Below, in pieces: positions 1-64,000 of a DNA stretch of 64,000 nucleotides (positions within the stretch are counted from its first letter, which is position 1; the number at the start of each line of letters is the position of its first letter). The translations under genes were made by a program, and so were the position numbers. The DNA is taken from positions 1 to 64,000 of the forward strand of contig JAIUMA010000001.1 of NCBI GenBank assembly GCA_022565795.1, in the 5' to 3' direction. The notes beneath the pieces were generated by a model. It did no database searches and had not been told where the DNA came from. It saw only the letters and a program-made list of their open reading frames with translations. The DNA is from Balneolia bacterium (GTDB lineage Bacteria > Bacteroidota > Rhodothermia > Balneolales > Cyclonatronaceae).

Positions 1-1091
1 ATTAAGGCATTCTTTTCGGCAGATATTTCTTCTTTTGGCAGACCAAAAGTCTCGGGGTTATCCATGTGAATGGCAGCATAAAAAGCGCCTCCGCCGCCAG
101 CGCAGCTGAATCCTGGTACACGCCTAACCATTTCACGTACTTTGGTCATTTTCTCCGAAAGTTCACCCTGAATCTTGTATCTCCACGGGAGGTAGTCCTC
201 ATGCGTCATGATTTCCGGGATTACCAGCTGAGGCAGGGTAGTGCTACAAACTTCAGTCATTTTTCCATGGTCTATAGTCACGCACAAAGAATCGAAAGAG
301 CTGCAAGCGTCACGGTTGTGGTACTCGAGCCATCCGCACCGGCTTCCAGGCCACGGGAACTCTTTAGAGATGCCTTTCATCACAATAGCAGGCACTTTAC
401 AACCAATCACTTCAGCAAGGCGGGTCATTTCACATTCATAGAGGATATTCTCATAGATTTCGTCACAAATAATAAATAAGCCGTGTTTCTGCGCAATTTC
501 GACCATTCCTTCAAGCAGTGGCTTTGGCCATACAGCGCCGGTCGGATTATCAGGATTTATGATTAGCAAGGCGCAGACATTTGGATTTTCTTCGGCTATG
601 CGGCTAACTTCTGCAAGATCAGGAAGCCAACCGTTTTCTGGTCGGCAGGTGTAGGTGAGCGCTGCACGTCCAGTTCTTGATGCTTCAGCACCTGAATGAG
701 CAGGATAAGTTGGGGAGGGCATAAGTACACGGGCCTCAGTGGGTAAAAGTCCATAGACCCTTGCAATCGCGTCACCAAGCCCGTTGAAAAAGGTGATGTC
801 TTTAGGTTCAATTCTGTTGCCGCCCAGTCTGTTGGTACGATCAGACAGAAAAGTTCTCGTTACAGGAATGCCTTTTGAATCGCAATAGCCATAGCTTGAG
901 TCGAGCATCGTAGCGCGGGAAACGATGCCTTTCATCCAATCCGGAACTTGAAGTCCTTTCTGGACAGGGTCACCGATATTTTCCCAAAAAACCGGCATGC
1001 CGGCAGACTGGATAGAAAATGCTTTTTCGACTATACCTCTGATTTCATAGTTTTGAACGGGGCGATTGCCTGCGAATCGTTGAAGTCTCAT
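1..1091 (-). CDS. PLP-dependent class I/II aminotransferase (cut at the left edge)
   Basis: The reverse strand reads from ATG (MRLQRFAGNRPVQNYEIRG) with no stop before base 1, so about 363 residues are present and the C-terminus is missing. It is a fold-type I aminotransferase: the NPDNPTG motif that packs against the cofactor, then DEIYENI with the Asp that pairs with the pyridine nitrogen, then ISKEFPWPGSRCGW, in which Lys243 should form the Schiff base and the following Arg binds phosphate. The family moves amino groups between amino acids and 2-oxo acids in the cytoplasm. The substrate cannot be read from the sequence; aspartate or alanine aminotransferase-like is most likely. It is divergent from galE across a 245-base AT-rich gap. 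Confidence 0.9.
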   Translation of the reverse strand, partial: MRLQRFAGNRPVQNYEIRGIVEKAFSIQSAGMPVFWENIGDPVQKGLQVPDWMKGIVSRATMLDSSYGYCDSKGIPVTRTFLSDRTNRLGGNRIEPKDITFFNGLGDAIARVYGLLPTEARVLMPSPTYPAHSGAEASRTGRAALTYTCRPENGWLPDLAEVSRIAEENPNVCALLIINPDNPTGAVWPKPLLEGMVEIAQKHGLFIICDEIYENILYECEMTRLAEVIGCKVPAIVMKGISKEFPWPGSRCGWLEYHNRDACSSFDSLCVTIDHGKMTEVCSTTLPQLVIPEIMTHEDYLPWRYKIQGELSEKMTKVREMVRRVPGFSCAGGGGAFYAAIHMDNPETFGLPKEEISAEKNAL

Positions 1092-1336
1092 GTAAAATCT
1101 TAATTGGTAAATGAAGGTTTCGAAAATATCCTAACAAATTTAGGCAAAAGCAATAAAATGACTAAATAATTATCAACAATATTTCCACAAGCATTATTTT
1201 TAGTTTATTGTTCGATTGATTTGCATTAAATCAGTACAGAAAAGGGGAAGTCGAATTCAGGGGTTTATCCTAAGATTGAAAGTGATATTTTCATTACACA
1301 AAAATAAGGCGAATTAAAATCAGAAAAACGGTACGA

Positions 1337-2353
1337 ATGAAAATTCTAGTTACAGGCGGTCTTGGTTATATCGGTTCACATACGGTTGTTGAACTCTTTA
1401 AAGCCGGACATACAGTTGTCATTATCGATAACCTCTCAAACAGTGAACGAAACGTACTTGATACTCTAGAGAATCTTGCCGGAACAATCATTCCGTTTTA
1501 TGAGGCTGATATAACAGACTCCGCAGAACTTATGAAGGTTTTTGAGGCTGAAGAGGGCATTGAGGGCATCATTCATTTTGCGGCTAAAAAGTCAGTAACG
1601 GAATCGCTTCAGATTCCTGTCGTTTACTACGAAAACAACATTTCCGGCCTTATAAACGTGATGAAAGCGGTTGAACGCTTTCAGATTCCGTATTTTGTTT
1701 TTTCATCTTCCTGCACGGTTTATGGTGAGCCCGAGAGTGTACCTGTTACCGAGTCGACTCCTACCACGAAGTCCATCACGCCTTACGGAAACTCTAAGCT
1801 TTGGGCTGAGGGCATGATTGAGGAATTCACACGCTTAACCGACGGCTTGAAGTCCGTACTGCTTCGTTATTTCAATCCGGTTGGCGCCCATGAGTCGGCA
1901 GCAATTGGAGAGCTCCCGAGAGGCGTGCCCGGCAATCTCATGCCATTCATTACTCAGACTGCGGCAGGCTGGCGCGATGAGCTGCTAATCTTCGGAAACG
2001 ATTACGATACGCCCGACGGAACATGTATCCGAGACTTCATTCATGTTTCGGATTTGGCGCGTGCTCACGTGGATTCACTGAACTACGCTAAAGAAAACGA
2101 CTTCAAGACGGAGGTTTTTAATGTCGGAACGGGAAACGGGGTATCGGTTGATCAGGTGGTGCAGTCTTTTGAGAAAACATCAGGCGTGAAGCTGAACTAT
2201 CGGTATGCGGATCGACGCCCCGGTGATGTGGTGAAAATCTGGGCCGATACCACAAAAGTAAATACCGTGCTCGGATGGAAAGCAGCGTATAGTCTTGACG
2301 ATATGACTCAAACCGCATGGGAGTGGCAGAAAAGACTGGGAAGCAAACCCTGA
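1337..2353 (+). CDS. galE: UDP-glucose 4-epimerase
   Basis: This 338-residue extended-SDR enzyme interconverts UDP-glucose and UDP-galactose, supplying galactose units for envelope polysaccharides. The N-terminal Rossmann motif is GGLGYIG (Gly7, Gly10, Gly13) for NAD binding. The catalytic set is the SSSCTVYG strand near residues 123-130 and Tyr150-x3-Lys154 (YGNSK). RYFNPVGAH and CIRDFIHVSDLA are typical of GalE rather than of other epimerases, and the length matches the family. The gene stands alone on the forward strand and its stop is only 5 bases from the stop of convergent lnt. A GalE with activity on the N-acetylated sugars cannot be excluded. Confidence 0.95.
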   Translation: MKILVTGGLGYIGSHTVVELFKAGHTVVIIDNLSNSERNVLDTLENLAGTIIPFYEADITDSAELMKVFEAEEGIEGIIHFAAKKSVTESLQIPVVYYENNISGLINVMKAVERFQIPYFVFSSSCTVYGEPESVPVTESTPTTKSITPYGNSKLWAEGMIEEFTRLTDGLKSVLLRYFNPVGAHESAAIGELPRGVPGNLMPFITQTAAGWRDELLIFGNDYDTPDGTCIRDFIHVSDLARAHVDSLNYAKENDFKTEVFNVGTGNGVSVDQVVQSFEKTSGVKLNYRYADRRPGDVVKIWADTTKVNTVLGWKAAYSLDDMTQTAWEWQKRLGSKP

Positions 2354-2358
2354 GTTTT

Positions 2359-3924
2359 CTAATTCCGTTTGAGGATAAAAATACCTGCAAGCCCGTATAC
2401 AGCGAGCAGGAGCATAATAAAATTAAACCAGTCGCCATAGCGTACATAAAATGTGAGACGCTCATATACAGGCACCTCCAGCTCGAAGGCTGTGCGGGTC
2501 CAGTATTCCGTTCTGGTGTGCGGGCGCCCGTCGGCGGTTATCATGCCAGAGATGCCGTTATTGGCACTTCTCACTACCGCTCTTCTGGTTTCAATAGCTC
2601 GCAGTCTGGCAAACTCATAATGCTGTATGTGTCCGCTTGTGTTGCCCCACCAGCCGTCGTTGGTGATTACCGTGATGAAGCCTGCGCCTTTTACAACGCT
2701 TCTTCTTACCACGTCTGGAAATACCGAATCGTAGCAAACTACAGCGGGAGATAAAGTGCCGCCTCTGCTTTCGAAAAGGCGCATTTCCGTGCCTCTTCCG
2801 TAGCCGGTGACAGCGCCCCAGTCAACAGGCAGAGGAAGCCTGCTAAGGGTGTGTGCAAACGGCATGCGTTCAACAATGGGCACAAGCCTGATTTTATTAT
2901 AGAAATCCATGCCACCATCCGGATAATAGGCAACGGCGCTGTTGAAATAGTTGAATGGCCGGCCTTGACGATCCAAGCGATGAACCCTGGGCGGCTTCTC
3001 ATCCAGGTAGTACATGAAATAGGGTGCTCCGGTTACAATAGGCACATTCCATTCAGCAGCTTTCATGAGCAGATGGCGGTCGTTATACGACTGGATAAGC
3101 TGATCCACGCCTCCCATCAGGGCGTTTTCAGGCCAGAACATAATTTGGGTATTCTCGGTCACAACGCTATCAATCATGGCGGTGAGCTCAAGTAGTGGCG
3201 TTGATGTGTCCGGATATCCGGCCAAAGGCAGATAGGAGTCGTAGTTGGGCTGGGCAATTACAACATGCACGGACTCATCAGTTTCCAAATCCAGATTCCA
3301 CAGCATCACCAAAGAAAGCAGGGCAGAGACCAGCCAAACTGTAACACCAGAAATAAAGCTTTTGGCTTTATAAAAGGGTGATGAATTTTGTGACTCAAAT
3401 GAAGTCCGGATGCCATCATATAGCAGAAAAGAAACCAGCAGAACCAGAAATGAAACCCCAAGTGAGCCTGTGAATTCAATAAACTGCACGGCCCAGGTGT
3501 GCGTAGACCATGCATTGGCAAGGATTAGCCAGGGCCATGCCAAATCCCATTTAAGGTGAAGCCATTCATATGTTACCCAAACTGAGGCGCTTAATGCTGC
3601 TGCCATCCAGGCTGACTTAAAGCGTTTCACAACGAGGTGCATCAGTGCGAAAACGACTGCCATAATGGCGCTGTTGGCTAGAATAGCGGCAACTCCGCCC
3701 ACCACTGTTGCCATTGTTAGCCAATAGGTTGCAATTATGTTCCATGCAAGGAAAGCCGGATAGCTGTGATAGGCCGCATCACGGAAGCTACCGCACAAGT
3801 CGGATAGACGATACAGCAATATGAAGGCTGCAAAGATTAAAAACGGAAACGGAAATGGAGAAAAACTGAAACCAAGTAAAACGCCTGCTGAAACCGACAA
3901 CAGCCATTTGTTATGTTGATTCAT
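2359..3924 (-). CDS. lnt: Apolipoprotein N-acyltransferase
   Basis: Lnt adds the third acyl chain to the N-terminal Cys of lipoproteins at the periplasmic face of the inner membrane. About 210 residues of hydrophobic segments come first, followed by a nitrilase-fold domain. The catalytic triad is visible: Glu266 (FWPENALMGG), Lys344 (YNKIRLVP) and Cys397 (VVCYDSVFPD), numbered from the ATG chosen here. The last hydrophobic segment lies near the C-terminus. I chose ATG at 3924 (MNQHNKWLL). A TTG at 3939 in the same frame overlaps the rsmI stop as TTGA and would add five residues; two other genes in this window must start that way, so it is a real alternative. Probably co-transcribed with rsmI. 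Confidence 0.93.
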   Translation of the reverse strand: MNQHNKWLLSVSAGVLLGFSFSPFPFPFLIFAAFILLYRLSDLCGSFRDAAYHSYPAFLAWNIIATYWLTMATVVGGVAAILANSAIMAVVFALMHLVVKRFKSAWMAAALSASVWVTYEWLHLKWDLAWPWLILANAWSTHTWAVQFIEFTGSLGVSFLVLLVSFLLYDGIRTSFESQNSSPFYKAKSFISGVTVWLVSALLSLVMLWNLDLETDESVHVVIAQPNYDSYLPLAGYPDTSTPLLELTAMIDSVVTENTQIMFWPENALMGGVDQLIQSYNDRHLLMKAAEWNVPIVTGAPYFMYYLDEKPPRVHRLDRQGRPFNYFNSAVAYYPDGGMDFYNKIRLVPIVERMPFAHTLSRLPLPVDWGAVTGYGRGTEMRLFESRGGTLSPAVVCYDSVFPDVVRRSVVKGAGFITVITNDGWWGNTSGHIQHYEFARLRAIETRRAVVRSANNGISGMITADGRPHTRTEYWTRTAFELEVPVYERLTFYVRYGDWFNFIMLLLAVYGLAGIFILKRN

Positions 3925-3935
3925 TATGAAATTGG

Positions 3936-4673
3936 TCAATGATCTTCCTCTTCAGAATATGATTTACCGGCTAAGACAAACACAAACTCACCTTTTTGCT
4001 TGGGGCGTGATGAGAATTCATCATACAATTCGCGAAGCGTGCCGCGACGGATTTCCTCAAACATCTTGGTTAGTTCTCGACCAACAGCACAGAGTCTGTT
4101 TTCGTCGGTATGCTCCAACAGTTCTTTCATTAGCTTAACGATCCTGTGCGGACTTTCATACAAAACAACCGTGCGATCTTCTTCTATCAAAGCTTTGATG
4201 CGCGTTTGACGTCCTTTCTTGGCGGGGAGAAAACCTTCAAATATGAATCGGTCCGAAGGCAAACCGCTGGCTGCCAAAGCAGTAACTGCTGCTACAGGAC
4301 CCGGAACGGGAACAACCGAAATACCCGCCTGATGAGCAGCACGAGCCAGAAGGAATCCCGGATCAGAGATGGCCGGCATGCCTGCATCGCTAATTAACGC
4401 GATGGATTCACCGGCTTTTAGTCTGTTAATTAATTCCGGGGTTTTGCCGTGCTCATTATGCTGATGATAGGAAAGCAGTGGAGTGCGGATAGCCATATTC
4501 CGTAAAAAGCCGCCGCTGGTTCGGGTATCTTCACATGCGATTACAGAAACGCTGTCCAGTATATCGCGTGCACGGGCAGAGAAGTCGCCCTGATTGCCAA
4601 TTGGTGTTCCCACAAGGTACAGCTTTCCGCCTTCAGCCTGCTGAGTGTTGCGGTTAGCGGTATTGGTTTCCAT
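3936..4673 (-). CDS. rsmI: 16S rRNA (cytidine-1402 2'-O) methyltransferase
   Basis: RsmI methylates the ribose of C1402 in the 16S rRNA decoding centre, using SAM. The 245 residues carry the SPOUT-like tetrapyrrole-methylase fold signatures in order: LYLVGTPIGNQGDFS, ACEDTRTS, SDAGMPAISDPG, then VPGPVAAVTALAASGLPSDRFIFEGFLP split over the SAM site. Length and motif order fit the family. The start ATG precedes a polar stretch, so the true start could be slightly downstream. It lies upstream of lnt with the stop overlapping a possible lnt TTG, which suggests one transcript. It diverges from the VOC gene across 255 bases. Confidence 0.94.
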   Translation of the reverse strand: METNTANRNTQQAEGGKLYLVGTPIGNQGDFSARARDILDSVSVIACEDTRTSGGFLRNMAIRTPLLSYHQHNEHGKTPELINRLKAGESIALISDAGMPAISDPGFLLARAAHQAGISVVPVPGPVAAVTALAASGLPSDRFIFEGFLPAKKGRQTRIKALIEEDRTVVLYESPHRIVKLMKELLEHTDENRLCAVGRELTKMFEEIRRGTLRELYDEFSSRPKQKGEFVFVLAGKSYSEEEDH

Positions 4674-4928
4674 AGTTGAGTAGAAGTTGCTTCGAAAAGT
4701 TGATGGTTTCCCGAATTAAATAACCGAGAGTTTTTGTCCGTTCGAAGGTAGCAATAAAAACGAAATTATTAGAACATCTCTGCTGTTATTCCTCACTGTA
4801 ATTGCATGGGGTAGCGGTTGTTTTGAATTTCTAAAGATGAGCCCGTATTTGTAAATTAGTACCCTGCCAGTTAGAAGCAGTCATACCAGCAAAATCCATT
4901 TTTTTTTATTAACGGAACGGAAAAATTT

Positions 4929-5315
4929 ATGAGCATGAAAAACTTTAAGCCATCAGGACTAAACCACATCACACTGCGGGTTAACAATATTGACCAGGCA
5001 GAGAAGTTTTATGGCGAGTTGTTGGGTTTTGAGCTGGAGAAAAAAATGGGCCGCAGCATGGCCGTGTACCGGATTGGTACAGACTCAATTGTACTGGTTG
5101 AGGCAGAAACGAGCTACAATCGCGATTCCAAGGACTACAGAGTAGACCATTTCGGCTTTACCGTACCACGCTCTGAGATTGTAGACGAAGTAGCTGCATT
5201 TATGAGAGAACATGAGGTGACAATTCTCAGTGGTCCTGCAAATCGTAAGAAAGGACGCTTTCTTTTTATATCAGACCCTGATGGTAATATGATTGAAATC
5301 TTTAGCGAAGAATAA
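4929..5315 (+). CDS. VOC-family (glyoxalase/dioxygenase-fold) protein
   Basis: This 128-residue vicinal-oxygen-chelate protein has two beta-alpha-beta-beta-beta modules. Candidate metal ligands are His13 (LNHITLRV), His74 (VDHFGFTV) and Glu123 (MIEIFSEE), and DPDGNMIEIF is the classic closing motif. Size and pattern resemble FosA/FosX-type or small glyoxalase-like enzymes, but the residues that would bind fosfomycin or glutathione cannot be assigned by eye, so no substrate is claimed. It stands alone, with about 220 bases before the grpE start. ATG at 4935 is an alternative start two codons in. Confidence 0.85.
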   Translation: MSMKNFKPSGLNHITLRVNNIDQAEKFYGELLGFELEKKMGRSMAVYRIGTDSIVLVEAETSYNRDSKDYRVDHFGFTVPRSEIVDEVAAFMREHEVTILSGPANRKKGRFLFISDPDGNMIEIFSEE

Positions 5316-5426
5316 GCGCTTAAGTGGGAATCAAGACTTCAGACTCTCTGGCATAACGCTTCTGCATAATGGCATAGTTGTGCACTTATGTCCTTAGGGT
5401 CGGAAATACCCGCCTTTGGTATGATA

Positions 5427-5452
5427 TTTGCAGAATTTGAACCAAATATAAT
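5427..5452 (+). promoter_or_regulatory. Possible grpE-dnaJ promoter (TATAAT -10 box)
   Basis: A perfect TATAAT lies at 5447-5452, with TTTGCA at 5427-5432 upstream; the 14-base spacing is short for sigma-70. No CIRCE element (TTAGCACTC inverted repeat) is visible before grpE, so HrcA control is not supported. Weak call. Confidence 0.25.
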
Positions 5453-5539
5453 ATCCTTCTGCGCAATCGCTTATTGGCGTTTATGTGCAGAAACAGATTC
5501 AACGAGTTTTTGAAGTACCGAAAATTATTTAACCAATTT

Positions 5540-6109
5540 ATGAGCAACAAAAAAGCAAAAGACTTTGATTCTGAGGAGCTGGATGCTACTCAAGAATCCG
5601 AATTGAACGGCGAAGAGAAAACTGAGGCCGAAACCGGAATGAGTGCCGATGAGCTTTTAGAAGAGAATGAAAAGCTTCGTGATGAGCTCAATCAAAAAAA
5701 TGACCAGATTCTTCGCAAAGTCGCAGAGTTTGAAAACCTGCGCAAGCGTACCCAAAGAGAGCGGGTTCAGCTTTTCGATGACGCCAAAATCAATGCTATA
5801 AAAGATCTCCTTCCGGTTTATGACGATCTTGACAGAAGTATCAGCAATCTCCCGGAAAATGCGGATGATTCATTCGCTAAAGGCGTTCGGATGGTGTACA
5901 GCAAGTTTTCCAACGTGCTTGAGCAAATGGGTATAGAATCAATCAACGAGTCTGGCGTTCCGTTTGACGTTGACCTGCATGATGCGCTACTTCGTCAGCC
6001 TTCACCCGACAAAAAAACGGAAAGCAACACTGTGCTTCAGGTTCTTGAGCCGGGCTACCGACTGGGTGAGAAGGTAATACGCCATGCTAAAGTGATTGTG
6101 AGCGAATAA
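5540..6109 (+). CDS. grpE: Nucleotide exchange factor GrpE
   Basis: GrpE is the dimeric nucleotide-exchange factor that releases ADP from DnaK. From ATG at 5540 (MSNKKAKDFDSEEL) it has 189 residues: an acidic disordered head, a long coiled coil (roughly residues 35-85, containing KVAEFENLRKRTQRER), then the beta-wing domain ending in VLEPGYRLGEKVIRHAKVIVSE, the family signature. An in-frame TTG at 5474 would add a basic 22-residue leader unlike other GrpE N-termini, so I reject it. dnaJ follows after 10 bases, so the two form an operon; dnaK and hrcA are not in the window. Confidence 0.95.
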   Translation: MSNKKAKDFDSEELDATQESELNGEEKTEAETGMSADELLEENEKLRDELNQKNDQILRKVAEFENLRKRTQRERVQLFDDAKINAIKDLLPVYDDLDRSISNLPENADDSFAKGVRMVYSKFSNVLEQMGIESINESGVPFDVDLHDALLRQPSPDKKTESNTVLQVLEPGYRLGEKVIRHAKVIVSE

Positions 6110-6119
6110 AAAATCAGCT

Positions 6120-7268
6120 ATGAGTAAACGAGATTATTACGAAGTTTTAGGAGTATCCAAAGACGCCAACCCGGATGAGATAAAGCGTGCTTATCGCAAG
6201 AAGGCTATGCAATACCATCCTGATCGAAACGCAGACGACCCTTCCGCTGAAACAAAATTTAAAGAAGCAGCAGAGGCCTTCGATGTACTGAAAGATGACA
6301 ATAAAAGAGCTCGTTACGATCAGTTTGGCCATGCCGGTATGAACGGCGGCGGATTCGGCGGTGGTGCAAACTATCAGGATATCGATTTTGAAGATATCTT
6401 CTCCCGCTTTGGTGACATTTTTGGCGGTGCAGCCGGTGGACAACAACGCAGCAGCAGACGTCGCTCTGCGGGCGTGCCGGGCAACGACATGAAAATGACC
6501 ATCAAACTCACGATGGAAGAAGTGGCTTTCGGTGTTGAGAAAAAGCTGAAGGTTAAAAAGTATTCGAAGTGTGATTCATGTCGCGGAACAGGAGCTGAAA
6601 CCGACGAAGATTTCATGACATGTTCATCCTGTAATGGAACAGGAGAATATCGCCAGGTTTCCCGCACCATGTTCGGCTCATTTGTGAACGTGCAGCCATG
6701 CCCGTCCTGTAACGGTGAAGGGCGCACGATTAAGAGAAAATGTTCTTCCTGCGGAGGCGATGGCCGTACCAGAAATGAAGAAACTATTTCCGTTAAGATT
6801 CCGGCCGGAGTTTCGACGAACAACTACATTACCCTGCGTGGTCAGGGAAATGCGGGCCTTCGTGGCGGTCCGGCTGGCGACCTGATTGTTGTTATTGAAG
6901 AAAAAGAGCATGAATACTTCGAACGTGACGGTGATCATATCTTTTATGATCTGCAAATCAGTATTCCTGATGCTATTCTTGGAACTGAAGTTGAAGTTCC
7001 GACGCTAAAAGGAAAAGCTAAGCTCAGGGTAGAGCCTGGAACTCAGTCCGGCAAACTTCTGCGTATGAAAGAGAAGGGAATTCAGCGACTGAACTCAAGC
7101 CTTAGAGGCGATCAGTTTGTTCGTGTGAACGTTTTTATTCCTAAGAAAATCAGTGATTCCGAGCGTAAACTGGTTGAAGACCTCAGACAGGCCGATCATT
7201 TCGATCCGCTCAAACAGACCGAATCTGAAAACGGGTTTTTTTCCAGGCTGAAAAATATTTTCAGCTAA
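6120..7268 (+). CDS. dnaJ: Chaperone protein DnaJ
   Basis: DnaJ delivers unfolded clients to DnaK and stimulates its ATPase. The 382 residues show the full type I order: J domain with the HPD motif (YHPDRN, about residue 35), a Gly/Phe-rich linker (FGHAGMNGGGFGGG), four zinc-finger repeats (CDSCRGTG, CSSCNGTG, CPSCNGEG, CSSCGGDG), then the substrate-binding C-terminal domains with IPAGVSTNNYITLRGQGNAG and a final helical tail. Length is normal. It follows grpE by 10 bases and is read as the second gene of that operon. Confidence 0.97.
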   Translation: MSKRDYYEVLGVSKDANPDEIKRAYRKKAMQYHPDRNADDPSAETKFKEAAEAFDVLKDDNKRARYDQFGHAGMNGGGFGGGANYQDIDFEDIFSRFGDIFGGAAGGQQRSSRRRSAGVPGNDMKMTIKLTMEEVAFGVEKKLKVKKYSKCDSCRGTGAETDEDFMTCSSCNGTGEYRQVSRTMFGSFVNVQPCPSCNGEGRTIKRKCSSCGGDGRTRNEETISVKIPAGVSTNNYITLRGQGNAGLRGGPAGDLIVVIEEKEHEYFERDGDHIFYDLQISIPDAILGTEVEVPTLKGKAKLRVEPGTQSGKLLRMKEKGIQRLNSSLRGDQFVRVNVFIPKKISDSERKLVEDLRQADHFDPLKQTESENGFFSRLKNIFS

Positions 7269-7344
7269 GGCATTTTCCGGGGCTAAACTGCGTTAATCTA
7301 CACGTAATCAACCGGCTAACACTATTAACTTAACCAGACTAACC

Positions 7345-7854
7345 ATGTCTTTTCGTATAACTGCTTTATTCTCCGTTTTGCTGCTTTCATTTTCGGTAGC
7401 CAATGTCTTTGCACAGGAGTCGCTCACCGATGAGCAGATTGCGGCAGTTGAAGCCGCTGTATTTACCGACTGGGACGGAAATGAGGTAAGCGTTTCTGAC
7501 TTCGAAGGCAAAACCATCATGATAGACTTCTGGGAAACATGGTGCAGCCCGTGTATAGCGGTAATGCCTACGCTTGATCGCCTGATGGAAGAGTACAGCG
7601 ATGACTTTGTTGTAGTAGCTGTTTCTCCGGGATGGTCCGATACGGAAGATGTTGTTCGCCGTTTCATGGACGAGCACGATTACCGTTTTGTGTTTGTGCA
7701 CGGTGATGAACTGGCAACGGCACTTGAGATCAGAGGCTTGCCCTACAAGGTTTTCGTTAACCCGGACGGCACATTCAATAAAGCGGAAACCGGTTCAAGA
7801 GGACCTGAACGCGAGTACAACTCCATCAGCGAGCTCATTGAAGCCAACCGCTGA
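7345..7854 (+). CDS. Exported TlpA-like thioredoxin-fold protein
   Basis: This 169-residue protein has a Sec signal peptide (hydrophobic residues 5-22, cleavage after VFAQ) and an AhpC/TSA-TlpA thioredoxin domain. The redox site is WCSPC (Cys67, Cys70) in DFWETWCSPC, and GLPYKVFVNPDG supplies the cis-proline loop and the strand after it. It should work in the periplasm, reducing or exchanging disulfides, possibly for cytochrome maturation; the partner is unknown. It lies 76 bases after dnaJ and is followed by a strong terminator at 7873-7915. Confidence 0.88.
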   Translation: MSFRITALFSVLLLSFSVANVFAQESLTDEQIAAVEAAVFTDWDGNEVSVSDFEGKTIMIDFWETWCSPCIAVMPTLDRLMEEYSDDFVVVAVSPGWSDTEDVVRRFMDEHDYRFVFVHGDELATALEIRGLPYKVFVNPDGTFNKAETGSRGPEREYNSISELIEANR

Positions 7855-7872
7855 TAAATAATCGATTTGCAT

Positions 7873-7915
7873 AAAAAAAGCCCTGCTGAATAACGTATTC
7901 TGCAGGGCTTTTTTT
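7873..7915 (+). terminator. Rho-independent terminator after the TlpA-like gene
   Basis: The arms AAAAAAAGCCCTGC (7873-7886) and GCAGGGCTTTTTTT (7902-7915) pair perfectly. The inner GAATA/TATTC also pairs around an ACG loop after one T-T mismatch. A-run and T-run on both sides make it able to act in either direction. Confidence 0.93.
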
Positions 7916-8018
7916 GTTATAAGTCAGGTTAGCTAAAGATGTATTATTGCCTGAATAACATTTTCGCAATTTATGCCTTAAACGGTTCAATTTCAAGCGA
8001 ATAGAAAAAATAAATACG

Positions 8019-8047
8019 TTGATTCTGGGCACTGAAATTAGTAGAAT
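8019..8047 (+). promoter_or_regulatory. Candidate sigma-70-type promoter for the ankyrin gene
   Basis: TTGATT (8019-8024) and TAGAAT (8042-8047) are separated by 17 bases, with the start codon at 8091. The same TTG-N17-TA...T layout precedes the tRNA gene here. Sequence-based guess only. Confidence 0.35.
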
Positions 8048-8090
8048 ACAGAAGCTTCTTAACTAAAATAACGACCCTGTAAAACGGAGT

Positions 8091-8486
8091 ATGACTATGG
8101 GGAATAATAAATTTCTTGATGCCGTTGAAAGTGGAAACCTGGACGAAGTGAGCGCGATGTTGGGGGCTGGTACCGACCCCAACTCTATGGATGAACATAA
8201 TCGCACGGCTGCGTACAAAGCGGCAAAAAAAGGACACCTCGATATATTGAAAAAACTCGCCGACAGCGGAGCCGATTTAAATATAATTGATAACAGAGGT
8301 ACCAACGCCCTGTATTGGGCAGCATTAAACGGCCATAAAGATGTAGCCACTTTTCTTCTTGAAAACGGAGCACGGGCAGACGTAATTGACGACCGAGGAT
8401 GGACCATTATGGATCATGTGGACAGTTCGGGAAATAAAGAGATGCACGCCTTGCTCGAATCTTTTCACGCATCTGAGCATGCTTAG
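8091..8486 (+). CDS. Small ankyrin-repeat protein
   Basis: The 131 residues consist almost wholly of ankyrin repeats: NKFLDAVESGNLDEVSAML, then NRTAAYKAAKKGHLDILKKL, then NALYWAALNGHKDVATFLL, with a final capping repeat from about residue 100. The gaps between repeats contain GTDPNSMDE, GADLNIID and GARADVID turns. There is no signal peptide or membrane segment, so it is probably a cytoplasmic protein-binding module whose partner is unknown. It is monocistronic: the upstream and downstream genes are both separated by terminators. A second ATG at 8097 (MGNNKF) could be the true start. Confidence 0.85.
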   Translation: MTMGNNKFLDAVESGNLDEVSAMLGAGTDPNSMDEHNRTAAYKAAKKGHLDILKKLADSGADLNIIDNRGTNALYWAALNGHKDVATFLLENGARADVIDDRGWTIMDHVDSSGNKEMHALLESFHASEHA

Positions 8487-8538
8487 CTAAACATCATCTG
8501 CTAAATCGTTTAAATACATTTACTGAACCAAATTCTCA

Positions 8539-8570
8539 ATCCGGGCAGCGTTGCTGTCCGGATTTTTTTT
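8539..8570 (+). terminator. Rho-independent terminator after the ankyrin gene
   Basis: ATCCGGGCAGC (8539-8549) and GCTGTCCGGAT (8553-8563) form an 11-bp stem with one G-T pair and a 3-base loop, followed by a run of eight T. Confidence 0.93.
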
Positions 8571-8614
8571 GCTTGTGAGAATCGTGAATGACTAAAAGCT
8601 AATCCTCCACCTTA

Positions 8615-8643
8615 TTGAGATTCGGATGCTTTTGCCGTAATTT
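8615..8643 (+). promoter_or_regulatory. Candidate promoter for aguB-aguA
   Basis: TTGAGA (8615-8620) and TAATTT (8638-8643) are separated by 17 bases, about 60 bases before the aguB ATG and just after a terminator. The -10 is weak. Confidence 0.3.
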
Positions 8644-8703
8644 ACCGTCCTGTAATATTCACATCCTTTTTTAATTCACACAGCCTCTGAAAGGCTATAT
8701 TTT

Positions 8704-9567
8704 ATGTCTCAGATTGTCAAGCTTGGCTTAATACAAACCAGCTCTGAAGCCACTCATAAAGAAAATGTTGATAAAACGTTTTCGCTCATTCGCGGAGCTG
8801 CTGAGCAGGGGGCACAGATTATCTGCACGCAGGAGCTTTACACATCCGACTACTTTTGCCAGAATCACGATGAGGAGCATTTCGATAAAGCAGTTGAGCT
8901 TCCCGGGCCGTTAACCGTGCAGACTGGTAAGCTTGCAAAAGAGCTGGGCGTTGTAATTATTTCTTCACTGTTCGAAAAGCGTGATGCCGGGCTTTATCAC
9001 AATTCTGCTACAGTGCACGATGCAGACGGTAGTCTGCTTGGCATCTACCGCAAAATGCATATTCCTGAAGATCCCGGTTTCCACGAAAAGTTCTACTTCA
9101 CGCCAGGTGATACGGGCTTCAAGGCTTTCGATACCCGCTTCGGCAGAATCGGCGTGCTCATCTGCTGGGATCAATGGTTCCCCGAAGGAGCCCGACTTAC
9201 GGCTATGGAGGGGGCGAAAATTTTGTTTTACCCAACGGCGATTGGTGTACTCCCGAACGAAGATCAGCAAACAAAACGGGAGTTTATGGACGCATGGGAA
9301 ATCATGCACCGCAGTCATGCCGTGGCTAACGGCTGCTTTGTTGCCGCGATCAACCGGGTCGGGCAGGAAGAAGATATCCGCTTCTGGGGTGACAGCTTTG
9401 TCTCCGGACCTTTTGGTAAAATTATAGCGCAGGCCGGTGAAGAGGAAGAAATCCTCCTTACTGATGTCGATCTTGATCTCATCGAGACGCAACGCCGTAC
9501 CTGGCCGTTTTTACGCGACCGCCGTATCGACGCCTATGACGGCCTCACAAAACGTATGGGTCGATAA
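8704..9567 (+). CDS. aguB: N-carbamoylputrescine amidase (carbon-nitrogen hydrolase)
   Basis: AguB hydrolyses N-carbamoylputrescine to putrescine, CO2 and ammonia. The 287 residues form a nitrilase fold with the Glu-Lys-Cys triad: Glu44 (ICTQELYTSDYF), Lys117 (YRKMHIPEDPGF) and Cys154 (VLICWDQWFPE). The PEDPGFHEKFYF and WDQWFPEGAR segments are characteristic of the AguB subfamily rather than of beta-ureidopropionase. The next gene is agmatine deiminase, which makes its substrate, so the pair gives the complete two-step route from agmatine to putrescine and strongly supports the assignment. No speA (arginine decarboxylase) lies in the window. Confidence 0.94.
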   Translation: MSQIVKLGLIQTSSEATHKENVDKTFSLIRGAAEQGAQIICTQELYTSDYFCQNHDEEHFDKAVELPGPLTVQTGKLAKELGVVIISSLFEKRDAGLYHNSATVHDADGSLLGIYRKMHIPEDPGFHEKFYFTPGDTGFKAFDTRFGRIGVLICWDQWFPEGARLTAMEGAKILFYPTAIGVLPNEDQQTKREFMDAWEIMHRSHAVANGCFVAAINRVGQEEDIRFWGDSFVSGPFGKIIAQAGEEEEILLTDVDLDLIETQRRTWPFLRDRRIDAYDGLTKRMGR

Positions 9568-9622
9568 GTTCTTCGCCCGGGCTTTACTATTTACATTTCC
9601 GCATTTTAAACACTCTCATCAA

Positions 9623-10684
9623 TTGAACACCAAAAAAACTCCTTCTGAACTGGGTTATCGCATGCCCGCTGAGTGGACTAGCCACTATGGAACACTACTT
9701 TCATGGCCCGTCAACAGAGAAACATGGCCTGATGAACTCCTGGAGCGAGTTGAAAAAGTCTACTGCGAAATAATTGGTCATGTTGTGGAGGCCGAGCAGC
9801 TTCACCTGATAGTAAATGATGAAAAGGTGAAAAACCGGGTGGTAGCTAAACTAATGTCGTTTGGTGTGGACACGGAGCGCATCATCTTTCACCTTCACAC
9901 GAGTAATGATGTCTGGGCGAGAGATTTCGGCCCGATTTTCGTCCGAAACGAAGCAACAGGAGAAGTTGCAATTACAAACTGGGGTTACAACGCCTGGGGC
10001 GGGAAATATCCTCCGTTTGATTCTGATGATGCGGTTCCTGCTCTCATCGCCGGTGAGCTAAGTATCGACATGTTTACTCCGGGGATGATTCTCGAAGGTG
10101 GCTCAATTGAGACCAACGGAAAAGGGGTGATGCTCACCACCGAATCGGTTCTGCTCAATCCGAACCGAAACCCGGATATGAGTAAAGATGAAATCGAAGA
10201 GCGGATGATGATTTATTTGGGTCAGGAAAAAATCATCTGGCTTAAGAATGGCCTGGCCGGTGACGATACCGACGGGCATATTGACGACCTCAGCCGATTT
10301 CTGGATGAGCGAACCATTATGACGATGGTGACGGATGATGAAAATGATGTCAACTATAAAACGCTTCAGGAGAATCTTGAAATTCTTAAGAATGCGACCG
10401 ACGCGGAAGGTAACCCATTCAATATCGTAACGCTTCCTATGCCCGAGACTAAAATTGAAGGCACAACGGTTGATGGCTCTGAGCACGTGCCTGCAAGCTA
10501 TGCTAATTTTTATTTCATAAACGGCGCAGTATTGCTGCCTGTGTATGATGAGAGATATGATCAGCAGGCGATAGATCTGTTCAGCAAGCATTTACCCTTT
10601 CACAAAATCATCCCGGTGCCTTGTGCCGATTTGGTTTGGGGGCAGGGGAGTATCCACTGTATTTCGCAGCAGCTATACAAGTAG
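9623..10684 (+). CDS. aguA: Agmatine deiminase
   Basis: AguA converts agmatine to N-carbamoylputrescine and ammonia. The pentein-fold signatures are all present: YRMPAEWTSHYGTLLSWP at the N-terminus, NDVWARDFGPIFV, LEGGSIETNGKG, GDDTDGHIDDLSRF with the catalytic His, and the C-terminal GQGSIHCISQQ holding the nucleophilic Cys. The frame is open further upstream but would overlap aguB, and the family begins about ten residues before MPAEW, so I place the start at TTG 9623 (NTKKTPSELGYRMP), giving 353 residues. ATG at 9662 is the conservative alternative. It follows aguB by 55 bases and a terminator closes the unit. Confidence 0.93.
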   Translation: MNTKKTPSELGYRMPAEWTSHYGTLLSWPVNRETWPDELLERVEKVYCEIIGHVVEAEQLHLIVNDEKVKNRVVAKLMSFGVDTERIIFHLHTSNDVWARDFGPIFVRNEATGEVAITNWGYNAWGGKYPPFDSDDAVPALIAGELSIDMFTPGMILEGGSIETNGKGVMLTTESVLLNPNRNPDMSKDEIEERMMIYLGQEKIIWLKNGLAGDDTDGHIDDLSRFLDERTIMTMVTDDENDVNYKTLQENLEILKNATDAEGNPFNIVTLPMPETKIEGTTVDGSEHVPASYANFYFINGAVLLPVYDERYDQQAIDLFSKHLPFHKIIPVPCADLVWGQGSIHCISQQLYK

Positions 10685-10730
10685 GAAAAGCACAATCACC
10701 GCTGCCTGCTTCGGTGGCTGAATTTGAGCA

Positions 10731-10769
10731 ATAACCCGATAAAGTGGGTGATTTATCGGGTTATCTTTT
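10731..10769 (+). terminator. Rho-independent terminator after aguA
   Basis: ATAACCCGATAAA (10731-10743) and TTTATCGGGTTAT (10752-10764) form a perfect 13-bp stem with an 8-base loop, followed by CTTTTG. Confidence 0.85.
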
Positions 10770-10820
10770 GTAAATTGGTTAGCTGTAGCAAACAGTAAAC
10801 CGCAACCATATCAGCTTCTT

Positions 10821-12290
10821 TTGAGTACAGGAACTCAGCCTGAAATCAATCAGGATACCGTTTTCGAAACGGTTATCGGTCTCGAGGTACACGCACAGCT
10901 TCTTACGCGCACAAAAGCTTTTGCCCCGGTAAAAGCAGAGTATGGCGCAAAACCGAATACGCAGATATCACCGCTCTGCCTTGGTCATCCCGGAACACTG
11001 CCCGTATTAAATGAAAATTTGGTGAAATACATCATCAAAATGGGCCTGGCGACCAACTGTGAAATTGCCCGAAAATCCATCTTTGCGCGCAAAAATTATT
11101 TCTATCCGGATCTTCCCAAAGGCTATCAGATTTCACAGTTCGATACGCCCATTTGTTATGATGGCCATATCGATGTAACGCTGGAAGACGGAACCGAAAA
11201 GAGAATTGGCATCAACCGGATTCATATGGAAGAGGATGCGGGAAAATCAATTCATGATCAGGATCCGTACAACACTTTGGTTGACCTGAACCGAGCCGGG
11301 ACTCCGCTGATTGAAATCGTTACTGAGCCGGATATCCACTCGCCGCAGGAAGCTTATGCCTACCTCACCAGAATTAAACAAATCGTTCAGTATCTGGAAG
11401 TGTGTGATGGCAACATGGAGGAGGGAAGCCTACGCTGTGATGCCAACGTTTCTATTCGACCTGCAGGCCAAAAGGAGCTTGGCACAAGAACGGAAATCAA
11501 AAACCTCAACTCTTTCCGAAACGTGGAGAGAGCGCTTTCTTATGAAGTTGAGCGACAGAAGCAGCTTCTGCTTAACGGCGGTGAAGTAGTTCAGCAAACC
11601 CTTTTGTGGGATGCCAACCGTCTTGAAACCCGGCAGCTGCGCTCAAAAGAAGAAGCGCACGACTACCGGTATTTTCCCGATCCTGATCTGCCGCCGGTGA
11701 TTGTTACCAATGAAATGCTCGATGAAATCAGGAGCGAACTCCCGGAGTTACCTCATGTTCGCATGCAGAGACTCATAGATGATTTAAGTCTCCCTGAAAA
11801 AGATGCAGCGCTAATAACAGAAGAGCGAGATCTTGCCGACTTTTTTGAAGAGCTTCACAAACAAAGCGGAAATGCGAAGCAGTCCGCAAACCTGATTTTG
11901 AGTGAAGTAAAGCGCGTGCTTAACGAAAGAAGCCTTGAAATACGGGAGTTCCCTATCAAGCCTGCTCGACTTGCCGGCCTGATAAAACTTCGTGCAGCCG
12001 ACAAGATCAACTCGTCGGCTCTTCAAACCATATTTAATGAAATGCTCGACGGGGATCAGAGCGCTGAAGAAATCGCTAATGCTAAAAACCTCATTCAGGT
12101 TTCTGATACGGGATTTCTTGAGCCGATAATTGAGCAGGTGATGGCAGACAATCCGGACGAGGTTTCACGTTATCGTGAGGGTGCTAAAAAACTTATGGGT
12201 TTCTTTGTCGGCCAGATTATGAAGCAGACCAAAGGAAAAGCCAACCCCAAAATGGTGACCGAAATGGTCCAAAAGAAACTCGACAACTAA
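10821..12290 (+). CDS. gatB: Aspartyl/glutamyl-tRNA amidotransferase subunit B
   Basis: GatB is the tRNA-binding kinase subunit of the GatCAB complex, which converts Glu-tRNA(Gln) or Asp-tRNA(Asn) to the amide forms. The 489 residues carry the family order: VIGLEVHAQL at the N-terminus, RKNYFYPDLPKGYQISQ, the signature DLNRAGTPLIEIVTEPDI, MEEGSLRCDANVSIRP, then the helical GatB/YqeY tail with GQIMKQTKGKANPKMV. The start has to be TTG (MSTGTQPEINQD), because the next in-frame ATG falls well inside the conserved core. gatA and gatC are not nearby. Confidence 0.96.
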   Translation: MSTGTQPEINQDTVFETVIGLEVHAQLLTRTKAFAPVKAEYGAKPNTQISPLCLGHPGTLPVLNENLVKYIIKMGLATNCEIARKSIFARKNYFYPDLPKGYQISQFDTPICYDGHIDVTLEDGTEKRIGINRIHMEEDAGKSIHDQDPYNTLVDLNRAGTPLIEIVTEPDIHSPQEAYAYLTRIKQIVQYLEVCDGNMEEGSLRCDANVSIRPAGQKELGTRTEIKNLNSFRNVERALSYEVERQKQLLLNGGEVVQQTLLWDANRLETRQLRSKEEAHDYRYFPDPDLPPVIVTNEMLDEIRSELPELPHVRMQRLIDDLSLPEKDAALITEERDLADFFEELHKQSGNAKQSANLILSEVKRVLNERSLEIREFPIKPARLAGLIKLRAADKINSSALQTIFNEMLDGDQSAEEIANAKNLIQVSDTGFLEPIIEQVMADNPDEVSRYREGAKKLMGFFVGQIMKQTKGKANPKMVTEMVQKKLDN

Positions 12291-12305
12291 CTATTAAATC
12301 TATAC

Positions 12306-13682
12306 ATGAAGTCTATTTCTACTCTTATCAGTTTCTGTGTGCTCCTTTTAGGGGTTTCATTTTTAACTAACGGTGAGGCTCAGGCCCAAAGTAGCTCAGC
12401 AGAAATATCCGGGATGATTACTGTTGATCACACTCTTGACAGCACCGGAGATTACTCCGGTATTGGCGTTGCGATTGTACATTTCGATCAGTTTAATTCG
12501 CAGCTGGATACCTTGTTCTATGCTGTGACGGACGTGAACGGTATGTTTTCGGGGACCGCCAGTTTTCGTGAACGCAACGAGTACGTTATTTCAATTACCA
12601 GAAATCAGCGTCTGATTTCGACTTCAACCGTTGTGCTGGCCGATGGAGATGCCGTAGAGATGCGTGGTGAGATTCCGGGCTTCAGTGAGACCTTTCGCGC
12701 CGAGTCAGTTGAAAATTCTGCAGTAAACGATTTTCGTCGTGTGGAGCGTAACTTCGGCCGCGTGGTTGATTTCATAAATGCGGGCTATACGGAAGTCTCT
12801 CAGGATACGATTCCAATTTTGATGCGCACCTGGAGCGATCTGTTTTGGTCAATTCAGGACACGCATCCTAACACTTTAGCAGCCGAAACCGGCACGCTTC
12901 GTTCTATTGAGGTCATTCAGGGCTGGGATGATGAGCTTGTGCTTCAAAGAGCCAGACAAGGTCTGAGAGAGATGTCTGAGTTCAAAGCTGACCGTGCAAC
13001 CATCGCAGCGGACGCTATCACCAGATTAAATGGTGTGGATAGAGGCATTGCGTTCATAGATTCAATTCGAACGCTTGATATTTCGGAAGATGATCATATC
13101 CTGCTCGAAATGCGCAAGATTGAGCTTCTAACTGAGCATGATGATAATGAGCGTGCATTACGTTACCTGAACGATTTCCGCCTTAAGTACGCCGATGACC
13201 GAACCCTGAATCAGTGGTCGGAAATTTATCTGTATGATATTCAGAATCTAGCTAAAGGCATGCCAATGCCCGAATTTGAGCTGCTCCTCCAGGATGAAAG
13301 AAGAGTAACAAATTCCGATTTTGAGGGCAAATATCTGCTGCTTGAAGTGGCAAACCTTGCCTCAGGACGATATATTACCGAACACACGCTGCTTAGTTTT
13401 CTGTATGAAGACATAAACGACGAAGTGCAGTTTCTAACCGTGCCAACTACAGAAAGCCCGGTTACCATACAGGCGTTTTACGAAGAACGGCCAACACCAT
13501 GGCCTGTAGCAAAATCCCGTCAGGTTCACTCTGCCGGGTTGATGGACTTACTTAACGTAGTGGTTCAGCCCACTCGCGTGCTTGTGGCGCCGGACGGCAC
13601 CATTATAAGAAAGTATTCAGGCACAGATCTGTCCGTCATAGAAAATGACATAAGAACATTATTAAACGAGGATCCTTCATGA
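12306..13682 (+). CDS. Exported protein with a cysteine-less thioredoxin-like C-terminal domain
   Basis: The 458 residues start with a Sec signal peptide (to about EAQAQ, residue 28). A domain resembling a carboxypeptidase-regulatory beta-sandwich follows (residues about 33-110, with AVTDVNGMFSGTASF), then a long helical middle, and from about 315 a TlpA-type frame (MPMPEFELLLQD, DFEGKYLLLEV, QPTRVLVAPDGTIIRKY). No CxxC is present in that last domain, so redox activity is not expected. This is the domain plan of Bacteroidota periplasmic or outer-membrane-associated proteins of unknown role. Its stop overlaps the tpiA start as ATGA, implying one transcript with tpiA-purD. Confidence 0.7.
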   Translation: MKSISTLISFCVLLLGVSFLTNGEAQAQSSSAEISGMITVDHTLDSTGDYSGIGVAIVHFDQFNSQLDTLFYAVTDVNGMFSGTASFRERNEYVISITRNQRLISTSTVVLADGDAVEMRGEIPGFSETFRAESVENSAVNDFRRVERNFGRVVDFINAGYTEVSQDTIPILMRTWSDLFWSIQDTHPNTLAAETGTLRSIEVIQGWDDELVLQRARQGLREMSEFKADRATIAADAITRLNGVDRGIAFIDSIRTLDISEDDHILLEMRKIELLTEHDDNERALRYLNDFRLKYADDRTLNQWSEIYLYDIQNLAKGMPMPEFELLLQDERRVTNSDFEGKYLLLEVANLASGRYITEHTLLSFLYEDINDEVQFLTVPTTESPVTIQAFYEERPTPWPVAKSRQVHSAGLMDLLNVVVQPTRVLVAPDGTIIRKYSGTDLSVIENDIRTLLNEDPS

Positions 13683-14455
13683 GAACATTTTTAATTGCCG
13701 GCAACTGGAAAATGCACCAGAACGTAGCCGAGACCAAAGCCTATTTCAATGAGTTTACCAAATTGGTAAGCAAAGCACCGGAAGGCGTAAGCATACTGCT
13801 TTGCCCTGTTTATACATCGCTACATGCGGCCGCTGATGCAGCTTCATCAGTAGACGGGCTCCACATCGGGGCGCAGAATCTTCATTTCGAGGATAAAGGC
13901 GCATTCACCGGTGAAATCACTGCTGCGATGATTAAAGAAACCGGCGCAGATCACGTAATTATCGGACACTCCGAGCGCAGACAGTATTACAACGAAACAG
14001 ACGAGACCGTAAACAAGAAAACCAAGAAAGCAATCGAAGCGGGACTTACTCCGGTTGTTTGCGTTGGTGAGCTGCTGGAAGAGCGCAAAGAAGACCGCCA
14101 CTTCGATGTGGTCCGCTCGCAGGTTGTTAAAGGTCTGGAAGGCATCAGTAAAAATGATGCGCTCAAAACCGTGATTGCCTACGAACCCGTCTGGGCGATC
14201 GGAACAGGTGAAACGGCCTCACCAGAGCAGGCTCAGGAAATCCATGCCTTCATCCGCAAGGAACTGGCTGGTCTGTATGATGAAGCCACGGCTGCTGAGA
14301 TAAGAATTCTGTACGGTGGAAGCATGAACGCCAAAAACGCCGACGAGCTTCTTTCTCAGGAAGATGTTGATGGCGGCCTCATTGGCGGCGCAAGCCTTAA
14401 ACCCGATAGTTTTAGCGAAATTGTTCATTTTGCCGGTAAAATATACTCCAGCTAA
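13679..14455 (+). CDS. tpiA: Triosephosphate isomerase
   Basis: TpiA interconverts dihydroxyacetone phosphate and glyceraldehyde 3-phosphate in glycolysis and gluconeogenesis. Lys11 (GNWKMHQN), His97 (IIGHSERRQYY) and Glu169 (AYEPVWAIGTG) are the catalytic residues; YGGSMNAKNADELL and GLIGGASLKPDSF bind phosphate. 258 residues is slightly long but normal. The start overlaps the preceding stop (ATGA), and the stop shares one base with the purD ATG (TAATG), so translation is probably coupled through three genes. Confidence 0.97.
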   Translation: MRTFLIAGNWKMHQNVAETKAYFNEFTKLVSKAPEGVSILLCPVYTSLHAAADAASSVDGLHIGAQNLHFEDKGAFTGEITAAMIKETGADHVIIGHSERRQYYNETDETVNKKTKKAIEAGLTPVVCVGELLEERKEDRHFDVVRSQVVKGLEGISKNDALKTVIAYEPVWAIGTGETASPEQAQEIHAFIRKELAGLYDEATAAEIRILYGGSMNAKNADELLSQEDVDGGLIGGASLKPDSFSEIVHFAGKIYSS

Positions 14456-15747
14456 TGGAATCCATTAACGTACTTCTAATTGGTAGCGGAGGGCGTGAAC
14501 ATGCTTTGGCATGGGCCCTCCGTAACTCTCCGTCAATAGGCAAACTGTTCATTACTCCGGGAAATCCGGGCACCGAGTTTTGCGGTGAAAATGTGGAACT
14601 CGATATTCGTGACCATGAGGCCGTTCTTGCTTTTATAGAAGCAAATGAAATTGGTCTCACCGTAGTTGGCCCCGAGCAGCCGCTGGTCGATGGCATTGTT
14701 GATTTTCTTGAAACACACGGAAAAGCAGCCTTCGGACCAACATCAGGGGCCGCCAGGCTGGAAGGCAGCAAGTCGTTTGCCAAGGAAATTATGCAGAAGT
14801 ACAATGTTCCTACGGGAAATTTCCGGCTGTTCGAGCGCAATGAGTGGGCTGCAGCTGAGGCATTTGTCGAGGATAACGAAACCTGGCCAATGGTGCTCAA
14901 AGCCGATGGTCTGGCCGCCGGAAAAGGCGTATTTATTTCAAAAAATAAGGCAGAAGCCAAAGAAGCACTTGAGTATATGCAGAACGATCCTGCTTTGAGC
15001 GCAGCTTCTTACCGTCTTGTTATTGAAGAGTATCTGGAAGGTGAGGAAGTATCCGTCTTTGCCGTTTGTGATGGTGATACGGCTACCATTTTAATGGATG
15101 CACAGGATCATAAGCGTATCGGCGAGGGGGATACCGGACTAAATACAGGTGGAATGGGAGCATATGCTCCAACTCCTGTTTTGGACCAGGATGCACTCGA
15201 GGACATTCGTCAGCGAATTGTATTGCCGATGGTCGACGCCATGGCTGCAGAGGGTATACCCTATAAAGGCATTCTCTACTGCGGACTAATGATGACTACA
15301 AAAGGGCCGCAGGTAATCGAGTTCAACTGCAGATTCGGCGATCCGGAGTGTCAGGTTATTCTTCCGGCGCTCGAAACCGACCTGATAGAGATAATGATGG
15401 CATCTGTCTACGGAAAGCTGGACTACATCGATATTAAAATAGATACCGAATCGTACTACACCTGCGTGGTCCTTGCCTCTGAAGGCTATCCGCGTAAATA
15501 CGAAAAAGGTAAAGCTATTACGGGTATCCCTGCTGATTCCGATAATCTGCACGTATTCCATTCCGGTACGAAAAAGGATGATGATGGTCGTTTGGTTACC
15601 AATGGCGGTCGGGTGCTTAACGTAGTCTCTAAAGCGGACACGCTCAGCGACTCGATTCATAAGGCGTATGATGCCGTTTCAAATATCTCGTTCGATGGCA
15701 TGTATTATCGAAAAGATATTGGAGCCAAAGGGCTTAAGAGGTTCTGA
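14455..15747 (+). CDS. purD: Phosphoribosylamine-glycine ligase
   Basis: PurD is the ATP-grasp enzyme that joins glycine to phosphoribosylamine, the second step of purine synthesis. The N-terminal motif is LLIGSGGREHALAWAL; the ATP-grasp core has VLKADGLAAGKGVF, EEYLEGEEVSVFAVCDG, the signature FNCRFGDPECQV and Mg-binding acidic residues. 430 residues is the normal length. It is packed between tpiA and a lipoprotein gene, with one-base overlaps at both ends. Other purine genes lie elsewhere in the window (purC, purK-purE), so the pathway is dispersed. Confidence 0.97.
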   Translation: MESINVLLIGSGGREHALAWALRNSPSIGKLFITPGNPGTEFCGENVELDIRDHEAVLAFIEANEIGLTVVGPEQPLVDGIVDFLETHGKAAFGPTSGAARLEGSKSFAKEIMQKYNVPTGNFRLFERNEWAAAEAFVEDNETWPMVLKADGLAAGKGVFISKNKAEAKEALEYMQNDPALSAASYRLVIEEYLEGEEVSVFAVCDGDTATILMDAQDHKRIGEGDTGLNTGGMGAYAPTPVLDQDALEDIRQRIVLPMVDAMAAEGIPYKGILYCGLMMTTKGPQVIEFNCRFGDPECQVILPALETDLIEIMMASVYGKLDYIDIKIDTESYYTCVVLASEGYPRKYEKGKAITGIPADSDNLHVFHSGTKKDDDGRLVTNGGRVLNVVSKADTLSDSIHKAYDAVSNISFDGMYYRKDIGAKGLKRF

Positions 15748-16658
15748 TGAGAATTGTTCTTCAGCTTTTGATGATGGCTTTTGGGGCTTTGGCCTGCTCG
15801 GGTCAGGCAGAGACATCACATATTGCTGAAGATGAAAATGTTAGCTCACAAGTTGTTGAAAGAACCGATGCTGAGCTTCAGTTCAGAACAATAAACAGCG
15901 GATTTCGCAGCGCTGTTGCCATCGATTACGTAAGTACAGATAACAGCCTTTTTGTTGTTGAGCAGGGAAGAAACCGTATTCTCAGAATTGATGATCGGGG
16001 AGTCCGTACTGATTCGGTAGGGTCAAGAGGGTTAGGTGACTACCGTTTCGATGCCCCTTCTTCGATTGATGCTACTAACGGACTGCAGATATTTGTGGCT
16101 GACCGGAATAATGCGCGCGTTCAGGTTTTTGAGCGGAGATTGTCCTATCTGAGCACCATCACACCACCGTCTGACAGACAAGGTATCAATCCGGTTTTTT
16201 TTAGACCTGAAGCGGTTACTGTAAATAACTTCGGTGATATTTTTGTGTATGATGCCGAGTCAGAACATCTGCTTAAATACGACCGCAACGGTCGCTTTCA
16301 ATTGTCAGTCTCTCTTTCTGTGTTCGATCTTGAGCTTCCGCTTAGAAGCATAGCCTCATTTGAAGACAGGCTTTTCCTGTTGGAAATGGGCCGTGGACTG
16401 TTCCATGAAATTACCGCTCAGGGCGGATATCGGGGATTTGCCGCGGCGTCGTCCGGAGTTCGAGCTTTTTATGTTCGAGGTGAAAAAATCTGGGGTGCAA
16501 CTGATACTGACCTCATCGTTTTTAATCTTAACGGTCGCCCGCTTCACAGGTTCACGCACAACATTACGGCTGACATACAGGGAATTGCTGTAAGCCGGAA
16601 TCAGGTTTATATAATAACATCCGGTGCGCTTAAAGCTATCGAAAAGCCCGTAAACTGA
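15747..16658 (+). CDS. Probable lipoprotein with an NHL-type beta-propeller
   Basis: The 303 residues open with a short signal sequence and a lipobox-like GALAC, so Cys17 may be lipidated (position -3 is Ala, which is weak). The remainder looks like an NHL/6-bladed propeller: repeated blades such as DNSLFVVEQGRNRILRIDDRG, GLQIFVADRNNARVQVF and FGDIFVYDAESEHLLKYDRNG. Such proteins are usually structural or binding platforms in the periplasm, and I assign no function. The ATG overlaps the purD stop, so it is expressed as the last gene of the tpiA-purD run. Confidence 0.75.
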   Translation: MRIVLQLLMMAFGALACSGQAETSHIAEDENVSSQVVERTDAELQFRTINSGFRSAVAIDYVSTDNSLFVVEQGRNRILRIDDRGVRTDSVGSRGLGDYRFDAPSSIDATNGLQIFVADRNNARVQVFERRLSYLSTITPPSDRQGINPVFFRPEAVTVNNFGDIFVYDAESEHLLKYDRNGRFQLSVSLSVFDLELPLRSIASFEDRLFLLEMGRGLFHEITAQGGYRGFAAASSGVRAFYVRGEKIWGATDTDLIVFNLNGRPLHRFTHNITADIQGIAVSRNQVYIITSGALKAIEKPVN

Positions 16659-16754
16659 TGTTTTTCAGCCTTCGGTAATTTGCACTCAGGGAAATATCTC
16701 TGACTCAAATTAGTTATATTCTCATATCCAATTCGAATAAAAAACAGCTCAGCC

Positions 16755-16958
16755 ATGTTAGGACCTATTATTGGAAAAAGGAAACGGCACAAGCGTTTTG
16801 ATTATAAGCCAAAGTATTACGACGAAAAGAAAGACCGTGCAAAAAAAATCAGGAAGCAAATACAGTTTGAGAGTAAATCAAGCAGGGGGCAGGTTCGGTC
16901 TGTTATACTTTATGCAGCGATACTGTTCGGCCTATTCTGGGTTTTTCTTCAGCTCTGA
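16755..16958 (+). CDS. Small basic single-pass membrane protein upstream of mutL
   Basis: The 67 residues consist of a strongly basic N-terminal half (KRKRHKRFDYKPKYYDEKKD) and one C-terminal hydrophobic helix (VILYAAILFGLFWVFLQL), so it looks tail-anchored. The RF-x-Y-x-P-x-YY pattern recalls the short protein next to mutL in many Bacteroidota genomes, often mislabelled riboflavin synthase subunit beta. That link is from memory of the pattern and position, not from a search. The coding call is supported by its fit between two genes on the same strand and by its regular composition. Confidence 0.65.
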   Translation: MLGPIIGKRKRHKRFDYKPKYYDEKKDRAKKIRKQIQFESKSSRGQVRSVILYAAILFGLFWVFLQL

Positions 16959-17030
16959 CTCTTCCGTTTTACAGCAAAACTACCCCGGCCCCGCTACTAA
17001 CAATCCTTCGATATTATCACAGATACAACT

Positions 17031-18905
17031 TTGAGTACGAGTACATCACCGGAAAACGTAATACATGTTCTTTCGAACGAGCTGGCCAATAAAATTGCGG
17101 CCGGTGAAGTCGTGGAAAGACCTGCCTCGGTTGTAAAAGAGCTGCTGGATAACTCGATTGATTCCGGTGCAGACTTTATTCGTTTGCTTATTATAAATGC
17201 AGGTCGCACGATGATTCAGGTAACCGATAACGGTTGCGGCCTTTCCAAAGCTGATATTCCGCTCTGTTTCCAAAGGCACGCCACATCGAAAATCAGCACC
17301 GTCGAAGATTTGTATAACATACATACGCTCGGCTTTCGGGGCGAGGCTATGGCGTCGATCTCATCGGTTGCGCACGTTAACCTGAAGACCAAGCGTATAG
17401 GTGATGATTCCGGCTGGGAGTACGACATCAGGGGCGGAACACCATCTGATATTATTCCAGCAGCTACCGAGCCGGGTACAACGGTAAGCGTCAAAAACCT
17501 TTTTTTCAACGTTCCTGCACGACGTGCTTTTCTGAAAACTGATGCAACTGAGCTTCGTCATATCATCATTACCGTACAGCAGGCGGCTCTGGCCCATCCT
17601 GAGATCAGCTTTGAGCTAATTGACGACAAGGAGAACATCTATAAACTTCCGGCCTCGTCTCTGGCTGATCGAATTGCCGGAATTTTTGGCAAGTCGTACA
17701 AAGCAAGTCTCATTCCCGTTCAGGAGTCAACCAGCGTAGTTTCAATTAAAGGCTATCTGATCGACCCTAAAATGGCGAAGAAAAACAGGGGAGAACAGTT
17801 CCTGTTTGTGAACGGCCGGCCATTTATGCACCGCCATCTTAATTACATTATCCAGTCTATTTACAGCACGTGGATTGGTAAAGAGCAGTATCCGTTTTAT
17901 GCCTTGTTTTTTGATGTTGACCCGCAGAAAGTGGACGTAAACGTTCATCCTACAAAACTTGAGGTAAAATTCGACGATGAGCGCAGCGTTTCCACATTCA
18001 CCCGTTCTATTATAAAGCGGGCGCTCAATGAACGTTTTCAGGTACCCGATGTGAGTGGTGGTGTTTTTGGTGATGAGCTTCAGGGCGGAGGCTCATCCGG
18101 ATCATTTTCTTTTGAAAGTGGCTTCTCTGCTCCTCGGGATTCGTTTTCGAATCGCTATCAGCGTGGATCCGATCGCACTGGATTTCAGCAGAGCGGTATT
18201 TCGGGAACTGAAATTATGGAAAAGCTCTATCCATCTGTTGGTACAAAAGGCGAAAGCAGTCAGACAGATTTGAACCCCGAGGGTGAGACTGGAAATCCGC
18301 TACTGTCCAGACACCGTAAGCCCCAGGAGAAGCACTACGACCGTGGTCGCGGATTCTGGCAGCTTCACGACCAGTATGTTATTTCTCAGACGCGCTCAGG
18401 CATGTTTATCGTAGATCAGTATTACGCCCATATGCGCATCATCTATGAAAAAGCTCTCAGTAGCACTGAGACTGGTCTTCCAAGCACACAGCAGCTGCTA
18501 TTTGCTCAGTCGATAGACTTTTCGGCATCAGACTTCACCCTTTTAAAAGAGGTGCTGCCCACGCTCAAGAAAATTGGTTTTAATATTCAGCTTCTCAGCG
18601 GCAACTCAGCGCTTGTATCGGGCGTACCGGCCGATTTGAATATGGGGGATGAAAAGCCAATTATCGAAACCATTCTTCAGGAGTATCAGTCGTATTCAGG
18701 TCCGGTGAAATTATCCCACAGGGAAAAACTGGTGATGTCTTTTGCATCGAAAGCCGCTATTCCACGAGGAAAAAAGCTATCCCAGGTTGAGATGGAAGCT
18801 CTTATTGATCAGCTTTTTGCCTGTGATAATCCTTTCCTTGATCCGCTCAACAGGCCGACCACCGTCTTTATCCCATTGGAAGACATACACAAACGCTTTA
18901 AATAA
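17031..18905 (+). CDS. mutL: DNA mismatch repair protein MutL
   Basis: MutL couples MutS mismatch recognition to downstream nicking and excision. The GHKL ATPase domain is intact: IAAGEVVERPASVVKELLDNSIDSGA, VTDNGCGL, RHATSKI, GFRGEAMASIS, then FVNGRPFMHRHL and VHPTKLEVKF. A variable linker (about residues 345-440) leads to the C-terminal dimerisation domain. The nuclease metal motif expected there (DQHAxxExxxxE) reads DQYYAHMRIIYE at 462-473, and the usual Cys-rich zinc motifs are missing, so endonuclease activity is doubtful. The start must be TTG 17031 (MSTSTSPENV), since the next ATG is inside the ATPase domain. 624 residues is normal. Confidence 0.96.
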   Translation: MSTSTSPENVIHVLSNELANKIAAGEVVERPASVVKELLDNSIDSGADFIRLLIINAGRTMIQVTDNGCGLSKADIPLCFQRHATSKISTVEDLYNIHTLGFRGEAMASISSVAHVNLKTKRIGDDSGWEYDIRGGTPSDIIPAATEPGTTVSVKNLFFNVPARRAFLKTDATELRHIIITVQQAALAHPEISFELIDDKENIYKLPASSLADRIAGIFGKSYKASLIPVQESTSVVSIKGYLIDPKMAKKNRGEQFLFVNGRPFMHRHLNYIIQSIYSTWIGKEQYPFYALFFDVDPQKVDVNVHPTKLEVKFDDERSVSTFTRSIIKRALNERFQVPDVSGGVFGDELQGGGSSGSFSFESGFSAPRDSFSNRYQRGSDRTGFQQSGISGTEIMEKLYPSVGTKGESSQTDLNPEGETGNPLLSRHRKPQEKHYDRGRGFWQLHDQYVISQTRSGMFIVDQYYAHMRIIYEKALSSTETGLPSTQQLLFAQSIDFSASDFTLLKEVLPTLKKIGFNIQLLSGNSALVSGVPADLNMGDEKPIIETILQEYQSYSGPVKLSHREKLVMSFASKAAIPRGKKLSQVEMEALIDQLFACDNPFLDPLNRPTTVFIPLEDIHKRFK

Positions 18906-18985
18906 TTCGAAGCTTAAGAAGCGAATGTATCGCGGCTAATCGCGGTTAAATACAGTAGAATCGTAACATTTACGCCCCTGTATTT

Positions 18986-19357
18986 ATGTATGAAGTAGCC
19001 ATTATCGAATTCGGTTTTTTGATTATCGCCCTCGCGCTCAGCTATGCGCACGTACGCTGGTTGAGATCCCGAAAAGAAACGCTTTCGCTCGAGCAGGAGC
19101 TCAAACAGCAGTTCAACAGTGAATGGAACGGCACAGATTCGGATGAAATGTATGCCTGGTATCGGGTCAGGTTTCAGCTGAACCATCTCGAAGCAGAGTC
19201 TAAAAGCTTAGTTAGAAAACTCGAGCTCGTCGATTTGTACATCAAAAGGCTGAGTTCCCATCCAATGCACAGCAGAACCGTGATTGGAGAAGATGGCCAG
19301 CTCGACATAGAGACGCTCCAAAAAGGTGACCGAAACCGGGATTTATTCGGCTATTAA
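18986..19357 (+). CDS. Small protein with N-terminal membrane helix and coiled coil
   Basis: The 123 residues start with a hydrophobic helix (about 5-25, IIEFGFLIIALALSYAHVRWL), followed by charged helical sequence with heptad-like character (SRKETLSLEQELKQQFN, FQLNHLEAESKSLVRKLELVDLYI). No known domain is recognised. It is probably an inner-membrane-anchored cytoplasmic coiled coil. It lies 80 bases after mutL and its stop overlaps the stop of the convergent gene within the shared TTAA. Confidence 0.6.
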   Translation: MYEVAIIEFGFLIIALALSYAHVRWLRSRKETLSLEQELKQQFNSEWNGTDSDEMYAWYRVRFQLNHLEAESKSLVRKLELVDLYIKRLSSHPMHSRTVIGEDGQLDIETLQKGDRNRDLFGY

Positions 19358-20388
19358 TCACGACCTCTGATTTTATCCCAAAGCTGGCCAATGGAGCCAC
19401 TTTCCCGCTCCCGGTCGATTTGAAGCTCAACGCGATGTACATCAAAGTCACGTTGTCCTTCAACCCGGTTTAGCATGTAGGAAAATGCATATGGCGTGGA
19501 ATCATCACCGGAGAATTCAGCTACTCGCCCGAATCGCAGATCATTAAACAGATACCCGAATTCTGTTACCTCTATGCTGTAAAAACCCTGACTAACCCAT
19601 TTCAGTCGCTGGACGGAGCGCTTGTCTGAATATGGTAGTAGTAAATGATGATTACCCTCACTAAGCTCAAAATCGATATTCGGATTGCCGTCTGCTATTG
19701 AATAGTAGCCAACAAGATACTGATCGGTACCTTCGACCTTTGCTATCCCGCGCCAGAGCAGATTATTTAGCAGGGTAGGCTTCACGTCAATATGAGACGC
19801 CTCAACACCTCTGTTTTCCAGCGCCGACTGAAATCGGGTATCTACGTGCACTTTATTGAAAACCGTAAAGGCAAGATACAGGCAGGCAATGCAAATTGAT
19901 ATAAAAGCTGTTCGTTGTCTGTTGAATGAGCTTTTTCGTGGAATAAGCAAGATTATGACACCAACAAGCAGTGGAAGCGTAAAAATCGGATCCAGAACAG
20001 AAATAGTGCTTAGACTGATGGCTTCATTGGTGAACGGCAGAAAAACCTGAGTTCCGTAGGAGGTAAAGCTGTCAAGCAGGGTATGGGTGAACTGGGCAAG
20101 AAATACCAGTAGCGTCCACTGTTTCCAGTTTACGGGTTCACGTGCGTGCACCTTAGAAATAAACCACCCGTAAAGCGGACTGATGAGCAGAATAAAGAAA
20201 ATTGAATGCGTGATACCTCGATGGAATATGATTTTGTCCACATCATTCATTAAAACGCCAACAAGAACATCCAGATCAGGCGCAGTTGCAGCCAATGCTC
20301 CCCAAAGCATAGCTTTTTTTCCCGCTTGTTTGCCAAGCGTGGCTTCTCCGATTGCGGCTCCAAGAAGTACGTGTGTTAGTGAATCCAT
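19354..20388 (-). CDS. Membrane-bound metal-dependent hydrolase, YdjM/DUF457 family
   Basis: The 344 residues begin with MDSLTHVLLGAAIGEATLG, the His-containing opening of the YdjM/YbcI family, then AATAPDLDVLVG and HRGITHSIFF, which hold the other conserved Asp and His residues of the predicted metal site. Four or so membrane helices follow up to residue ~180, and the C-terminal half is soluble. Family members have been linked to membrane lipid or DNA-damage stress, but no reaction is established. It is the only gene on the reverse strand here and is convergent with its neighbour, sharing stop-codon bases. Confidence 0.85.
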   Translation of the reverse strand: MDSLTHVLLGAAIGEATLGKQAGKKAMLWGALAATAPDLDVLVGVLMNDVDKIIFHRGITHSIFFILLISPLYGWFISKVHAREPVNWKQWTLLVFLAQFTHTLLDSFTSYGTQVFLPFTNEAISLSTISVLDPIFTLPLLVGVIILLIPRKSSFNRQRTAFISICIACLYLAFTVFNKVHVDTRFQSALENRGVEASHIDVKPTLLNNLLWRGIAKVEGTDQYLVGYYSIADGNPNIDFELSEGNHHLLLPYSDKRSVQRLKWVSQGFYSIEVTEFGYLFNDLRFGRVAEFSGDDSTPYAFSYMLNRVEGQRDFDVHRVELQIDRERESGSIGQLWDKIRGRD

Positions 20389-20473
20389 TCACTCTTTTAT
20401 CTAAATTTAGCTATTTTAGCGACTCTAATTAATTGAATAAAACTAACAGTAAACCCAACTCAGGCATTTCATC

Positions 20474-20965
20474 ATGGCTTCATTCGACGTTGTAAACGAG
20501 ATTGATCTTCAGGAAGTAGATAACGCAATTAATAATACTCAGAAGGAAATCAGCACAAGGTATGATTTTCGGGATTCAAAAACCGAGGTAGAGTTTAATA
20601 GAAAGTCGAAAACTATTTCGGTTACCTGCGAAGACAGTATGAAGCTAAAAGCCGTGCGTGAAATGCTTGTGAGCAATTTCATTAAGCGCAAGCTGGATCC
20701 CAAAAGTATAGAGTTTAAAGAGGCTGAAGGCACCTCTCATGGCGGACTAAAGCAAGCTGTTGTACTTCGTGAAGGCATCGACCGGGATAACGCGAAAAAG
20801 ATTGTGAAGAAAATAAAGGACAGCAAAATTAAAGTTCAGGGTGCCATCCACGATGACAAGGTGCGCGTAACGGGCAAGAAAATCGATGATCTCCAGGAAG
20901 TGATGGCCTTGTTAAAAGGAGCTGATATCGACTTGCCGCTTCAGTTCAATAATATGAAAAGCTGA
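20474..20965 (+). CDS. yajQ: YajQ-family nucleotide-binding protein
   Basis: The 163 residues match the YajQ/UPF0234 family end to end: MASFDVVNEIDLQEVDNAIN, ISTRYDFRDSKTEVEF, the central GGLKQAVVLREGIDRDNAKKIVKKIK, and the closing ALLKGADIDLPLQFNN. Members have two ferredoxin-like domains, and some bind cyclic di-GMP to act as transcriptional co-regulators; whether this one does is unknown. It is monocistronic, divergent from the YdjM-type gene and convergent with the patatin gene at a 24-base distance. Confidence 0.95.
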   Translation: MASFDVVNEIDLQEVDNAINNTQKEISTRYDFRDSKTEVEFNRKSKTISVTCEDSMKLKAVREMLVSNFIKRKLDPKSIEFKEAEGTSHGGLKQAVVLREGIDRDNAKKIVKKIKDSKIKVQGAIHDDKVRVTGKKIDDLQEVMALLKGADIDLPLQFNNMKS

Positions 20966-20989
20966 TTGAGCCCGGTTATTACCAGTGAA

Positions 20990-23230
20990 TCAGAATCGAA
21001 CGCCTACAGAGTAGTAAATCATAATCGGGTTGCGCTTACTTCCCATGAAGGATACACGGAAAGGCGCAATCCGGCTATCCCATCCCGCACCTATACTCCA
21101 TCCAATGCGGAGCGGGGTATTTGCAAAATCAATTTCATCAAGTGCTTCCGTACTGGCTATGTTCCCACGCGTGCTTAGATAATAATCCGAAAAAATGCGG
21201 TATTGAAATCCAAGTTGTGCAACTCTCACATTGCTTGAACCGAGTTCATAAAGTTGATATCCAACAAAGTCGGGATAACCTCCGAGGTGAAACTGCCGGT
21301 GAAGCGGAAGGTCGCTGGTTGCATAACCGATCTTACTCCCCAGTAGCATCACAAGCGGGTCCGATAGTTGAATATGACCATTCCAGAGAAAACGCGCCTG
21401 AAAGTAGTTAATTGAAGTATCGAATACATCCACTGATTGTGAAGCCTCAAGATCTATTTTATGACCGCGCTGAGTGAAGTTGAGCCGGTCGAGGTTATCA
21501 TAATTCATTCGGGCAATAAGCTGACTAATGCTCGTCGAGCCAAAAGGGAAGTCCAGTTCACCAACCCTGGTGGTGATATCAAAGAACTCCTGCCTGACAC
21601 CCATTGAAAATTGGATTTTATTATTTACGAAGGGAACAGCCATCGCTTCCAGAAATACTGAATTTGTATTAAAACTCGAGATCCGGTCGCCAGCAGTGTT
21701 GAAGGTGTCGATGCGATAGAGCGAATAATTAAGGCGCATGCTTAGTGCAAAATTCGACTCGTTGGTGAGATAGTTAAAAAAGCGGGCGTCCACATAAGGT
21801 TCCTCACCAAGCTTTACATTAAGCCGGGTTACCGAATTGGGATAGAGTAAATTTCTGAAAGTTGTATTCAAAAGAATGGAAGCCCGCCGCAGATTATCAT
21901 AATTGAAGCCAAATCGGAAAAGGTCAAGCTGTCTTTCTAAAACTTCTACCTGCAAAATATAGGCCCCTTCAAAATCTTCATCATTGAGAAGTTTATAACT
22001 AACGCTGTTGTAGAATTGAAGCCCGTAGATATTTTCAATCCCGAGCGTGATATCCTCAAGGGTGATATAGGTGCCCGGCTCAAGCATAAGCTTGGATTTA
22101 ACCTGATTCTCAGATCCATCATCTACGCCAAGAATCTCAATTTGAGACATGTAAATCATGTTTTCCCGTTCGGCTATGGCAGGATAGGTAGGAAGCGTCC
22201 CTCTGGCTTCATTCAGCTGGTCAGCTAATTCTTTGAGTTCGTCATAATACATTCTGGCAAGCTCTTCACCTTTGTCAACTATATCTTTAGCTTTATCAAA
22301 ATCCAGAATATTGAAATCAAATATATCATGATCTACCATCATGATGTCGGTTAACTCCATCGAACGATGTATATTCTTACTGATCTGGAATGAAACGGTT
22401 TGATCCATAATATCCAGAATGTTGAATATTTCGTCTGCGCCCATGAGAGGCGAGCTGACATTAACCCCGATTACGATGTCAGAACCGAGCTCCAGGGCTT
22501 CTTCAACGGGAAGGTTACGAACTACGCCACCATCAATCAAAATTCGGCCGTCGACCCGTTTGGGCATAAATACGCTCGGGATCGAAATACTGGCTCTGAT
22601 GGCCTCAGCCGGAAATCCTTCAGTAAACACGACGGCTTCACCGGTTTCCAGGTCGGTAGCGACGCAGGCAAATGGTATGGGAAAATCCATGAAGTCCTGA
22701 TGCCCCGGATAGGGCCAGGTAAGTTGGTTTAAAAGCATTTCAATACGCTGGCCGGCAACTACTCCTGAAGGCAGCCCTATGGACTTTTCGATAATGGGCA
22801 GGGTTACAAGGTAAACGCTGTCCCAGTCTTTCTCCTCCATAGGTATGTGACGACGACGAATTTCATCTGAAAAAAGGTCATCCCAGTCGAGACTGAATGC
22901 AAGGTTTTCAATAAACTCGATGCTGTACCCCATAGCATACAAACCACCAACAAGTGCGCCCATGCTGGTGCCGGTAATGTAGTCTATTGGCATGCCTACT
23001 TCTTCCAATACTTTGAGTATACCAAGATGCGCAAAGCCTTTGGCTCCGCCACCACTGAGCGTAAGCCCGAGTTTTGTTTCGGAAGTAATTTCGGGAAAGT
23101 TGCTTTCCAGGCTGTCGTACGTGACGGCATTGCTTGCAATCAGGTCGGAAGGGTTGAAAGCAGCAAGCGATAATGCAAATAGTGCGATAGTTACAGCCTT
23201 GGTTAAAATAGGCGGCAGATGATTTTTCAT
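20990..23230 (-). CDS. Outer-membrane patatin-like phospholipase with C-terminal barrel
   Basis: About 746 residues from ATG 23230 (MKNHLPPILTKAV), which gives a clean Sec signal peptide; earlier in-frame starts at 23242 (ATG) and 23260 (TTG) only lengthen it. The patatin domain has the oxyanion loop SGGGAKGFAHLG, the nucleophile Ser89 in GTSMG and the Asp233 of DGG, so the Ser-Asp dyad is complete. A POTRA-like segment follows (about 360-430), then a surface-antigen/BamA-type beta-barrel ending in Phe (MIYYSVGVRF), as outer-membrane proteins do. This is the architecture of PlpD-like type Vd proteins; the substrate is presumably phospholipid. Monocistronic by spacing. Confidence 0.9.
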   Translation of the reverse strand: MKNHLPPILTKAVTIALFALSLAAFNPSDLIASNAVTYDSLESNFPEITSETKLGLTLSGGGAKGFAHLGILKVLEEVGMPIDYITGTSMGALVGGLYAMGYSIEFIENLAFSLDWDDLFSDEIRRRHIPMEEKDWDSVYLVTLPIIEKSIGLPSGVVAGQRIEMLLNQLTWPYPGHQDFMDFPIPFACVATDLETGEAVVFTEGFPAEAIRASISIPSVFMPKRVDGRILIDGGVVRNLPVEEALELGSDIVIGVNVSSPLMGADEIFNILDIMDQTVSFQISKNIHRSMELTDIMMVDHDIFDFNILDFDKAKDIVDKGEELARMYYDELKELADQLNEARGTLPTYPAIAERENMIYMSQIEILGVDDGSENQVKSKLMLEPGTYITLEDITLGIENIYGLQFYNSVSYKLLNDEDFEGAYILQVEVLERQLDLFRFGFNYDNLRRASILLNTTFRNLLYPNSVTRLNVKLGEEPYVDARFFNYLTNESNFALSMRLNYSLYRIDTFNTAGDRISSFNTNSVFLEAMAVPFVNNKIQFSMGVRQEFFDITTRVGELDFPFGSTSISQLIARMNYDNLDRLNFTQRGHKIDLEASQSVDVFDTSINYFQARFLWNGHIQLSDPLVMLLGSKIGYATSDLPLHRQFHLGGYPDFVGYQLYELGSSNVRVAQLGFQYRIFSDYYLSTRGNIASTEALDEIDFANTPLRIGWSIGAGWDSRIAPFRVSFMGSKRNPIMIYYSVGVRF

Positions 23231-23301
23231 GTCCTTATACATTAAAGAATACCGGCACAATATTTAATGCCGTATAGTATATGCTGAAGCAGTTAGCTTA
23301 T

Positions 23302-24252
23302 CTATACGTATTTTTTGAGGATCTCGGAAAGCGTATGGTCAAATTCTGGAGTTATTACCGGCGTGAATTCTTCACCTGTAAGAACACGATAAAGCTGCGC
23401 ATACTTTTCGAAAACTTCAATACGAAAAGAGTCGGGCAACATCGGAAGCGTTTGCCCCGGTTTACCTGTAAAGTTATGGGCTTTAAGCCATTCGCGCACA
23501 AACTCTTTTGAAAGCTGTTCAGGCTCTTCACCCGTATTGGCAAAAGTTTCGAACGACTCTTTGTAGAAGTAGCGAGATGAGTCTGGTGTGTGAACCTCGT
23601 CGATAAGCATCAATTTTCCGTCGAGAAGACCAAACTCGTATTTGGTATCGGCGAGTATAAGTCCCTGACTGGCAGCTACTTCAGTGCCTCTTTTAAAAAG
23701 TTTAAAGGCAACATCTGTAACCTCATCCCAAAGTTTCTTCGAGATCAGCTTACGGTCGACGATTTCTTTATGGGTGATGTCTTCGTCGTGGCCTTCGTTG
23801 GCTTTTGTTGTAGGCGTGAGAATCGGATCGGGAAAAGCATCAAACTGCTTCATATCGTCGGGCATAGACTCGCCGCACAAAATTCGAAGCCCGGAGGAAT
23901 ATTCGCGCCACGCATGGCCGGTAAGATAGCCGCGAACTACGACTTCAACAGGAAGAGGTTCACACTTGTGGGCTATTGTAATATTCGGATGCGGAATGTC
24001 GATTATGTGCGTATCGATAATATCTGTAACCTTTTCCATCGAAAAGGCTGCAATCCGGTTTAGAATCTGGCCTTTGCAGGGGATAGCTTCACCCAAAATA
24101 TGGTCGAAAGATGAAATGCGGTCGGTAGCTACAATGGCAAGCGTTTTGTCATTGAGTTCGTAAATATCACGTACTTTACCGCGTTTGGGTTCAGGAAATC
24201 CTTCTGCTGAGGTAAGGTTTATGCAGAATTGCAGCAGATTGTTAGTACTCAA
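23302..24252 (-). CDS. purC: Phosphoribosylaminoimidazole-succinocarboxamide synthase
   Basis: PurC (SAICAR synthase) condenses CAIR with aspartate using ATP. The 316 residues show GKVRDIYELNDKTLAIVATDRISSFD, VEVVVRGYLTGHAWREY, LILADTKYEFGL and LIDEVHTPDSSRYF, the family landmarks; the length is that of the larger, eukaryote-like and Bacteroidota form. The start must be TTG 24252 (MSTNNLLQF), because no ATG occurs before the conserved core, and this TTG overlaps the stop of the upstream regulator gene as TTGA. The two genes are therefore translationally coupled. Confidence 0.96.
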   Translation of the reverse strand: MSTNNLLQFCINLTSAEGFPEPKRGKVRDIYELNDKTLAIVATDRISSFDHILGEAIPCKGQILNRIAAFSMEKVTDIIDTHIIDIPHPNITIAHKCEPLPVEVVVRGYLTGHAWREYSSGLRILCGESMPDDMKQFDAFPDPILTPTTKANEGHDEDITHKEIVDRKLISKKLWDEVTDVAFKLFKRGTEVAASQGLILADTKYEFGLLDGKLMLIDEVHTPDSSRYFYKESFETFANTGEEPEQLSKEFVREWLKAHNFTGKPGQTLPMLPDSFRIEVFEKYAQLYRVLTGEEFTPVITPEFDHTLSEILKKYV

Positions 24253-25262
24253 GACGGGCGCCGTGTGGATTTACGTTCGATGAGCTCAGGCTCAATGATT
24301 GTTTGCTTGAGCTTGATGTTCTTGTCTTTGTAACGCTCAGAAAGACGCTGAATAGCACGGGTGCCTACATCATACATTGCCTGATCAATTGTGGTAAGAT
24401 CCATAAACTTCGAAATCTTTATGTTATCGTAGCCAACCACACCTACATCTTCAGGAACGGAGAGACCCAATTCACGTAGCGCATGAATCGCGCCAATAGC
24501 CTGTGCATCATTCGAGCAGAAGAGAGCCTCCGGAATAGAATTACGCTCCTTGAGAATCTTAACTGCTTCATACCCGGCCTCTTCGCTAAACCCGGCATGC
24601 TTTCGGGTAATACCGGTTACCAGCATATCTTCGTTCAGGGTGATGTTTGCTTCTTTTAGCGCATCACGAAATCCTTTTTCTCTTTCATCCGATACGCTGG
24701 ATTTTGTATGCGAACGAATAAGGCCGATTTTCTTGTAGCCTTTTTTTACGAGATGCTCACCGGCTTTGTATCCGCCTTTGTAATTGTTCCAGTAAAAGTA
24801 GTCATAGGAAGGGTGATTGGAGCCTACCAGAATAACAGGAATATCGTAATCGGTAAGACGCTTGTGTACCGGATCGGTTATGTCTATCGAAAAAATAACA
24901 AGACCGTCCGGAATGCCGCGATCAACAAATCGTTTGAAATTCTCTTCAGGGTCTTCAGAGCCCGTGTTATAAATAATAAAGTCGAGATCCAGTTTGCTAA
25001 TTTCATCCTTCACGCCTTTAAGTACTTCATTAAAGAAGGGTGTGGTGAAGGTTGGAACGGCAACGGCAATAATCTGTGGCTGGCGTTTGGCCAGCATGCG
25101 TGCGTTTACCTGAGGATAAAAGTCCAGTTTATCGATTGCTGCCTGGACCTTGGTTTTGGTTTCATCAGATACATACGGAGACTCGTTCAGAACTCTTGAT
25201 ACCGTAGATATGGCAACACCTGCCTCTTTAGCCACATCGTAAATTGTAATCTTTTTCGCCAT
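24249..25262 (-). CDS. LacI-family transcriptional regulator
   Basis: The 337 residues begin with the LacI helix-turn-helix (TIYDVAKEAGVAISTVSRVLNE, residues about 6-27) and hinge helix (PQVNARMLAKRQ), then a type I periplasmic-binding-protein sensor domain with VVGYDNIKISKFMDLTTIDQ near the end. The effector cannot be read off; both PurR-like (purine) and CcpA-like (sugar) members exist in this family. It overlaps purC by four bases and faces crtB across 407 bases that hold two related palindrome-like sequences, so it may control itself, purC and crtB. Confidence 0.93.
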   Translation of the reverse strand: MAKKITIYDVAKEAGVAISTVSRVLNESPYVSDETKTKVQAAIDKLDFYPQVNARMLAKRQPQIIAVAVPTFTTPFFNEVLKGVKDEISKLDLDFIIYNTGSEDPEENFKRFVDRGIPDGLVIFSIDITDPVHKRLTDYDIPVILVGSNHPSYDYFYWNNYKGGYKAGEHLVKKGYKKIGLIRSHTKSSVSDEREKGFRDALKEANITLNEDMLVTGITRKHAGFSEEAGYEAVKILKERNSIPEALFCSNDAQAIGAIHALRELGLSVPEDVGVVGYDNIKISKFMDLTTIDQAMYDVGTRAIQRLSERYKDKNIKLKQTIIEPELIERKSTRRPS

Positions 25263-25317
25263 TGGGTTATGCCACGCAGTATTGTTAGGAGAAATATGTA
25301 TGGTTAAAACAACTCTT

Positions 25318-25328
25318 TAAACCGTTTA
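25318..25328. promoter_or_regulatory. Palindrome resembling a LacI-family operator, upstream of the regulator
   Basis: TAAACCGTTTA is a perfect inverted repeat around a central C, with the central CG typical of LacI-family sites. It lies 56 bases before the regulator's start codon, where an autoregulatory operator would be expected. An AAATCGTTT match at 8503-8511 shows that such sequences also occur by chance. Confidence 0.4.
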
Positions 25329-25502
25329 GAATACACCAATTTGAAACGCGTAATCCATTCCGAGCCAATTTAAGCAATATCATTTTCAATTCAAGATGTT
25401 ATTTGCGCTCTATTGATTTATTCAGTGCAAAAATTTGCATTCACATCTGATTTATTTTTCATGGTTTATGACGCAAAATAATAGAGTTCGAAAACTTGTT
25501 AT

Positions 25503-25532
25503 TTGGCCTTCATGTGTTAACTTACATATGAT
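25503..25532 (+). promoter_or_regulatory. Candidate crtB promoter
   Basis: TTGGCC (25503-25508) and TATGAT (25527-25532) are separated by 18 bases, which would give a leader of about 130 bases before crtB. Sequence guess only. Confidence 0.3.
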
Positions 25533-25621
25533 GTTTGCATCACGCCAATGATCTGAAAAGCACGAATTGTTCCTCACCATACCTAAAAAATCCTGTTAAC
25601 CCATTCAAATAAGGAACTTTC

Positions 25622-25631
25622 AAAAGCGTTT
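25622..25631. promoter_or_regulatory. Second operator-like sequence, 38 bases before crtB
   Basis: AAAAGCGTTT is palindromic at 8 of 10 positions and shares the AAAnCGTTT core with the element at 25318-25328. It lies between the candidate promoter and the start codon, where bound repressor would block transcription. Confidence 0.35.
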
Positions 25632-25669
25632 CCACATTGTAGCGTGAAACCACTCCGACAGATCAGATC

Positions 25670-26635
25670 ATGAATTACATACTCAAGCTTCCATATCACA
25701 TTATCCGTCCGGTATATGAGCGTTCCAGCTTTCATACGTCGGTTATAGATGAAGTTCAGGCATCAGAGCTTAGAGATGCATACCGCCACTGCAGACAAAT
25801 CACGCGGGAGTATGCCAAAACGTTCTACATGGCAACACGTTTTTTGCCCAACAAAAAGCAGCGTTCTATTTTTGCTGTATACGCATTGTGCAGATACATA
25901 GATGATTTGGTTGATGAAGCAGAAGACCTTGTAGCTCAGCAAAAACTTACGGAGACCCAAATTGTTGAAATGCTTGACGAGTGGAAAGATCAGCTTACCA
26001 GAACTTACAACGGTGAGAAGTTTGATCACCCCATTTTATTAGCGCTCTCTGATGTGTTGAAGGAGTACCATATCCCTATTGAGCTGCCTTTTGAGCTCAT
26101 GGAAGGGGTGTGTATGGACCTCACAAAGAGCCGATATAACAATTTTGATGAGCTTTATACCTACAGTTACAAAGTAGCGTCTGTTGTAGGCCTGATGGTC
26201 AGTGAGATTTTTGGCTATTCAGATAAAAAAGCCCTTGAGCACGCCGAAAGCCTTGGCATTGCTATGCAGCTTACTAATATTCTGCGCGATATCGGTGAAG
26301 ATCTCAACAGAGGTCGAATTTATCTGCCACAAGACGAGCTCAAGCAGTTCGGAATTACAGAGCAGGACCTGTTTGACCACAGGCTCGACCAAAAGTTCAG
26401 GGACTTTATGGAGTTTCAGATACAGCGAGCTGAGCGTTATTACGAGCATGCTGATGCCGGCATTCCAATGCTTTCACGGGACAGCCACTATCCGGTAGCT
26501 ATGGCAAGGCTAAACTACAGCAAGATTCTAACACGTATCCGCGAGAACGATTATCAGGTTTTCACACAGCGTGCTTTTCTGTCTACAACCGAAAAGCTCT
26601 CCATATTGCCACGCGTCTGGTGGAGAAACAGGTAG
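25670..26635 (+). CDS. crtB: Phytoene/squalene synthase family protein, probably phytoene synthase
   Basis: The 321 residues carry both Asp-rich Mg-diphosphate sites of head-to-head prenyl synthases: Asp78-Asp79-x-x-Asp82 (YIDDLVDEAED) and Asp207-x3-Asp211 (LRDIGEDLNRGRIYLP), plus YCRQ-equivalent HCRQITREYAKTFYMATRFLP. The order and the NRGRIYLP ending favour CrtB, which condenses two geranylgeranyl diphosphates to phytoene, the first committed carotenoid step. A squalene synthase or a CrtM-like enzyme is less likely. A CrtC-type hydratase and a glycosyltransferase lie 16 kb downstream. The desaturases are not in this window. Confidence 0.9.
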   Translation: MNYILKLPYHIIRPVYERSSFHTSVIDEVQASELRDAYRHCRQITREYAKTFYMATRFLPNKKQRSIFAVYALCRYIDDLVDEAEDLVAQQKLTETQIVEMLDEWKDQLTRTYNGEKFDHPILLALSDVLKEYHIPIELPFELMEGVCMDLTKSRYNNFDELYTYSYKVASVVGLMVSEIFGYSDKKALEHAESLGIAMQLTNILRDIGEDLNRGRIYLPQDELKQFGITEQDLFDHRLDQKFRDFMEFQIQRAERYYEHADAGIPMLSRDSHYPVAMARLNYSKILTRIRENDYQVFTQRAFLSTTEKLSILPRVWWRNR

Positions 26636-26773
26636 AAAAAACGCCTTCCACACGTGATTTCTAATTATAAATAAAAGCGCTTTTTTGTTGCGTATTCTAC
26701 ATCTTTGTGCTTATGTTTGAGAACCAGTGCAAATCATCTTTCAAATACAAACTCATTTCACAGAGGTACGGCA

Positions 26774-27481
26774 ATGAAGGTAAGCGTCAAACAATGGAGA
26801 AGCCCTAGTTTGGGTGAGCAGGCGAAAGTTCACGTATACGGAACTTCTGGTACTCCGGTGCTTTTTTTCAATGCTGCATGCGACGAGACCGGTGCTGACA
26901 AGGAATTCCTGAAGTCACTCGAGTACCAGATTGATAATGGCCTGAATATGGTCTACACGCTTCAGCAGCCGGAGTATAAAACAATTTTTGATGCAACCGT
27001 TGCTCCCAAAAGCAGGCTTATTCATTATCTGCATATCGAAGGTTTCGTGATTGATGAACTCATTCCAAAAATGCAAAAAGACAGTTCTAACGATTACATT
27101 ATGGTGGCCGGTGTGAGGGATGGTGCGTTTTTAGCCACAAATATGATGCTCAAACACCCTTCTTTATTCAAAAAGTGTATTTCTGTTTGTGGTGTGTATG
27201 ATATGCGGCCAGATTTCGATGGTTCCGTGCTCGAGGATTTCTATTATAACAACCCTATCGAATACCTTCCGAATCTGACCGATGAATATTATTTGAATGA
27301 CATCAGAAGTACTGATATTCGCCTCGTGTCACATAATGATGACGAAAATCTTTCTCAGGCTGAGCTCTTCTCTGAGTTTTTGCACCATAAAGATATACCG
27401 CACTCCCTTGACCTTTGGGGTGATGATGAGCCTATTGGACAGGCTGTTTTCCAGAAAATGATTGCCAAGCACATTCCTTAG
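26774..27481 (+). CDS. Esterase-D-like alpha/beta-hydrolase fold protein with altered nucleophile
   Basis: From ATG 26774 (MKVSVKQWRSPSLG) it has 235 residues. GTPVLFFNAACDETG and the segments KKCISVCGVYDM and DEPIGQAVFQKMI follow the pattern of putative esterases. At the nucleophile elbow, where GxSxG is expected, the sequence is VAGVRDGAF, with Asp116 in place of Ser. It could be a non-catalytic member or one that uses Asp, as in dehalogenases. No signal peptide is seen. An in-frame ATG at 26713-26715 exists but precedes unlikely sequence. It lies 104 bases upstream of accC. Confidence 0.65.
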   Translation: MKVSVKQWRSPSLGEQAKVHVYGTSGTPVLFFNAACDETGADKEFLKSLEYQIDNGLNMVYTLQQPEYKTIFDATVAPKSRLIHYLHIEGFVIDELIPKMQKDSSNDYIMVAGVRDGAFLATNMMLKHPSLFKKCISVCGVYDMRPDFDGSVLEDFYYNNPIEYLPNLTDEYYLNDIRSTDIRLVSHNDDENLSQAELFSEFLHHKDIPHSLDLWGDDEPIGQAVFQKMIAKHIP

Positions 27482-27585
27482 CCTTCCTTTCATGTTTTTC
27501 ATCAGAATTCGGTATTATAGAAGCACTGAAAAGCGATATTTCAAATTCTGAAATCACCAAAACTGAAAAGGTTTAACAGGTTTTT

Positions 27586-29094
27586 ATGGCTAAAATTAAC
27601 AAGGTACTAATTGCCAACAGAGGAGAGATAGCCGTTCGTGTGATACGCTCGTGCCGTCATCTCGGAATCAAAACTGTAGCGGTCTACTCAAAGGTCGATG
27701 CATCTATGCCGCATGTGCTTCTGGCTGATGAGGGCGTTTGTATAGGTGAAGCTGCTTCATCTGAAAGCTACCTTGTTATTGACAAAATCCTCGACGCCGC
27801 GAAAAAGACGGGGGCCGATGCTATTCATCCCGGTTATGGGTTCTTAAGTGAAAACGCAGCTTTTGCTCAGCGATGCAACGAAGAAAATATAATATTTATA
27901 GGTCCACGTCCTAACGCCATTGAGGCTATGGGTGATAAAACCAAGGCCCGTGAGCTAATGGAAGCCAACGGCGTTCCTTTGCCGCCTGGTACAGCAACTG
28001 CCCTCAAAGATATCGAAGAAGCTGAGTCTGTAGCCAATAAAATAGGTTATCCCGTTATGATTAAAGCTGCAGCCGGCGGCGGCGGCAAGGGCATGCGTAT
28101 CGTTTATAAGAAAGAAGATTTCGCCGCTAGTATCCGCACAGCGCGCTCAGAGGCTAAAAGTGCGTTTGGTGATGACCGCGTATATGTCGAAAAATACCTG
28201 GAAAACCCGCGGCATATCGAGTTTCAGATAATCGCTGATAATCACGGAAACGTCGTTCACCTTTTCGACAGAGAATGCTCTGTGCAGCGCCGTCATCAAA
28301 AGGTGATAGAGGAAGCGCCAAGTCCGTTTTTGGATGATGACCTCCGAGCCAGAATGGCTGAAGTAGCAGTCAAAGCCGCTGAAAGCTGTAATTACACAGG
28401 TGCTGGTACAGTAGAGTTCCTCGCAGATAAGCATCGCAATTTTTACTTCCTTGAGATGAACACCCGCCTTCAGGTGGAGCATCCGGTTACTGAGTATATA
28501 ACGGGGCTCGATCTGGTAGCACTGCAACTGCTCGTGGCCGAAGGCAAAAAGCTTCCTTTTGAGCAGAATGACATAAAAAAGCGTGGGCACGCAATCGAAT
28601 GCAGAATTTGTGCAGAAGATCCGGAAGAGAATTTTTTGCCGAGTACAGGGCTTCTGAAAAGATTCAATATTCCTTCTGGAATTGGAGTTCGGGTAGATGC
28701 TGGTATTGATGCGGGTCAGACAGTGACCATCAACTACGATCCTCTGCTTGCGAAACTAATCACGTATGGAAGCGACAGAGATGAAGCCATCCGCAGAATG
28801 AAAATCGCGCTGGAGGAGTATGGAATCGACGGATGCAAAACAACGATTCCGTTTTGCCATTTCGCAATGGAACACCCTGTATTCCAGTCAGGCCAGTACG
28901 ACACCCACTTTATTGGCCAGTATTACAAGCCAGCGGAAAACAAGAAAAGTGATAATAAGACAGCTCATCTGGCCACGGCAGTGCTTTTCGATGCCATACG
29001 CGGCAATGGAAACGGTACAGTAAACGGGGCAGAACCTGAGATGATTCAGGACGGTATGGGCACTGATGCCGGATGGTGGAGAAACCGCAGATAG
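27586..29094 (+). CDS. accC: Biotin carboxylase subunit of acetyl-CoA carboxylase
   Basis: The 502 residues match biotin carboxylase: KVLIANRGEIAVRVIRSCRHLG, GPRPNAIEAMGDKTKAREL, the Gly-rich AAAGGGGKGMR loop, RDCSVQRRHQK-type segment (RECSVQRRHQKVIEE), and EMNTRLQVEHPVTE. It uses ATP and bicarbonate to carboxylate the biotin carrier in the first step of fatty-acid synthesis. It is about 50 residues longer than E. coli AccC; the extra tail after FIGQYYKP is Asn/Gly-rich, ends in WWRNRR and resembles no known domain. accB is not adjacent, unlike the common accBC arrangement. A propionyl- or pyruvate-carboxylase biotin carboxylase is possible but less likely. Confidence 0.9.
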   Translation: MAKINKVLIANRGEIAVRVIRSCRHLGIKTVAVYSKVDASMPHVLLADEGVCIGEAASSESYLVIDKILDAAKKTGADAIHPGYGFLSENAAFAQRCNEENIIFIGPRPNAIEAMGDKTKARELMEANGVPLPPGTATALKDIEEAESVANKIGYPVMIKAAAGGGGKGMRIVYKKEDFAASIRTARSEAKSAFGDDRVYVEKYLENPRHIEFQIIADNHGNVVHLFDRECSVQRRHQKVIEEAPSPFLDDDLRARMAEVAVKAAESCNYTGAGTVEFLADKHRNFYFLEMNTRLQVEHPVTEYITGLDLVALQLLVAEGKKLPFEQNDIKKRGHAIECRICAEDPEENFLPSTGLLKRFNIPSGIGVRVDAGIDAGQTVTINYDPLLAKLITYGSDRDEAIRRMKIALEEYGIDGCKTTIPFCHFAMEHPVFQSGQYDTHFIGQYYKPAENKKSDNKTAHLATAVLFDAIRGNGNGTVNGAEPEMIQDGMGTDAGWWRNRR

Positions 29095-29138
29095 AAAATC
29101 TGCGCGACATCTTCGTTCATCAATAATTATTGCTGCTT

Positions 29139-30080
29139 GTGAATTCTGATAAATCTCTTTTTGATAAACTTGGCTCGCTGGATACGGAGCAAAATAATCC
29201 TGTCTCAGCAGGCATCGATACGGCATCTCCGCTTGATATTGCCCGTATTATGAACGCTGAAGATGCCGGCGTGGCGGTTGCTGTATCCAAAAAGCTGAAT
29301 AAGGTCGCGGAAGGCATCACCCTTATTACAGAGGCATTCAAAAATGGTGGCCGGCTGATATATGCAGGGTCAGGCACCAGCGGAAGAATTGGTGTAGTGG
29401 ATGCATCTGAGTGCCCGCCGACTTTCGGTACGCCTTTCGATATGGTCAAAGGCTTAATCGCCGGCGGACCTGAAGCGATGTTCCGGGCGCAGGAGGGAGC
29501 TGAGGACAAGCCTGAACTTGGTGCAAAAGATATTGTCTCCGAAAAAGCCGGAGCTAACGACGTGGTCTGTGGACTGGCTGCCAGCGGACGGACGCCTTAT
29601 GTAGCCGGAGCGCTAAGCAAAGCAAAAGAGCTTGGAGCTAAAACAATCTTCATCTGCTGTGTTGATGAATCGCAGCTCGATACTAATCTGCATCCGGATG
29701 TGCTTATTTCTGTACCTGTAGGCCCTGAGGTGATATCGGGCAGTACGAGGCTCAAAAGTGGTACGGCTCAAAAGATGGTGTGCAACATGCTTACAACCGG
29801 AGCTATGATTCAGCTCGGCAAGGTATATCAAAACGTGATGGTTGATCTACAGCTAACAAATCAAAAGCTGCACGAGCGGGCCAGAAGAATCGTGATGCAG
29901 CTTGCTGATGTTAACTATGATGAGGCTTCGGAAGCACTCGATAAAGCCGGAAACCACGTGAAGTCAGCACTTGTTATGACTATTGGAAAAGTTGATTATG
30001 ATGAAGCTCAACTCATTCTGCAGCAACACCATGGCTTTGTTCAAAAAGCGTTAACTTCAATAGAAAAAAAGAATGAATAA
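29139..30080 (+). CDS. murQ: N-acetylmuramic acid 6-phosphate etherase
   Basis: MurQ cleaves the lactyl ether of MurNAc-6-phosphate to yield GlcNAc-6-phosphate and D-lactate, in cell-wall recycling. The SIS-domain protein shows AGSGTSGRIGVVDASECPPTFGT, where the sugar-phosphate is bound, GLAASGRTPYVAGAL and VGPEVISGSTRLKSGTAQKMVCNML. About 313 residues from GTG 29139; a TTG at 29130 would add LLV. No ATG precedes the conserved core. It follows accC by about 45 bases and overlaps the next gene by 8 bases. Confidence 0.95.
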   Translation: MNSDKSLFDKLGSLDTEQNNPVSAGIDTASPLDIARIMNAEDAGVAVAVSKKLNKVAEGITLITEAFKNGGRLIYAGSGTSGRIGVVDASECPPTFGTPFDMVKGLIAGGPEAMFRAQEGAEDKPELGAKDIVSEKAGANDVVCGLAASGRTPYVAGALSKAKELGAKTIFICCVDESQLDTNLHPDVLISVPVGPEVISGSTRLKSGTAQKMVCNMLTTGAMIQLGKVYQNVMVDLQLTNQKLHERARRIVMQLADVNYDEASEALDKAGNHVKSALVMTIGKVDYDEAQLILQQHHGFVQKALTSIEKKNE

Positions 30081-30819
30081 ACTCTTCAGCGGACTTGTCT
30101 GGCTGCTATACGGGCTCAGTTATTTTCCGTCTTTTTTGATCGCTCTGCTGGTTAGGATCTTTACCTTTCCGTTTGATCCCTATAACCGGTATCCCAATGC
30201 AATAATGATATTTTTCGGACAGCTGATTATAACGCTTAATCCTTTTTGGAAGAGGCACTATTTCGGCTTGGAAAAGATTACTGAAGAGAAGCCCGCCTTT
30301 ATTCGTGTGGCAAACCATCAAAGTTTTTTAGACATGCCTTTGGTGGCCACCATGCCAATGAATATGAAGTGGATTTCAAAAAAGGAGCTGTTTAAAATTC
30401 CTGTTGTAGGCTGGCTGATGCACCTCGCAGGTCATATTTCGGTAGATCGTGGTAGTAAAGGTGCGGCGAAATCACTGCTTGAGATGATCGATCCCATTAA
30501 TGACGGCATGAGCGTGATGGTTTTTCCGGAGGGTACACGATCCAGAGAAGGCAAGCTTAAGCCATTCAAGAAAGGAGCGTTTCATGCTTCAATGGACAAC
30601 GGCTTCCGGATTCAGCCAATCGTAATTGAAGGTACGTATAAGTGCATGAAACCGGACACATGGGTGATGAACTTCAAAGGTGATTTATATGTCTCGGTGC
30701 TGGATCCTATCTCGCCCGATGGTTTCGAAGATGTGAATGCGCTGCGCGACTATGTGCATGAAGTGGTTAAAACAGAGTCGGATCGTCTGAAAACTGTAGC
30801 AGCTGAAAACAAACGATAA
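30073..30819 (+). CDS. plsC: 1-acyl-sn-glycerol-3-phosphate acyltransferase
   Basis: PlsC acylates lysophosphatidic acid at the inner membrane to give phosphatidic acid. The 248 residues have two N-terminal hydrophobic stretches, the catalytic HxxxxD (NHQSFLDMPL), WISKKELFKIPVVGW, and the substrate motif FPEGTRSREGKLKPFKKGAF. It begins inside the end of murQ (8-base overlap), so the two are probably co-translated. Length and motif order fit PlsC. Confidence 0.92.
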   Translation: MNKLFSGLVWLLYGLSYFPSFLIALLVRIFTFPFDPYNRYPNAIMIFFGQLIITLNPFWKRHYFGLEKITEEKPAFIRVANHQSFLDMPLVATMPMNMKWISKKELFKIPVVGWLMHLAGHISVDRGSKGAAKSLLEMIDPINDGMSVMVFPEGTRSREGKLKPFKKGAFHASMDNGFRIQPIVIEGTYKCMKPDTWVMNFKGDLYVSVLDPISPDGFEDVNALRDYVHEVVKTESDRLKTVAAENKR

Positions 30820-30847
30820 GGGCTCACACAATCGTTAATTCTGGTCT

Positions 30848-31510
30848 ATGAAACAGGCAAATCCCCGATTTGAAGACCAGCTACTGAACTATAGCAACCG
30901 CATCTACTTTAGTGTGGCTGTGGTTCTTGTATTGCTTCATTTGGTTTTTCGGTTTATTGACTGGCAGACCGAAGTCAACCCGGTTGTTACCCGTGAATGG
31001 GAAGAGGTGCTGATTGAAGAAATCGCAGTTACAGTTCAGCAGGATGCCGTTCCGCCTCCGCCCAGACCCCGTATTGCGCCACCGGTTATTTCAGATGAAG
31101 TGATTCAGGAAGATCCGGAATGGGAAGAGTTTGCCCTCGATACGGGAAGGGAAGAGTCAGAGGGAACTACAAGCGGAAGTAATGGCGAGGTTGGTATTGT
31201 AGAGAATCCGGATCAGCCTGCCAGAGTTAGAAGGATTGTTGAGGCCGTTACGCCGTCAGCTGCCCGTGACCTTGGTTACAGAGTAGTCGTAACCGTCACA
31301 CTTCTTGTGCTTCCTGATGGCCGCGTTGATGAAGTGTTCATTTCACAGATTGAGACAATTGATGATGAGGGCCGGAAAGAAACCGTAAATAATATCGGAT
31401 ATGGCATAATCGAAGAAACGATTAGGGCGGCAAGCGGCTGGTTGTTTATTCCTGCAAGAGAAGGCGGGGAACCTGTAGCGACCTACTCCATGCATCGATT
31501 CACGTTTTAG
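30848..31510 (+). CDS. TonB-like energy transducer
   Basis: The 220 residues have a cytoplasmic lead, one N-terminal membrane helix (about 22-38, VAVVLVLLHLVFRFI), a Pro-rich stretch (VPPPPRPRIAPPV), an acidic linker and a C-terminal domain with TonB features: YRVVVTVTLLVLPDGRVDEVFI and SGWLFIPAREGGEPVATYSM. It would link the proton-motive force to outer-membrane TonB-dependent receptors. ExbB/ExbD are not adjacent. It starts 29 bases after plsC. Confidence 0.82.
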   Translation: MKQANPRFEDQLLNYSNRIYFSVAVVLVLLHLVFRFIDWQTEVNPVVTREWEEVLIEEIAVTVQQDAVPPPPRPRIAPPVISDEVIQEDPEWEEFALDTGREESEGTTSGSNGEVGIVENPDQPARVRRIVEAVTPSAARDLGYRVVVTVTLLVLPDGRVDEVFISQIETIDDEGRKETVNNIGYGIIEETIRAASGWLFIPAREGGEPVATYSMHRFTF

Positions 31511-31562
31511 TCTCTCTACTATATAAGTACCCGATCAATACTGTAATATTTCAAAGACAGGG

Positions 31563-31591
31563 TTGATGTGAGAGGCAAATGGTCTTATATT
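31563..31591 (+). promoter_or_regulatory. Promoter of the tRNA-Ser gene
   Basis: TTGATG (31563-31568) and TATATT (31586-31591) are separated by exactly 17 bases, and the mature tRNA begins 33 bases after the -10 box. This is the best promoter-like sequence in the window. Confidence 0.55.
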
Positions 31592-31623
31592 GTAAATCTG
31601 TCATTTATTTGATTCGACTCTTA

Positions 31624-31711
31624 GGAGAGGTGCCAGAGCGGTCGAACGGGCTCGCCTGGAAAGCGAGTGTGCCCTAACCGGGTACCGAGGGTTCGAATCC
31701 CTCCCTCTCCG
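31624..31711 (+). tRNA. tRNA-Ser (anticodon GGA)
   Basis: The 88-base sequence folds as a long-variable-arm tRNA: acceptor GGAGAGG (31624-31630) pairs with CCTCTCC (31704-31710), the anticodon stem is CTCGC/GCGAG around CTGGAAA with GGA at 31658-31660, then a class II variable arm and the TTCGAATCC loop. The discriminator is G, as in tRNA-Ser. CCA is not encoded. It reads UCC and UCU codons. Confidence 0.96.
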
Positions 31712-31712
31712 C

Positions 31713-31750
31713 AAAAGCCGGCTTTCTGTATTCAGGAAGCCGGCTTTTTT
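31713..31750 (+). terminator. Terminator after tRNA-Ser
   Basis: AAAAGCCGGCTTTCTG (31713-31728) and CAGGAAGCCGGCTTTT (31733-31748) form a 16-bp stem with one G-T pair and a 4-base loop, followed by a T-run. Confidence 0.93.
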
Positions 31751-31947
31751 ATTTGTGGCTGATTTTAACCATAAATGGCGGCATAAGAATCTTTCGCTGT
31801 TATCAACTTTTATCATTTTGATGTAGTCCAATGATTTATTTTTGATTTCGATTGATTGCAGCTGCCGGATTCGATGCCTGAACTGCAAACAATCAGGTTG
31901 CTTTTGAAAGCAAAGCACATCAACATATACAAACACACTAATCTGAT

Positions 31948-33573
31948 ATGATCACAAAGAAACTGATGCTTATCGGGCGGGCCGCATTAACCGCCTGCCT
32001 TCTTCTTGGAATAAATAACGCTCTATTTGCACAGTCTGTAGACAATCCAACCGTTGACCTCGAAATGGTTGAACGGATGATTGAGGAGGGCAAAGAGAAC
32101 TCTCAAATCATGGATATGGCCAGCTATCTCACCGATGTGATTGGCCCGCGTCTTACCAACTCACCTCAGATGTATCGCGCCAACGAATGGGCGGCACAAA
32201 TGATGGAAGAGTTCGGGCTTGATAATGTATACCAGCAGGAGTGGGGACCGTTCGGAAGAGGATGGGAGCTCACCCGCTTTGCCATGCACGTGCACGGAGA
32301 GAATACCTACTTTCCCGCTATTGGCTATCCAAAAGCATGGTCACCGGGCTACGACGGACCAGTTCGCGGTGAAGTCGTTTACCTCGAGATTACCGATGAA
32401 AAAGATTTTGACTACTGGCGAGGCAGGCTTGAAGGAAAGTTTGTGATTACCGACACTCCCGCTGAAGCACAGCTTCTTTTAGATCCGATTGCGCGGCGAC
32501 ACGATGATTCAACGCTGCTTCGCCTTGCCAACGCAACGCAGCAAATTTCAACTCAGGGGGGCGGTCAAACTCCCGGTGCGGCCTGGCTGGCCAGACAGCA
32601 GGCTGCTTACGAAAAAGCTCAGTTTTTGATGGACGAGCGTCCGCTTGCAATTATTGATGAAAGCTACCGGGGCTGGAGCGGGCAGGTTGCTATCTCCGGC
32701 GCCACGCTTCCTGCTGAGCCGGGAACACCATGGGGACAGCGTCCGAGACCTCATCAGGTAGATGCACCGACTCCGGTACCACAAATATCTTTAGCCCGTG
32801 AGCATTACGGACGTATCTACCGAATGCTGAAGCACGGCGAGAGAGTGGAAATCGAGCTTGATATGCAGGTGGAGTTTCAGGATGATAATCTATACGCCTG
32901 GAATACGCTGGGCCAGATTACAGGTACTGATCCAGATATAGGTGATGAAGTTGTCGTAATCGGAGCTCACCTGGACTCTTGGCATACCGGAACGGGAGCA
33001 ACAGACAACGCCGCCGGTTCTGTTGTTATGCTCGAAGCGATGCGTATTCTGAAGGCATTGGATGTGCAGCCCCGTCGTACGATACAAATTGCGCTCTGGA
33101 GCGGTGAGGAGCAGGGGCTTCACGGATCACGTGAATTCGTAAGTGAATACTTCGCACAAATGTCGGGCAACTCATTCGACCCTGAGACTGCTGACATCAA
33201 AGATATGTACGAGAAGTTCTCTGCCTATTTCAATGTGGATAATGGTGCCGGACAAATTCGCGGTATTTATCTGCAGCAGAACGATGCCGTTCGAAACCTG
33301 TTCCGCACATGGATGCTTCCGTTCAGCGACTGGGGAACCGAAACGGTAACATGGGCAAATACAGGTTCTACCGATCACGTGTCATTCGACCGCGTTGGGC
33401 TGCCCGGGTTTCAGTTCATACAGGATCCTCTTGAGTATTTTACGCTCAGCCATCACTCCAACATGGATACTTACGAAAGACTGGTCCCTCAGGACCTTAT
33501 GCGAAATGCAATTATCGTAGCGGCTTTTGCATACCACACGGCTATGCTGGATGAAAGACTCCCGCGAAAGTAG
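31948..33573 (+). CDS. Exported M28-family zinc peptidase
   Basis: The 541 residues start with a Sec signal peptide (cleavage near LFAQ, residue 29). The co-catalytic zinc site of M28 aminopeptidases is complete: His341 (GAHLDSW), bridging Asp353 (GATDNAAG), the general base and ligand Glu387-Glu388 (SGEEQGLHG), Asp431 (FNVDNGAG) and His502 (LSHHSNMDT). An insertion of about 80 residues, typical of PA-domain or lid segments, precedes it (around 130-240). It should act in the periplasm or outside as an aminopeptidase or carboxypeptidase. Monocistronic, framed by terminators. Confidence 0.92.
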   Translation: MITKKLMLIGRAALTACLLLGINNALFAQSVDNPTVDLEMVERMIEEGKENSQIMDMASYLTDVIGPRLTNSPQMYRANEWAAQMMEEFGLDNVYQQEWGPFGRGWELTRFAMHVHGENTYFPAIGYPKAWSPGYDGPVRGEVVYLEITDEKDFDYWRGRLEGKFVITDTPAEAQLLLDPIARRHDDSTLLRLANATQQISTQGGGQTPGAAWLARQQAAYEKAQFLMDERPLAIIDESYRGWSGQVAISGATLPAEPGTPWGQRPRPHQVDAPTPVPQISLAREHYGRIYRMLKHGERVEIELDMQVEFQDDNLYAWNTLGQITGTDPDIGDEVVVIGAHLDSWHTGTGATDNAAGSVVMLEAMRILKALDVQPRRTIQIALWSGEEQGLHGSREFVSEYFAQMSGNSFDPETADIKDMYEKFSAYFNVDNGAGQIRGIYLQQNDAVRNLFRTWMLPFSDWGTETVTWANTGSTDHVSFDRVGLPGFQFIQDPLEYFTLSHHSNMDTYERLVPQDLMRNAIIVAAFAYHTAMLDERLPRK

Positions 33574-33615
33574 ACTGACTTAATACAGGGTTACACTACC
33601 TGATGACCTTTCCTG

Positions 33616-33648
33616 AAAGCGCCCGAATTTAAATTCGGGCGCTTTTTT
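33616..33648 (+). terminator. Bidirectional terminator between the M28 and TRIC genes
   Basis: AAAGCGCCCGAATTT (33616-33630) and AAATTCGGGCGCTTT (33631-33645) form a perfect 15-bp inverted repeat with a T-run on the plus strand and an A-run on the left, so it serves both convergent genes. Confidence 0.9.
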
Positions 33649-33660
33649 GTGCTGTCATAT

Positions 33661-34296
33661 TTAGCTTGGCTCTTCGTCAATTTGAAAAAGTGGCAGCCGG
33701 AGCCCTTTGAAGATAGCCGCAAGCCGAAGACTGGCTACGCAGAGAATGCCTATTCCTGTAGCCAGATCATCATCAATGCCAAAGTACTTGAGAACCAGAT
33801 AAACAAGAATTCCTGTGATGGCTGCCGTAGCGTAAAAATCTCTTCTTAGAATCAATGGGATTTCATTTGTAAGCACATCACGGAGTATACCACCAGCGAC
33901 GCCGGTCATAGTTCCCAGAATAACAACGATTATCCATTCAACCCCGGCGCTTTCGGCAATTCCTGCTCCTAAAATGGCAAACAGCGCGAGACCGAAAGCA
34001 TCAGCAATAAGCAGAAATCGTTGCGGAAGTTTTCGGTAGCGGGAAAAGAAAAGGGTGATGAATGTTGCTGTGAAAATGACGTACAGATAGGCCGGGTCCT
34101 CAATCCAGAAAACTGGCTGGCGCCCCAGCAGCATGTCGCGGATGGTTCCGCCTCCAATGGCCGTTACAACGGAAATTACCAGAACGCCCAGCCAGTCGAG
34201 GCTCTTGCGGCCTGCAGCTAATGCACCTGATATAGCGAAGACAGCGACCCCGGCAAGGTCAGCAAAGTAGAGTATTCGGGTAAGTTCAGTTTCCAA
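33661..34296 (-). CDS. Trimeric intracellular cation channel (TRIC/YadS) family protein
   Basis: The 211 residues are hydrophobic with about seven predicted membrane helices. Two half-repeats carry the family's glycine-rich signature: AIGGGTIRDMLLGRQPVFWIEDP in the first half and GVAGGILRDVLTNEIPLILRRDFY in the second. This is the inverted-repeat fold of bacterial TRIC potassium channels, so it probably conducts K+ across the inner membrane. No other gene is coupled except the hypothetical downstream of it in the same direction (9 bases apart at its start). Confidence 0.88.
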   Translation of the reverse strand: METELTRILYFADLAGVAVFAISGALAAGRKSLDWLGVLVISVVTAIGGGTIRDMLLGRQPVFWIEDPAYLYVIFTATFITLFFSRYRKLPQRFLLIADAFGLALFAILGAGIAESAGVEWIIVVILGTMTGVAGGILRDVLTNEIPLILRRDFYATAAITGILVYLVLKYFGIDDDLATGIGILCVASLRLAAIFKGLRLPLFQIDEEPS

Positions 34297-34305
34297 TTCG
34301 AATAA

Positions 34306-35181
34306 TCAAGTGTCGGTTTTCTTTATGGTGAGTGTGCGCGTTCGGATGAAGTCATCCCAAATCATTTCATCATCAAGACGAACTTCATGCAGCCATCCGT
34401 TTATTGCCTGTATGCTGTAGGACTGCGTCTCTTTAAGGCTGATTCCGCTTTCGGCAATATCTGCTTCATCCATAGTTACTTCATTCCTGACCAGCAAGAG
34501 CATATTTTCTTCATCATAATCTTCTACAAAAAGCCGGCCCTGAGAGGTGAGCGGTTCACCCCAGGGATTTTCCTGCCAGGTGTCGTACACAAAGACATCA
34601 TCGGGGAGTACTTCTACACCGTGCAGACCAAACATAAACTTCATATCCCGAAGTAGGAGAGACTCAAAAAGAGAGACGTCGGTATAGTAAGCTTCAAGCT
34701 GTTGACGCAGTTCTGAGCTTTGCTCCCAGTAGCCCTGCCGATCAAGTTCGCGCACCGCACTTTGGAAGTGACCGTGGAGTTCATCCATATTCGAACTGTA
34801 GTTGAAACCGCCGAAACGGTCGGTGTGAATCACGATGCCATCATTCAAAAAGCCATACATGTGTCGGTCAAGCTCGGCATCATTAAAGAGGGGAGCGTTC
34901 GTTTCGAGCACCTGCCATAACAGGATGTAGCTGTCGCCTGGTCTTCGTGCGGCTACATCTATATGAACAAGCGTGCTTTGGGTGCGCTCTTCCAGCAGCT
35001 CGCCGTCTCTGTAGATATGGATGACTTCATCGAGCTCATAGCGAACCATCTCTCCGGAGCGCCAAAGGCCGGCGATTACCACGCTTTCCGGCAGCTCTTG
35101 CGCGAGCTGCTGAGACTGAGCAAAGGGGACAAGGACGGTAAATAGAGGCAGCACTATTGTGCTAAATAATATGGCGCGCAT
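34306..35181 (-). CDS. Exported protein of unknown function
   Basis: From ATG 35181 (MRAILFSTIVLPLFTVL) it has 291 residues with a Sec signal peptide cleaved near FAQSQQ. Longer in-frame starts exist (for example ATG 35235, 35337), but the last would overlap the divergent queD gene and all would lengthen the signal region. The remainder is soluble and acidic (LYGFLNDGIVIHTDRFGG, DVFVYDTWQENPWGEP). I recognise no domain. It is followed 9 bases later by the TRIC gene and probably shares its transcript. Confidence 0.65.
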   Translation of the reverse strand: MRAILFSTIVLPLFTVLVPFAQSQQLAQELPESVVIAGLWRSGEMVRYELDEVIHIYRDGELLEERTQSTLVHIDVAARRPGDSYILLWQVLETNAPLFNDAELDRHMYGFLNDGIVIHTDRFGGFNYSSNMDELHGHFQSAVRELDRQGYWEQSSELRQQLEAYYTDVSLFESLLLRDMKFMFGLHGVEVLPDDVFVYDTWQENPWGEPLTSQGRLFVEDYDEENMLLLVRNEVTMDEADIAESGISLKETQSYSIQAINGWLHEVRLDDEMIWDDFIRTRTLTIKKTDT

Positions 35182-35249
35182 AGCGTTTGGAAAAATGTTT
35201 CTGCAAATAAGCAGAAATGCATCGGTCTTGTTCATATACAGCATTTGAA

Positions 35250-35269
35250 GCAAAATATCCTTATTTTGC
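35250..35269. repeat. Inverted repeat in the queD upstream region
   Basis: GCAAAATA (35250-35257) and TATTTTGC (35262-35269) pair perfectly around TCCT, 36 bases before queD in the divergent gap. It could be an operator or a leader hairpin. It does not look like a preQ1 riboswitch. Confidence 0.35.
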
Positions 35270-35305
35270 GTAATTACACAAAATTCAGAACAGTTAACAT
35301 CAGAT

Positions 35306-35689
35306 ATGCCTCGCTGGAAACTAAATACGGAATTCAAATTTGACTCTGCCCACTTTATTGAGGGCTATGACGGAAAGTGCGGGAGAATGCACGGACATAC
35401 TTACAAAGTGAAGATGACCGCAATTTCGAGCAAACTCAATCCATCGGCTTATCTGAAGACTCCCGATATGGTATGTGATTTTAAAGAACTGAAGTGGGCC
35501 GCAGCTGATTCCACTAAGGGCGGGCTGGACCACGCTGTTTTGAATGATATTTTGCCCTGTTCAACAACGGCTGAGCGAATCGCTGAGTATATCCACAATG
35601 AAACGAAGAAAAGGCTCCCGGAAGGAATTGAGCTTATCGTTACCGTTTGGGAAACTGATACAAGCTGGGTAGAATACACCGACGATTGA
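35306..35689 (+). CDS. queD: 6-carboxy-5,6,7,8-tetrahydropterin synthase
   Basis: QueD makes carboxytetrahydropterin from dihydroneopterin triphosphate in queuosine (preQ0) synthesis. The 127 residues have the zinc ligands His16 (FDSAHFI), His29 and His31 (GRMHGHTYKVKM), the catalytic Cys25 (GKCGRMHGH), FKELKWAAADSTKGGLDHAVLND with the catalytic Asp-His, and the closing VWETDTSWVEY with the substrate Glu. Length is normal. It is the first gene before queE, and together they cover two consecutive steps of the pathway. Confidence 0.95.
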   Translation: MPRWKLNTEFKFDSAHFIEGYDGKCGRMHGHTYKVKMTAISSKLNPSAYLKTPDMVCDFKELKWAAADSTKGGLDHAVLNDILPCSTTAERIAEYIHNETKKRLPEGIELIVTVWETDTSWVEYTDD

Positions 35690-35700
35690 TAGATAAACTG

Positions 35701-36342
35701 ATGTTTAAGGTAGATACCGAAAATAGCGTTCTAAGAAAAACTGATGCCGTTGAGTATCCTGTTATGGAGCATTTTTACACCATTCAGGGTGAAGGCGCGC
35801 ATTCTGGTCTCCCGTCTTATTTCATTCGTACCGCGGGCTGCGACGTGCAGTGCTGGTGGTGTGATGTAAAGGACAGCTGGGACGAAAGCAAGCATCCACG
35901 CATGAAAACCGGCATATTGGCCGATCTGGCTCAAAAAAGCGGTGCTCCGTTTGCAGTGATTACCGGTGGTGAACCTTTGCTTCACGATCTTGGGCCGCTG
36001 TCCTTCAGCCTGAAACAAAGAGGCCTTAAAGTGCATATTGAAACAAGCGGATCATCGCCGCTAAGCGGACATCTTGACTGGATTACGCTATCACCCAAGC
36101 GTTTCAAAAAGCCTTTGGATGAAAACTTTCCGTACGTAGATGAACTCAAAGTTGTGGTGCTGACCAACAAAGACCTTCAGTGGGCAGAAGAAAATGCTGC
36201 AAAGTGTCCTCCGGGCACGAGACTGCTGCTTCAGCCGGAATGGGACACCCCAAAGTCAATTCCGTTAATTGTGGATTATGTGAAGAAAAACCCGAAATGG
36301 GGTATCAGCCTTCAAACGCATAAGTTCATTAACGTACCCTGA
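35701..36342 (+). CDS. queE: 7-carboxy-7-deazaguanine synthase (radical SAM)
   Basis: QueE rearranges carboxytetrahydropterin to 7-carboxy-7-deazaguanine, the next step after QueD. With ATG 35701 (MFKVDTENSVLRK) it has 213 residues. The substrate motif YTIQGEGAHSGLPSYFIRTAGCDVQC is followed by the radical-SAM cluster CDVQCWWC (Cys47, Cys51, Cys54), then TGGEPLL. An alternative start, TTG 35686, overlaps the queD stop as TTGA and would add five residues. queC and queF are not in the window. Confidence 0.94.
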   Translation: MFKVDTENSVLRKTDAVEYPVMEHFYTIQGEGAHSGLPSYFIRTAGCDVQCWWCDVKDSWDESKHPRMKTGILADLAQKSGAPFAVITGGEPLLHDLGPLSFSLKQRGLKVHIETSGSSPLSGHLDWITLSPKRFKKPLDENFPYVDELKVVVLTNKDLQWAEENAAKCPPGTRLLLQPEWDTPKSIPLIVDYVKKNPKWGISLQTHKFINVP

Positions 36343-36351
36343 TAAGTCGGC

Positions 36352-37065
36352 ATGGCTATTTCACCGGAATCATCTATTGTAATTACGGGAGCCAGCCGGG
36401 GGATAGGCCGTTCCATAGCGGGTGTTCTGGCATCATTGCTGCCCAATCCACTAATTCTTATTTCAAGGGATGAAAAAGGTCTCAATGAAACAAAGAAGTA
36501 TTGTAATCAGAAGGGTAACAACAGGATTAGTATCTTTTCCTGTGATCTTTCCAAGGACTCTGAAGTCAGGGAAATAGTTAAAAATGAAGCGTTTCGAAAT
36601 GTTTCAGTGCTGATAAATAACGCCGGCTTCTATCTGCAAAAAACAGTTTTGGAATCTGGTCCGGAGGATTATCTAAGCCAGTTTGAAGCCAATACGCTTA
36701 CGGCCGTTCAGCTCACCAATGCCTTGCTGCCTGACCTGGACTCTCAGGCTGAGTCAAGATTAATCTTCACCTGTTCGGTTACCGCCCAAAAAGGGCAGGC
36801 CAGATGCGGCGCTTATAGTGCCTCGAAGTCTGCGCTGAACGGATATATCCAAAGCATGAGGGAGGCGTTGCTCGACAGCAGTATTGCCGTAACCTCAATT
36901 ATACTTGGGCAAACATTTTCAACGTCTTGGGACGGATCCGGAATTGACCCCAACAGGCTGGCAGACCCGGATGATGTAGGCAGGGTTATCGAGAGTTTGT
37001 GCAGGCTGTCTTCACGCACTTGCGTGGAAGAGCTCGTTATAAGGCCGCAGCAAGGCGACCTGTAA
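36352..37065 (+). CDS. Short-chain dehydrogenase/reductase
   Basis: The 237 residues have the classic SDR features: TGASRGIGRS for NAD(P) binding (about residues 13-22), NNAG in VLINNAGF, a Ser near FTCSVTAQKG and the catalytic Tyr-x3-Lys in YSASKSALNGYI. The Arg-containing SRDEKG after the second strand suggests NADP preference, an inference. The substrate is unknown. It follows queE by 9 bases, but its AGA/AGG-rich arginine codons resemble the next gene more than queE, so a common origin with the TPR gene is possible. Confidence 0.85.
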   Translation: MAISPESSIVITGASRGIGRSIAGVLASLLPNPLILISRDEKGLNETKKYCNQKGNNRISIFSCDLSKDSEVREIVKNEAFRNVSVLINNAGFYLQKTVLESGPEDYLSQFEANTLTAVQLTNALLPDLDSQAESRLIFTCSVTAQKGQARCGAYSASKSALNGYIQSMREALLDSSIAVTSIILGQTFSTSWDGSGIDPNRLADPDDVGRVIESLCRLSSRTCVEELVIRPQQGDL

Positions 37066-37100
37066 AATAAGCACTAAAGAGCTGAATGATAATCTAAACT

Positions 37101-37136
37101 TTGAAGAAACCAGAATTTGTTCTATTATACTATAAT
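37101..37136 (+). promoter_or_regulatory. AT-rich promoter candidate for the TPR gene
   Basis: A TATAAT sits at 37131-37136, and TATACT at 37126-37131 lies 19 bases after TTGAAG (37101-37106). The spacings are not ideal, and the whole 100-base gap is AT-rich. Confidence 0.3.
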
Positions 37137-37165
37137 CATAGTATTAATATCTTAGTTTTTAAAAT

Positions 37166-38410
37166 ATGTTTCTAATTCTTACTCTGGTTTCACTCATGCA
37201 GGGCGTAAACAGCGACCTGGAACAAGTTTATCGCTGGATTTATCAGGGAGACAGAGCAGAGGCCAGAGTATGGCTAGAAGAAAGTGTGAGTCAGCCGGAT
37301 GGCGTTGATGCGTCACATGTAGAGCTACTTATGACTCTAAATCATCAGGATATGAACTATGGTGCCGTAACCTCGCTGTATGGAAGGTTTGAAAAAGAAA
37401 CAGAATCCAGCTCAGAGAAAAGCTTTCTCGTTGGAAATGCACTGTTAATGCAGGGGCAAAGGTCAAAGGGGATAGATTTACTTCAGCTATCGCGCTCAAT
37501 CGATGAAAATAGTACCAGGCCCAGAATTGTACTTTACAGGCAGTATACTGATGAACGAAATTTCGAAATCGCGCTTGAAATTGCTGAAGAACTAGCTTCA
37601 ATTCAGCCTGACAACTCATTTTTCAGAGTACAGCTGGCTCGTTCAGCATTTGAAACAAGAGATACTGAAAGGGCAATACATATTCTTAAAGATGTGGTAG
37701 CATCTGATAGCATGTATGTCTTGGCTCATAAAGAATTAATAAGAAACTTGATGTCTGAAGACAGAAAACTTGAGGCAAGAGAGAGAATAGATGCTGCGAA
37801 AGTGCTTTTTGAACAAGATTTTAGAATCAGAAATCTAAGTGCCAGGCTGTATTACAGGACCAATAATTTTGCGCAGGCTGCCCGCGAATGGGAAATGGTC
37901 ATTTATATGGGGCAGCAAACATTGCAAACCCATATAAATCTTGGGCTATGTTACTATCAGCTGAATAGCGGTTCAAAAGCGCTGCAACATTTCGAGCACG
38001 TACTTGAGCAGGAGCCCGAAGAGCTTACATCGCTTATGTATGCAGCAGTCCTTTATCGTGAAAAGAATGATCTGACCAGGGCGTCAGAGCTTCTGAATGT
38101 TTTATATGATGCTCAGCTATCGGAATTTTTCATAGATACGCTCATCCAGCGGGCAGTAGTAAATGAGGCAAAAGATCAGGCTCGCTTATCAGAGAAAGAT
38201 TACCTGCTGGCATTAAAACTAGACTCATCTAAGGATGTGCTCCATTACTATCTTGGATTCCTGTATGATTCAAAGCTGTCAGACAGGGAACAAGCAAAGT
38301 ATCATTACAGCAGATTTGTCGAGAGTAAAAATGGTGACCCTGGTCTGGTAGCCTATGCAAACTCAAGGATAAGAGTAATCAGGGAAGAGATATTCTTCAG
38401 AGGAGAGTAA
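37166..38410 (+). CDS. Tetratricopeptide-repeat protein
   Basis: The 414 residues begin with a short hydrophobic segment (MFLILTLVSLMQG) that may be a signal peptide. Helix-pair repeats follow throughout, for example AQAAREWEMVIYMGQQTLQT, INLGLCYYQLNSGSKALQHF, EHVLEQEPEELTSLMYAAVL and SEKDYLLALKLDSSKDVLHY, which match TPR helices A and B. Such proteins act as scaffolds, and no partner is evident. Arginine is encoded mostly by AGA/AGG (about three quarters by my count), in contrast to CGT/CGC use in the genes further away, and the surrounding DNA is AT-rich, suggesting a different origin. Confidence 0.82.
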   Translation: MFLILTLVSLMQGVNSDLEQVYRWIYQGDRAEARVWLEESVSQPDGVDASHVELLMTLNHQDMNYGAVTSLYGRFEKETESSSEKSFLVGNALLMQGQRSKGIDLLQLSRSIDENSTRPRIVLYRQYTDERNFEIALEIAEELASIQPDNSFFRVQLARSAFETRDTERAIHILKDVVASDSMYVLAHKELIRNLMSEDRKLEARERIDAAKVLFEQDFRIRNLSARLYYRTNNFAQAAREWEMVIYMGQQTLQTHINLGLCYYQLNSGSKALQHFEHVLEQEPEELTSLMYAAVLYREKNDLTRASELLNVLYDAQLSEFFIDTLIQRAVVNEAKDQARLSEKDYLLALKLDSSKDVLHYYLGFLYDSKLSDREQAKYHYSRFVESKNGDPGLVAYANSRIRVIREEIFFRGE

Positions 38411-38572
38411 ACAGAGGCTGCTGTTTATGTATGGTGCTTACGATTACTTAACATAATATATATTATAGAACAATTAATATGGTGCAAATAACCATCCTCA
38501 AATTTCGCTTCTAAGCGACGATCTTTTCTTATTTGCAACATGTACTGCCTTTAATAGTGACTATTCGTTTGG

Positions 38573-39202
38573 TCAGCGGATTCTTTTTCTGCTGATAGTC
38601 AGCCCATCTCTTATATCCAGCATCACCGTCTCCATATCCGGGTCGTTCACAAGCATTTCGTTCAGCTCATGCACGGCTCTGCTCTTACGGTCATTCAGCT
38701 CAATCACTCCGCCATACCAAAAAACATTATCGACAACGAACAGTCCTCCGGGCTTGAGCTTTGGCTTCAGGTCTGCGTAATACTGCGGGTAATTTTGCTT
38801 GTCGGCATCCAGAAAGATTAGGTCGTATTCATCCGTTAATTCCCGGCAGGTTTTACGGGCGTTACCGTGAATAACGTTTATTCTTCTTTTTAAGCCCGAC
38901 ATATCAAATCCTCTCTCTGCTATACTCATGTACAGCGTATTCATCTCCAGCGCGGTTATTTTGCCACCTTCAGGCAAAACCTCAGCCATTGACAGCGTTG
39001 CGTAGCCTGTAAACATGCCCACCTCCAGAATATTGGACGCATTGCTTGTTTGAACAAGTAATCGCAGCATTGTTCCAATCTGTCTTCCTGAAAGCATATC
39101 ATCATATTGTAATTCTTCGGCTGTTGCTTTGGTGATAAACTGAAGCGCTTCACTTTCCCGGCTGGTATGCTGTTTTGCGTATTCCTGAAGTTCTTCCTTC
39201 AT
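38573..39202 (-). CDS. O-methyltransferase, caffeoyl-CoA/catechol type
   Basis: The 209 residues are a class I SAM methyltransferase: glycine-rich LEVGMFTGYATLSMAEVLPEGG for SAM binding, LEMNTLY for the ribose-binding acid, DLIFLDADKQNYPQYY with the Mg-binding Asp residues, and GGLFVVDNVFWYGGV. This arrangement marks the metal-dependent OMT family 3, whose bacterial members methylate catechol-like or polyketide substrates; the actual substrate is unknown. It is convergent with the TPR gene and divergent from the acyltransferase. Confidence 0.9.
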   Translation of the reverse strand: MKEELQEYAKQHTSRESEALQFITKATAEELQYDDMLSGRQIGTMLRLLVQTSNASNILEVGMFTGYATLSMAEVLPEGGKITALEMNTLYMSIAERGFDMSGLKRRINVIHGNARKTCRELTDEYDLIFLDADKQNYPQYYADLKPKLKPGGLFVVDNVFWYGGVIELNDRKSRAVHELNEMLVNDPDMETVMLDIRDGLTISRKRIR

Positions 39203-39299
39203 ACTGTTTCTATTAATCCTTTAAAACTGAATGTTGTGAGGGTTTTCTGCCTTATATTGCCTAATAATAGTCGTCCATAATAAGCTTTAAACCTATTCT

Positions 39300-40016
39300 A
39301 TGCCCGCTGAAGACTTATCTGATAAAACTGTAGACAGGCCTTTTATCGATGCCAAAGATAACCGTTTTGTCGTGTCATTTTTTACTGTATTCACAAAGTT
39401 TCTGGCAAAGAGGACCTTCCGGAAAGTCTATTTAAATAACGGTTACGGAAGAAAGGTGAAAAACCGAAGCACGCTCTATTTCGGGAATCATAATGCCTGG
39501 TGGGATGCCCTAACTCCCCTGCTTCTCAATCAGTATGTTTTGAAACAGCACCCGCGGGCGGTTATGGAATGGGAACAGGTTCACCGCTACCCATTTTTCC
39601 GGAGAATCGGTTGCTTTTCGATTGACAGAAAAGATTACCGGTCAGCTCTTAAATCACTGCGATATGGCATTGAATGGCTTAACAATGCTCCGGGACGATC
39701 GCTTTTTCTATATCCCGAGGGCAAGATTACCAATCCTCAGCTCCCCGACTCACAATTTGAAACCGGAATCGGCTGGATGGCTTCACAACTTGAGGAGCAC
39801 GTAGATCTTGTACCCTTTATTCAGCATTCGCATTTGATGCATCATTCAAAGCCTGAGCTCTACCTTCAGCTGGGCTCCCCGGTTGACAGGTCGGGTTTCA
39901 AAGCATCCAGCAAAAAAGATATTACAGCTTCTCTCGAAGCTCAGATCAAAACTCAGCAGCTTCTATTTGTTGAAAAAGCCAGTGCAAAAGAGCATGATAT
40001 TCCCGTTTTGTTTTGA
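39300..40016 (+). CDS. PlsC-like acyltransferase
   Basis: The 238 residues contain the HxxxxD catalytic motif as NHNAWWDALTPL and a second motif FLYPEGKITNPQ, which mark the glycerolphosphate acyltransferase superfamily. The WWD form differs from the house plsC at 30 kb (HQSFLD). Related WWD acyltransferases include carotenoid-glycoside acyltransferases (the CruD type), as I recall. The CrtC and GT2 genes nearby make that role attractive, but it is inference. It starts a run of three forward genes with short gaps. Confidence 0.82.
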   Translation: MPAEDLSDKTVDRPFIDAKDNRFVVSFFTVFTKFLAKRTFRKVYLNNGYGRKVKNRSTLYFGNHNAWWDALTPLLLNQYVLKQHPRAVMEWEQVHRYPFFRRIGCFSIDRKDYRSALKSLRYGIEWLNNAPGRSLFLYPEGKITNPQLPDSQFETGIGWMASQLEEHVDLVPFIQHSHLMHHSKPELYLQLGSPVDRSGFKASSKKDITASLEAQIKTQQLLFVEKASAKEHDIPVLF

Positions 40017-40034
40017 CCATTTATCCAATGAATC

Positions 40035-40700
40035 ATGAGTGATAACAATCATTTAGTTCCGCTGAATTTCACCTATTTATCTCAGGAAGAGATGGTAATC
40101 AACTCAGAGCATTTCTATCGTAAAATGCATGAACGCAGGAGCGTACGACATTTCTCTGATACTCCAATTGATGAGCAAATTGTGCTGAATGCGCTTAAAA
40201 CAGCAGGAACCGCCCCTTCAGGAGCGAATAAGCAGCCATGGCATTTTTGCCTGATCAAGGATGATGACGTTAAAAGGCATATTCGCAGCCTTGTAGAACA
40301 AGAAGAAAAGGAGAACTACGAACGACGCTTTTCGAAAGAAATGAAGGATGATATTGCTTCATTACAAACAGATTTCTCTAAGCCGCATCTAACCGACGCC
40401 CCCTACCTTATAGTTGTATTTAAGGAGAATTTTAGAGTAGTTGATGGAGTGAGAAGAAAAAATTACTATGTGAATGAATCAGTGGGAATAGCTTGCGGTA
40501 TGCTTATTACGGCTTTACATCAGTCGGGGCTGGCAACATTAACACACACTCCGAATCCTATGAAATATCTGAATTCATTTCTTGGAAGACCGGACAATGA
40601 ATCGCCGGTTTTGGTGATGCCGGTCGGGCTTCCCGCTGAGGATGCGCAGGTACCGGACAACAGGCGAAAGCCATTGAACGAAATAGTAACAATCATCTAA
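40035..40700 (+). CDS. Nitroreductase-fold flavoprotein of the iodotyrosine deiodinase type
   Basis: The 221 residues have the FMN-binding opening RRSVRHF (Arg34, Arg35, Arg38) and the APSGANKQPWHF loop of the IYD subfamily. The substrate lid that marks deiodinases is intact: Glu91, Tyr95 and Lys116 have the spacing E-x3-Y-x20-K seen in human IYD, in the order ENYERR...DFSKPHLTDAPYL. LGRPDNESPVLVMPVGLPAED and the final RRKPLNEIV also fit. The reaction would be reductive dehalogenation of halotyrosines. Bacterial IYDs are known, for example from Bacteroidota. The physiological substrate here is not proven. Confidence 0.85.
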   Translation: MSDNNHLVPLNFTYLSQEEMVINSEHFYRKMHERRSVRHFSDTPIDEQIVLNALKTAGTAPSGANKQPWHFCLIKDDDVKRHIRSLVEQEEKENYERRFSKEMKDDIASLQTDFSKPHLTDAPYLIVVFKENFRVVDGVRRKNYYVNESVGIACGMLITALHQSGLATLTHTPNPMKYLNSFLGRPDNESPVLVMPVGLPAEDAQVPDNRRKPLNEIVTII

Positions 40701-40711
40701 TTAACAAAGAT

Positions 40712-41380
40712 ATGGCACAATCAGCGCTGGTTTTAGGCGGCACAGGTCTCATCGGTTCACACTTGCTCAAACATCTTTTGGAATCTGATGCCTACAGCTC
40801 CGTCATTTGTATTGGAAGGCGAAGCACAGGAATAACTCACCCCAAGCTTGTAGAGCACATTTTTGACCTAATAGAGATGGATAGACATGCTGAACTTTTC
40901 AAGGCTGATGTACTTTTCTGCTGTTTGGGTACTACCATAAAAAAAGCGGGCTCGAAAGAACAGTTCAGGCTGGTCGACTACACGCTCCCGCTCAAAGCTG
41001 CGATTCTGATGAAGCAAAACGGATCGAAATCAGCATGTCTGGTGACCTCCATGGGCGCTGATTCTGCTTCCCGGTTTTTCTACCTGCAGGTTAAGGGCGA
41101 TATCGAACGGGCTTTTACTGAGGTCGGATTTGAGCGGACGCTCATTTTCAGACCAGGCGGTCTAATGGGCAAACGAAATGAATTCAGGCTGGGTGAAAAA
41201 CTTGGAATCGGAGCAATGAATCTATTGTCTCCCTTGATGATAGGGCCGTTGCGCAAGAATCGTCCGATCTATGCTGAGCACGTTGCTTACGTGATGTCTC
41301 ATCTGCCCTTTGAGCGCATCAGCGGGGTCCGGGCCTATGAGTCTCATGAGATTCAGTCGCTCTACAACAGCATGAGTTAG
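40712..41380 (+). CDS. NAD(P)-binding protein of the TIP30/HTATIP2 type
   Basis: The 222 residues are an atypical SDR: LVLGGTGLIGSHLLKHLL for dinucleotide binding, VLFCCLGTTIKKAGSKEQF, SMGADSASRFFYLQVKGDIERAF with the Tyr-x3-Lys pair (Tyr and Lys in FYLQVKG), and FRPGGLMGKRNEFR. This matches the HTATIP2/oxidoreductase family rather than sugar epimerases. Its substrate is unknown. It follows the deiodinase-like gene by 11 bases, so they are probably co-transcribed, and is convergent with crtC. Confidence 0.82.
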   Translation: MAQSALVLGGTGLIGSHLLKHLLESDAYSSVICIGRRSTGITHPKLVEHIFDLIEMDRHAELFKADVLFCCLGTTIKKAGSKEQFRLVDYTLPLKAAILMKQNGSKSACLVTSMGADSASRFFYLQVKGDIERAFTEVGFERTLIFRPGGLMGKRNEFRLGEKLGIGAMNLLSPLMIGPLRKNRPIYAEHVAYVMSHLPFERISGVRAYESHEIQSLYNSMS

Positions 41381-41383
41381 GGC

Positions 41384-42478
41384 CTACCAGGTCCAGCGGT
41401 ACAGTCGCGGAGACTTCTGAACCCAGTGCGGACTGTCTGCATAACGATACCTCATATGAACAAGAGGCCAAAACAGGCGGGCGTGAATTCTCGACGGGCG
41501 AATGTATTCGGTGATGCCGCTTCCCTGCTCCAGCTGATCTGTTCCAGGCAGGTGAAGAATAGCATCGCTTCGAAAACGAAAGTAAAACGGCCCGGAATCC
41601 AGAATTCGTGACTGCTGGATCATCACCTTATCCTGTTGTTTATTGCCGAGGTTGATGGTGCGTGCGGCTGTGAGCAGGAACATATTGCTCATAAATGTGC
41701 TGAGGCTTCCCTCATCGAACTCGCTTTGCAGCTCACCCTTTCGGTTTAGCAACCAGGCCTTGTAGTCTGTCGTCTTACCCGTATTCATCAGGTAATAGAC
41801 GAGCGTGTGCTCCGGAAAATGAAATCTTCCCCAATACCAGTCGGAAAACTCATTCTTCATAGGCTCGGCACCAAGGTTGTGGTCGTGATAGCCTGTTCCC
41901 TTCCAGGTGATGAACTTCTCGCCCCTTACTGCAGATTTTAGCGCCATGTCGAAACTGACATCGGCGCGGGGTTGTGTGAGGTTCCATCCGTGACCGCTTT
42001 CCTGAGCACTTTGGTTTCCGAAAAGAGTTTCGGAAACAGTCTCTGATGTGAAAACCATAGTTCCGTTGAGCTCGTCCCCACTTGGCAGAGTTTCATTAAG
42101 CTCAAGGGTGTGCTGCAGCTGATTTCCCGCTCGCCTAAGCGTTAGGATGTTCTTCCCCACTTGTACTTTAATTTCATGATCTGAGATCATGTTAAACTCA
42201 GCCTGTGAAGGAGGATACTCACTCATGCTGTAGAAAACAGGCTCGCCTTTGAAGTAAAGCGAGATGCTTATTGCCGGGTGTTCTTTGGCGCTGGAGATTT
42301 TAGATTCTGAGGCCCAGTTGGTGTTATACTTTGTAGAGAACGGGCACCCATCATAAAAAATAACAACTACATGCCACTCATTTTTTTCATCTGCCGCATC
42401 GAAGTACCACCATTCATAGCTTCCTGATTCCGGTTTTTCGGCAGGTTTATCAAATTTAAAATCGGATGTTATTTTCAT
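41384..42478 (-). CDS. Carotenoid 1,2-hydratase-like protein (CrtC family)
   Basis: The 364 residues match the CrtC lipocalin-like fold: YEWWYFDAADEKNEWHVVVIFYDG at the start, GHGWNLTQPRADVSF and the hallmark GYHDHNLGAEPMKNEFSDWYWGRF, which carries the His-Asp-His of the predicted active site. Family enzymes add water to the end group of acyclic carotenoids, giving a tertiary hydroxyl. A short gap of 3 bases separates its stop from the neighbouring stop, and it diverges from the GT2 gene, which would glycosylate such a hydroxyl. An unrelated lipocalin-like role remains possible. Confidence 0.8.
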   Translation of the reverse strand: MKITSDFKFDKPAEKPESGSYEWWYFDAADEKNEWHVVVIFYDGCPFSTKYNTNWASESKISSAKEHPAISISLYFKGEPVFYSMSEYPPSQAEFNMISDHEIKVQVGKNILTLRRAGNQLQHTLELNETLPSGDELNGTMVFTSETVSETLFGNQSAQESGHGWNLTQPRADVSFDMALKSAVRGEKFITWKGTGYHDHNLGAEPMKNEFSDWYWGRFHFPEHTLVYYLMNTGKTTDYKAWLLNRKGELQSEFDEGSLSTFMSNMFLLTAARTINLGNKQQDKVMIQQSRILDSGPFYFRFRSDAILHLPGTDQLEQGSGITEYIRPSRIHARLFWPLVHMRYRYADSPHWVQKSPRLYRWTW

Positions 42479-42594
42479 AGGCCTTAATTTAGCATTTGTG
42501 AACCAACGATACCAAGCTTACGTTCACAAAAACGATCTCCGGCTACGTGCTTACGTTTCTGAAGAGCGTTCTTTTTTTCACCAATTAATTTTAC

Positions 42595-43785
42595 ATGGTA
42601 CTGCTTGAGAGCCTCCTGCTGGCGGGCTTCCTGTTTTTAGCAGGCATTACATTTGTTTTCTTACGAAACAGGTTTCAATTCAGAGGGGTAGCGGGAGAGG
42701 AAAGAGCTGCGGACACCGACCTTAGCGTTGCTGTTTGTATTCCGGCTCGCAATGAGGAAGCAACTATTCGCATGTGTCTCGATCATGCATTAAGCCAGAA
42801 TTACGCCAATACCCGTGTCTATGTGCTCAACGATCGCTCTACCGACGATACGACCTCCATTCTGGAGCAGTACCGCAAAGTGCACTCAGATAAGCTTGTA
42901 ATTGCGCAGGGTACGGATCGTCCTGAAGGCTGGCTGGGCAAGCCTTATGCCTGCCATCAGCTGAGTAAAATGGTAAAGGAAGACATTATCATTTTTATTG
43001 ATGCCGATACCTGGATGCACCCCGATGTGGTAAATAAAATCGTGGGCTCCTTTAATCGTAACAATATCGACTTTATAACCATCTGGCCGGAACAGAAGCT
43101 GGTGTCATTCTGGGAGAAAACGGTGGTGCCGCTGGTCTACTATGCCCTGCTCGGACTGCTTCCTGCAGCCTATACCGAACGAAAACCCCGCTGGATGCCA
43201 TCATTCTTTCATTCGCGATTCAAGACGCTTTTTGCGGCTGCCTGCGGACAATTCATGGCTTTCCGTTCCGAAACTTACAAACAGATTGACGGCCACACCT
43301 CCGTAAAAAACGAGATTGTGGAAGATGTGATGCTGGCACGTAAAGTTATCGAGCATGGGTTCAGAATGAGAATGTACCACGGAGTTGATTCATTCTTTTG
43401 CCGCATGTACGATTCGGAGGAAAGTATGGAGCAGGGTTTCCGCAAGAATTTTTTGGCTGGCTTCGATTACAATATCCCGCTATTTGTTTTCATGGCTATC
43501 ATGCACTTTCTGGCTTTCATACTTCCGTTTCTGGTTCTCTTGGCGGCAATTGTTTTACCTGTTTCGGATCAAGCAGTCTGGCTTTCTATCTACTCAATTG
43601 GCCTGTTCACCGTTCACAGAATCATCCTTGCTTTTTGGATGAAGTGGGATCTTTCCAAATCATTTCTGCATGTGGTTGGTGTGGGCTGGTTTCAGCGGCT
43701 GGGATTTATTACACTGGCAGATTATCTGAAAGGTCGCGCCGTTCGCTGGAAGGATGATGAAATCAGCCACAAGAAAAAGTCCTGA
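42595..43785 (+). CDS. Family 2 glycosyltransferase, probably carotenoid-related
   Basis: The 396 residues have an N-terminal membrane helix (about 3-22), then a GT-A domain with VAVCIPARNEEATIRMCLDHAL, NDRSTDD, FIDADTWMHPD for the metal-binding DxD and EDVMLARKVIEHG for the catalytic acid, and finally two or three membrane helices from about residue 300. This layout is that of CrtQ/CruC-like carotenoid glycosyltransferases. The divergent neighbour is CrtC-like, and crtB lies in the same window. Hopanoid or other lipid glycosylation is an alternative. Confidence 0.82.
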   Translation: MVLLESLLLAGFLFLAGITFVFLRNRFQFRGVAGEERAADTDLSVAVCIPARNEEATIRMCLDHALSQNYANTRVYVLNDRSTDDTTSILEQYRKVHSDKLVIAQGTDRPEGWLGKPYACHQLSKMVKEDIIIFIDADTWMHPDVVNKIVGSFNRNNIDFITIWPEQKLVSFWEKTVVPLVYYALLGLLPAAYTERKPRWMPSFFHSRFKTLFAAACGQFMAFRSETYKQIDGHTSVKNEIVEDVMLARKVIEHGFRMRMYHGVDSFFCRMYDSEESMEQGFRKNFLAGFDYNIPLFVFMAIMHFLAFILPFLVLLAAIVLPVSDQAVWLSIYSIGLFTVHRIILAFWMKWDLSKSFLHVVGVGWFQRLGFITLADYLKGRAVRWKDDEISHKKKS

Positions 43786-43869
43786 TTAGATCTCTGCGCG
43801 CATCATCCTGAAATAATAAACGGGATTTCCGCTTTAATATGTACTCCGAAAATCACATATTAGTAGCAG

Positions 43870-44778
43870 ATGCAAAGACTAACCGACAAATACATCAGCT
43901 ACCTGAGGGTTGAGCGAAACGCCTCCCCTCACACCCTTACTTCATATCGAAGGGATTTGGATGATTTTGCTGAGTTCCTTCAGGTTTATGATGAAGGCAG
44001 CCTTGAGGAGCCGTCGCGCATCAATCGCTACACCATCCGGGCCTGGATGGGACACCTGAGCGATAACGGCCTGAGCAACCGTACCATCGGCCGTAAAGTC
44101 TCCTGTCTGAAATCCTTTTTCAAATATGCCTTTGCGCGCGGCCATGTAGAGCAAAATCCTGCGCTGCTGGTATCCGTGCCTAAATCAGAAAAGCGACTGC
44201 CTGATACCATCCAACAGATTGATTTAGCTGAGCTTTTTGAAGAAATGCCCGATGAAACCGGATGGGATGTGCAGACACGTGCAATTATAGAGCTGCTGTA
44301 TGCTACGGGAATCCGTCTCGCAGAGCTTATAGCTATCAACGTAGAAGATATTGAGCATAGCTCCGATTTGATTCGTGTGATGGGTAAAGGATCGAAAGAG
44401 CGCTATGTTCCGTTTGGATTAAAAGCACGGCAAGCTATTGAAGAATGGATTTCGCACCGAAATAGCTACGTCGATGTACGATCTTCAGAGTCCGACCGCA
44501 AAGCACTGTTTCTTTCGAAATCCGGAAAAAGGATTTACCCGGTGGCGGTTCAGCGTTTGGTCAAAAAACAGATTGCGCGTGTAAGCGAGGTGAGAAAAAA
44601 AAGTCCGCATGTACTCAGGCACAGTTTTGCTACCCATATGCTTAACATGGGCGCAGACATTCGGGTAATAAAGGAACTCCTTGGGCATGCGGCGCTGACA
44701 TCCACACAAGTATACACACATACCAGCGTTGAACATTTAAAAAAAGTCTACGAAGATGCCCATCCGAGAGGCTCATAA
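43870..44778 (+). CDS. xerC: Tyrosine recombinase, XerC type
   Basis: The 302 residues have the N-terminal SAM-like core-binding domain and a complete catalytic set: Arg149 (ATGIRLAEL), Lys173 (MGKGSKERY), His247-x2-Arg250 (HVLRHSFATHML), His273 (LLGHAALTS) and Tyr282 (TQVYTHTS). Length and the LGHAALTSTQVYTH ending fit chromosome-dimer-resolving Xer recombinases. It is followed by hpf, a typical Bacteroidota arrangement, and there are no phage genes around it, so it is a housekeeping recombinase rather than an integrase. XerD cannot be excluded. Confidence 0.9.
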   Translation: MQRLTDKYISYLRVERNASPHTLTSYRRDLDDFAEFLQVYDEGSLEEPSRINRYTIRAWMGHLSDNGLSNRTIGRKVSCLKSFFKYAFARGHVEQNPALLVSVPKSEKRLPDTIQQIDLAELFEEMPDETGWDVQTRAIIELLYATGIRLAELIAINVEDIEHSSDLIRVMGKGSKERYVPFGLKARQAIEEWISHRNSYVDVRSSESDRKALFLSKSGKRIYPVAVQRLVKKQIARVSEVRKKSPHVLRHSFATHMLNMGADIRVIKELLGHAALTSTQVYTHTSVEHLKKVYEDAHPRGS

Positions 44779-44871
44779 ATGTTATATTACTGCTAAATAC
44801 TAAGACATTGGCTGCAGGCACGAATGCCGCAGCGTTTTCACAAGAAACCCATAACTACAAAGGGAAAACGT

Positions 44872-45165
44872 ATGAATACCTCATTCACCGCAAGACATTT
44901 CGAAGCGAGCAAGCGCTTGCATAACCACTCCGTTGAGTCTGTTCAGAAGCTAACTAAATTTTATGATGCGATACTCGACTGTGATATCATCATGCAGCCA
45001 ACCAAGGATCACGATGAGCCACAAGGCGCTGAACTTACTGTTAAAGTGAAAGGTGATTTACTTCAGGCCAGTGAAAAAGCTCCTACCTATGAGCAGGCTC
45101 TAAACAAAGCAATAGATAACATGTCGCGCCAGCTTAAGAAGTATAAAGACAAAAAAAGCCGTTAA
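44872..45165 (+). CDS. hpf: Ribosome hibernation promoting factor, short form
   Basis: From ATG 44872 (MNTSFTARHFEASKRLHNH) it is 97 residues, the size of the single-domain HPF/YfiA. The fold shows the beta-alpha-beta-beta-beta-alpha pattern with NHSVESVQKLTKFYD, AELTVKVKGDLLQASE and ALNKAIDNMSRQLKKYKDKK at the C-terminus. It binds ribosomes in stationary phase to stop translation. It follows xerC by 93 bases and is closed by a terminator before hprK, so it can be expressed separately. Confidence 0.9.
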   Translation: MNTSFTARHFEASKRLHNHSVESVQKLTKFYDAILDCDIIMQPTKDHDEPQGAELTVKVKGDLLQASEKAPTYEQALNKAIDNMSRQLKKYKDKKSR

Positions 45166-45212
45166 ATCGGCCGGGTAAAAAAGCCCGATTCTGAAAATGT
45201 TTATTTATTTTC

Positions 45213-45247
45213 GAAAGGCAGCCAACAAACGGCTGCCTTTCTTTTTT
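45213..45247 (+). terminator. Terminator after hpf
   Basis: GAAAGGCAGCC (45213-45223) and GGCTGCCTTTC (45231-45241) form a perfect 11-bp stem with a 7-base loop, followed by six T. hprK starts 22 bases later. Confidence 0.93.
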
Positions 45248-45268
45248 CAAAAATAAAATGCCCGAGCC

Positions 45269-46300
45269 ATGCCATTTGGAAGTAACCCGGTTGTCCCAAA
45301 GAAAAAGAGAATTTCAGTTGAGTTTCTTGTAACCCAGCTGAGGGAAAAAGTGAGAATGCAAGTACAGGCTTGTGCAGCTCCGGGCGCCTGTATGCAGCGA
45401 TATCTTACTGAAGCTGATTTGCACAGGCCGGGTCTTGCGCTTACGGGCTATACGCATCTCTACGCCTGGGAAAGAGTTCAAATTCTGGGGAACACAGAGT
45501 GCGAGTACCTCTCCAATCTTTCAGCAGATGAACAGAAAAAGGCGTTTGGCAACATAACCGCTTTCGATATCCCGGTTATGTTTGTAACCCATGGGAACAA
45601 CCTTCCGCCCGCGCTGCTGCAAATGGCTGAGGAATCCAGCATTCCGGTTTTCACTACCCACATGGAGACGGTGAAGTTTATGTATATGCTTCGGGATTTC
45701 CTGGAGGATCAGTTTGCGCTTCAGACTATTGTTCACGGTGCCATGGTTGATGTTTACGGGATCGGTGTACTGATTACCGGTAAAGCGGGAATTGGAAAGA
45801 GCGAGATTGCCCTCGACCTTGTTGAACGCGGTCACCGGCTTGTGGCCGATGATGTGGTGACGCTTACCAAGAAAAACAGTGTGCTGATGGCCGCAGCTAC
45901 AGACATGAATAAGCATTTCATGGAAATACGCGGTTTGGGTATCGTTGATATAATGAGCATGTTCGGAATCCGTGCAGTTCGCTATCAAAAGCGTTTGGAA
46001 GTGCTCCTCGAGCTCTATCTGTGGGATGAGCTCACAGAGGTTGACCGAACCGGGTTGGATAAAAAGCGTGAGTCTATTCTGGATGTATCGGTTCCTATTA
46101 TTCGTCTGCCGATAACACCTGGAAAGAACATCACGGTAATCGCAGAAGTAATTGCCATGAACTATCTACTCAATAATTATGGCTATGATCCGGCTAAGGC
46201 GTTTCAGGAGCGGGTTAAAACACGCATTGCGCAAAAGAAAAAAACAGGCAATTCAGATCCCAGACGGGCAGTCGACTATTTTGAAGGTGATGTAGAATAA
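45269..46300 (+). CDS. hprK: HPr kinase/phosphorylase
   Basis: The 343 residues have a variable N-terminal domain and the HPrK catalytic core: IVHGAMVDVYGIGVLITG (His156), the Walker A loop GKAGIGKS (171-178), LVADDVVTL, EIRGLGIVDIMSMFG with the family signature, and LPITPGKNITVIAEVIAMN. It phosphorylates a Ser of HPr in the PTS or PTS-like regulatory system. No HPr or PTS gene is in the window. It lies just behind the hpf terminator. Its linkage to hpf is typical in many Gram-negatives. ATG at 45269 gives the family's usual start. Confidence 0.95.
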   Translation: MPFGSNPVVPKKKRISVEFLVTQLREKVRMQVQACAAPGACMQRYLTEADLHRPGLALTGYTHLYAWERVQILGNTECEYLSNLSADEQKKAFGNITAFDIPVMFVTHGNNLPPALLQMAEESSIPVFTTHMETVKFMYMLRDFLEDQFALQTIVHGAMVDVYGIGVLITGKAGIGKSEIALDLVERGHRLVADDVVTLTKKNSVLMAAATDMNKHFMEIRGLGIVDIMSMFGIRAVRYQKRLEVLLELYLWDELTEVDRTGLDKKRESILDVSVPIIRLPITPGKNITVIAEVIAMNYLLNNYGYDPAKAFQERVKTRIAQKKKTGNSDPRRAVDYFEGDVE

Positions 46301-46655
46301 AAAAATATAATCCAGCTATCTCCTTTTACCCCTTCATTTTGTTGTTATATTTATCATTACCGATAATAAAATATAGGCCTTGATTTCTTTAGAACACACG
46401 GTTTTAGTATATTAAATAAGAGCATAAATGCATCATTTGGGCTTAATTCACTGTTTTGGTTAAGTATATCAGATAATCATTTTTCTGCCCGCATTTCACG
46501 AGAGCTGTAATGCATCTTAGAGGTCATCATACTTTATCGGGCAGCGTTTAGCCGGCGCCAACAACCAAAGCCGGCCACTATTTCGTGCAGGGTGCTGCGG
46601 ACTCTGTCCCGTACATTCTGTGGCTGTTATTCATACTTAAAGAAAGGAAACAACC
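46301..46655 (+). other. 355-base untranslated stretch before the KamA-family gene
   Basis: No gene is apparent. It is AT-rich except at the end, where GCCGGC occurs twice (46551-46556 and 46570-46575) and could pair over a 13-base loop. A promoter-like pair lies at 46339-46367. No known riboswitch pattern was recognised. An A/G-rich AAAGGAAA sits just ahead of the TTG start and may be a ribosome-binding site. Confidence 0.5.
46339..46367 (+). promoter_or_regulatory. Candidate promoter of the KamA-family gene
   Basis: TTGTTG (46339-46344) and GATAAT (46362-46367) have a 17-base spacer. If used, the leader would be about 280 bases. Confidence 0.35.
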
Positions 46656-48050
46656 TTGGACGTTAATTATTCGACTACAAGTGGAAACGGGCTCACTGAG
46701 CAGGTTCCGCAAAGCTATAAGTACAAAAGTTATAGCCTCAGAAACTTTAAGAAGCTGCCTCAGATTCAGGCGCTTGGTGATGAGCATATTTTCGAAATGG
46801 AAGTTGTGGGAAACGTGCTTCCCTTCAAAGCAAATAATTATGTTGTTGATGAGCTGATTAACTGGGATGATGTTCCCAATGACCCGATTTTCCGCCTCAC
46901 CTTTCCGCAACGGGATATGCTAAAGCCGCACCATTTTGATGAAATGGCCGAAGTTATTCGCTCCGGTGCAGATAAGCAGGAGATTAAGCGCACTGCAGAT
47001 AAAATCAGGCTTCAGCTTAATCCTCACCCTGCTGGTCAGGTTGAGCTGAATAAACCCGCACTGAGCTGTGGTGACTCACTAGACGGAATGCAGCATAAAT
47101 ACAGAGAAACCGTTCTCTTCTTCCCTTCTCAGGGACAGACCTGCCATGCATACTGTACGTTCTGCTTTCGCTGGCCACAGTTTGTTGGCCTGGACGAGCT
47201 TAAATTCGCGATGCGCGAGGCAGATCAACTTGTTGAATATTTAAAAGAGCATCCTGAGGTTACTGATGTGCTTTTTACCGGTGGTGATCCGCTCATCATG
47301 AAGCCTAAAATTCTGGCCGGATACATCGAGCCGCTGCTTGAGGCTGATTTGCCGAATCTGAAAACCATCAGAATCGGATCCAAGTCGCTCAGCTACTGGC
47401 CGTACAAATTTACGACTGACAAAGACGCTCCCGAAACGCTCGCACTGTTTCAGAAAGTGGTGGATTCAGGTATACACCTCGCTTTAATGGGGCATTTTTC
47501 ACACGGCGTTGAGCTTCGCACACCCGCCGTTAAAGAGGCTATTCACAACATTCGCGCCACAGGATGCGAAATCCGTACGCAGTCACCTCTTCTCGCAGGT
47601 ATCAATGACGATGCTGAAATATGGAGAGATATGTGGCAGGAGCAGGTATCACAGGGTTTGATTCCCTACTACATGTTTGTGGTTCGTGACACAGGTGCGC
47701 GACATTATTTCGACATCCCTCTGGAAAAAGCGCATGAAATATTTACTGAGGCGTATCAGAACGTGAGCGGTATTGGCCGGACCGTAAGAGGACCATCGAT
47801 GTCGTGCAAACCCGGAAAAGTTCACATTCTTGGAATCACTGAAATAAAGGGGCAAAAATACTTTGTGCTCAACATGATTCAGGGCCGTAATCCGGAATGG
47901 GCGAATCGTCCGTTTTTTGCCAAGTATGATCCCGATGCCGTTTGGCTGGACGATCTCGAGCCTGCTTTAGGTGAAACGGAGTTCTTTTTCGAAAAAGAAC
48001 TTCGCGAAATGGAGCAAAAATCCGTCGAGAACGTTATTTCCCTGAATTAA
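46656..48050 (+). CDS. KamA-family radical SAM protein (lysine 2,3-aminomutase-like)
   Basis: The 464 residues have the radical-SAM cluster Cys163-x3-Cys167-x2-Cys170 (CHAYCTFCFRWPQF), TGGDPLIMKP after it, and the KamA-type context LDGMQHKYRETVLFFP and GPSMSCKPGKVHILGI, where a Lys may carry PLP. The classical aminomutase tail GGGGK is not seen, so the substrate may be neither lysine nor glutamate. The start is TTG 46656 (MDVNYSTTSG), since the next ATG is inside the conserved N-terminal domain; AAAGGAAA lies in front of it. It is monocistronic and ends with a terminator at 48076. Confidence 0.85.
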   Translation: MDVNYSTTSGNGLTEQVPQSYKYKSYSLRNFKKLPQIQALGDEHIFEMEVVGNVLPFKANNYVVDELINWDDVPNDPIFRLTFPQRDMLKPHHFDEMAEVIRSGADKQEIKRTADKIRLQLNPHPAGQVELNKPALSCGDSLDGMQHKYRETVLFFPSQGQTCHAYCTFCFRWPQFVGLDELKFAMREADQLVEYLKEHPEVTDVLFTGGDPLIMKPKILAGYIEPLLEADLPNLKTIRIGSKSLSYWPYKFTTDKDAPETLALFQKVVDSGIHLALMGHFSHGVELRTPAVKEAIHNIRATGCEIRTQSPLLAGINDDAEIWRDMWQEQVSQGLIPYYMFVVRDTGARHYFDIPLEKAHEIFTEAYQNVSGIGRTVRGPSMSCKPGKVHILGITEIKGQKYFVLNMIQGRNPEWANRPFFAKYDPDAVWLDDLEPALGETEFFFEKELREMEQKSVENVISLN

Positions 48051-48075
48051 CTCTCTGTTGATCTGATCTTTACAT

Positions 48076-48110
48076 AAGCCCTGGTTTACCATTGTGAATC
48101 AGGGCTTTTT
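48076..48110 (+). terminator. Terminator after the KamA-family gene
   Basis: AAGCCCTGGTTTA (48076-48088) and TGAATCAGGGCTT (48095-48107) pair along 13 positions with two G-T pairs and a 6-base loop, followed by T-run. Confidence 0.82.
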
Positions 48111-48241
48111 GTTTCGGTTTTGAAATACACTAAAGACTGGCTAATTCTTTGTACTGGAACAGGACGAACGCATCAGATACGTTAGCTATGTGAGAGGAAG
48201 CGTGACTCCGCGCGACTAAAAATGCTTTAGCTGAAATCCGG

Positions 48242-49324
48242 TTAATTCGTCTCGGCAATATCCTGAAGCTTTCTCAGGTTATCTTCCATTTGAAGCGCCT
48301 GGATGATTTCATCGATGTCGCCCTTCATAATATCATCAAGATTGTACAGCGTGAGATTTATCCGGTGATCGGTCATCCTTCCCTGAGGATAGTTGTAGGT
48401 ACGGATTTTGGCACTTCTGTCACCTGTTGAAACCTGATTCTTGCGGTTGGCAGCCCTCTCGGAGCGCTTGGCTTCAAGCTCCATATCATAAAGCTTTGTT
48501 CTGAGCATAGTCATCGCTTTGTCACGGTTTTTATGCTGTGACCGCTCCTCCTGAGACCCCACAACCACTCCCGACGGGATGTGTCTGATACGCACCGCTG
48601 AGTCTGTGGTGTTTACGTGCTGCCCTCCCGCTCCGGAAGCCCGAAAAGCTTCAAATTCAAGGTCAGCAGGATTGATTTGTATATCTACCTCTTCCGCTTC
48701 AGGAAGTACGGCTACCGTCGCTGCTGATGTGTGAACGCGTCCCTGGGATTCCGTTTCGGGAACGCGCTGAACACGATGGACACCGCTTTCCCACTTCATT
48801 CGTGCAAAAATGTCGGTTCCTCTAAGCATGAATATAATTTCTTTGAAACCGCCCTTCGGGGCGTCTGAAAAGTCCATCACTTCCATACTCCAGCCCATGG
48901 AGTCGGCATAGCGTCTGTACATGTTGTAAAGGTCTCCGGCAAAAATCGCAGCTTCGTCGCCCCCTGTACCGGCCCTGATTTCTACAATTGCGTTTCGGGC
49001 GTCTTCTTCATCCTTTGGGATGAGCATCATCTTAATCGATTGCTCCAGTTCTTCAAGCTCTTTCTTAAGGCCGCCAAGCTCCTCTTTGGCCATTTCTAAA
49101 AGCTCCGGATCAGACTCCGTATCGATAAGCTCCTCATTACCCTGCAGGTCTTCACGTACTTTAAGCCACCTATCGTACGAATCGATAATTTCCTTCAGAT
49201 CGCTGTGTTCCTTGCTCATGGATGCAAACTGCTTCTGATCGCTGTACACATCCGGATCGCTGAGCGCGGTGGTGAGTTCGTTGTAGCGTGATTTTAACTG
49301 CTCGAGTTTATTTTCTATGTTCAT
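48242..49324 (-). CDS. prfA: Peptide chain release factor 1
   Basis: RF1 recognises UAA and UAG stop codons and triggers peptide release. From ATG 49324 ([17 protein letters not shown]) it is 360 residues. Landmarks are [52 protein letters not shown], the peptidyl-transferase motif GAGGQHVN, and [15 protein letters not shown]; the RF1-type [10 protein letters not shown] distinguishes it from RF2. A longer frame begins at 49378 but would add 18 residues outside the family pattern. Monocistronic on the reverse strand, divergent from purK. Confidence 0.97.
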
Positions 49325-49444
49325 TCGTATGTATTTGTTCGCTGAAGCCGGTTGATTTCCGCACAGATATAATATCATCTATGCGTGTTGTCCGGCATGT
49401 TCAGGCATAGCTTATGGGAGCTAAAAATCCGGGTAAATATCGAA

Positions 49445-49463
49445 GCATTCTCTCTTAGAATGC
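49445..49463. repeat. Inverted repeat between prfA and purK
   Basis: GCATTCT (49445-49451) and AGAATGC (49457-49463) pair perfectly around CTCTT, 59 bases before the purK start. It could be a regulator site for purK-purE or a hairpin; it is unlike the AAAnCGTTT elements near lacI. Confidence 0.3.
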
Positions 49464-49521
49464 GTATTTTACAAAGATACAAAAAAACACACTCCTTAAT
49501 GAACCGGGAAACAGATAATCT

Positions 49522-50697
49522 ATGAGCAGCGCTTTTGAGGTAAAGGCATCGTTTAAACTAGGTATTATCGGCGGCGGGCAACTGGCACGCATGAGTTCTT
49601 ATCAGGCTTTCAGAATGGGCATGCAGGTTGGTGCTGTTTGCTCCCCTTCCGGTACCGATCCCATGGAGCAGGTAACACCTCATATTTTTCGTGGTGATGT
49701 ATCCGGTTATGAAACGCTCATGGAGCTTGCAAAATGGGCAGATGTCATCACCCTTGAAAACGAATTTCTTGATGCGGATGTGCTTGCCCGGGTTCAGAAA
49801 GATTCCGGAACGCCGGTTTATCCTTCACCGGAGACCTTCAGGCTTATTGAGAATAAGCGAATCGAAAAAGAGACGTTCAGCGATGCCGGCATCCCCGTGG
49901 CGCGCTTCATGGTAGTTTCGGGCGATGATGACCTCAAAAAAGCCGGAGCTAAACTGGGCTGGCCGTATGTGCTTAAATCCTCGAAAGGCGGATATGATGG
50001 CTACGGTAATGCTATGGTTGCCAATCAGGATGAAGCCCGTCGTGGCTTCGATAAGCTCGGTGGTAATGCAGGGCGTGAAGTCATTGCAGAAGAAACAATC
50101 AGTTTTGTGAAGGAACTGGCCGTAATGGTAGCGCGCAATGAACATGGCGCTGTAGCCTATCCCTGCGTGGAAACGATTCAGGAAAACCATATTTGCACAA
50201 GGGTAATTACACCTGCAAGAGTCGATCGTGACCTTCGCGAGCAGTGCGAAAGGCTTGCAATAAAAGCCGCCGAGGCAATCGATGGTAAAGGGATGTTCGG
50301 CTTTGAGTTCTTCCTTACCGAAGAGGGTGAACTTTTACTGAACGAGTCTGCCCCGCGCCCGCACAACTCCGGCCATTACTCTATCGAAGCCTGTACAGCT
50401 TCACAGTTTGAAAATCACGTTCGTGCTGTATGCGGACTTCCGTTGGCAGAGCCCAATATGCGCAGTAATGCTGCCGTAATGATAAATATGCTTGGAATTG
50501 GATCGGGTGATGCCGTCCTGAGCTGCAGCGAACGTCCGGATACAGATAATGAAGAGGTGCATATTCACAGCTACGGAAAGCTGCAATGCCGTGATGGCCG
50601 CAAAATGGGACACTTCACCGTAATGGGCGAAAATCCCGATGCTGCTCTGGAGCGGGCGCTAAAGCTGGAAAGCATTATTCAGATAAAAGGTCGGTAA
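49522..50697 (+). CDS. purK: N5-carboxyaminoimidazole ribonucleotide synthase
   Basis: PurK carboxylates AIR with ATP and bicarbonate to give N5-CAIR. The 391 residues are ATP-grasp with LGIIGGGQLARMSSYQAFRMG at the start, VLKSSKGGYDGYGNAMV, FVKELAVMVARNEHGAVAYP, EFFLTEEGELLLNESAPRPHNSGH. Length fits. purE lies 67 bases downstream and performs the following step, so they form an operon, as in many bacteria, though in the order K-E. Confidence 0.96.
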   Translation: MSSAFEVKASFKLGIIGGGQLARMSSYQAFRMGMQVGAVCSPSGTDPMEQVTPHIFRGDVSGYETLMELAKWADVITLENEFLDADVLARVQKDSGTPVYPSPETFRLIENKRIEKETFSDAGIPVARFMVVSGDDDLKKAGAKLGWPYVLKSSKGGYDGYGNAMVANQDEARRGFDKLGGNAGREVIAEETISFVKELAVMVARNEHGAVAYPCVETIQENHICTRVITPARVDRDLREQCERLAIKAAEAIDGKGMFGFEFFLTEEGELLLNESAPRPHNSGHYSIEACTASQFENHVRAVCGLPLAEPNMRSNAAVMINMLGIGSGDAVLSCSERPDTDNEEVHIHSYGKLQCRDGRKMGHFTVMGENPDAALERALKLESIIQIKGR

Positions 50698-50764
50698 GAA
50701 ACCTGATAAGCAGTGAAGAAGCCCCCCGAAAATCAACTAATCGAAATTAATCCATCAGGATATT

Positions 50765-51241
50765 ATGAAAGTCGCAATTATAATGGGCAGTGACTCAGAC
50801 TGGCCGGTAATGAAAGCAGCGCGTGATATTTGCAATGAGTTTAACGTAGGCTGTGAAACGCAGGTTGTATCCGCACACCGAACGCCAGACCTGATGGCAG
50901 ACTATGCAAAAAACGCGAGGTCACGCGGTTTCGAAGTTATTATAGCCGGAGCAGGCGGTGCGGCTCATCTTCCTGGTATGGTAGCTTCTTTTACTACGCT
51001 TCCGGTAGTTGGCGTTCCGGTAGAGTCGAAAAGCCTCAAAGGAATAGACAGCCTGCTTTCAATCGTACAGATGCCGAAGGGAATTCCGGTTGCAACGGTC
51101 GCCATCAATAATGCCGCGAATGCTGCTCTTCTGGCTATTCGTATACTTGGTACCACCGATCATAAACTTGCAGAAAAGCTCGAAGCGTATCACAAGCAAA
51201 TGCGTGAAGAAAGTATTCGGAAATCTGAAAATCTGATTTAG
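50765..51241 (+). CDS. purE: N5-carboxyaminoimidazole ribonucleotide mutase
   Basis: PurE converts N5-CAIR to CAIR, using no cofactor. The 158 residues show [30 protein letters not shown] with the catalytic His, [17 protein letters not shown] and [33 protein letters not shown], all typical of class I PurE. Length is normal. It follows purK and supplies the substrate used by PurC (purC at 24 kb). Confidence 0.97.
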
Positions 51242-51277
51242 GCGTTTTTTGATTTGATTGTCAGCCTCGGAGTTAGG

Positions 51278-52621
51278 TTAGCTCACCATTTTTTCGGCTT
51301 CCGGTAAACTAATGGCCAGTGCAATTCCAATTCCTATTAGAGCACCAAAGAGGCCTATAAGCCAGCTCACTCCGAATAAGTCTGCGGAAAAGCCGAGAAT
51401 AGCTGAAAGAACGGTAATTACTCCGATAAGTGTATTGCTAACCGCCACATAAAGCGGACGCTCCTTCTCGGGGGCCGCATCAACCAGATAGGTTTTTCTT
51501 CCCAGACGAATCCCTGCCTGAGAAAAGCCCGCCACAAAGAAAACCGATGAGAAGGCATAGGGGTTTTGCCATTCTTCGGGTAGAATCAAAAAGCTGAGTG
51601 CCAGAATGCAACTCAGCATGCCTACGAAACCAGCTGATGCAAGAACACGCCGGCTGGATTTGTCTGCAAAGCGTCCCCAGAAATAGCTGCTCAGTACTGT
51701 TGCCAGACTATTGGCAATAACAAATAGCCCGAGTCCGCTGATTTGAGTACCAGTTATTTCTCTGGCAAATATGGCATAAAACGGCACGACAAGCATCACG
51801 CCGAGCAGAAAAGCGCGCGCCATAATGAAACGCACAAATGCCCGCTGATTCTTGAGCAAGTCCCATCCTGCGCGGGCTTCATCAAGGGCGTTACGTCCGC
51901 CATCTGTTGCACCAGGGAACTCACGAATGAGAGAGAATAATATTGAGGCTAAAAACCACAGACCAGCTGCTGTTAAGAGCAAAATTACGTAAAGCGAAAC
52001 ATTTTCCCCCTCGCCTACATACGTATGGAGAAGCCAGCCGGCACCAAGCGCCAGAATGCCCCCGGCCGCAGCTCTAACCGAAAGTAATGTTCCACGCTTA
52101 CCCTTAGGGATGGTTTTTGCCAGCACGTCTTTAAAACTTACCGAACCAACCCCGCTGGCCATGCTGAAAATTGCAAGAAGCACAAGTATCGCAATACCGG
52201 CAATAAATCCGTCCAGCGTCCAGGCAACAAGGGCCATAAAAAGAAGCGCTGCCGCCTGAGTGAAACCGGCAGCTGCCCAAAACCACTTCCTTATTTCAAA
52301 TGTACGAATTCTGCCTGAAATAGATAGTTGAGGAATGAGTGAGCCGCCCTTATGTATAGGTACCAGAAAACCGCTGAAACTTGCAGGAGCACCAAGGGCC
52401 GACAGCAGCCATGGCAACACCAGGCTGGGGCTTGCAATCTGTTCTGCCAGCTTCGTAGAGGTGCCATTTAGCGCATTAAGCATGAAGTTTCCAGGTGACT
52501 GCCTGCATGCGCTATCCGGAATTGCTTCACATGCATTATCATCATCCTGGGTGATGAACTCATAAATGTTACGTGTGGCTTTGTGGTCGTGAAGTCCTCC
52601 CTCTTTTATTTCCTTGTCCAA
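51278..52621 (-). CDS. Major facilitator superfamily transporter
   Basis: The 447 residues have about twelve hydrophobic helices with an N-terminal cytoplasmic extension (ATRNIYEFITQDDDNAC... QSPGNFMLNALNG), a GRFADKSSRRVLASAGF-type segment in the middle loop and GLGLFVIANSLATVLSSYFWGRFADKSS. I recall a bacterial MFS group with a similar N-terminus, so I keep the TTG start at 52621; the first ATG falls just before the first helix (around residue 47). The transported substrate is unknown. It is convergent with purE and stands in the same direction as the next transporter gene. Confidence 0.85.
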   Translation of the reverse strand: MDKEIKEGGLHDHKATRNIYEFITQDDDNACEAIPDSACRQSPGNFMLNALNGTSTKLAEQIASPSLVLPWLLSALGAPASFSGFLVPIHKGGSLIPQLSISGRIRTFEIRKWFWAAAGFTQAAALLFMALVAWTLDGFIAGIAILVLLAIFSMASGVGSVSFKDVLAKTIPKGKRGTLLSVRAAAGGILALGAGWLLHTYVGEGENVSLYVILLLTAAGLWFLASILFSLIREFPGATDGGRNALDEARAGWDLLKNQRAFVRFIMARAFLLGVMLVVPFYAIFAREITGTQISGLGLFVIANSLATVLSSYFWGRFADKSSRRVLASAGFVGMLSCILALSFLILPEEWQNPYAFSSVFFVAGFSQAGIRLGRKTYLVDAAPEKERPLYVAVSNTLIGVITVLSAILGFSADLFGVSWLIGLFGALIGIGIALAISLPEAEKMVS

Positions 52622-52738
52622 GTAATGCCTTTTTAGTGAGATGTGCTTCTGAGAGTAATTGGCTAACGTGAAATTAACTAATGACCAGGCTCAGTAAATC
52701 ATTCAAAGCTGTATGATTAATTGAGCCCGGTTTCTTCA

Positions 52739-54229
52739 TCATTCTTGTTTAGCCGCTATCCGCTTGTTGAACAACAGCAGGAGTCCCAGTACCAATCCTG
52801 TCTGGAAAATGAATGTTGCTATGGAATACAGGTCGAACGGGTTGAACCATGTATCCGGAGAAAATACGAACACCGACTGATAGAGCCACCAGCCGAGCAG
52901 AATTAATGCTTCTGCGGGTACCACATATTTGATGAGGAATGTCCAAAGGTGATGAATACCACGCTGCTGCTCTTCTCCTGCCAGTATATCTTTCGAGAAG
53001 CGTTCAGCTCCGAACGTTATAACAGCCAGGGCTACCAGGAATCCTGAAACCATCAGCCCTACGCCCCAAACAAAATCCTGATTGGCAAAAACATCCAGAG
53101 AAAGAGCTGAAGGCAGACCGAAAATGAAGCCTGCACCACAAACAAAGCCCGTTGCACGGTAGCGGAGCCAGCCGCTGTCTACCATCACTTTTGTGGCAAG
53201 CTCAATCATTGCAATAAGACTGCTGAATGCGGCAAAGGTGAGCGCAAGGAAAAAGAGTATAGCAAATACGCGTCCGCCGGGAATCTCCAGAAACAGCTGC
53301 GGCATCCAGATAAATGTTAACCCTGTTGATGCCGGCCCCGATGTTTGCATTACCTCAACGATTTCCGACTGAGAGAGACTTGCTCCAAGAATAGCAAATA
53401 CCGTTGCAAAAATGGTGATGGCGGCCCACAGGGAAACAAGGTTGTTTCCGATACCTGTCTGGAAAGCACTTGTAATGATTCGGTCGGTTTTGCGCATATA
53501 GGCCCCGTAGGTCAGAATAAGGCCCCAGCCGGCTCCGGTATCCCATGCGTTTTGCGTGAGGGCCTCAAGCCATATTTGGCCGTTTGTGAGCATGCTCCAG
53601 TCAGGAGTGAACAGAAAGCGTAATCCGGCACCGCTTCCGTCGAGGGTGAGCGCGCGGATACCGGCTACAATTAGAATCACAAGCAGCGTCGGGACAAGAA
53701 TGAGGTTCACACGCTCAATCATCTTCACCCCTTTCAGAACCACCAGGCCAGCTCCGATAATGGCGACAGCATGAAATAAAGATGGCAGAAACCCATCCTG
53801 AAAAGTATCCCAAACCAAATTGGCTTCATCCATACTTCCGGGCAAGGGCAGAAAGATCGACTGAAGCAGATAATACATCGTCCATCCGGTTACCACGCTG
53901 TAGTAAAACATGATGGCTGTTGCCACAAAACCGATGAATGCACCAAGCCAGGCAAATTTTGAACCGAGCAGTTTAACGAAGGAGCCTACGACGCCTCGTC
54001 TGCCGTTCCGGCCTATGGCATATTCGGCAATAATCAGCGGAATAGACCAAAGCAAAAGCGAAAGTACCCAGGCTAAAATGAAAACGCCGGCACCTTCATC
54101 TCCTGAATTTTGCGCCGCAATTCTTGGAAAGCGCCAGATGTTTCCTGTGCCGACCGCAATGCCAAGCACGCTTATTATCAGACCCCATTTACTGGTAAAC
54201 CGTTGAAGTGCCTGCCTTGCTTCGCCCAT
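52739..54229 (-). CDS. Sodium-dependent transporter of the SNF (LeuT) family
   Basis: The 496 residues carry the neurotransmitter:sodium symporter opening SKWGLIISVLGIAVGTGNIWRFPRIAAQNSGDEGAG, whose unwound helix 1 holds the Na+ and substrate site, and eleven or twelve helices including the conserved NAWDTGAGWGLILTYGAYM in helix 6. It would import an amino acid or similar compound with Na+. The reading frame is intact. It is separated from the MFS gene by 117 bases and from the M1 peptidase gene by 113, all on the same strand. Confidence 0.93.
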   Translation of the reverse strand: MGEARQALQRFTSKWGLIISVLGIAVGTGNIWRFPRIAAQNSGDEGAGVFILAWVLSLLLWSIPLIIAEYAIGRNGRRGVVGSFVKLLGSKFAWLGAFIGFVATAIMFYYSVVTGWTMYYLLQSIFLPLPGSMDEANLVWDTFQDGFLPSLFHAVAIIGAGLVVLKGVKMIERVNLILVPTLLVILIVAGIRALTLDGSGAGLRFLFTPDWSMLTNGQIWLEALTQNAWDTGAGWGLILTYGAYMRKTDRIITSAFQTGIGNNLVSLWAAITIFATVFAILGASLSQSEIVEVMQTSGPASTGLTFIWMPQLFLEIPGGRVFAILFFLALTFAAFSSLIAMIELATKVMVDSGWLRYRATGFVCGAGFIFGLPSALSLDVFANQDFVWGVGLMVSGFLVALAVITFGAERFSKDILAGEEQQRGIHHLWTFLIKYVVPAEALILLGWWLYQSVFVFSPDTWFNPFDLYSIATFIFQTGLVLGLLLLFNKRIAAKQE

Positions 54230-54342
54230 ATAGAAATAGAATTCGTTATTGCGCGATATCTCTAATCCGCGCCAAAAGTTATGTTTGGTCAGTTAATCCG
54301 GAATCCCCTCCGGTGCTCAGTTCGTAATGTGCTCAGGTGATA

Positions 54343-56895
54343 TTAAGGCAAAAGCTCCAATTCATCAAAAAAAGCTGCTTCGGCTTCCGTTCTTGTCTGC
54401 TCTTGGTACTCATTAAGCAGTATGATGGCGTCTTCTGTGTTTAGAGAAGCCAGGCCGCGTAATGCGTTTATGCGGTTGTTTTCATACGGATCCTGCAGCA
54501 GCTCAGCGTATAGCTTAAAGGCATCCTCTTTCAGTTCTGAAGATAGATCAGCGGCCTGCAAAAACTGTAGCGCCTTCGTTTTGTAGCGAACTTCACCGGG
54601 ATGACCTGCCATTTCAATCAGCAGCTTGTGGGAAGATTTATCATTGATCAAAATCATGGCATCAACCACGGCTTCTCTGGTCACATTATTCCATGAATAG
54701 GCATCTGCATATTTCGAAATAACATTATATGAATCATCGTAACCGTTTGCAGCATAGAGCCTTTTAGCGTGTGCGCTGACGAAATAGCTGGTGTCCGAGA
54801 TTGCATCTTTCAGTCGCGTTCTTATGTTCTCCTCATCAGCTGAGAAATTACGCAAAGCGCTTAGTGCAGCCATTCGGGTCCTGAATAGCGGCTGGTTCTC
54901 ATAAATTGATTCTTCGAGAGCAAATTCAAGTATCTCTTCGCTCTCCACTGTGCTGAGTATTTCCATAGCGTTCGCTCGCAGCTCATGGTGATTATCCTGT
55001 CTGATGAATGTGATTAGCTCGCTTGTGAGCTCTACGGCCAGACCCTGCTCATCGATATACCGAAGCGCGTAGAATCGAACCGCGGGCTCATCATGCTCCA
55101 GCCTTAGCCTTAGCTGCTCTTTGCTTAGCTCATAAACCGACTCAACCAGCTGTATGCCCTTAGGGTCGAAAATGAGGTCAACTATCGGGCTATCGGCTTC
55201 AAATGTGAAGGAGGACTCAATGTGATCGATTTTAACCGGGCGTCGTTCTGATCCGGTTTCTGTGACCACGTCCACATGGGTGTGCATCCTGAATACGGGC
55301 TGAAGCTCCGTATTTTGTGTCTGAGTTATGTTTAGGGTGATGCTACCCAAATCCTCATCTGTCTCTGTGACTAAAAGCAGCTCCGGATGTCCGGGTTCAT
55401 AAAACCACTGATCAAAAAACCAGTGCAGAGACTCGCCTGTCTCCTGCTCAAAAATATGCTGAACATCGCGCATATCGACCGCCTGATATTCGAAGGTCCG
55501 AAGCAGATTCTGCATGGCCGACCACCACAAATCATCACCATACATATCATGAAGCATCCCAAGAACCTGACCTGATTTTGCATAAGTATGCCGGTCGTAC
55601 ATATCCTCAGACTCGGTATATTGATTGAAAATAATAGGCCTGCGGTACCTTGCAGCTTCAGCGAAATAATCGTGTTTATGTCCCAGGCTGTGCCATACGC
55701 CGGAGTCGTAGCTGACCATGTCTTTCTTGTACAGAATTTCGAAATAGTTGGCAAACCCTTCATTAAACGGAAGGTTAGCCCAGTCTTTGGTTGTTACCAG
55801 GTTTCCAAACCACTGATGCACCAATTCATGTACAATCAATGCCAGATTTGATAGGTCCTGACTCCCCCTTTCATCAAACTGGACCAAGTTATACAGAATT
55901 GTAGCTGTAGTATTTTCCATGCCCCTTGCGATGAAATCATGAACCGGAACCTGCGCATAGGAACCCCATGGATACGGATAGTCAAATTTTTCGTTAAAAT
56001 ATCGCATGATATCTTCGGTCTGATCATAAATCAGCTCTTTGTACGGGGCATACATTGATTCGGTGTAGTAAGCATAGTAGACATCATCCACCCAGCGATC
56101 GGTCACCTCAAAGACACCCACAGCAAGGGCAAACAGATAAGGCGTGTGAGGCAAGTCAAGCTTCCAATAATCGGTTCGCTCACCGGTTTCAGGGTGTTCT
56201 TGTGATGAAATCAGGAAACCGTTAGCCAGCGTGCTCATCGAATCGGGAACAGTTATCCAGAACTCCTGAGTTGTTCGTTCGGCAGGGTGATCAATAGTCG
56301 GAAGCCAAAAGCTGTTATCCTCGGGCTGACCAAGCGTCCATATTTGAGTTGGCTTGGTCGGGTCCTGATTACGCGGATCTACGAAATAAAGACCACGTGA
56401 CGGAGGAAACGATACGAAATCGATGGTGAGATTAAGCGTATCATTTCGGGCAAAGTTACGATTGAGGTTGATAGTAACAATCGCTGAGTCCTGAGCAAAG
56501 GTTAACTCTTCATCACTACCTGAAATGCGGATTGACTCAAACTCTGTGGTCTTGCTGTCCAGTATGAGTTCTCGTGATGTACCCCGAAGATTCGTGAACA
56601 TCAGTTCCGTGGTACCCATCACAGCTTCTCTTTCAAAGTCAAACGCCAGCTTAGCCGCCTGATGATGCAGATTCCACGTTCGCGGACGCAAAAAGCGGGG
56701 TTCGCCTGTCAGCAAAGTCCATGATTCATCTTCGGGAATCATGGTCTCAGATGCCGGTGCTTCAATTGTGGCTGATGGCAGTTCTGCCGGTGCCTGAGAT
56801 GAGCTTCCGCAACCTGCAATTCCGATTGCTAAAATCGGATAAAAAAGGGCTGATATCAGGCGGGATATGGAAAGTTTGTCCGTAATCGAACTCAT
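54343..56895 (-). CDS. M1-family aminopeptidase lipoprotein
   Basis: The 850 residues open with a lipoprotein signal ending at Cys29 (GIAGCGSSS), so it is likely anchored in an envelope membrane. The M1 domain has GMEN (325-328) and the zinc motif HELVHQ-x-...-NE: His356, Glu357, His360 and Glu379 in the HExxHx18E spacing. The C-terminal half (from about 590) is a helical HEAT-like region. Its activity would be release of N-terminal residues from peptides in the periplasm or outside. The start ATG at 56895 gives a normal signal; downstream of a divergent 127-base gap to the DUF2723 gene. Confidence 0.93.
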   Translation of the reverse strand: MSSITDKLSISRLISALFYPILAIGIAGCGSSSQAPAELPSATIEAPASETMIPEDESWTLLTGEPRFLRPRTWNLHHQAAKLAFDFEREAVMGTTELMFTNLRGTSRELILDSKTTEFESIRISGSDEELTFAQDSAIVTINLNRNFARNDTLNLTIDFVSFPPSRGLYFVDPRNQDPTKPTQIWTLGQPEDNSFWLPTIDHPAERTTQEFWITVPDSMSTLANGFLISSQEHPETGERTDYWKLDLPHTPYLFALAVGVFEVTDRWVDDVYYAYYTESMYAPYKELIYDQTEDIMRYFNEKFDYPYPWGSYAQVPVHDFIARGMENTTATILYNLVQFDERGSQDLSNLALIVHELVHQWFGNLVTTKDWANLPFNEGFANYFEILYKKDMVSYDSGVWHSLGHKHDYFAEAARYRRPIIFNQYTESEDMYDRHTYAKSGQVLGMLHDMYGDDLWWSAMQNLLRTFEYQAVDMRDVQHIFEQETGESLHWFFDQWFYEPGHPELLLVTETDEDLGSITLNITQTQNTELQPVFRMHTHVDVVTETGSERRPVKIDHIESSFTFEADSPIVDLIFDPKGIQLVESVYELSKEQLRLRLEHDEPAVRFYALRYIDEQGLAVELTSELITFIRQDNHHELRANAMEILSTVESEEILEFALEESIYENQPLFRTRMAALSALRNFSADEENIRTRLKDAISDTSYFVSAHAKRLYAANGYDDSYNVISKYADAYSWNNVTREAVVDAMILINDKSSHKLLIEMAGHPGEVRYKTKALQFLQAADLSSELKEDAFKLYAELLQDPYENNRINALRGLASLNTEDAIILLNEYQEQTRTEAEAAFFDELELLP

Positions 56896-57022
56896 TTTAT
56901 ATACTAAGTAAAGTGTTGTGCGTTTTCTTGTAAGTGCAGTAAGCTATTCCTATTATTACAAGCGTGCAAACCTGTTTCTGTACGGGACCATAAATTTCTA
57001 TATCTACCTAAAACATAATTAG

Positions 57023-60000
57023 ATGCCAACGGATCATAAGACGCTGAACAAATACTTTGCATTTGCCAGTTTCCTATTTGCCTTCATTCTTTACATGCTT
57101 ACCCTCGCTCCCACGGCCAGTTTTTGGGATCCGGCCGAGCGTATAGCAACGGCCTACGGGCTCATGATTCCGCATCCTCCGGGGGCACCTATGTATTTAC
57201 TGCTCGGCAGACTCTTCTCGATGTTCATGCCGGCAGAATATGTTGCATACAGTATCAATATGATGAGCGCCATCTCGTCTGGTATAACCATCATGCTGCT
57301 CTATCTGATTGTGGTGAGGCTGGTTCGGATCATGAATGAAGGGCATCCGGACACATGGAATCCTCTGATGCGTATTGGTATGTACGGAGGCGCATTGATT
57401 GGCGCTTTAACTTTCGCGGCCACCGACAGTCTCTGGTTTATCTCTGTTGAAGCTGAAACCTATGCGATGTCGCTCACTTTTACAGCACTTGTTTTCTGGC
57501 TTGCTTTAAAATGGGCTTCTAAAGCCGACGAACCAGGAAATGAGCGCTGGCTCGTGCTTATAGCCTATCTGGTAGGCCTGGCATTTGGTATTCACCTGCT
57601 GAACCTGCTCGCCATCTTTGCGGTTGCGCTTATAATCTACTTCAGAAAGTTTGAGTTTACCATCACGGGTTTTGCCGCAACAACAGTGCTCTCCATTGTA
57701 GCTTTTCTCGTTATTTTCCCGGGCACCATTATTTGGCTGCCAACGCTTGCTAACGGGATTAGCAATGCTACCGTTGGCCTAATTGGTCCGGGAATTTTCA
57801 TGATGCTGATTCTCGGTATGCTTTCTGCCGGGATCTATTACACGCACAACAAAAAGCTGAAAGTAGCCAACTACATTATTGTAGCATATACGGCTATTAT
57901 GATTGGTTATTCGAGCTATGCGGTGATTTTTATCCGTTCGATGTCAGACCCTGCCATTGATCAGAACAACCCGGATAATATCGAACGCTTCACAAGCTAC
58001 ATAAAGCGTGAGCAGTATGGCTCGGCTCCGCTATTGTCCGGGCGAAGCTTCGATAACACAATCATGGATATCAATCGGGACGGCGACATTCTCTTCCCAA
58101 GACGTCACTCCTCACAGCCTTCGCATATGGCTGTATATGGACAGTACAATAGCAATCTGGATTTTTTCATCAGATATCAGCTTGGGCACATGTACTTCCG
58201 TTATTTCAACTGGAATTTTATCGGTAGACAGGCCGACATACAGGACACGCCTTCCTATTTTGGTGTATTTACGGCCGATGAGCGGTATGCAGACAATCCC
58301 GCTAATAATTTCTACTGGTATCTGCCCTTCCTTCTTGGATTGTTCGGACTCATTTATCACTCTGTTCGAGACTGGAAACGGGCTTTATCGGTACTTGTTC
58401 TCTTTGTAATGACGGGGATTGCCATTGTGGTGTTCCTCAACCAAACGCCGATGCAGCCACGGGAGAGGGATTATTCATATGCGGGCTCATTCTTTGCATT
58501 CTCGATCTGGATTGGTATCGGAGCTGTTGGTTTGCTCGATATGCTTCGAACGGTTATCAAAAATAAGTTTGCTCTGCTCGGAGCCTTGTTTGTGATGTAT
58601 CTGCTCGTGCCCCTGCGGGTGTTAACTGAAAACTATAACGACCACGACCGAAGCAGACAGTTTGTAGCACCTGATTACGCATATAACCTGCTAAACTCAG
58701 TCGAGCCCTACAGTATTCTCTTCACGAACGGAGATAACGATACGTTTCCGCTTTGGTTCTTACAGGAAGTCTACGGCATTCGAACCGATGTGCGGATAGT
58801 CTGCCTCAGTCTTTTGAACACACCGTGGTATATAGATCAGGTGAAGAACCGCTGGAACTACGACTCTCCACCGGTCAAGCTGTCTTATACCGATCGCGAA
58901 ATTCGTGATATTGAGCAGAAGTTTAGGTTCGAGCGGGAAAGTGATTTTCACAGGCCCGGTACCGTGCGAATTCCGTTCGACAGAGAACGTTTTGCCCGCA
59001 TTATAGCTGATGAGCGACAGCCCGGGCAAATCAGCATGCAGGAGCATATAGAATCGGGGAGCCTCGAATGGCCATCAGATCTGCACAAGCCTGAGTTTAC
59101 TTTCCACACGCCACTTGAAGAATTTGAAGATGAGATTGCATTCCGACATGAGGGGCAGGTTTTATTCTCAGACGGGCAGCAGACTTTTCACTACACCCGC
59201 GTTCAGGATGATATCGTGCTCGACATCGTAAGAGAAAACCTCAACGAGCGGCCGATATACTTTGCCATCACGGTTGCCTCTGATGCCAAGCTTGGCATGG
59301 AAAACTATCTTCGTCTTGAAGGTAAGGCGTTCCGTGTCATTCCAAAGTTTCATGAGGAGGCTTTCGGTCATTTGGATACAGAAATTCATGCATCCAGGCT
59401 CAATCAGTTCAGGCTGCGCTATGTGAATGAGGAAGGCAATTATTTCGATCAGAACATTCGTCGGATGCTGGATAATTATCGTACGATTATAACGCGTCAG
59501 GCAAATGCGTACATCGGTCGTGGAGATAACGAAGAGGCAAACCGCTGGCTTGTTTGGGGTGAGGATCTCATTCCGTTTACAACCGTAACTCCCGATCTTA
59601 CATCGGTTCTTACCTATGCCCTTCGCTATGCCCAGGCTGGTAATGCAGAAGATGGCAAACGCCTGGCTGATGAATTCCTGCCTCGTTTTATGGACGAATT
59701 AGGTCGGGCACTTCGAAATATGGATAGAACCGAAGATGAAATCGCACGGCTCGAGCAGCAGCTTCGTGATCCGTCTACCCGAACCAACACCCAACGACGG
59801 GCAAGGCTACAGGGCCAAATGCAGCAGCTGGATAATGATCTTCGCGGACATCACAGGACATACTCAAGTAATCTTTCCAGACTTGTGGTAATGCAGCATA
59901 TTTACTTCATTACAGGTAACAGCGCAGAAGCTGAGGCCATTGCTACGGAAATTAATAGAATGGTGGGCACTGAAACCAACTTCCCGCGCACTGAGTCTGA

Positions 60001-60034
60001 AAATGCCGAAGCGTTCAGCCGTATATTTATATGA
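57023..60034 (+). CDS. DUF2723 multispanning membrane protein
   Basis: The 1003 residues start with a membrane helix and the family's PTASFWDPAERIATAYGLMIPHPPGAPMYLLLGRLF, with acidic residues that resemble catalytic Asp/Glu of GT-C glycosyltransferases. About ten more helices follow to residue ~540 (ending near VLFVMTGIAIVVFLNQTPMQPRERDYSYAG), then a soluble tail with periplasmic features and a helical coiled section near 910-960. DUF2723 proteins are thought to be membrane glycosyltransferases; the human homologue TMEM260 is described as a protein O-mannosyltransferase, as I recall. Substrate here unknown. It is monocistronic. Confidence 0.88.
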   Translation: MPTDHKTLNKYFAFASFLFAFILYMLTLAPTASFWDPAERIATAYGLMIPHPPGAPMYLLLGRLFSMFMPAEYVAYSINMMSAISSGITIMLLYLIVVRLVRIMNEGHPDTWNPLMRIGMYGGALIGALTFAATDSLWFISVEAETYAMSLTFTALVFWLALKWASKADEPGNERWLVLIAYLVGLAFGIHLLNLLAIFAVALIIYFRKFEFTITGFAATTVLSIVAFLVIFPGTIIWLPTLANGISNATVGLIGPGIFMMLILGMLSAGIYYTHNKKLKVANYIIVAYTAIMIGYSSYAVIFIRSMSDPAIDQNNPDNIERFTSYIKREQYGSAPLLSGRSFDNTIMDINRDGDILFPRRHSSQPSHMAVYGQYNSNLDFFIRYQLGHMYFRYFNWNFIGRQADIQDTPSYFGVFTADERYADNPANNFYWYLPFLLGLFGLIYHSVRDWKRALSVLVLFVMTGIAIVVFLNQTPMQPRERDYSYAGSFFAFSIWIGIGAVGLLDMLRTVIKNKFALLGALFVMYLLVPLRVLTENYNDHDRSRQFVAPDYAYNLLNSVEPYSILFTNGDNDTFPLWFLQEVYGIRTDVRIVCLSLLNTPWYIDQVKNRWNYDSPPVKLSYTDREIRDIEQKFRFERESDFHRPGTVRIPFDRERFARIIADERQPGQISMQEHIESGSLEWPSDLHKPEFTFHTPLEEFEDEIAFRHEGQVLFSDGQQTFHYTRVQDDIVLDIVRENLNERPIYFAITVASDAKLGMENYLRLEGKAFRVIPKFHEEAFGHLDTEIHASRLNQFRLRYVNEEGNYFDQNIRRMLDNYRTIITRQANAYIGRGDNEEANRWLVWGEDLIPFTTVTPDLTSVLTYALRYAQAGNAEDGKRLADEFLPRFMDELGRALRNMDRTEDEIARLEQQLRDPSTRTNTQRRARLQGQMQQLDNDLRGHHRTYSSNLSRLVVMQHIYFITGNSAEAEAIATEINRMVGTETNFPRTESENAEAFSRIFI

Positions 60035-60040
60035 TGAGGG

Positions 60041-60065
60041 GTGGATGTGGTAATCCTGCATCCAC
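60041..60065 (+). terminator. Weak hairpin after the DUF2723 gene
   Basis: GTGGATG (60041-60047) and CATCCAC (60059-60065) pair perfectly with an 11-base loop. No T-run follows, so termination is doubtful. Confidence 0.3.
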
Positions 60066-60118
60066 TTGCTTATATTTCACCTACGTAATTCAGCAGTCTT
60101 TACACAACCGAGAGTCCT

Positions 60119-60577
60119 ATGATTCATACCTTCACCGCAGAAAACATTGAGGAAATTACCCGTGTTTTGAGCACGCAGCCTAAAAAAACGGGTGATGTGT
60201 ACCGTTTTGCCATTGAGCCCTCCGAAGGCGATTACAAGACCGTAATTGAGATTCATCTCGGGCTTGAGGTCGAAGGAAAGAACACGAACATCGTTTCAGT
60301 TTACGCCCACAATGTATTTCTTCAGCTGCATAATTGTACGGCTTTTGTATCCAGCGAAACGCTTCAGCAGGTTACTTTTTTTGGCAAAATAGGCGGACAA
60401 ACCACAGGTCTCATCATAGAAAAAAGCGGCGGTGTGAGTTTATATGCTAATGTTGATGATTCCCTACTTAATGGTGACTTCACCAAACTACCCCCTGAAA
60501 TTATGATGTGCAGCGTAGCTCTTTCTCTAACAGAATCGGTAGATTTTGAGGGATTCACTTTCGACGAGGACAATTGA
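60119..60577 (+). CDS. Protein of unknown function upstream of ybeY
   Basis: The 152 residues contain no signal peptide or membrane segment; the sequence is beta-rich with acidic ends (MIHTFTAENIEEITRVLS, DYKTVIEIHLGLEVEGKNTNIVSVYAHNVFLQLHNC, DFEGFTFDEDN). I recognise no domain. Its last codons overlap the ybeY start (TTGA), and ybeY overlaps smg, so this unknown belongs to a coupled gene chain related to RNA processing. The ordinary codon use and the coupling support that it is real. Confidence 0.7.
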   Translation: MIHTFTAENIEEITRVLSTQPKKTGDVYRFAIEPSEGDYKTVIEIHLGLEVEGKNTNIVSVYAHNVFLQLHNCTAFVSSETLQQVTFFGKIGGQTTGLIIEKSGGVSLYANVDDSLLNGDFTKLPPEIMMCSVALSLTESVDFEGFTFDEDN

Positions 60578-61014
60578 AGCCAAACGCAATTGAAATTATA
60601 GTTGAGAACACCACAGAACTCGACGTATCTGTCGATGAAGACGTGGTCGCTGAAGTAGCTGAACTCATGCAGCAAAACGAGAACGTTCGTTTCTCACTTC
60701 TCGAGGTTGTATTTGTAGATGAAGGGGAAATTTTAGACATCAACAGAGAACACCTTCAGCACGACTACGTTACAGATATTATTACCTTCCATTATCACGA
60801 GGATGATGAGCCAATCGAAGGCACGCTTTTTTGTTGTGCGCCGCGTATAGCCGAACAGGCTGTAGAGTTCGAAAGCGCTCCGGAGACGGAGTTCACCCGA
60901 ATTATTATTCACGGCATGCTTCACCTCTGTGGTTATGAAGACAGCAGTACGGAAGACAAGGCCCGCATGACAGAACTTGAAAATGAGTATTTAAAGCAGT
61001 TAGACTATTTATGA
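60574..61014 (+). CDS. ybeY: rRNA maturation endoribonuclease YbeY
   Basis: YbeY is a zinc hydrolase needed for 16S rRNA 3'-end processing and ribosome quality control. The 146 residues have EILDINREHLQHDYVTDIITF and the metal motif HGMLHLCGYED (His113, His117), with Asp123 where many bacteria have a third His. Asp there is, as I recall, common in Bacteroidota, so activity is expected to be retained. The start has to be TTG 60574 (MKPNAIEIIVE), since no ATG precedes the core; it overlaps the previous stop as TTGA. Its own stop overlaps smg as ATGA. Confidence 0.93.
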   Translation: MKPNAIEIIVENTTELDVSVDEDVVAEVAELMQQNENVRFSLLEVVFVDEGEILDINREHLQHDYVTDIITFHYHEDDEPIEGTLFCCAPRIAEQAVEFESAPETEFTRIIIHGMLHLCGYEDSSTEDKARMTELENEYLKQLDYL

Positions 61015-61457
61015 GAACAAACGTAATCGATCTTATTATTCAGATGGTGCGTCAGATTCGTGGCGGACAGTCAATCAAAGAAATCGATTTGGGTTCTTTC
61101 CCTAATGCCGATAAATCTGAAGCATCGGCTGCCTATTCATGGATTTTACAAAAATCTGAGTCCGGCCAGCTGAACGCTGCCAGTCCAAGCGATTCCTCAA
61201 AAAACCTGCGGATTCTCCACGCAGCTGAGCGTACTATTATTTCTACTGAAGCCTATGGGTATCTCATTGAGCTCTTCAATATCGGCATCATTACACATAC
61301 GGATATGGAAAGCATTATTGAGAGCGCTATGATGACCAACTTCGAAAAAGTCGGGCTCGACAGAATGAAAGAACTTGTGGCCAAGCTGGTTTTCGGTGCA
61401 GGTGAAAAATCTCATCCCGGCAGCATATATCTCAGCGGCAGCGAAAAAATCAATTAA
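61011..61457 (+). CDS. smg: Smg/DUF494 family protein
   Basis: The 148 residues match the DUF494 (Smg) family: RTNVIDLIIQMVRQIRGGQSIKEIDL at the start, STEAYGYLIELFNIGIITHTDMESIIESAM in the middle and a C-terminal region that lacks the usual WLRR ending. The molecular role of Smg is not established. In Proteobacteria smg lies between dprA and topA, and here a topoisomerase-like gene follows 52 bases later, so the linkage is kept. It overlaps ybeY by four bases (ATGA). Confidence 0.8.
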   Translation: MRTNVIDLIIQMVRQIRGGQSIKEIDLGSFPNADKSEASAAYSWILQKSESGQLNAASPSDSSKNLRILHAAERTIISTEAYGYLIELFNIGIITHTDMESIIESAMMTNFEKVGLDRMKELVAKLVFGAGEKSHPGSIYLSGSEKIN

Positions 61458-61509
61458 GATTTCACTCCTCCTCAAGGACTGATTCGTCTGCCTTAAGCGC
61501 GTACATCTC

Positions 61510-62937
61510 ATGAAGCTCAGCTCCTACACCCTGCTCATTGTTGAATCCGGGGTGATTGCTCGCGCGATTCGGGCTTTGGAGATACCCGGTCTCGAAGTGA
61601 TGGCTACTTCAGGTTATGCATGGTTTCCGCAGATTCATCCGGAAACCGGAAGGCTCGTTGCCAAAGCGAATCCTTCACAGCTTGATTTCAGGAAAGAGCT
61701 TAAGAACAAAGCTCAGTATGCCATCCGTATCATCATTGCAGCTGATTCCGATCCGAGCGGTAAGTTTATCCAAAATGCCATTTTCCGTTTTCTGAAAAAG
61801 GATGACCGCGTATTCACCGCCAATTTAACGGCCGTAGGAACCGACTCTGTAAACCGAATGATAGAGTCGGCATCTCGGATTTCAGAATCCCAAACCACAG
61901 CGCTTGAACGATATTTTAGATGCCGGGGTGTGCTTTCAGACGTCGTTCGTAAAAAAGTCGGTTCTAAATATACTCTCGCAGAAATCTTAGCCGTGAGCGT
62001 ATTGATGTCCGAAAATCATTTTACTACTTTTTCAGGAGTTAATTCGGGGAAACTGTACTCATCTCTCGCGCCTGTTTGCTGTGAAGCTAATGAAGACATC
62101 AAAGCTTCAGCATTAGTCGGAAACACGCATCAACTTAAAGATCAAAGGTTTTGGCTTCCAATTCGGAAACCGGCTTCTACGGCTTTTCTGATGCCTTCAG
62201 CTGCAGGAAGCTATGCGGACTCTCAGGATATTTTGAACCGGTTGTTTGGCTACTTTGATCCTGAACTTGGTTTCGGACTTATCAGCTATCCCCGAACATC
62301 AGCCAATGGATATTATCATGAAACGTGGGAGAAACTATCTGGTCAGGTTCAAAAGACTGAAGGAGCGGATGCCGTTTTAACTCCTGCGTTGCGCAGCATC
62401 CATCCTGCTGCTCAGGGGCACGAATCACTGCACGTTACGGATACGAATCTTGAGCCAAATCAGCTCCGTCCTTTTCTCAGGCGAGATCTTTTCGATATGT
62501 ATCGCACGCTGTACAGAATCACAATGTCATCAATCAGGCCCCCCTCTGAAACCTCTGCTGAGTACATGCTTAAGTCAGATTCAGGCGCAACGTTTTTCAG
62601 TCCGGAGCAGTCAGAACCTCTTGAAGATAGCGTTTTGAAGCCGATATTGACCACTGAGCAATTCATGGAGGCACTGCTAGATACATTTTGGGTGAAAGCT
62701 TCATCAATCGGAAAGACAATGGATCGTATTGCCGGTTCTCATCTGTTCTGCCTTTCAAATGATCCCGTTCCTAATATTTCCCTGAATACGTGTAATGAGC
62801 TAAACTTGCTCCGTGAATTCTCGTTTAAAACAGGACAAGTAGCCGAAAGGCTGAGGGAATCACTAGAATTATCAAAGAATGAGTTCGGTAGCACTTTCCG
62901 CGAATGCAGCCGTGAATTAAACGCTTTATCATTTTGA
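61510..62937 (+). CDS. Divergent type IA topoisomerase-like protein
   Basis: The 475 residues follow the type IA topoisomerase order in degenerate form: LLIVESGVIARAI (Toprim, Glu12), IIIAADSDPSGKFI (Asp79, Asp81; the third acidic residue of DxDxxE is Ser), the hinge RCRGVLSDVVRKKVGSKYTLAEILAV, GLISYPRTSANG with the catalytic Tyr260 and Arg262, HESLHVTD (His304, Glu305) and YRTLYRITMSS. The zinc-finger C-terminus is missing and the usual total length of 700-900 residues is halved. It is preceded by smg and ends overlapping DUF445 by one base. A DNA-binding or regulatory role is as likely as relaxation. Not a fragment: the frame is complete. Confidence 0.72.
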   Translation: MKLSSYTLLIVESGVIARAIRALEIPGLEVMATSGYAWFPQIHPETGRLVAKANPSQLDFRKELKNKAQYAIRIIIAADSDPSGKFIQNAIFRFLKKDDRVFTANLTAVGTDSVNRMIESASRISESQTTALERYFRCRGVLSDVVRKKVGSKYTLAEILAVSVLMSENHFTTFSGVNSGKLYSSLAPVCCEANEDIKASALVGNTHQLKDQRFWLPIRKPASTAFLMPSAAGSYADSQDILNRLFGYFDPELGFGLISYPRTSANGYYHETWEKLSGQVQKTEGADAVLTPALRSIHPAAQGHESLHVTDTNLEPNQLRPFLRRDLFDMYRTLYRITMSSIRPPSETSAEYMLKSDSGATFFSPEQSEPLEDSVLKPILTTEQFMEALLDTFWVKASSIGKTMDRIAGSHLFCLSNDPVPNISLNTCNELNLLREFSFKTGQVAERLRESLELSKNEFGSTFRECSRELNALSF

Positions 62938-64000
62938 TGAATAAATCACCCCGAAATAGCAGCGATGAAAAGGAAGAGGTTAGCATTCATAACCTCTTTT
63001 CTAAGCATATCGAGCGACGGTTTGAAAATTCAATAAATGAAGAAGTTTTAAGTCTCAAGCCAGAAGATAAACAACAGGCCGGTTTAGGTTTACGGCTGCT
63101 TAAAATCTATCCCTGGCTACTTGGACTGTTTTTTTTGTTTTCATTTTGGTGGGATTTTGATGGTCGTTTGATTACGATCGGAGAATATGCTCTTCCGCTG
63201 GAAGGACTTCTTCGGATTTTGGCCGTCAGCGGACTGATTGGCTTCTTTACCAACTGGGTTGCAATAATCATGCTTTTCTATCCGAGAAAGAGGCGCCCTG
63301 TTCTGGGGCAGGGACTTATTCCTGCTCAAAAGAACAGAATTGCCCTGCGTCTTGCGGCCGCTGTCGAAAGAGAGCTGATTAACCCTGAACTCATCAAACA
63401 AGAGTTTATCGATAACGGACTGCTTCAAAAATACACAGACATCCTAATCTGGGATATCAAAGCGCTGACATCCGATAAAGACTTCAGAAATGATATAACT
63501 ATTCTGTTTGAACAGTATATACGGCAGGGACTTCAGGATCCAAGAGTAAAATCCAATCTCGTTCAGCAGGCTGAGGAAGTTATTATGCAGAGCGTAAAGG
63601 ACAGCAAAGTAGAGCGATCAGCGCTTAAACTTTATTTGGTAATGAAGGGCAAAACGCTGAAAGATTTGCTTGATGAAGCCATAGCTAACCTCCCCGACAG
63701 GATATCAAATGCAGCTGAGCCCATAAACGCCCTGATTGATACCATACCGGCACGAATGAGAAAAGACAGGTTTCGGCTCGAACAAATCTTTGTAACCGTT
63801 CTGAGCCGGATTATCGATCAGATTGATATCCGGAAGATTATTGAGGAGAACATCAATCGATATGATGAAGAAAAGCTGGAGCGCATCATAAAAGGCTCCA
63901 CAGACACGCATTTGAACTACATAAAATATTTGGGCGCGGTAATCGGTTCAGTCGGTGGGCTTGTAATTTGGAATCCACTGGCTAGCCTAAGCTTATTGGC
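62937..64000 (+). CDS. DUF445 family membrane protein (cut at the right edge)
   Basis: At least 354 residues from ATG 62937 (MNKSPRNSSDEKEE). After a charged lead it has membrane helices near residues 60-75 and 90-115, including the DUF445 hallmark GFFTNWVAIIMLFYPRKRRPVLGQGLIPAQKNRIA. A long amphipathic helical region follows, and another hydrophobic stretch starts at the window edge. DUF445 (YheB/YjiN-like) proteins are inner-membrane proteins of unknown function. It shares a base with the topoisomerase-like stop (TGATG), so these genes are translationally coupled. Confidence 0.85.
   Translation, partial: MNKSPRNSSDEKEEVSIHNLFSKHIERRFENSINEEVLSLKPEDKQQAGLGLRLLKIYPWLLGLFFLFSFWWDFDGRLITIGEYALPLEGLLRILAVSGLIGFFTNWVAIIMLFYPRKRRPVLGQGLIPAQKNRIALRLAAAVERELINPELIKQEFIDNGLLQKYTDILIWDIKALTSDKDFRNDITILFEQYIRQGLQDPRVKSNLVQQAEEVIMQSVKDSKVERSALKLYLVMKGKTLKDLLDEAIANLPDRISNAAEPINALIDTIPARMRKDRFRLEQIFVTVLSRIIDQIDIRKIIEENINRYDEEKLERIIKGSTDTHLNYIKYLGAVIGSVGGLVIWNPLASLSLL

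Follow-up and report, generated by a model that had tools for sequence, protein, structure and literature searches.

An iodotyrosine deiodinase family flavoprotein, most likely a halotyrosine dehalogenase, in a Balneolia bacterium

The open reading frame at positions 40035-40700 of the DNA analyzed here (a 64,000-nucleotide stretch from a Balneolia bacterium of the order Balneolales, hereafter the window) encodes a protein that Pfam names only "Nitroreductase" (PF00881); no other PF00881 member turned up in the 3.59-Mb genome. The question is whether this protein is an ordinary nitroreductase or, as the first-pass annotation had proposed from its motifs, a halotyrosine deiodinase serving a marine life or the degradation of halotyrosines derived from algae. 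Sequence, predicted fold, active-site residues and phylogeny all point to the iodotyrosine deiodinase (IYD) family, and we hold with high confidence that the protein most likely dehalogenates halotyrosines and so feeds tyrosine catabolism; the enzymatic part of the earlier proposal is thereby well supported, whereas its marine and algal ecology was not. The parts of the reading frame are given below, where invariance refers to an 85-sequence alignment of the window protein, 81 relatives, and the Haliscomenobacter hydrossis (hhIYD), human and mouse IYDs.

40035..40700, plus strand: predicted IYD of the FMN nitroreductase superfamily, 221 aa, ATG start
40134..40148, plus strand: residues 34-38, RRSVR, FMN phosphate-binding motif, aligned to human R100-R104
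40212..40241, plus strand: residues 60-69, APSGANKQPW, FMN/substrate site loop, with A64 corresponding to human A130
40305..40319, plus strand: E91 to Y95, first segment of the lid at the active site, both end residues invariant (85/85)
40380..40382, plus strand: K116 codon, second part of the active-site lid, invariant in 85/85
40548..40550, plus strand: T172 codon, equivalent of human T239, invariant in 85/85

A search of PDB sequences returned the H. hydrossis IYD as the best match (5KO7, 5KO8, 5KRD; E = 3.7e-64, ~48% identity over the full length), followed by human IYD (4TTB, 7.7e-53) and mouse IYD (3GB5); ordinary nitroreductases matched at 9e-15 or weaker. Judged by sequence, the match to IYDs is far above chance expectation. 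The Haliscomenobacter enzyme, with which a comparison had been suggested, is thus the closest solved relative, and it has the same lid triad of Glu, Tyr and Lys. The claimed E-x3-Y-x20-K spacing of human IYD was confirmed: E91, Y95 and K116 align with human E157, Y161 and K182 in a gap-free stretch, each shifted by 66, and RRSVRHF and APSGANKQPW both occur in the protein. Sequence alignments further showed that Ala64, Thr172 and Arg211 are kept as the counterparts of human Ala130, Thr239 and Arg279. In human IYD, T239 forms a hydrogen bond to FMN N5.

The FMN phosphate motif, as aligned to human IYD, comprises R34, R35, S36 and R38; R34, R35 and R38 are kept both in the 85-sequence alignment and in a 44-sequence alignment with Deinococcus, Streptomyces and Paraburkholderia members. 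E91, Y95, K116 and T172 are invariant in the smaller alignment too, and P61, G63, A64, P68 and W69 are invariant in the larger one; since the relatives were collected by similarity to the query, this invariance reflects constraint within the family and is no blind test. The triad and T172 were absent from one BluB, two SagB-like proteins and one nitroreductase-domain protein of a congener. On these alignments, the E/Y/K triad sets IYD apart from the other nitroreductase-superfamily proteins tested, and its earlier use as a mark of halotyrosine deiodinases against nitroreductases held for all of them.

An AlphaFold2 model of the monomer, built from a 40-sequence alignment with the plasmid-collection rows left out, had a pLDDT of 93.2 and a pTM of 0.88, with the lid blocks (residues 91-120) at ~89-91. 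Foldseek comparison with the PDB placed the iodotyrosine-bound, lid-ordered structure 5ko8_B at the top (216 columns, 1.0 A, TM 0.95/0.96), followed by ligand-bound human and mouse IYD. Ligand-free IYD structures ranked lower (184-202 versus 215-222 ordered residues), and BluB and other nitroreductases ranked much lower; the best IYD matches reached E ~1e-28, and non-IYD nitroreductases 6e-14 or weaker. Because the model is closest to ligand-bound 5ko8 and the ligand-free forms come later, the model, which contains no ligand, appears to take the closed-lid conformation.

A maximum-likelihood tree of 96 rows gathered every IYD-type sequence into one group (96/91), against outgroups that were few and long-branched. 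The window protein paired with its congener G002 (100/88), then with G004 and G005. The larger Bacteroidota assemblage to which they belong also took in the mammalian IYDs and hhIYD, though its deep forks were weak. By this sequence tree, the protein belongs inside the IYD clade, apart from other nitroreductases. Counting matches at E <= 1e-20, 46 of 60 near relatives have IYD, as do 89 of 297 genomes sampled across the phylum, in which the family is common; a few large plasmids also carry a match. Two further sequences were noted. The IYD of a MAG labelled Chloroflexi (L030, JAJZSS010000271.1) branches within the IYDs of Balneolales family f4, a possible mis-binned contig or transfer, and one copy (G055:C12:246651-247259) contains three in-frame stops (two TAG, one TAA) and is an apparent pseudogene.

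By analogy with characterised IYDs, from which the dehalogenation chemistry is carried over, the protein would act as a soluble, FMN-dependent homodimer. A halotyrosine in zwitterionic form (3-iodo-, 3-bromo- or 3-chloro-tyrosine) would bind over the flavin, where Glu91, Tyr95, Lys116 and FMN would hold its ammonium, carboxylate and phenolate groups while the lid orders and closes. Reduced FMN would then give electrons singly, with Thr172 stabilising the semiquinone, so that the halide is expelled and tyrosine is left; in this heterotroph the tyrosine might enter protein or be burned via 4-hydroxyphenylpyruvate and homogentisate. Computation establishes the family, the residues and the fold; the dimeric state, substrate, reductase and role in the host are inferences. 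Debromination of bromotyrosine by mammalian IYD has also been reported (PMC4708624).

Same-genus MAGs carry the titles Balneolia bacterium T1Sed10_100, Balneolia bacterium T3Sed10_333R1 and Balneolales bacterium Super_Day4_Bin.10. Names with "Sed10" are similar to ones used in work on hypersaline soda lakes, and soda-lake sediment appears to be one habitat of the genus; a soda-lake Balneolaeota isolate has been described that grows on proteins and peptides (PMC6243061). These titles leave the proposed marine life of the host unsupported. The same holds for algae as the source of halotyrosines, as nothing at the locus points to them and no halotyrosine-specific neighbourhood is conserved.

This setting bears on the strongest alternative, namely that an IYD-fold protein acts on some other phenolic amino acid or dipeptide (nitrotyrosine or tyrosine-derived metabolites) and that dehalogenation is a side activity. 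Along with the apparent soda-lake habitat, it is favoured by the wide occurrence of bacterial and animal IYDs where a supply of free halotyrosine is doubtful, and by the C. elegans orthologue SUP-18, whose substrate is unidentified (PMC3930498). However, the residues that read the halotyrosine zwitterion and phenolate are all invariant, mammals included, and the lid in the model fits the iodotyrosine-bound form; we regard this alternative as unlikely. A general nitroreductase or BluB-like enzyme with a chance E-x3-Y-x20-K pattern, as the Pfam name and the rank of BluB as top NCBIfam model might suggest, has next to no likelihood and was rejected, given a score of 73.3 bits against a cut-off of 150 for the BluB model (TIGR02476), the missing triad and Thr172 in bona fide relatives of that kind and the structure matches; the FbiB and RutE models likewise scored far below their cut-offs.

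For the preferred reading, halotyrosine dehalogenation, the fate of the tyrosine product is of interest. The host genome encodes HPPD (467 bits, cut-off 277) and fumarylacetoacetase (629 bits, cut-off 375), and a weak, sub-threshold homogentisate dioxygenase (HGD) match adjoins HPPD; with these genes, tyrosine released by IYD could be catabolised in the host. IYD and HPPD were associated within the host's class (45/11 vs 7/11 genomes, Fisher p = 0.002, kinship ignored), and we found no association in the rest of the sampled phylum (17/16 vs 97/93 genomes, p = 1.0). Being limited to the class, this co-occurrence was rejected as proof of a role. Salvage driven by tyrosine auxotrophy was considered as a motive and is unsupported for this host, in which both chorismate synthase and a match to prephenate dehydrogenase are present; such auxotrophy has been reported for 'Ca. 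Cyclonatronum proteinivorum', isolated from a soda lake (PMC6243061).

Two genes flank IYD closely:

39300..40016, plus strand: acyltransferase (PlsC-like), 18 bp upstream of IYD
40712..41380, plus strand: TIP30/PA4017-like NAD(P)-binding protein, 11 bp downstream of IYD

The acyltransferase and IYD probably lie in the same transcription unit. The acyltransferase is absent beside IYD in two congeners; in the nearest congener, G002, the two are separated by a further pair of genes (448 and 504 aa) whose products look like the potassium-uptake proteins TrkA and TrkH, which marks this junction as a variable spot. The downstream adjacency with the TIP30-like gene was found in 4 of 4 genus members with a readable junction (window, G002, G004, G005); in G003 the contig end falls inside IYD. 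A natural IYD-minus locus was seen in G001 (L151, G001:C72, ~6618-6672), where acyltransferase, TIP30-like, CrtC-like, GT2 and XerC genes follow the window's order without IYD; the first two have tblastn matches that are ~54 bp apart. Because other genus members have the gene, loss is the simplest reading, and since G001 is without the gene altogether, IYD is dispensable. Further downstream in the window, positions 41384-43785 hold a CrtC/Diels-Alderase-N-like protein (minus strand) and an HpnB/CruG-like glycosyltransferase (plus strand), kept in two congeners; located near the acyltransferase, they look like genes for tailoring carotenoids or hopanoids.

No conserved halotyrosine operon was found around IYD among the relatives' loci, and the genes beside it in the window do not form a halotyrosine or tyrosine operon; like the dispensability seen in G001 and the missing IYD-HPPD association beyond the class, this counts against the preferred reading. 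Outside the genus IYD has neighbours with no relation to the window's, and Balneolaceae-like family f4 has IYD in another conserved setting; of the conservation of neighbours proposed as a check, the TIP30-like adjacency was seen within the genus. In one class relative (L160, G248:C128, 45-5578), whose gene names were read from sequences and not by family search, IYD and HPPD are 2.5 kb apart, separated by an Lrp/AsnC-like regulator, and a probable HGD (HmgA-like) follows beyond HPPD. An Lrp/AsnC regulator also adjoins IYD on a Streptomyces plasmid, and both settings hint at a link to amino-acid metabolism. It is a long shot that the TIP30-like NAD(P)-binding protein feeds reducing equivalents to IYD; if it did, the two would be a working pair in the genus.

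The gene joins a known bacterial family that already has crystal structures and is not surprising in itself. It adds one more confident IYD to a family mostly annotated as "nitroreductase", and the survey shows how frequent IYD is among Balneolales and other Bacteroidota. Since we know of no physiological role or electron donor for bacterial IYDs, the host and its IYD-less congener form a species pair that could be used to find either.

Among known systems, BluB (5,6-dimethylbenzimidazole synthase) shares the nitroreductase-superfamily fold without the lid triad. The deposited IYD 6PZ0/6Q1B/6Q1L/6TYK, presumably that of Thermotoga, shares fold and family name but is far more distant (87 bits, ~30% identity) and shorter. 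Human and mouse IYD/DEHAL1 (4TTB, 4TTC, 3GB5, 3GFD, 3GH8) have the catalytic domain, triad and FMN contacts in common with the window protein at ~40% identity; the latter is without their N-terminal membrane anchor region and has a THTPSPM-type loop where they have TTTPLNC. Closest is the H. hydrossis IYD, likewise bacterial and of equal length, which shares the lid triad and the FMN site and whose closed-lid form the predicted fold resembles. The window protein has Asn174 and Tyr178 after the THTP motif, where Ser and Phe are usual; otherwise the alignment revealed no striking difference between the two proteins.

Follow-up and report, generated by a model that had tools for sequence, protein, structure and literature searches.

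The locus studied here raises a question: is a protein of only 475 residues, which carries the motifs of the type IA topoisomerases, a working enzyme, a regulator that has lost catalysis, or what is left of an ordinary topA? The gene (61510-62937, forward strand, ATG start) lies close to the end of the window, i.e., the whole stretch of 64,000 nucleotides that was analysed, and a family profile and the predicted fold both designate it as a compact type IA topoisomerase-like gene. An earlier note on this DNA had proposed either an additional, specialised type IA enzyme with a damaged metal site, from a family not yet described, or a DNA-binding regulator in partnership with its neighbour Smg. 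We confirmed that the open reading frame is real and that all motif residues sit where they had been placed. The first part of that reading is supported by what follows, while the damage to the metal site and the partnership with Smg are not.

The gene belongs to a cluster of the order TMEM260-like/DUF2723, 152-aa protein, YbeY, Smg, topoisomerase, and DUF445, all on the forward strand. The two upstream genes, one encoding a DUF2723/TMEM260-like membrane protein (57023-60034; Pfam PF11028, E 5.7e-60) and the other a conserved 152-aa protein outside any Pfam or NCBIfam family (60119-60577), are constant members of the cluster by their synteny. They are followed by the YbeY endoribonuclease gene (60574-61014; PF02130, E 1.7e-27); by the Smg/DUF494 gene (61011-61457; PF04361, E 4e-12), which overlaps ybeY by four bases; by the topoisomerase gene; and by a DUF445 gene (62937-64000; PF04286, E 1.1e-24), which continues beyond the window end and whose ATG overlaps the topoisomerase stop (TGATG). 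From the 152-aa protein through DUF445, the genes overlap or stand close together, and the Pfam matches agree with the adjacency to DUF494/Smg, YbeY, and DUF445 described before. The 152-aa protein is found beside ybeY in nearly all Balneolales clusters seen, with 55-96% identity in the compared pairs. In YbeY, an Asp replaces the third His of the zinc motif; the same holds for all Balneolales YbeY looked at, and we therefore do not link this oddity to the short gene.

Sequence and predicted fold of the short protein

Taken alone, the window protein gives weak family matches (TIGR01051 topA, E 3e-7; Topoisom_bac, 0.004; Toprim, 0.03) and scores under the Pfam cut-offs, which we counted against an active accessory enzyme. 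The TIGR01051 equivalog cut-off of 456 bits is reached neither by this protein (30 bits) nor by four of its relatives (25-58 bits). Since a single-protein search of solved structures returned no match, a family profile was needed, and it was made from 13 homologues, i.e., divergent full-length copies obtained by whole-genome searches of relatives. Against solved structures, this profile matches S. mutans TopA with an E value of 4.6e-24 over positions 5-455 of 465; other TopA rank next, then reverse gyrase (5e-11) and topoisomerase III (Topo III, or TopB), for which the match is marginal (0.15 or worse), one member of the family matching PRK07726 at 7e-5.

The AlphaFold model of the short protein (pLDDT 87.8, pTM 0.85) tells the same story. 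Foldseek aligns it with E. coli TopI (E 4.5e-20, probability 1.00), the type IA core fold spanning the full chain, and the best PDB matches are bacterial TopI (TM 0.55-0.64, E down to the same 4.5e-20). The alignment runs end to end, yet the whole-chain rmsd is about 10 Å and the TM about 0.6, and we counted these two values against an active enzyme. The fold search of the BFVD gave no matches other than phage fragments and large type IA enzymes of viruses. Thus, when TopA, Topo III, and reverse gyrase are compared, the sequence profile and the predicted fold both choose bacterial TopA first. A chance resemblance to some Toprim protein can be set aside in view of the whole-length profile match, the fold match, and six catalytic positions conserved in 37 of 37 homologues.

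The short protein retains every part of the core, as the alignment extends through Toprim, the nucleophile domain, and the stretch that corresponds to GRPSTY. This core is nevertheless 90-115 residues smaller than that of TopA and, when aligned with it, does not preserve the SAGRVQ motif; everything C-terminal of the core is missing. Indeed, the protein ends with the core, zinc or Topo_C repeats were not found in Pfam scans, as expected from the absent zinc-finger tail noticed earlier, and the C-terminal domains that bind the T strand are lacking both in the sequence and in the predicted fold. With bacterial TopA (TIGR01051, PF01131 + PF01751), which gives the best sequence and fold matches, it shares the fold, the domain order, the Toprim Glu and DxD, the Tyr-x-Arg, and the His-Glu; it differs by its 475 residues against 850-890 in Balneolales TopA, by the loss of the C-terminal domains, by a Pro-Ser in place of the Arg-Glu that follows the DxD, and by the absence of Lys13. 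Topo III is likewise compact, with little C-terminal extension, and spells its nucleophile motif Tyr-Pro-Arg. The topoisomerase domain of reverse gyrase has a homologous core, whereas the short protein has no helicase-like domain and another gene context.

The active site

When the short protein is aligned with TopA of solved structure and with the resident TopA, the type IA motifs fall in TopA order. Glu12 (codon 61543-61545) corresponds to E. coli TopI Glu9, the Toprim residue of Mg2+ binding and acid-base catalysis; Asp79-x-Asp81 (61744-61752) to the Mg2+ site Asp111-x-Asp113; Ser83 (61756-61758) to Glu115, which it replaces; Tyr260-Pro261-Arg262 (62287-62295) to the nucleophile Tyr319 and Arg321; and His304-Glu305 (62419-62424) to His365-Glu366. 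Across 37 homologues (median pairwise identity, 29%), Glu12, Ser13, Asp79, Asp81, Gly84, Tyr260, Arg262, and His304 are invariant, and Glu305 is found in 35. There are about 17 invariant columns in some 450, and the six catalytic positions are all among them, for which the hypergeometric chance is of the order of 1e-9.

Other positions have changed. The third acidic position is always Ser (34) or Ala (3) and never acidic in the 37 homologues. We counted four features against an active enzyme: the Arg114-Glu115 pair of TopA is Pro/Ala-Ser/Ala here; the position of E. coli TopA Lys13 is Ile, Met, Leu, Val, or Thr and Lys in 0/37; that of Topo III Lys8 is Ser in all 37; and the Arg of GRPSTY is retained in 9/35 homologues only. 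In the structure of M. tuberculosis TopI with DNA and Mg2+, Glu24 and Asp111 hold the ion, as does Asp113 via water, and the Glu115 equivalent is not named as a ligand (PMC6101483); a review likewise assigns the type IA metal to the Toprim Glu and the DxD pair (PMC7587558). Nothing usable was found in the literature on Glu115 mutants. Because the Toprim Glu and the DxD pair are all kept (37/37), and Ser83 replaces a residue that is no named ligand, the "damaged metal site" of the earlier note is better described as a site altered beside the metal ligands and not demonstrably damaged. Lys13 of E. coli TopI is cited, in a passage of PMC6101483, as required for cleavage, and from the alignment its absence is a loss that could matter more than the change to Ser83. 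Arg61, which is invariant, or some other side chain may occupy the position of this lysine.

The loss of several catalysis-related TopA residues (Lys13, Arg114, Glu115) and the very fast divergence described below are what one would expect of a pseudo-topoisomerase, i.e., a DNA-binding regulator deprived of catalysis. We hold this to be quite improbable, since Tyr260, Arg262, and His304, together with Glu12, Asp79, and Asp81, stay invariant while the rest of the protein diverges to about 29% identity, a pattern not expected after loss of catalysis, and since dN/dS is far below 1.

A reduced ring and lost DNA-contact residues could also leave a core that cleaves and rejoins without productive strand passage, or that is specialised for RNA, nicking and resealing single-stranded DNA or RNA in transcripts or rRNA, which would fit its place after ybeY. 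The shorter core, the lost SAGRVQ motif, the clustering with an endoribonuclease, and the published type IA RNA cleavage in M. smegmatis, which is independent of the Toprim Glu (PMC7587558), all go in this direction. This is rather unlikely, however: a gene neighbourhood is weak evidence for a shared pathway, membrane proteins also belong to the cluster, which in most genera is complete with no topoisomerase in it, and the Toprim Glu is invariant although RNA cleavage would not need it.

Distribution and evolution in the Balneolales

The complete topA sought elsewhere in the genome was found on another contig (G000:C36), where it encodes a normal TopA of 870 residues; the short gene is hence no assembly-derived piece of a sole topA. 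All carrier genomes with a completeness of 90% or more also have a full TopA. With a normal TopA present and the key catalytic residues kept, from whose conservation we infer catalysis, the short protein is probably a working accessory enzyme. It was also considered as a replacement for TopB, an idea that was dropped, no TopB being found in any Balneolales genome, with or without the short gene.

With the 13-member profile, the short gene was detected in 42 of 129 Balneolales genomes, in 8 genera, and in none outside this order among 245 genomes of the class; in a phylum sample of 395 genomes, the matches outside the order are long TopA proteins or pieces of them, with far lower scores. A family of short homologues therefore exists across the Balneolales and is absent from the genomes sampled beyond. 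Its full-length copies measure 441 to 518 aa. A single-protein scan of genome contigs gave no match; an alignment search of such contigs gave 22 loci, nearly all labelled Balneolales, including Rhodohalobacter. The gene was not found in viral contigs and phages, and plasmids yielded only ordinary topA. We found no description of such a family in open-access papers.

In all clusters examined, the short gene occupies the same slot. Carriers of the Balneolaceae (f4) have no Smg in the cluster, and in one genus of a third family (f3), a different gene stands where DUF445 would be. In non-carriers of families f4 and f5, DUF445 directly follows ybeY or smg at the same place, leaving the slot empty. 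As many relatives do without the gene at an otherwise unchanged locus, it appears dispensable. In one genome (G107), ybeY and DUF445 are separated by some 600 bases (L104:5260-5870) in which no clear gene is seen, and where the sister genome G108 has the topoisomerase; a degraded copy there is possible and could not be shown.

This brings us to Smg. A dprA-smg-topA cluster is described in Neisseria and other Proteobacteria (PMC5817196), and in the window, too, a homologue of the type IA topoisomerases directly follows a DUF494/Smg gene. On the contrary, the topoisomerase of the window is a short paralogue, dprA is absent, and the cluster reads P152-ybeY-smg-topo-DUF445. DUF494/Smg passes the Pfam cut-off in 34 of the 129 Balneolales genomes, which contrasts with the 2017 statement that smg orthologues occur only in Beta- and Gammaproteobacteria (PMC5817196). 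Smg and the short gene are found together in 12 of the 129 genomes where about 11 are expected by chance, and in one of the 12 (G111), a bin that is probably mixed, they lie on different contigs. Co-occurrence across the order being at chance level, and the Balneolaceae homologues having no Smg beside them, a partnership with Smg finds no support. G111 itself, a metagenome bin, holds two versions of the 152-aa/ybeY cluster on separate contigs (L107, L108), one with Smg and the other with the topoisomerase.

The short gene evolves fast. Compared with the window copy, relatives within the genus have 32-49% identity, against 81-95% for TopA and 48-89% for the cluster neighbours. In nearby pairs, many of which have synonymous sites near saturation, dN/dS is 0.10-0.28 for the short gene and 0.02-0.05 for TopA. 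At amino-acid sites, the short gene changes faster than TopA by a factor that ranges from several to about sixteen. From these sequence comparisons, the gene is under relaxed but clear purifying selection. The gene tree, within the limits set by its long branches, follows taxonomy: all f4 copies group together, and f1 as a single clade is not rejected (p 0.48), which fits vertical descent with repeated loss. One copy, from a record titled Chitinophagaceae (L072, LKNA01000010.1), falls inside the Balneolaceae branch, and the record is probably misnamed.

Fast evolution and patchy presence could also be those of a decaying duplicate of the resident topA heading for loss. This is very improbable and already largely refuted by the conserved frames: the 37 reading frames are intact or truncated by contig ends and keep a steady length, dN/dS stays at the low values given above, and the active site is invariant across three families. 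Nor is the family close to the local TopA, which its profile scores at only about 25 bits per stretch, against up to 67 bits for some Bacteroidota TopA.

A probable compact accessory enzyme

Taking sequence comparison and model together, we find it likely that the short protein is a compact and catalytically competent type IA topoisomerase, either a descendant or a sister of bacterial TopA, and that it would act as an accessory to the full-length TopA and form a lineage-restricted subfamily. Tyr260, aided by Arg262 and His304, would attack a single-stranded backbone and form a 5'-phosphotyrosine link; a second strand would then pass through a small ring, between cleavage and rejoining; and Mg2+ held by Glu12, Asp79, and Asp81 would position the 3'-OH for rejoining. 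Without C-terminal domains, such an enzyme should be distributive and should favour substrates in which single-stranded stretches already exist; in this it would resemble topoisomerase III more than a processive relaxer of supercoils. A bolder proposal, which we hold to be unlikely, is that of a new type IA subfamily that has a smaller ring and dispenses with the catalytic lysine of either TopA or Topo III. Its members might act on single strands or RNA instead of relaxing supercoils, and one order would have acquired or kept them as fast-evolving accessories within a cluster of housekeeping genes.

If the short protein is indeed such a compact accessory topoisomerase, its size would be unusually small for a type IA enzyme of cells, and it would offer a natural test of the parts that the core can drop, i.e., the C-terminal domains, the acidic residue in third position, and the lysine that the passage cited above reports as needed for cleavage. 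The fast amino-acid change around a frozen active site would allow one to read the minimal catalytic set from sequence, and the dispensability of the gene would bring genetic tests within reach in Rhodohalobacter or similar strains that are in culture.
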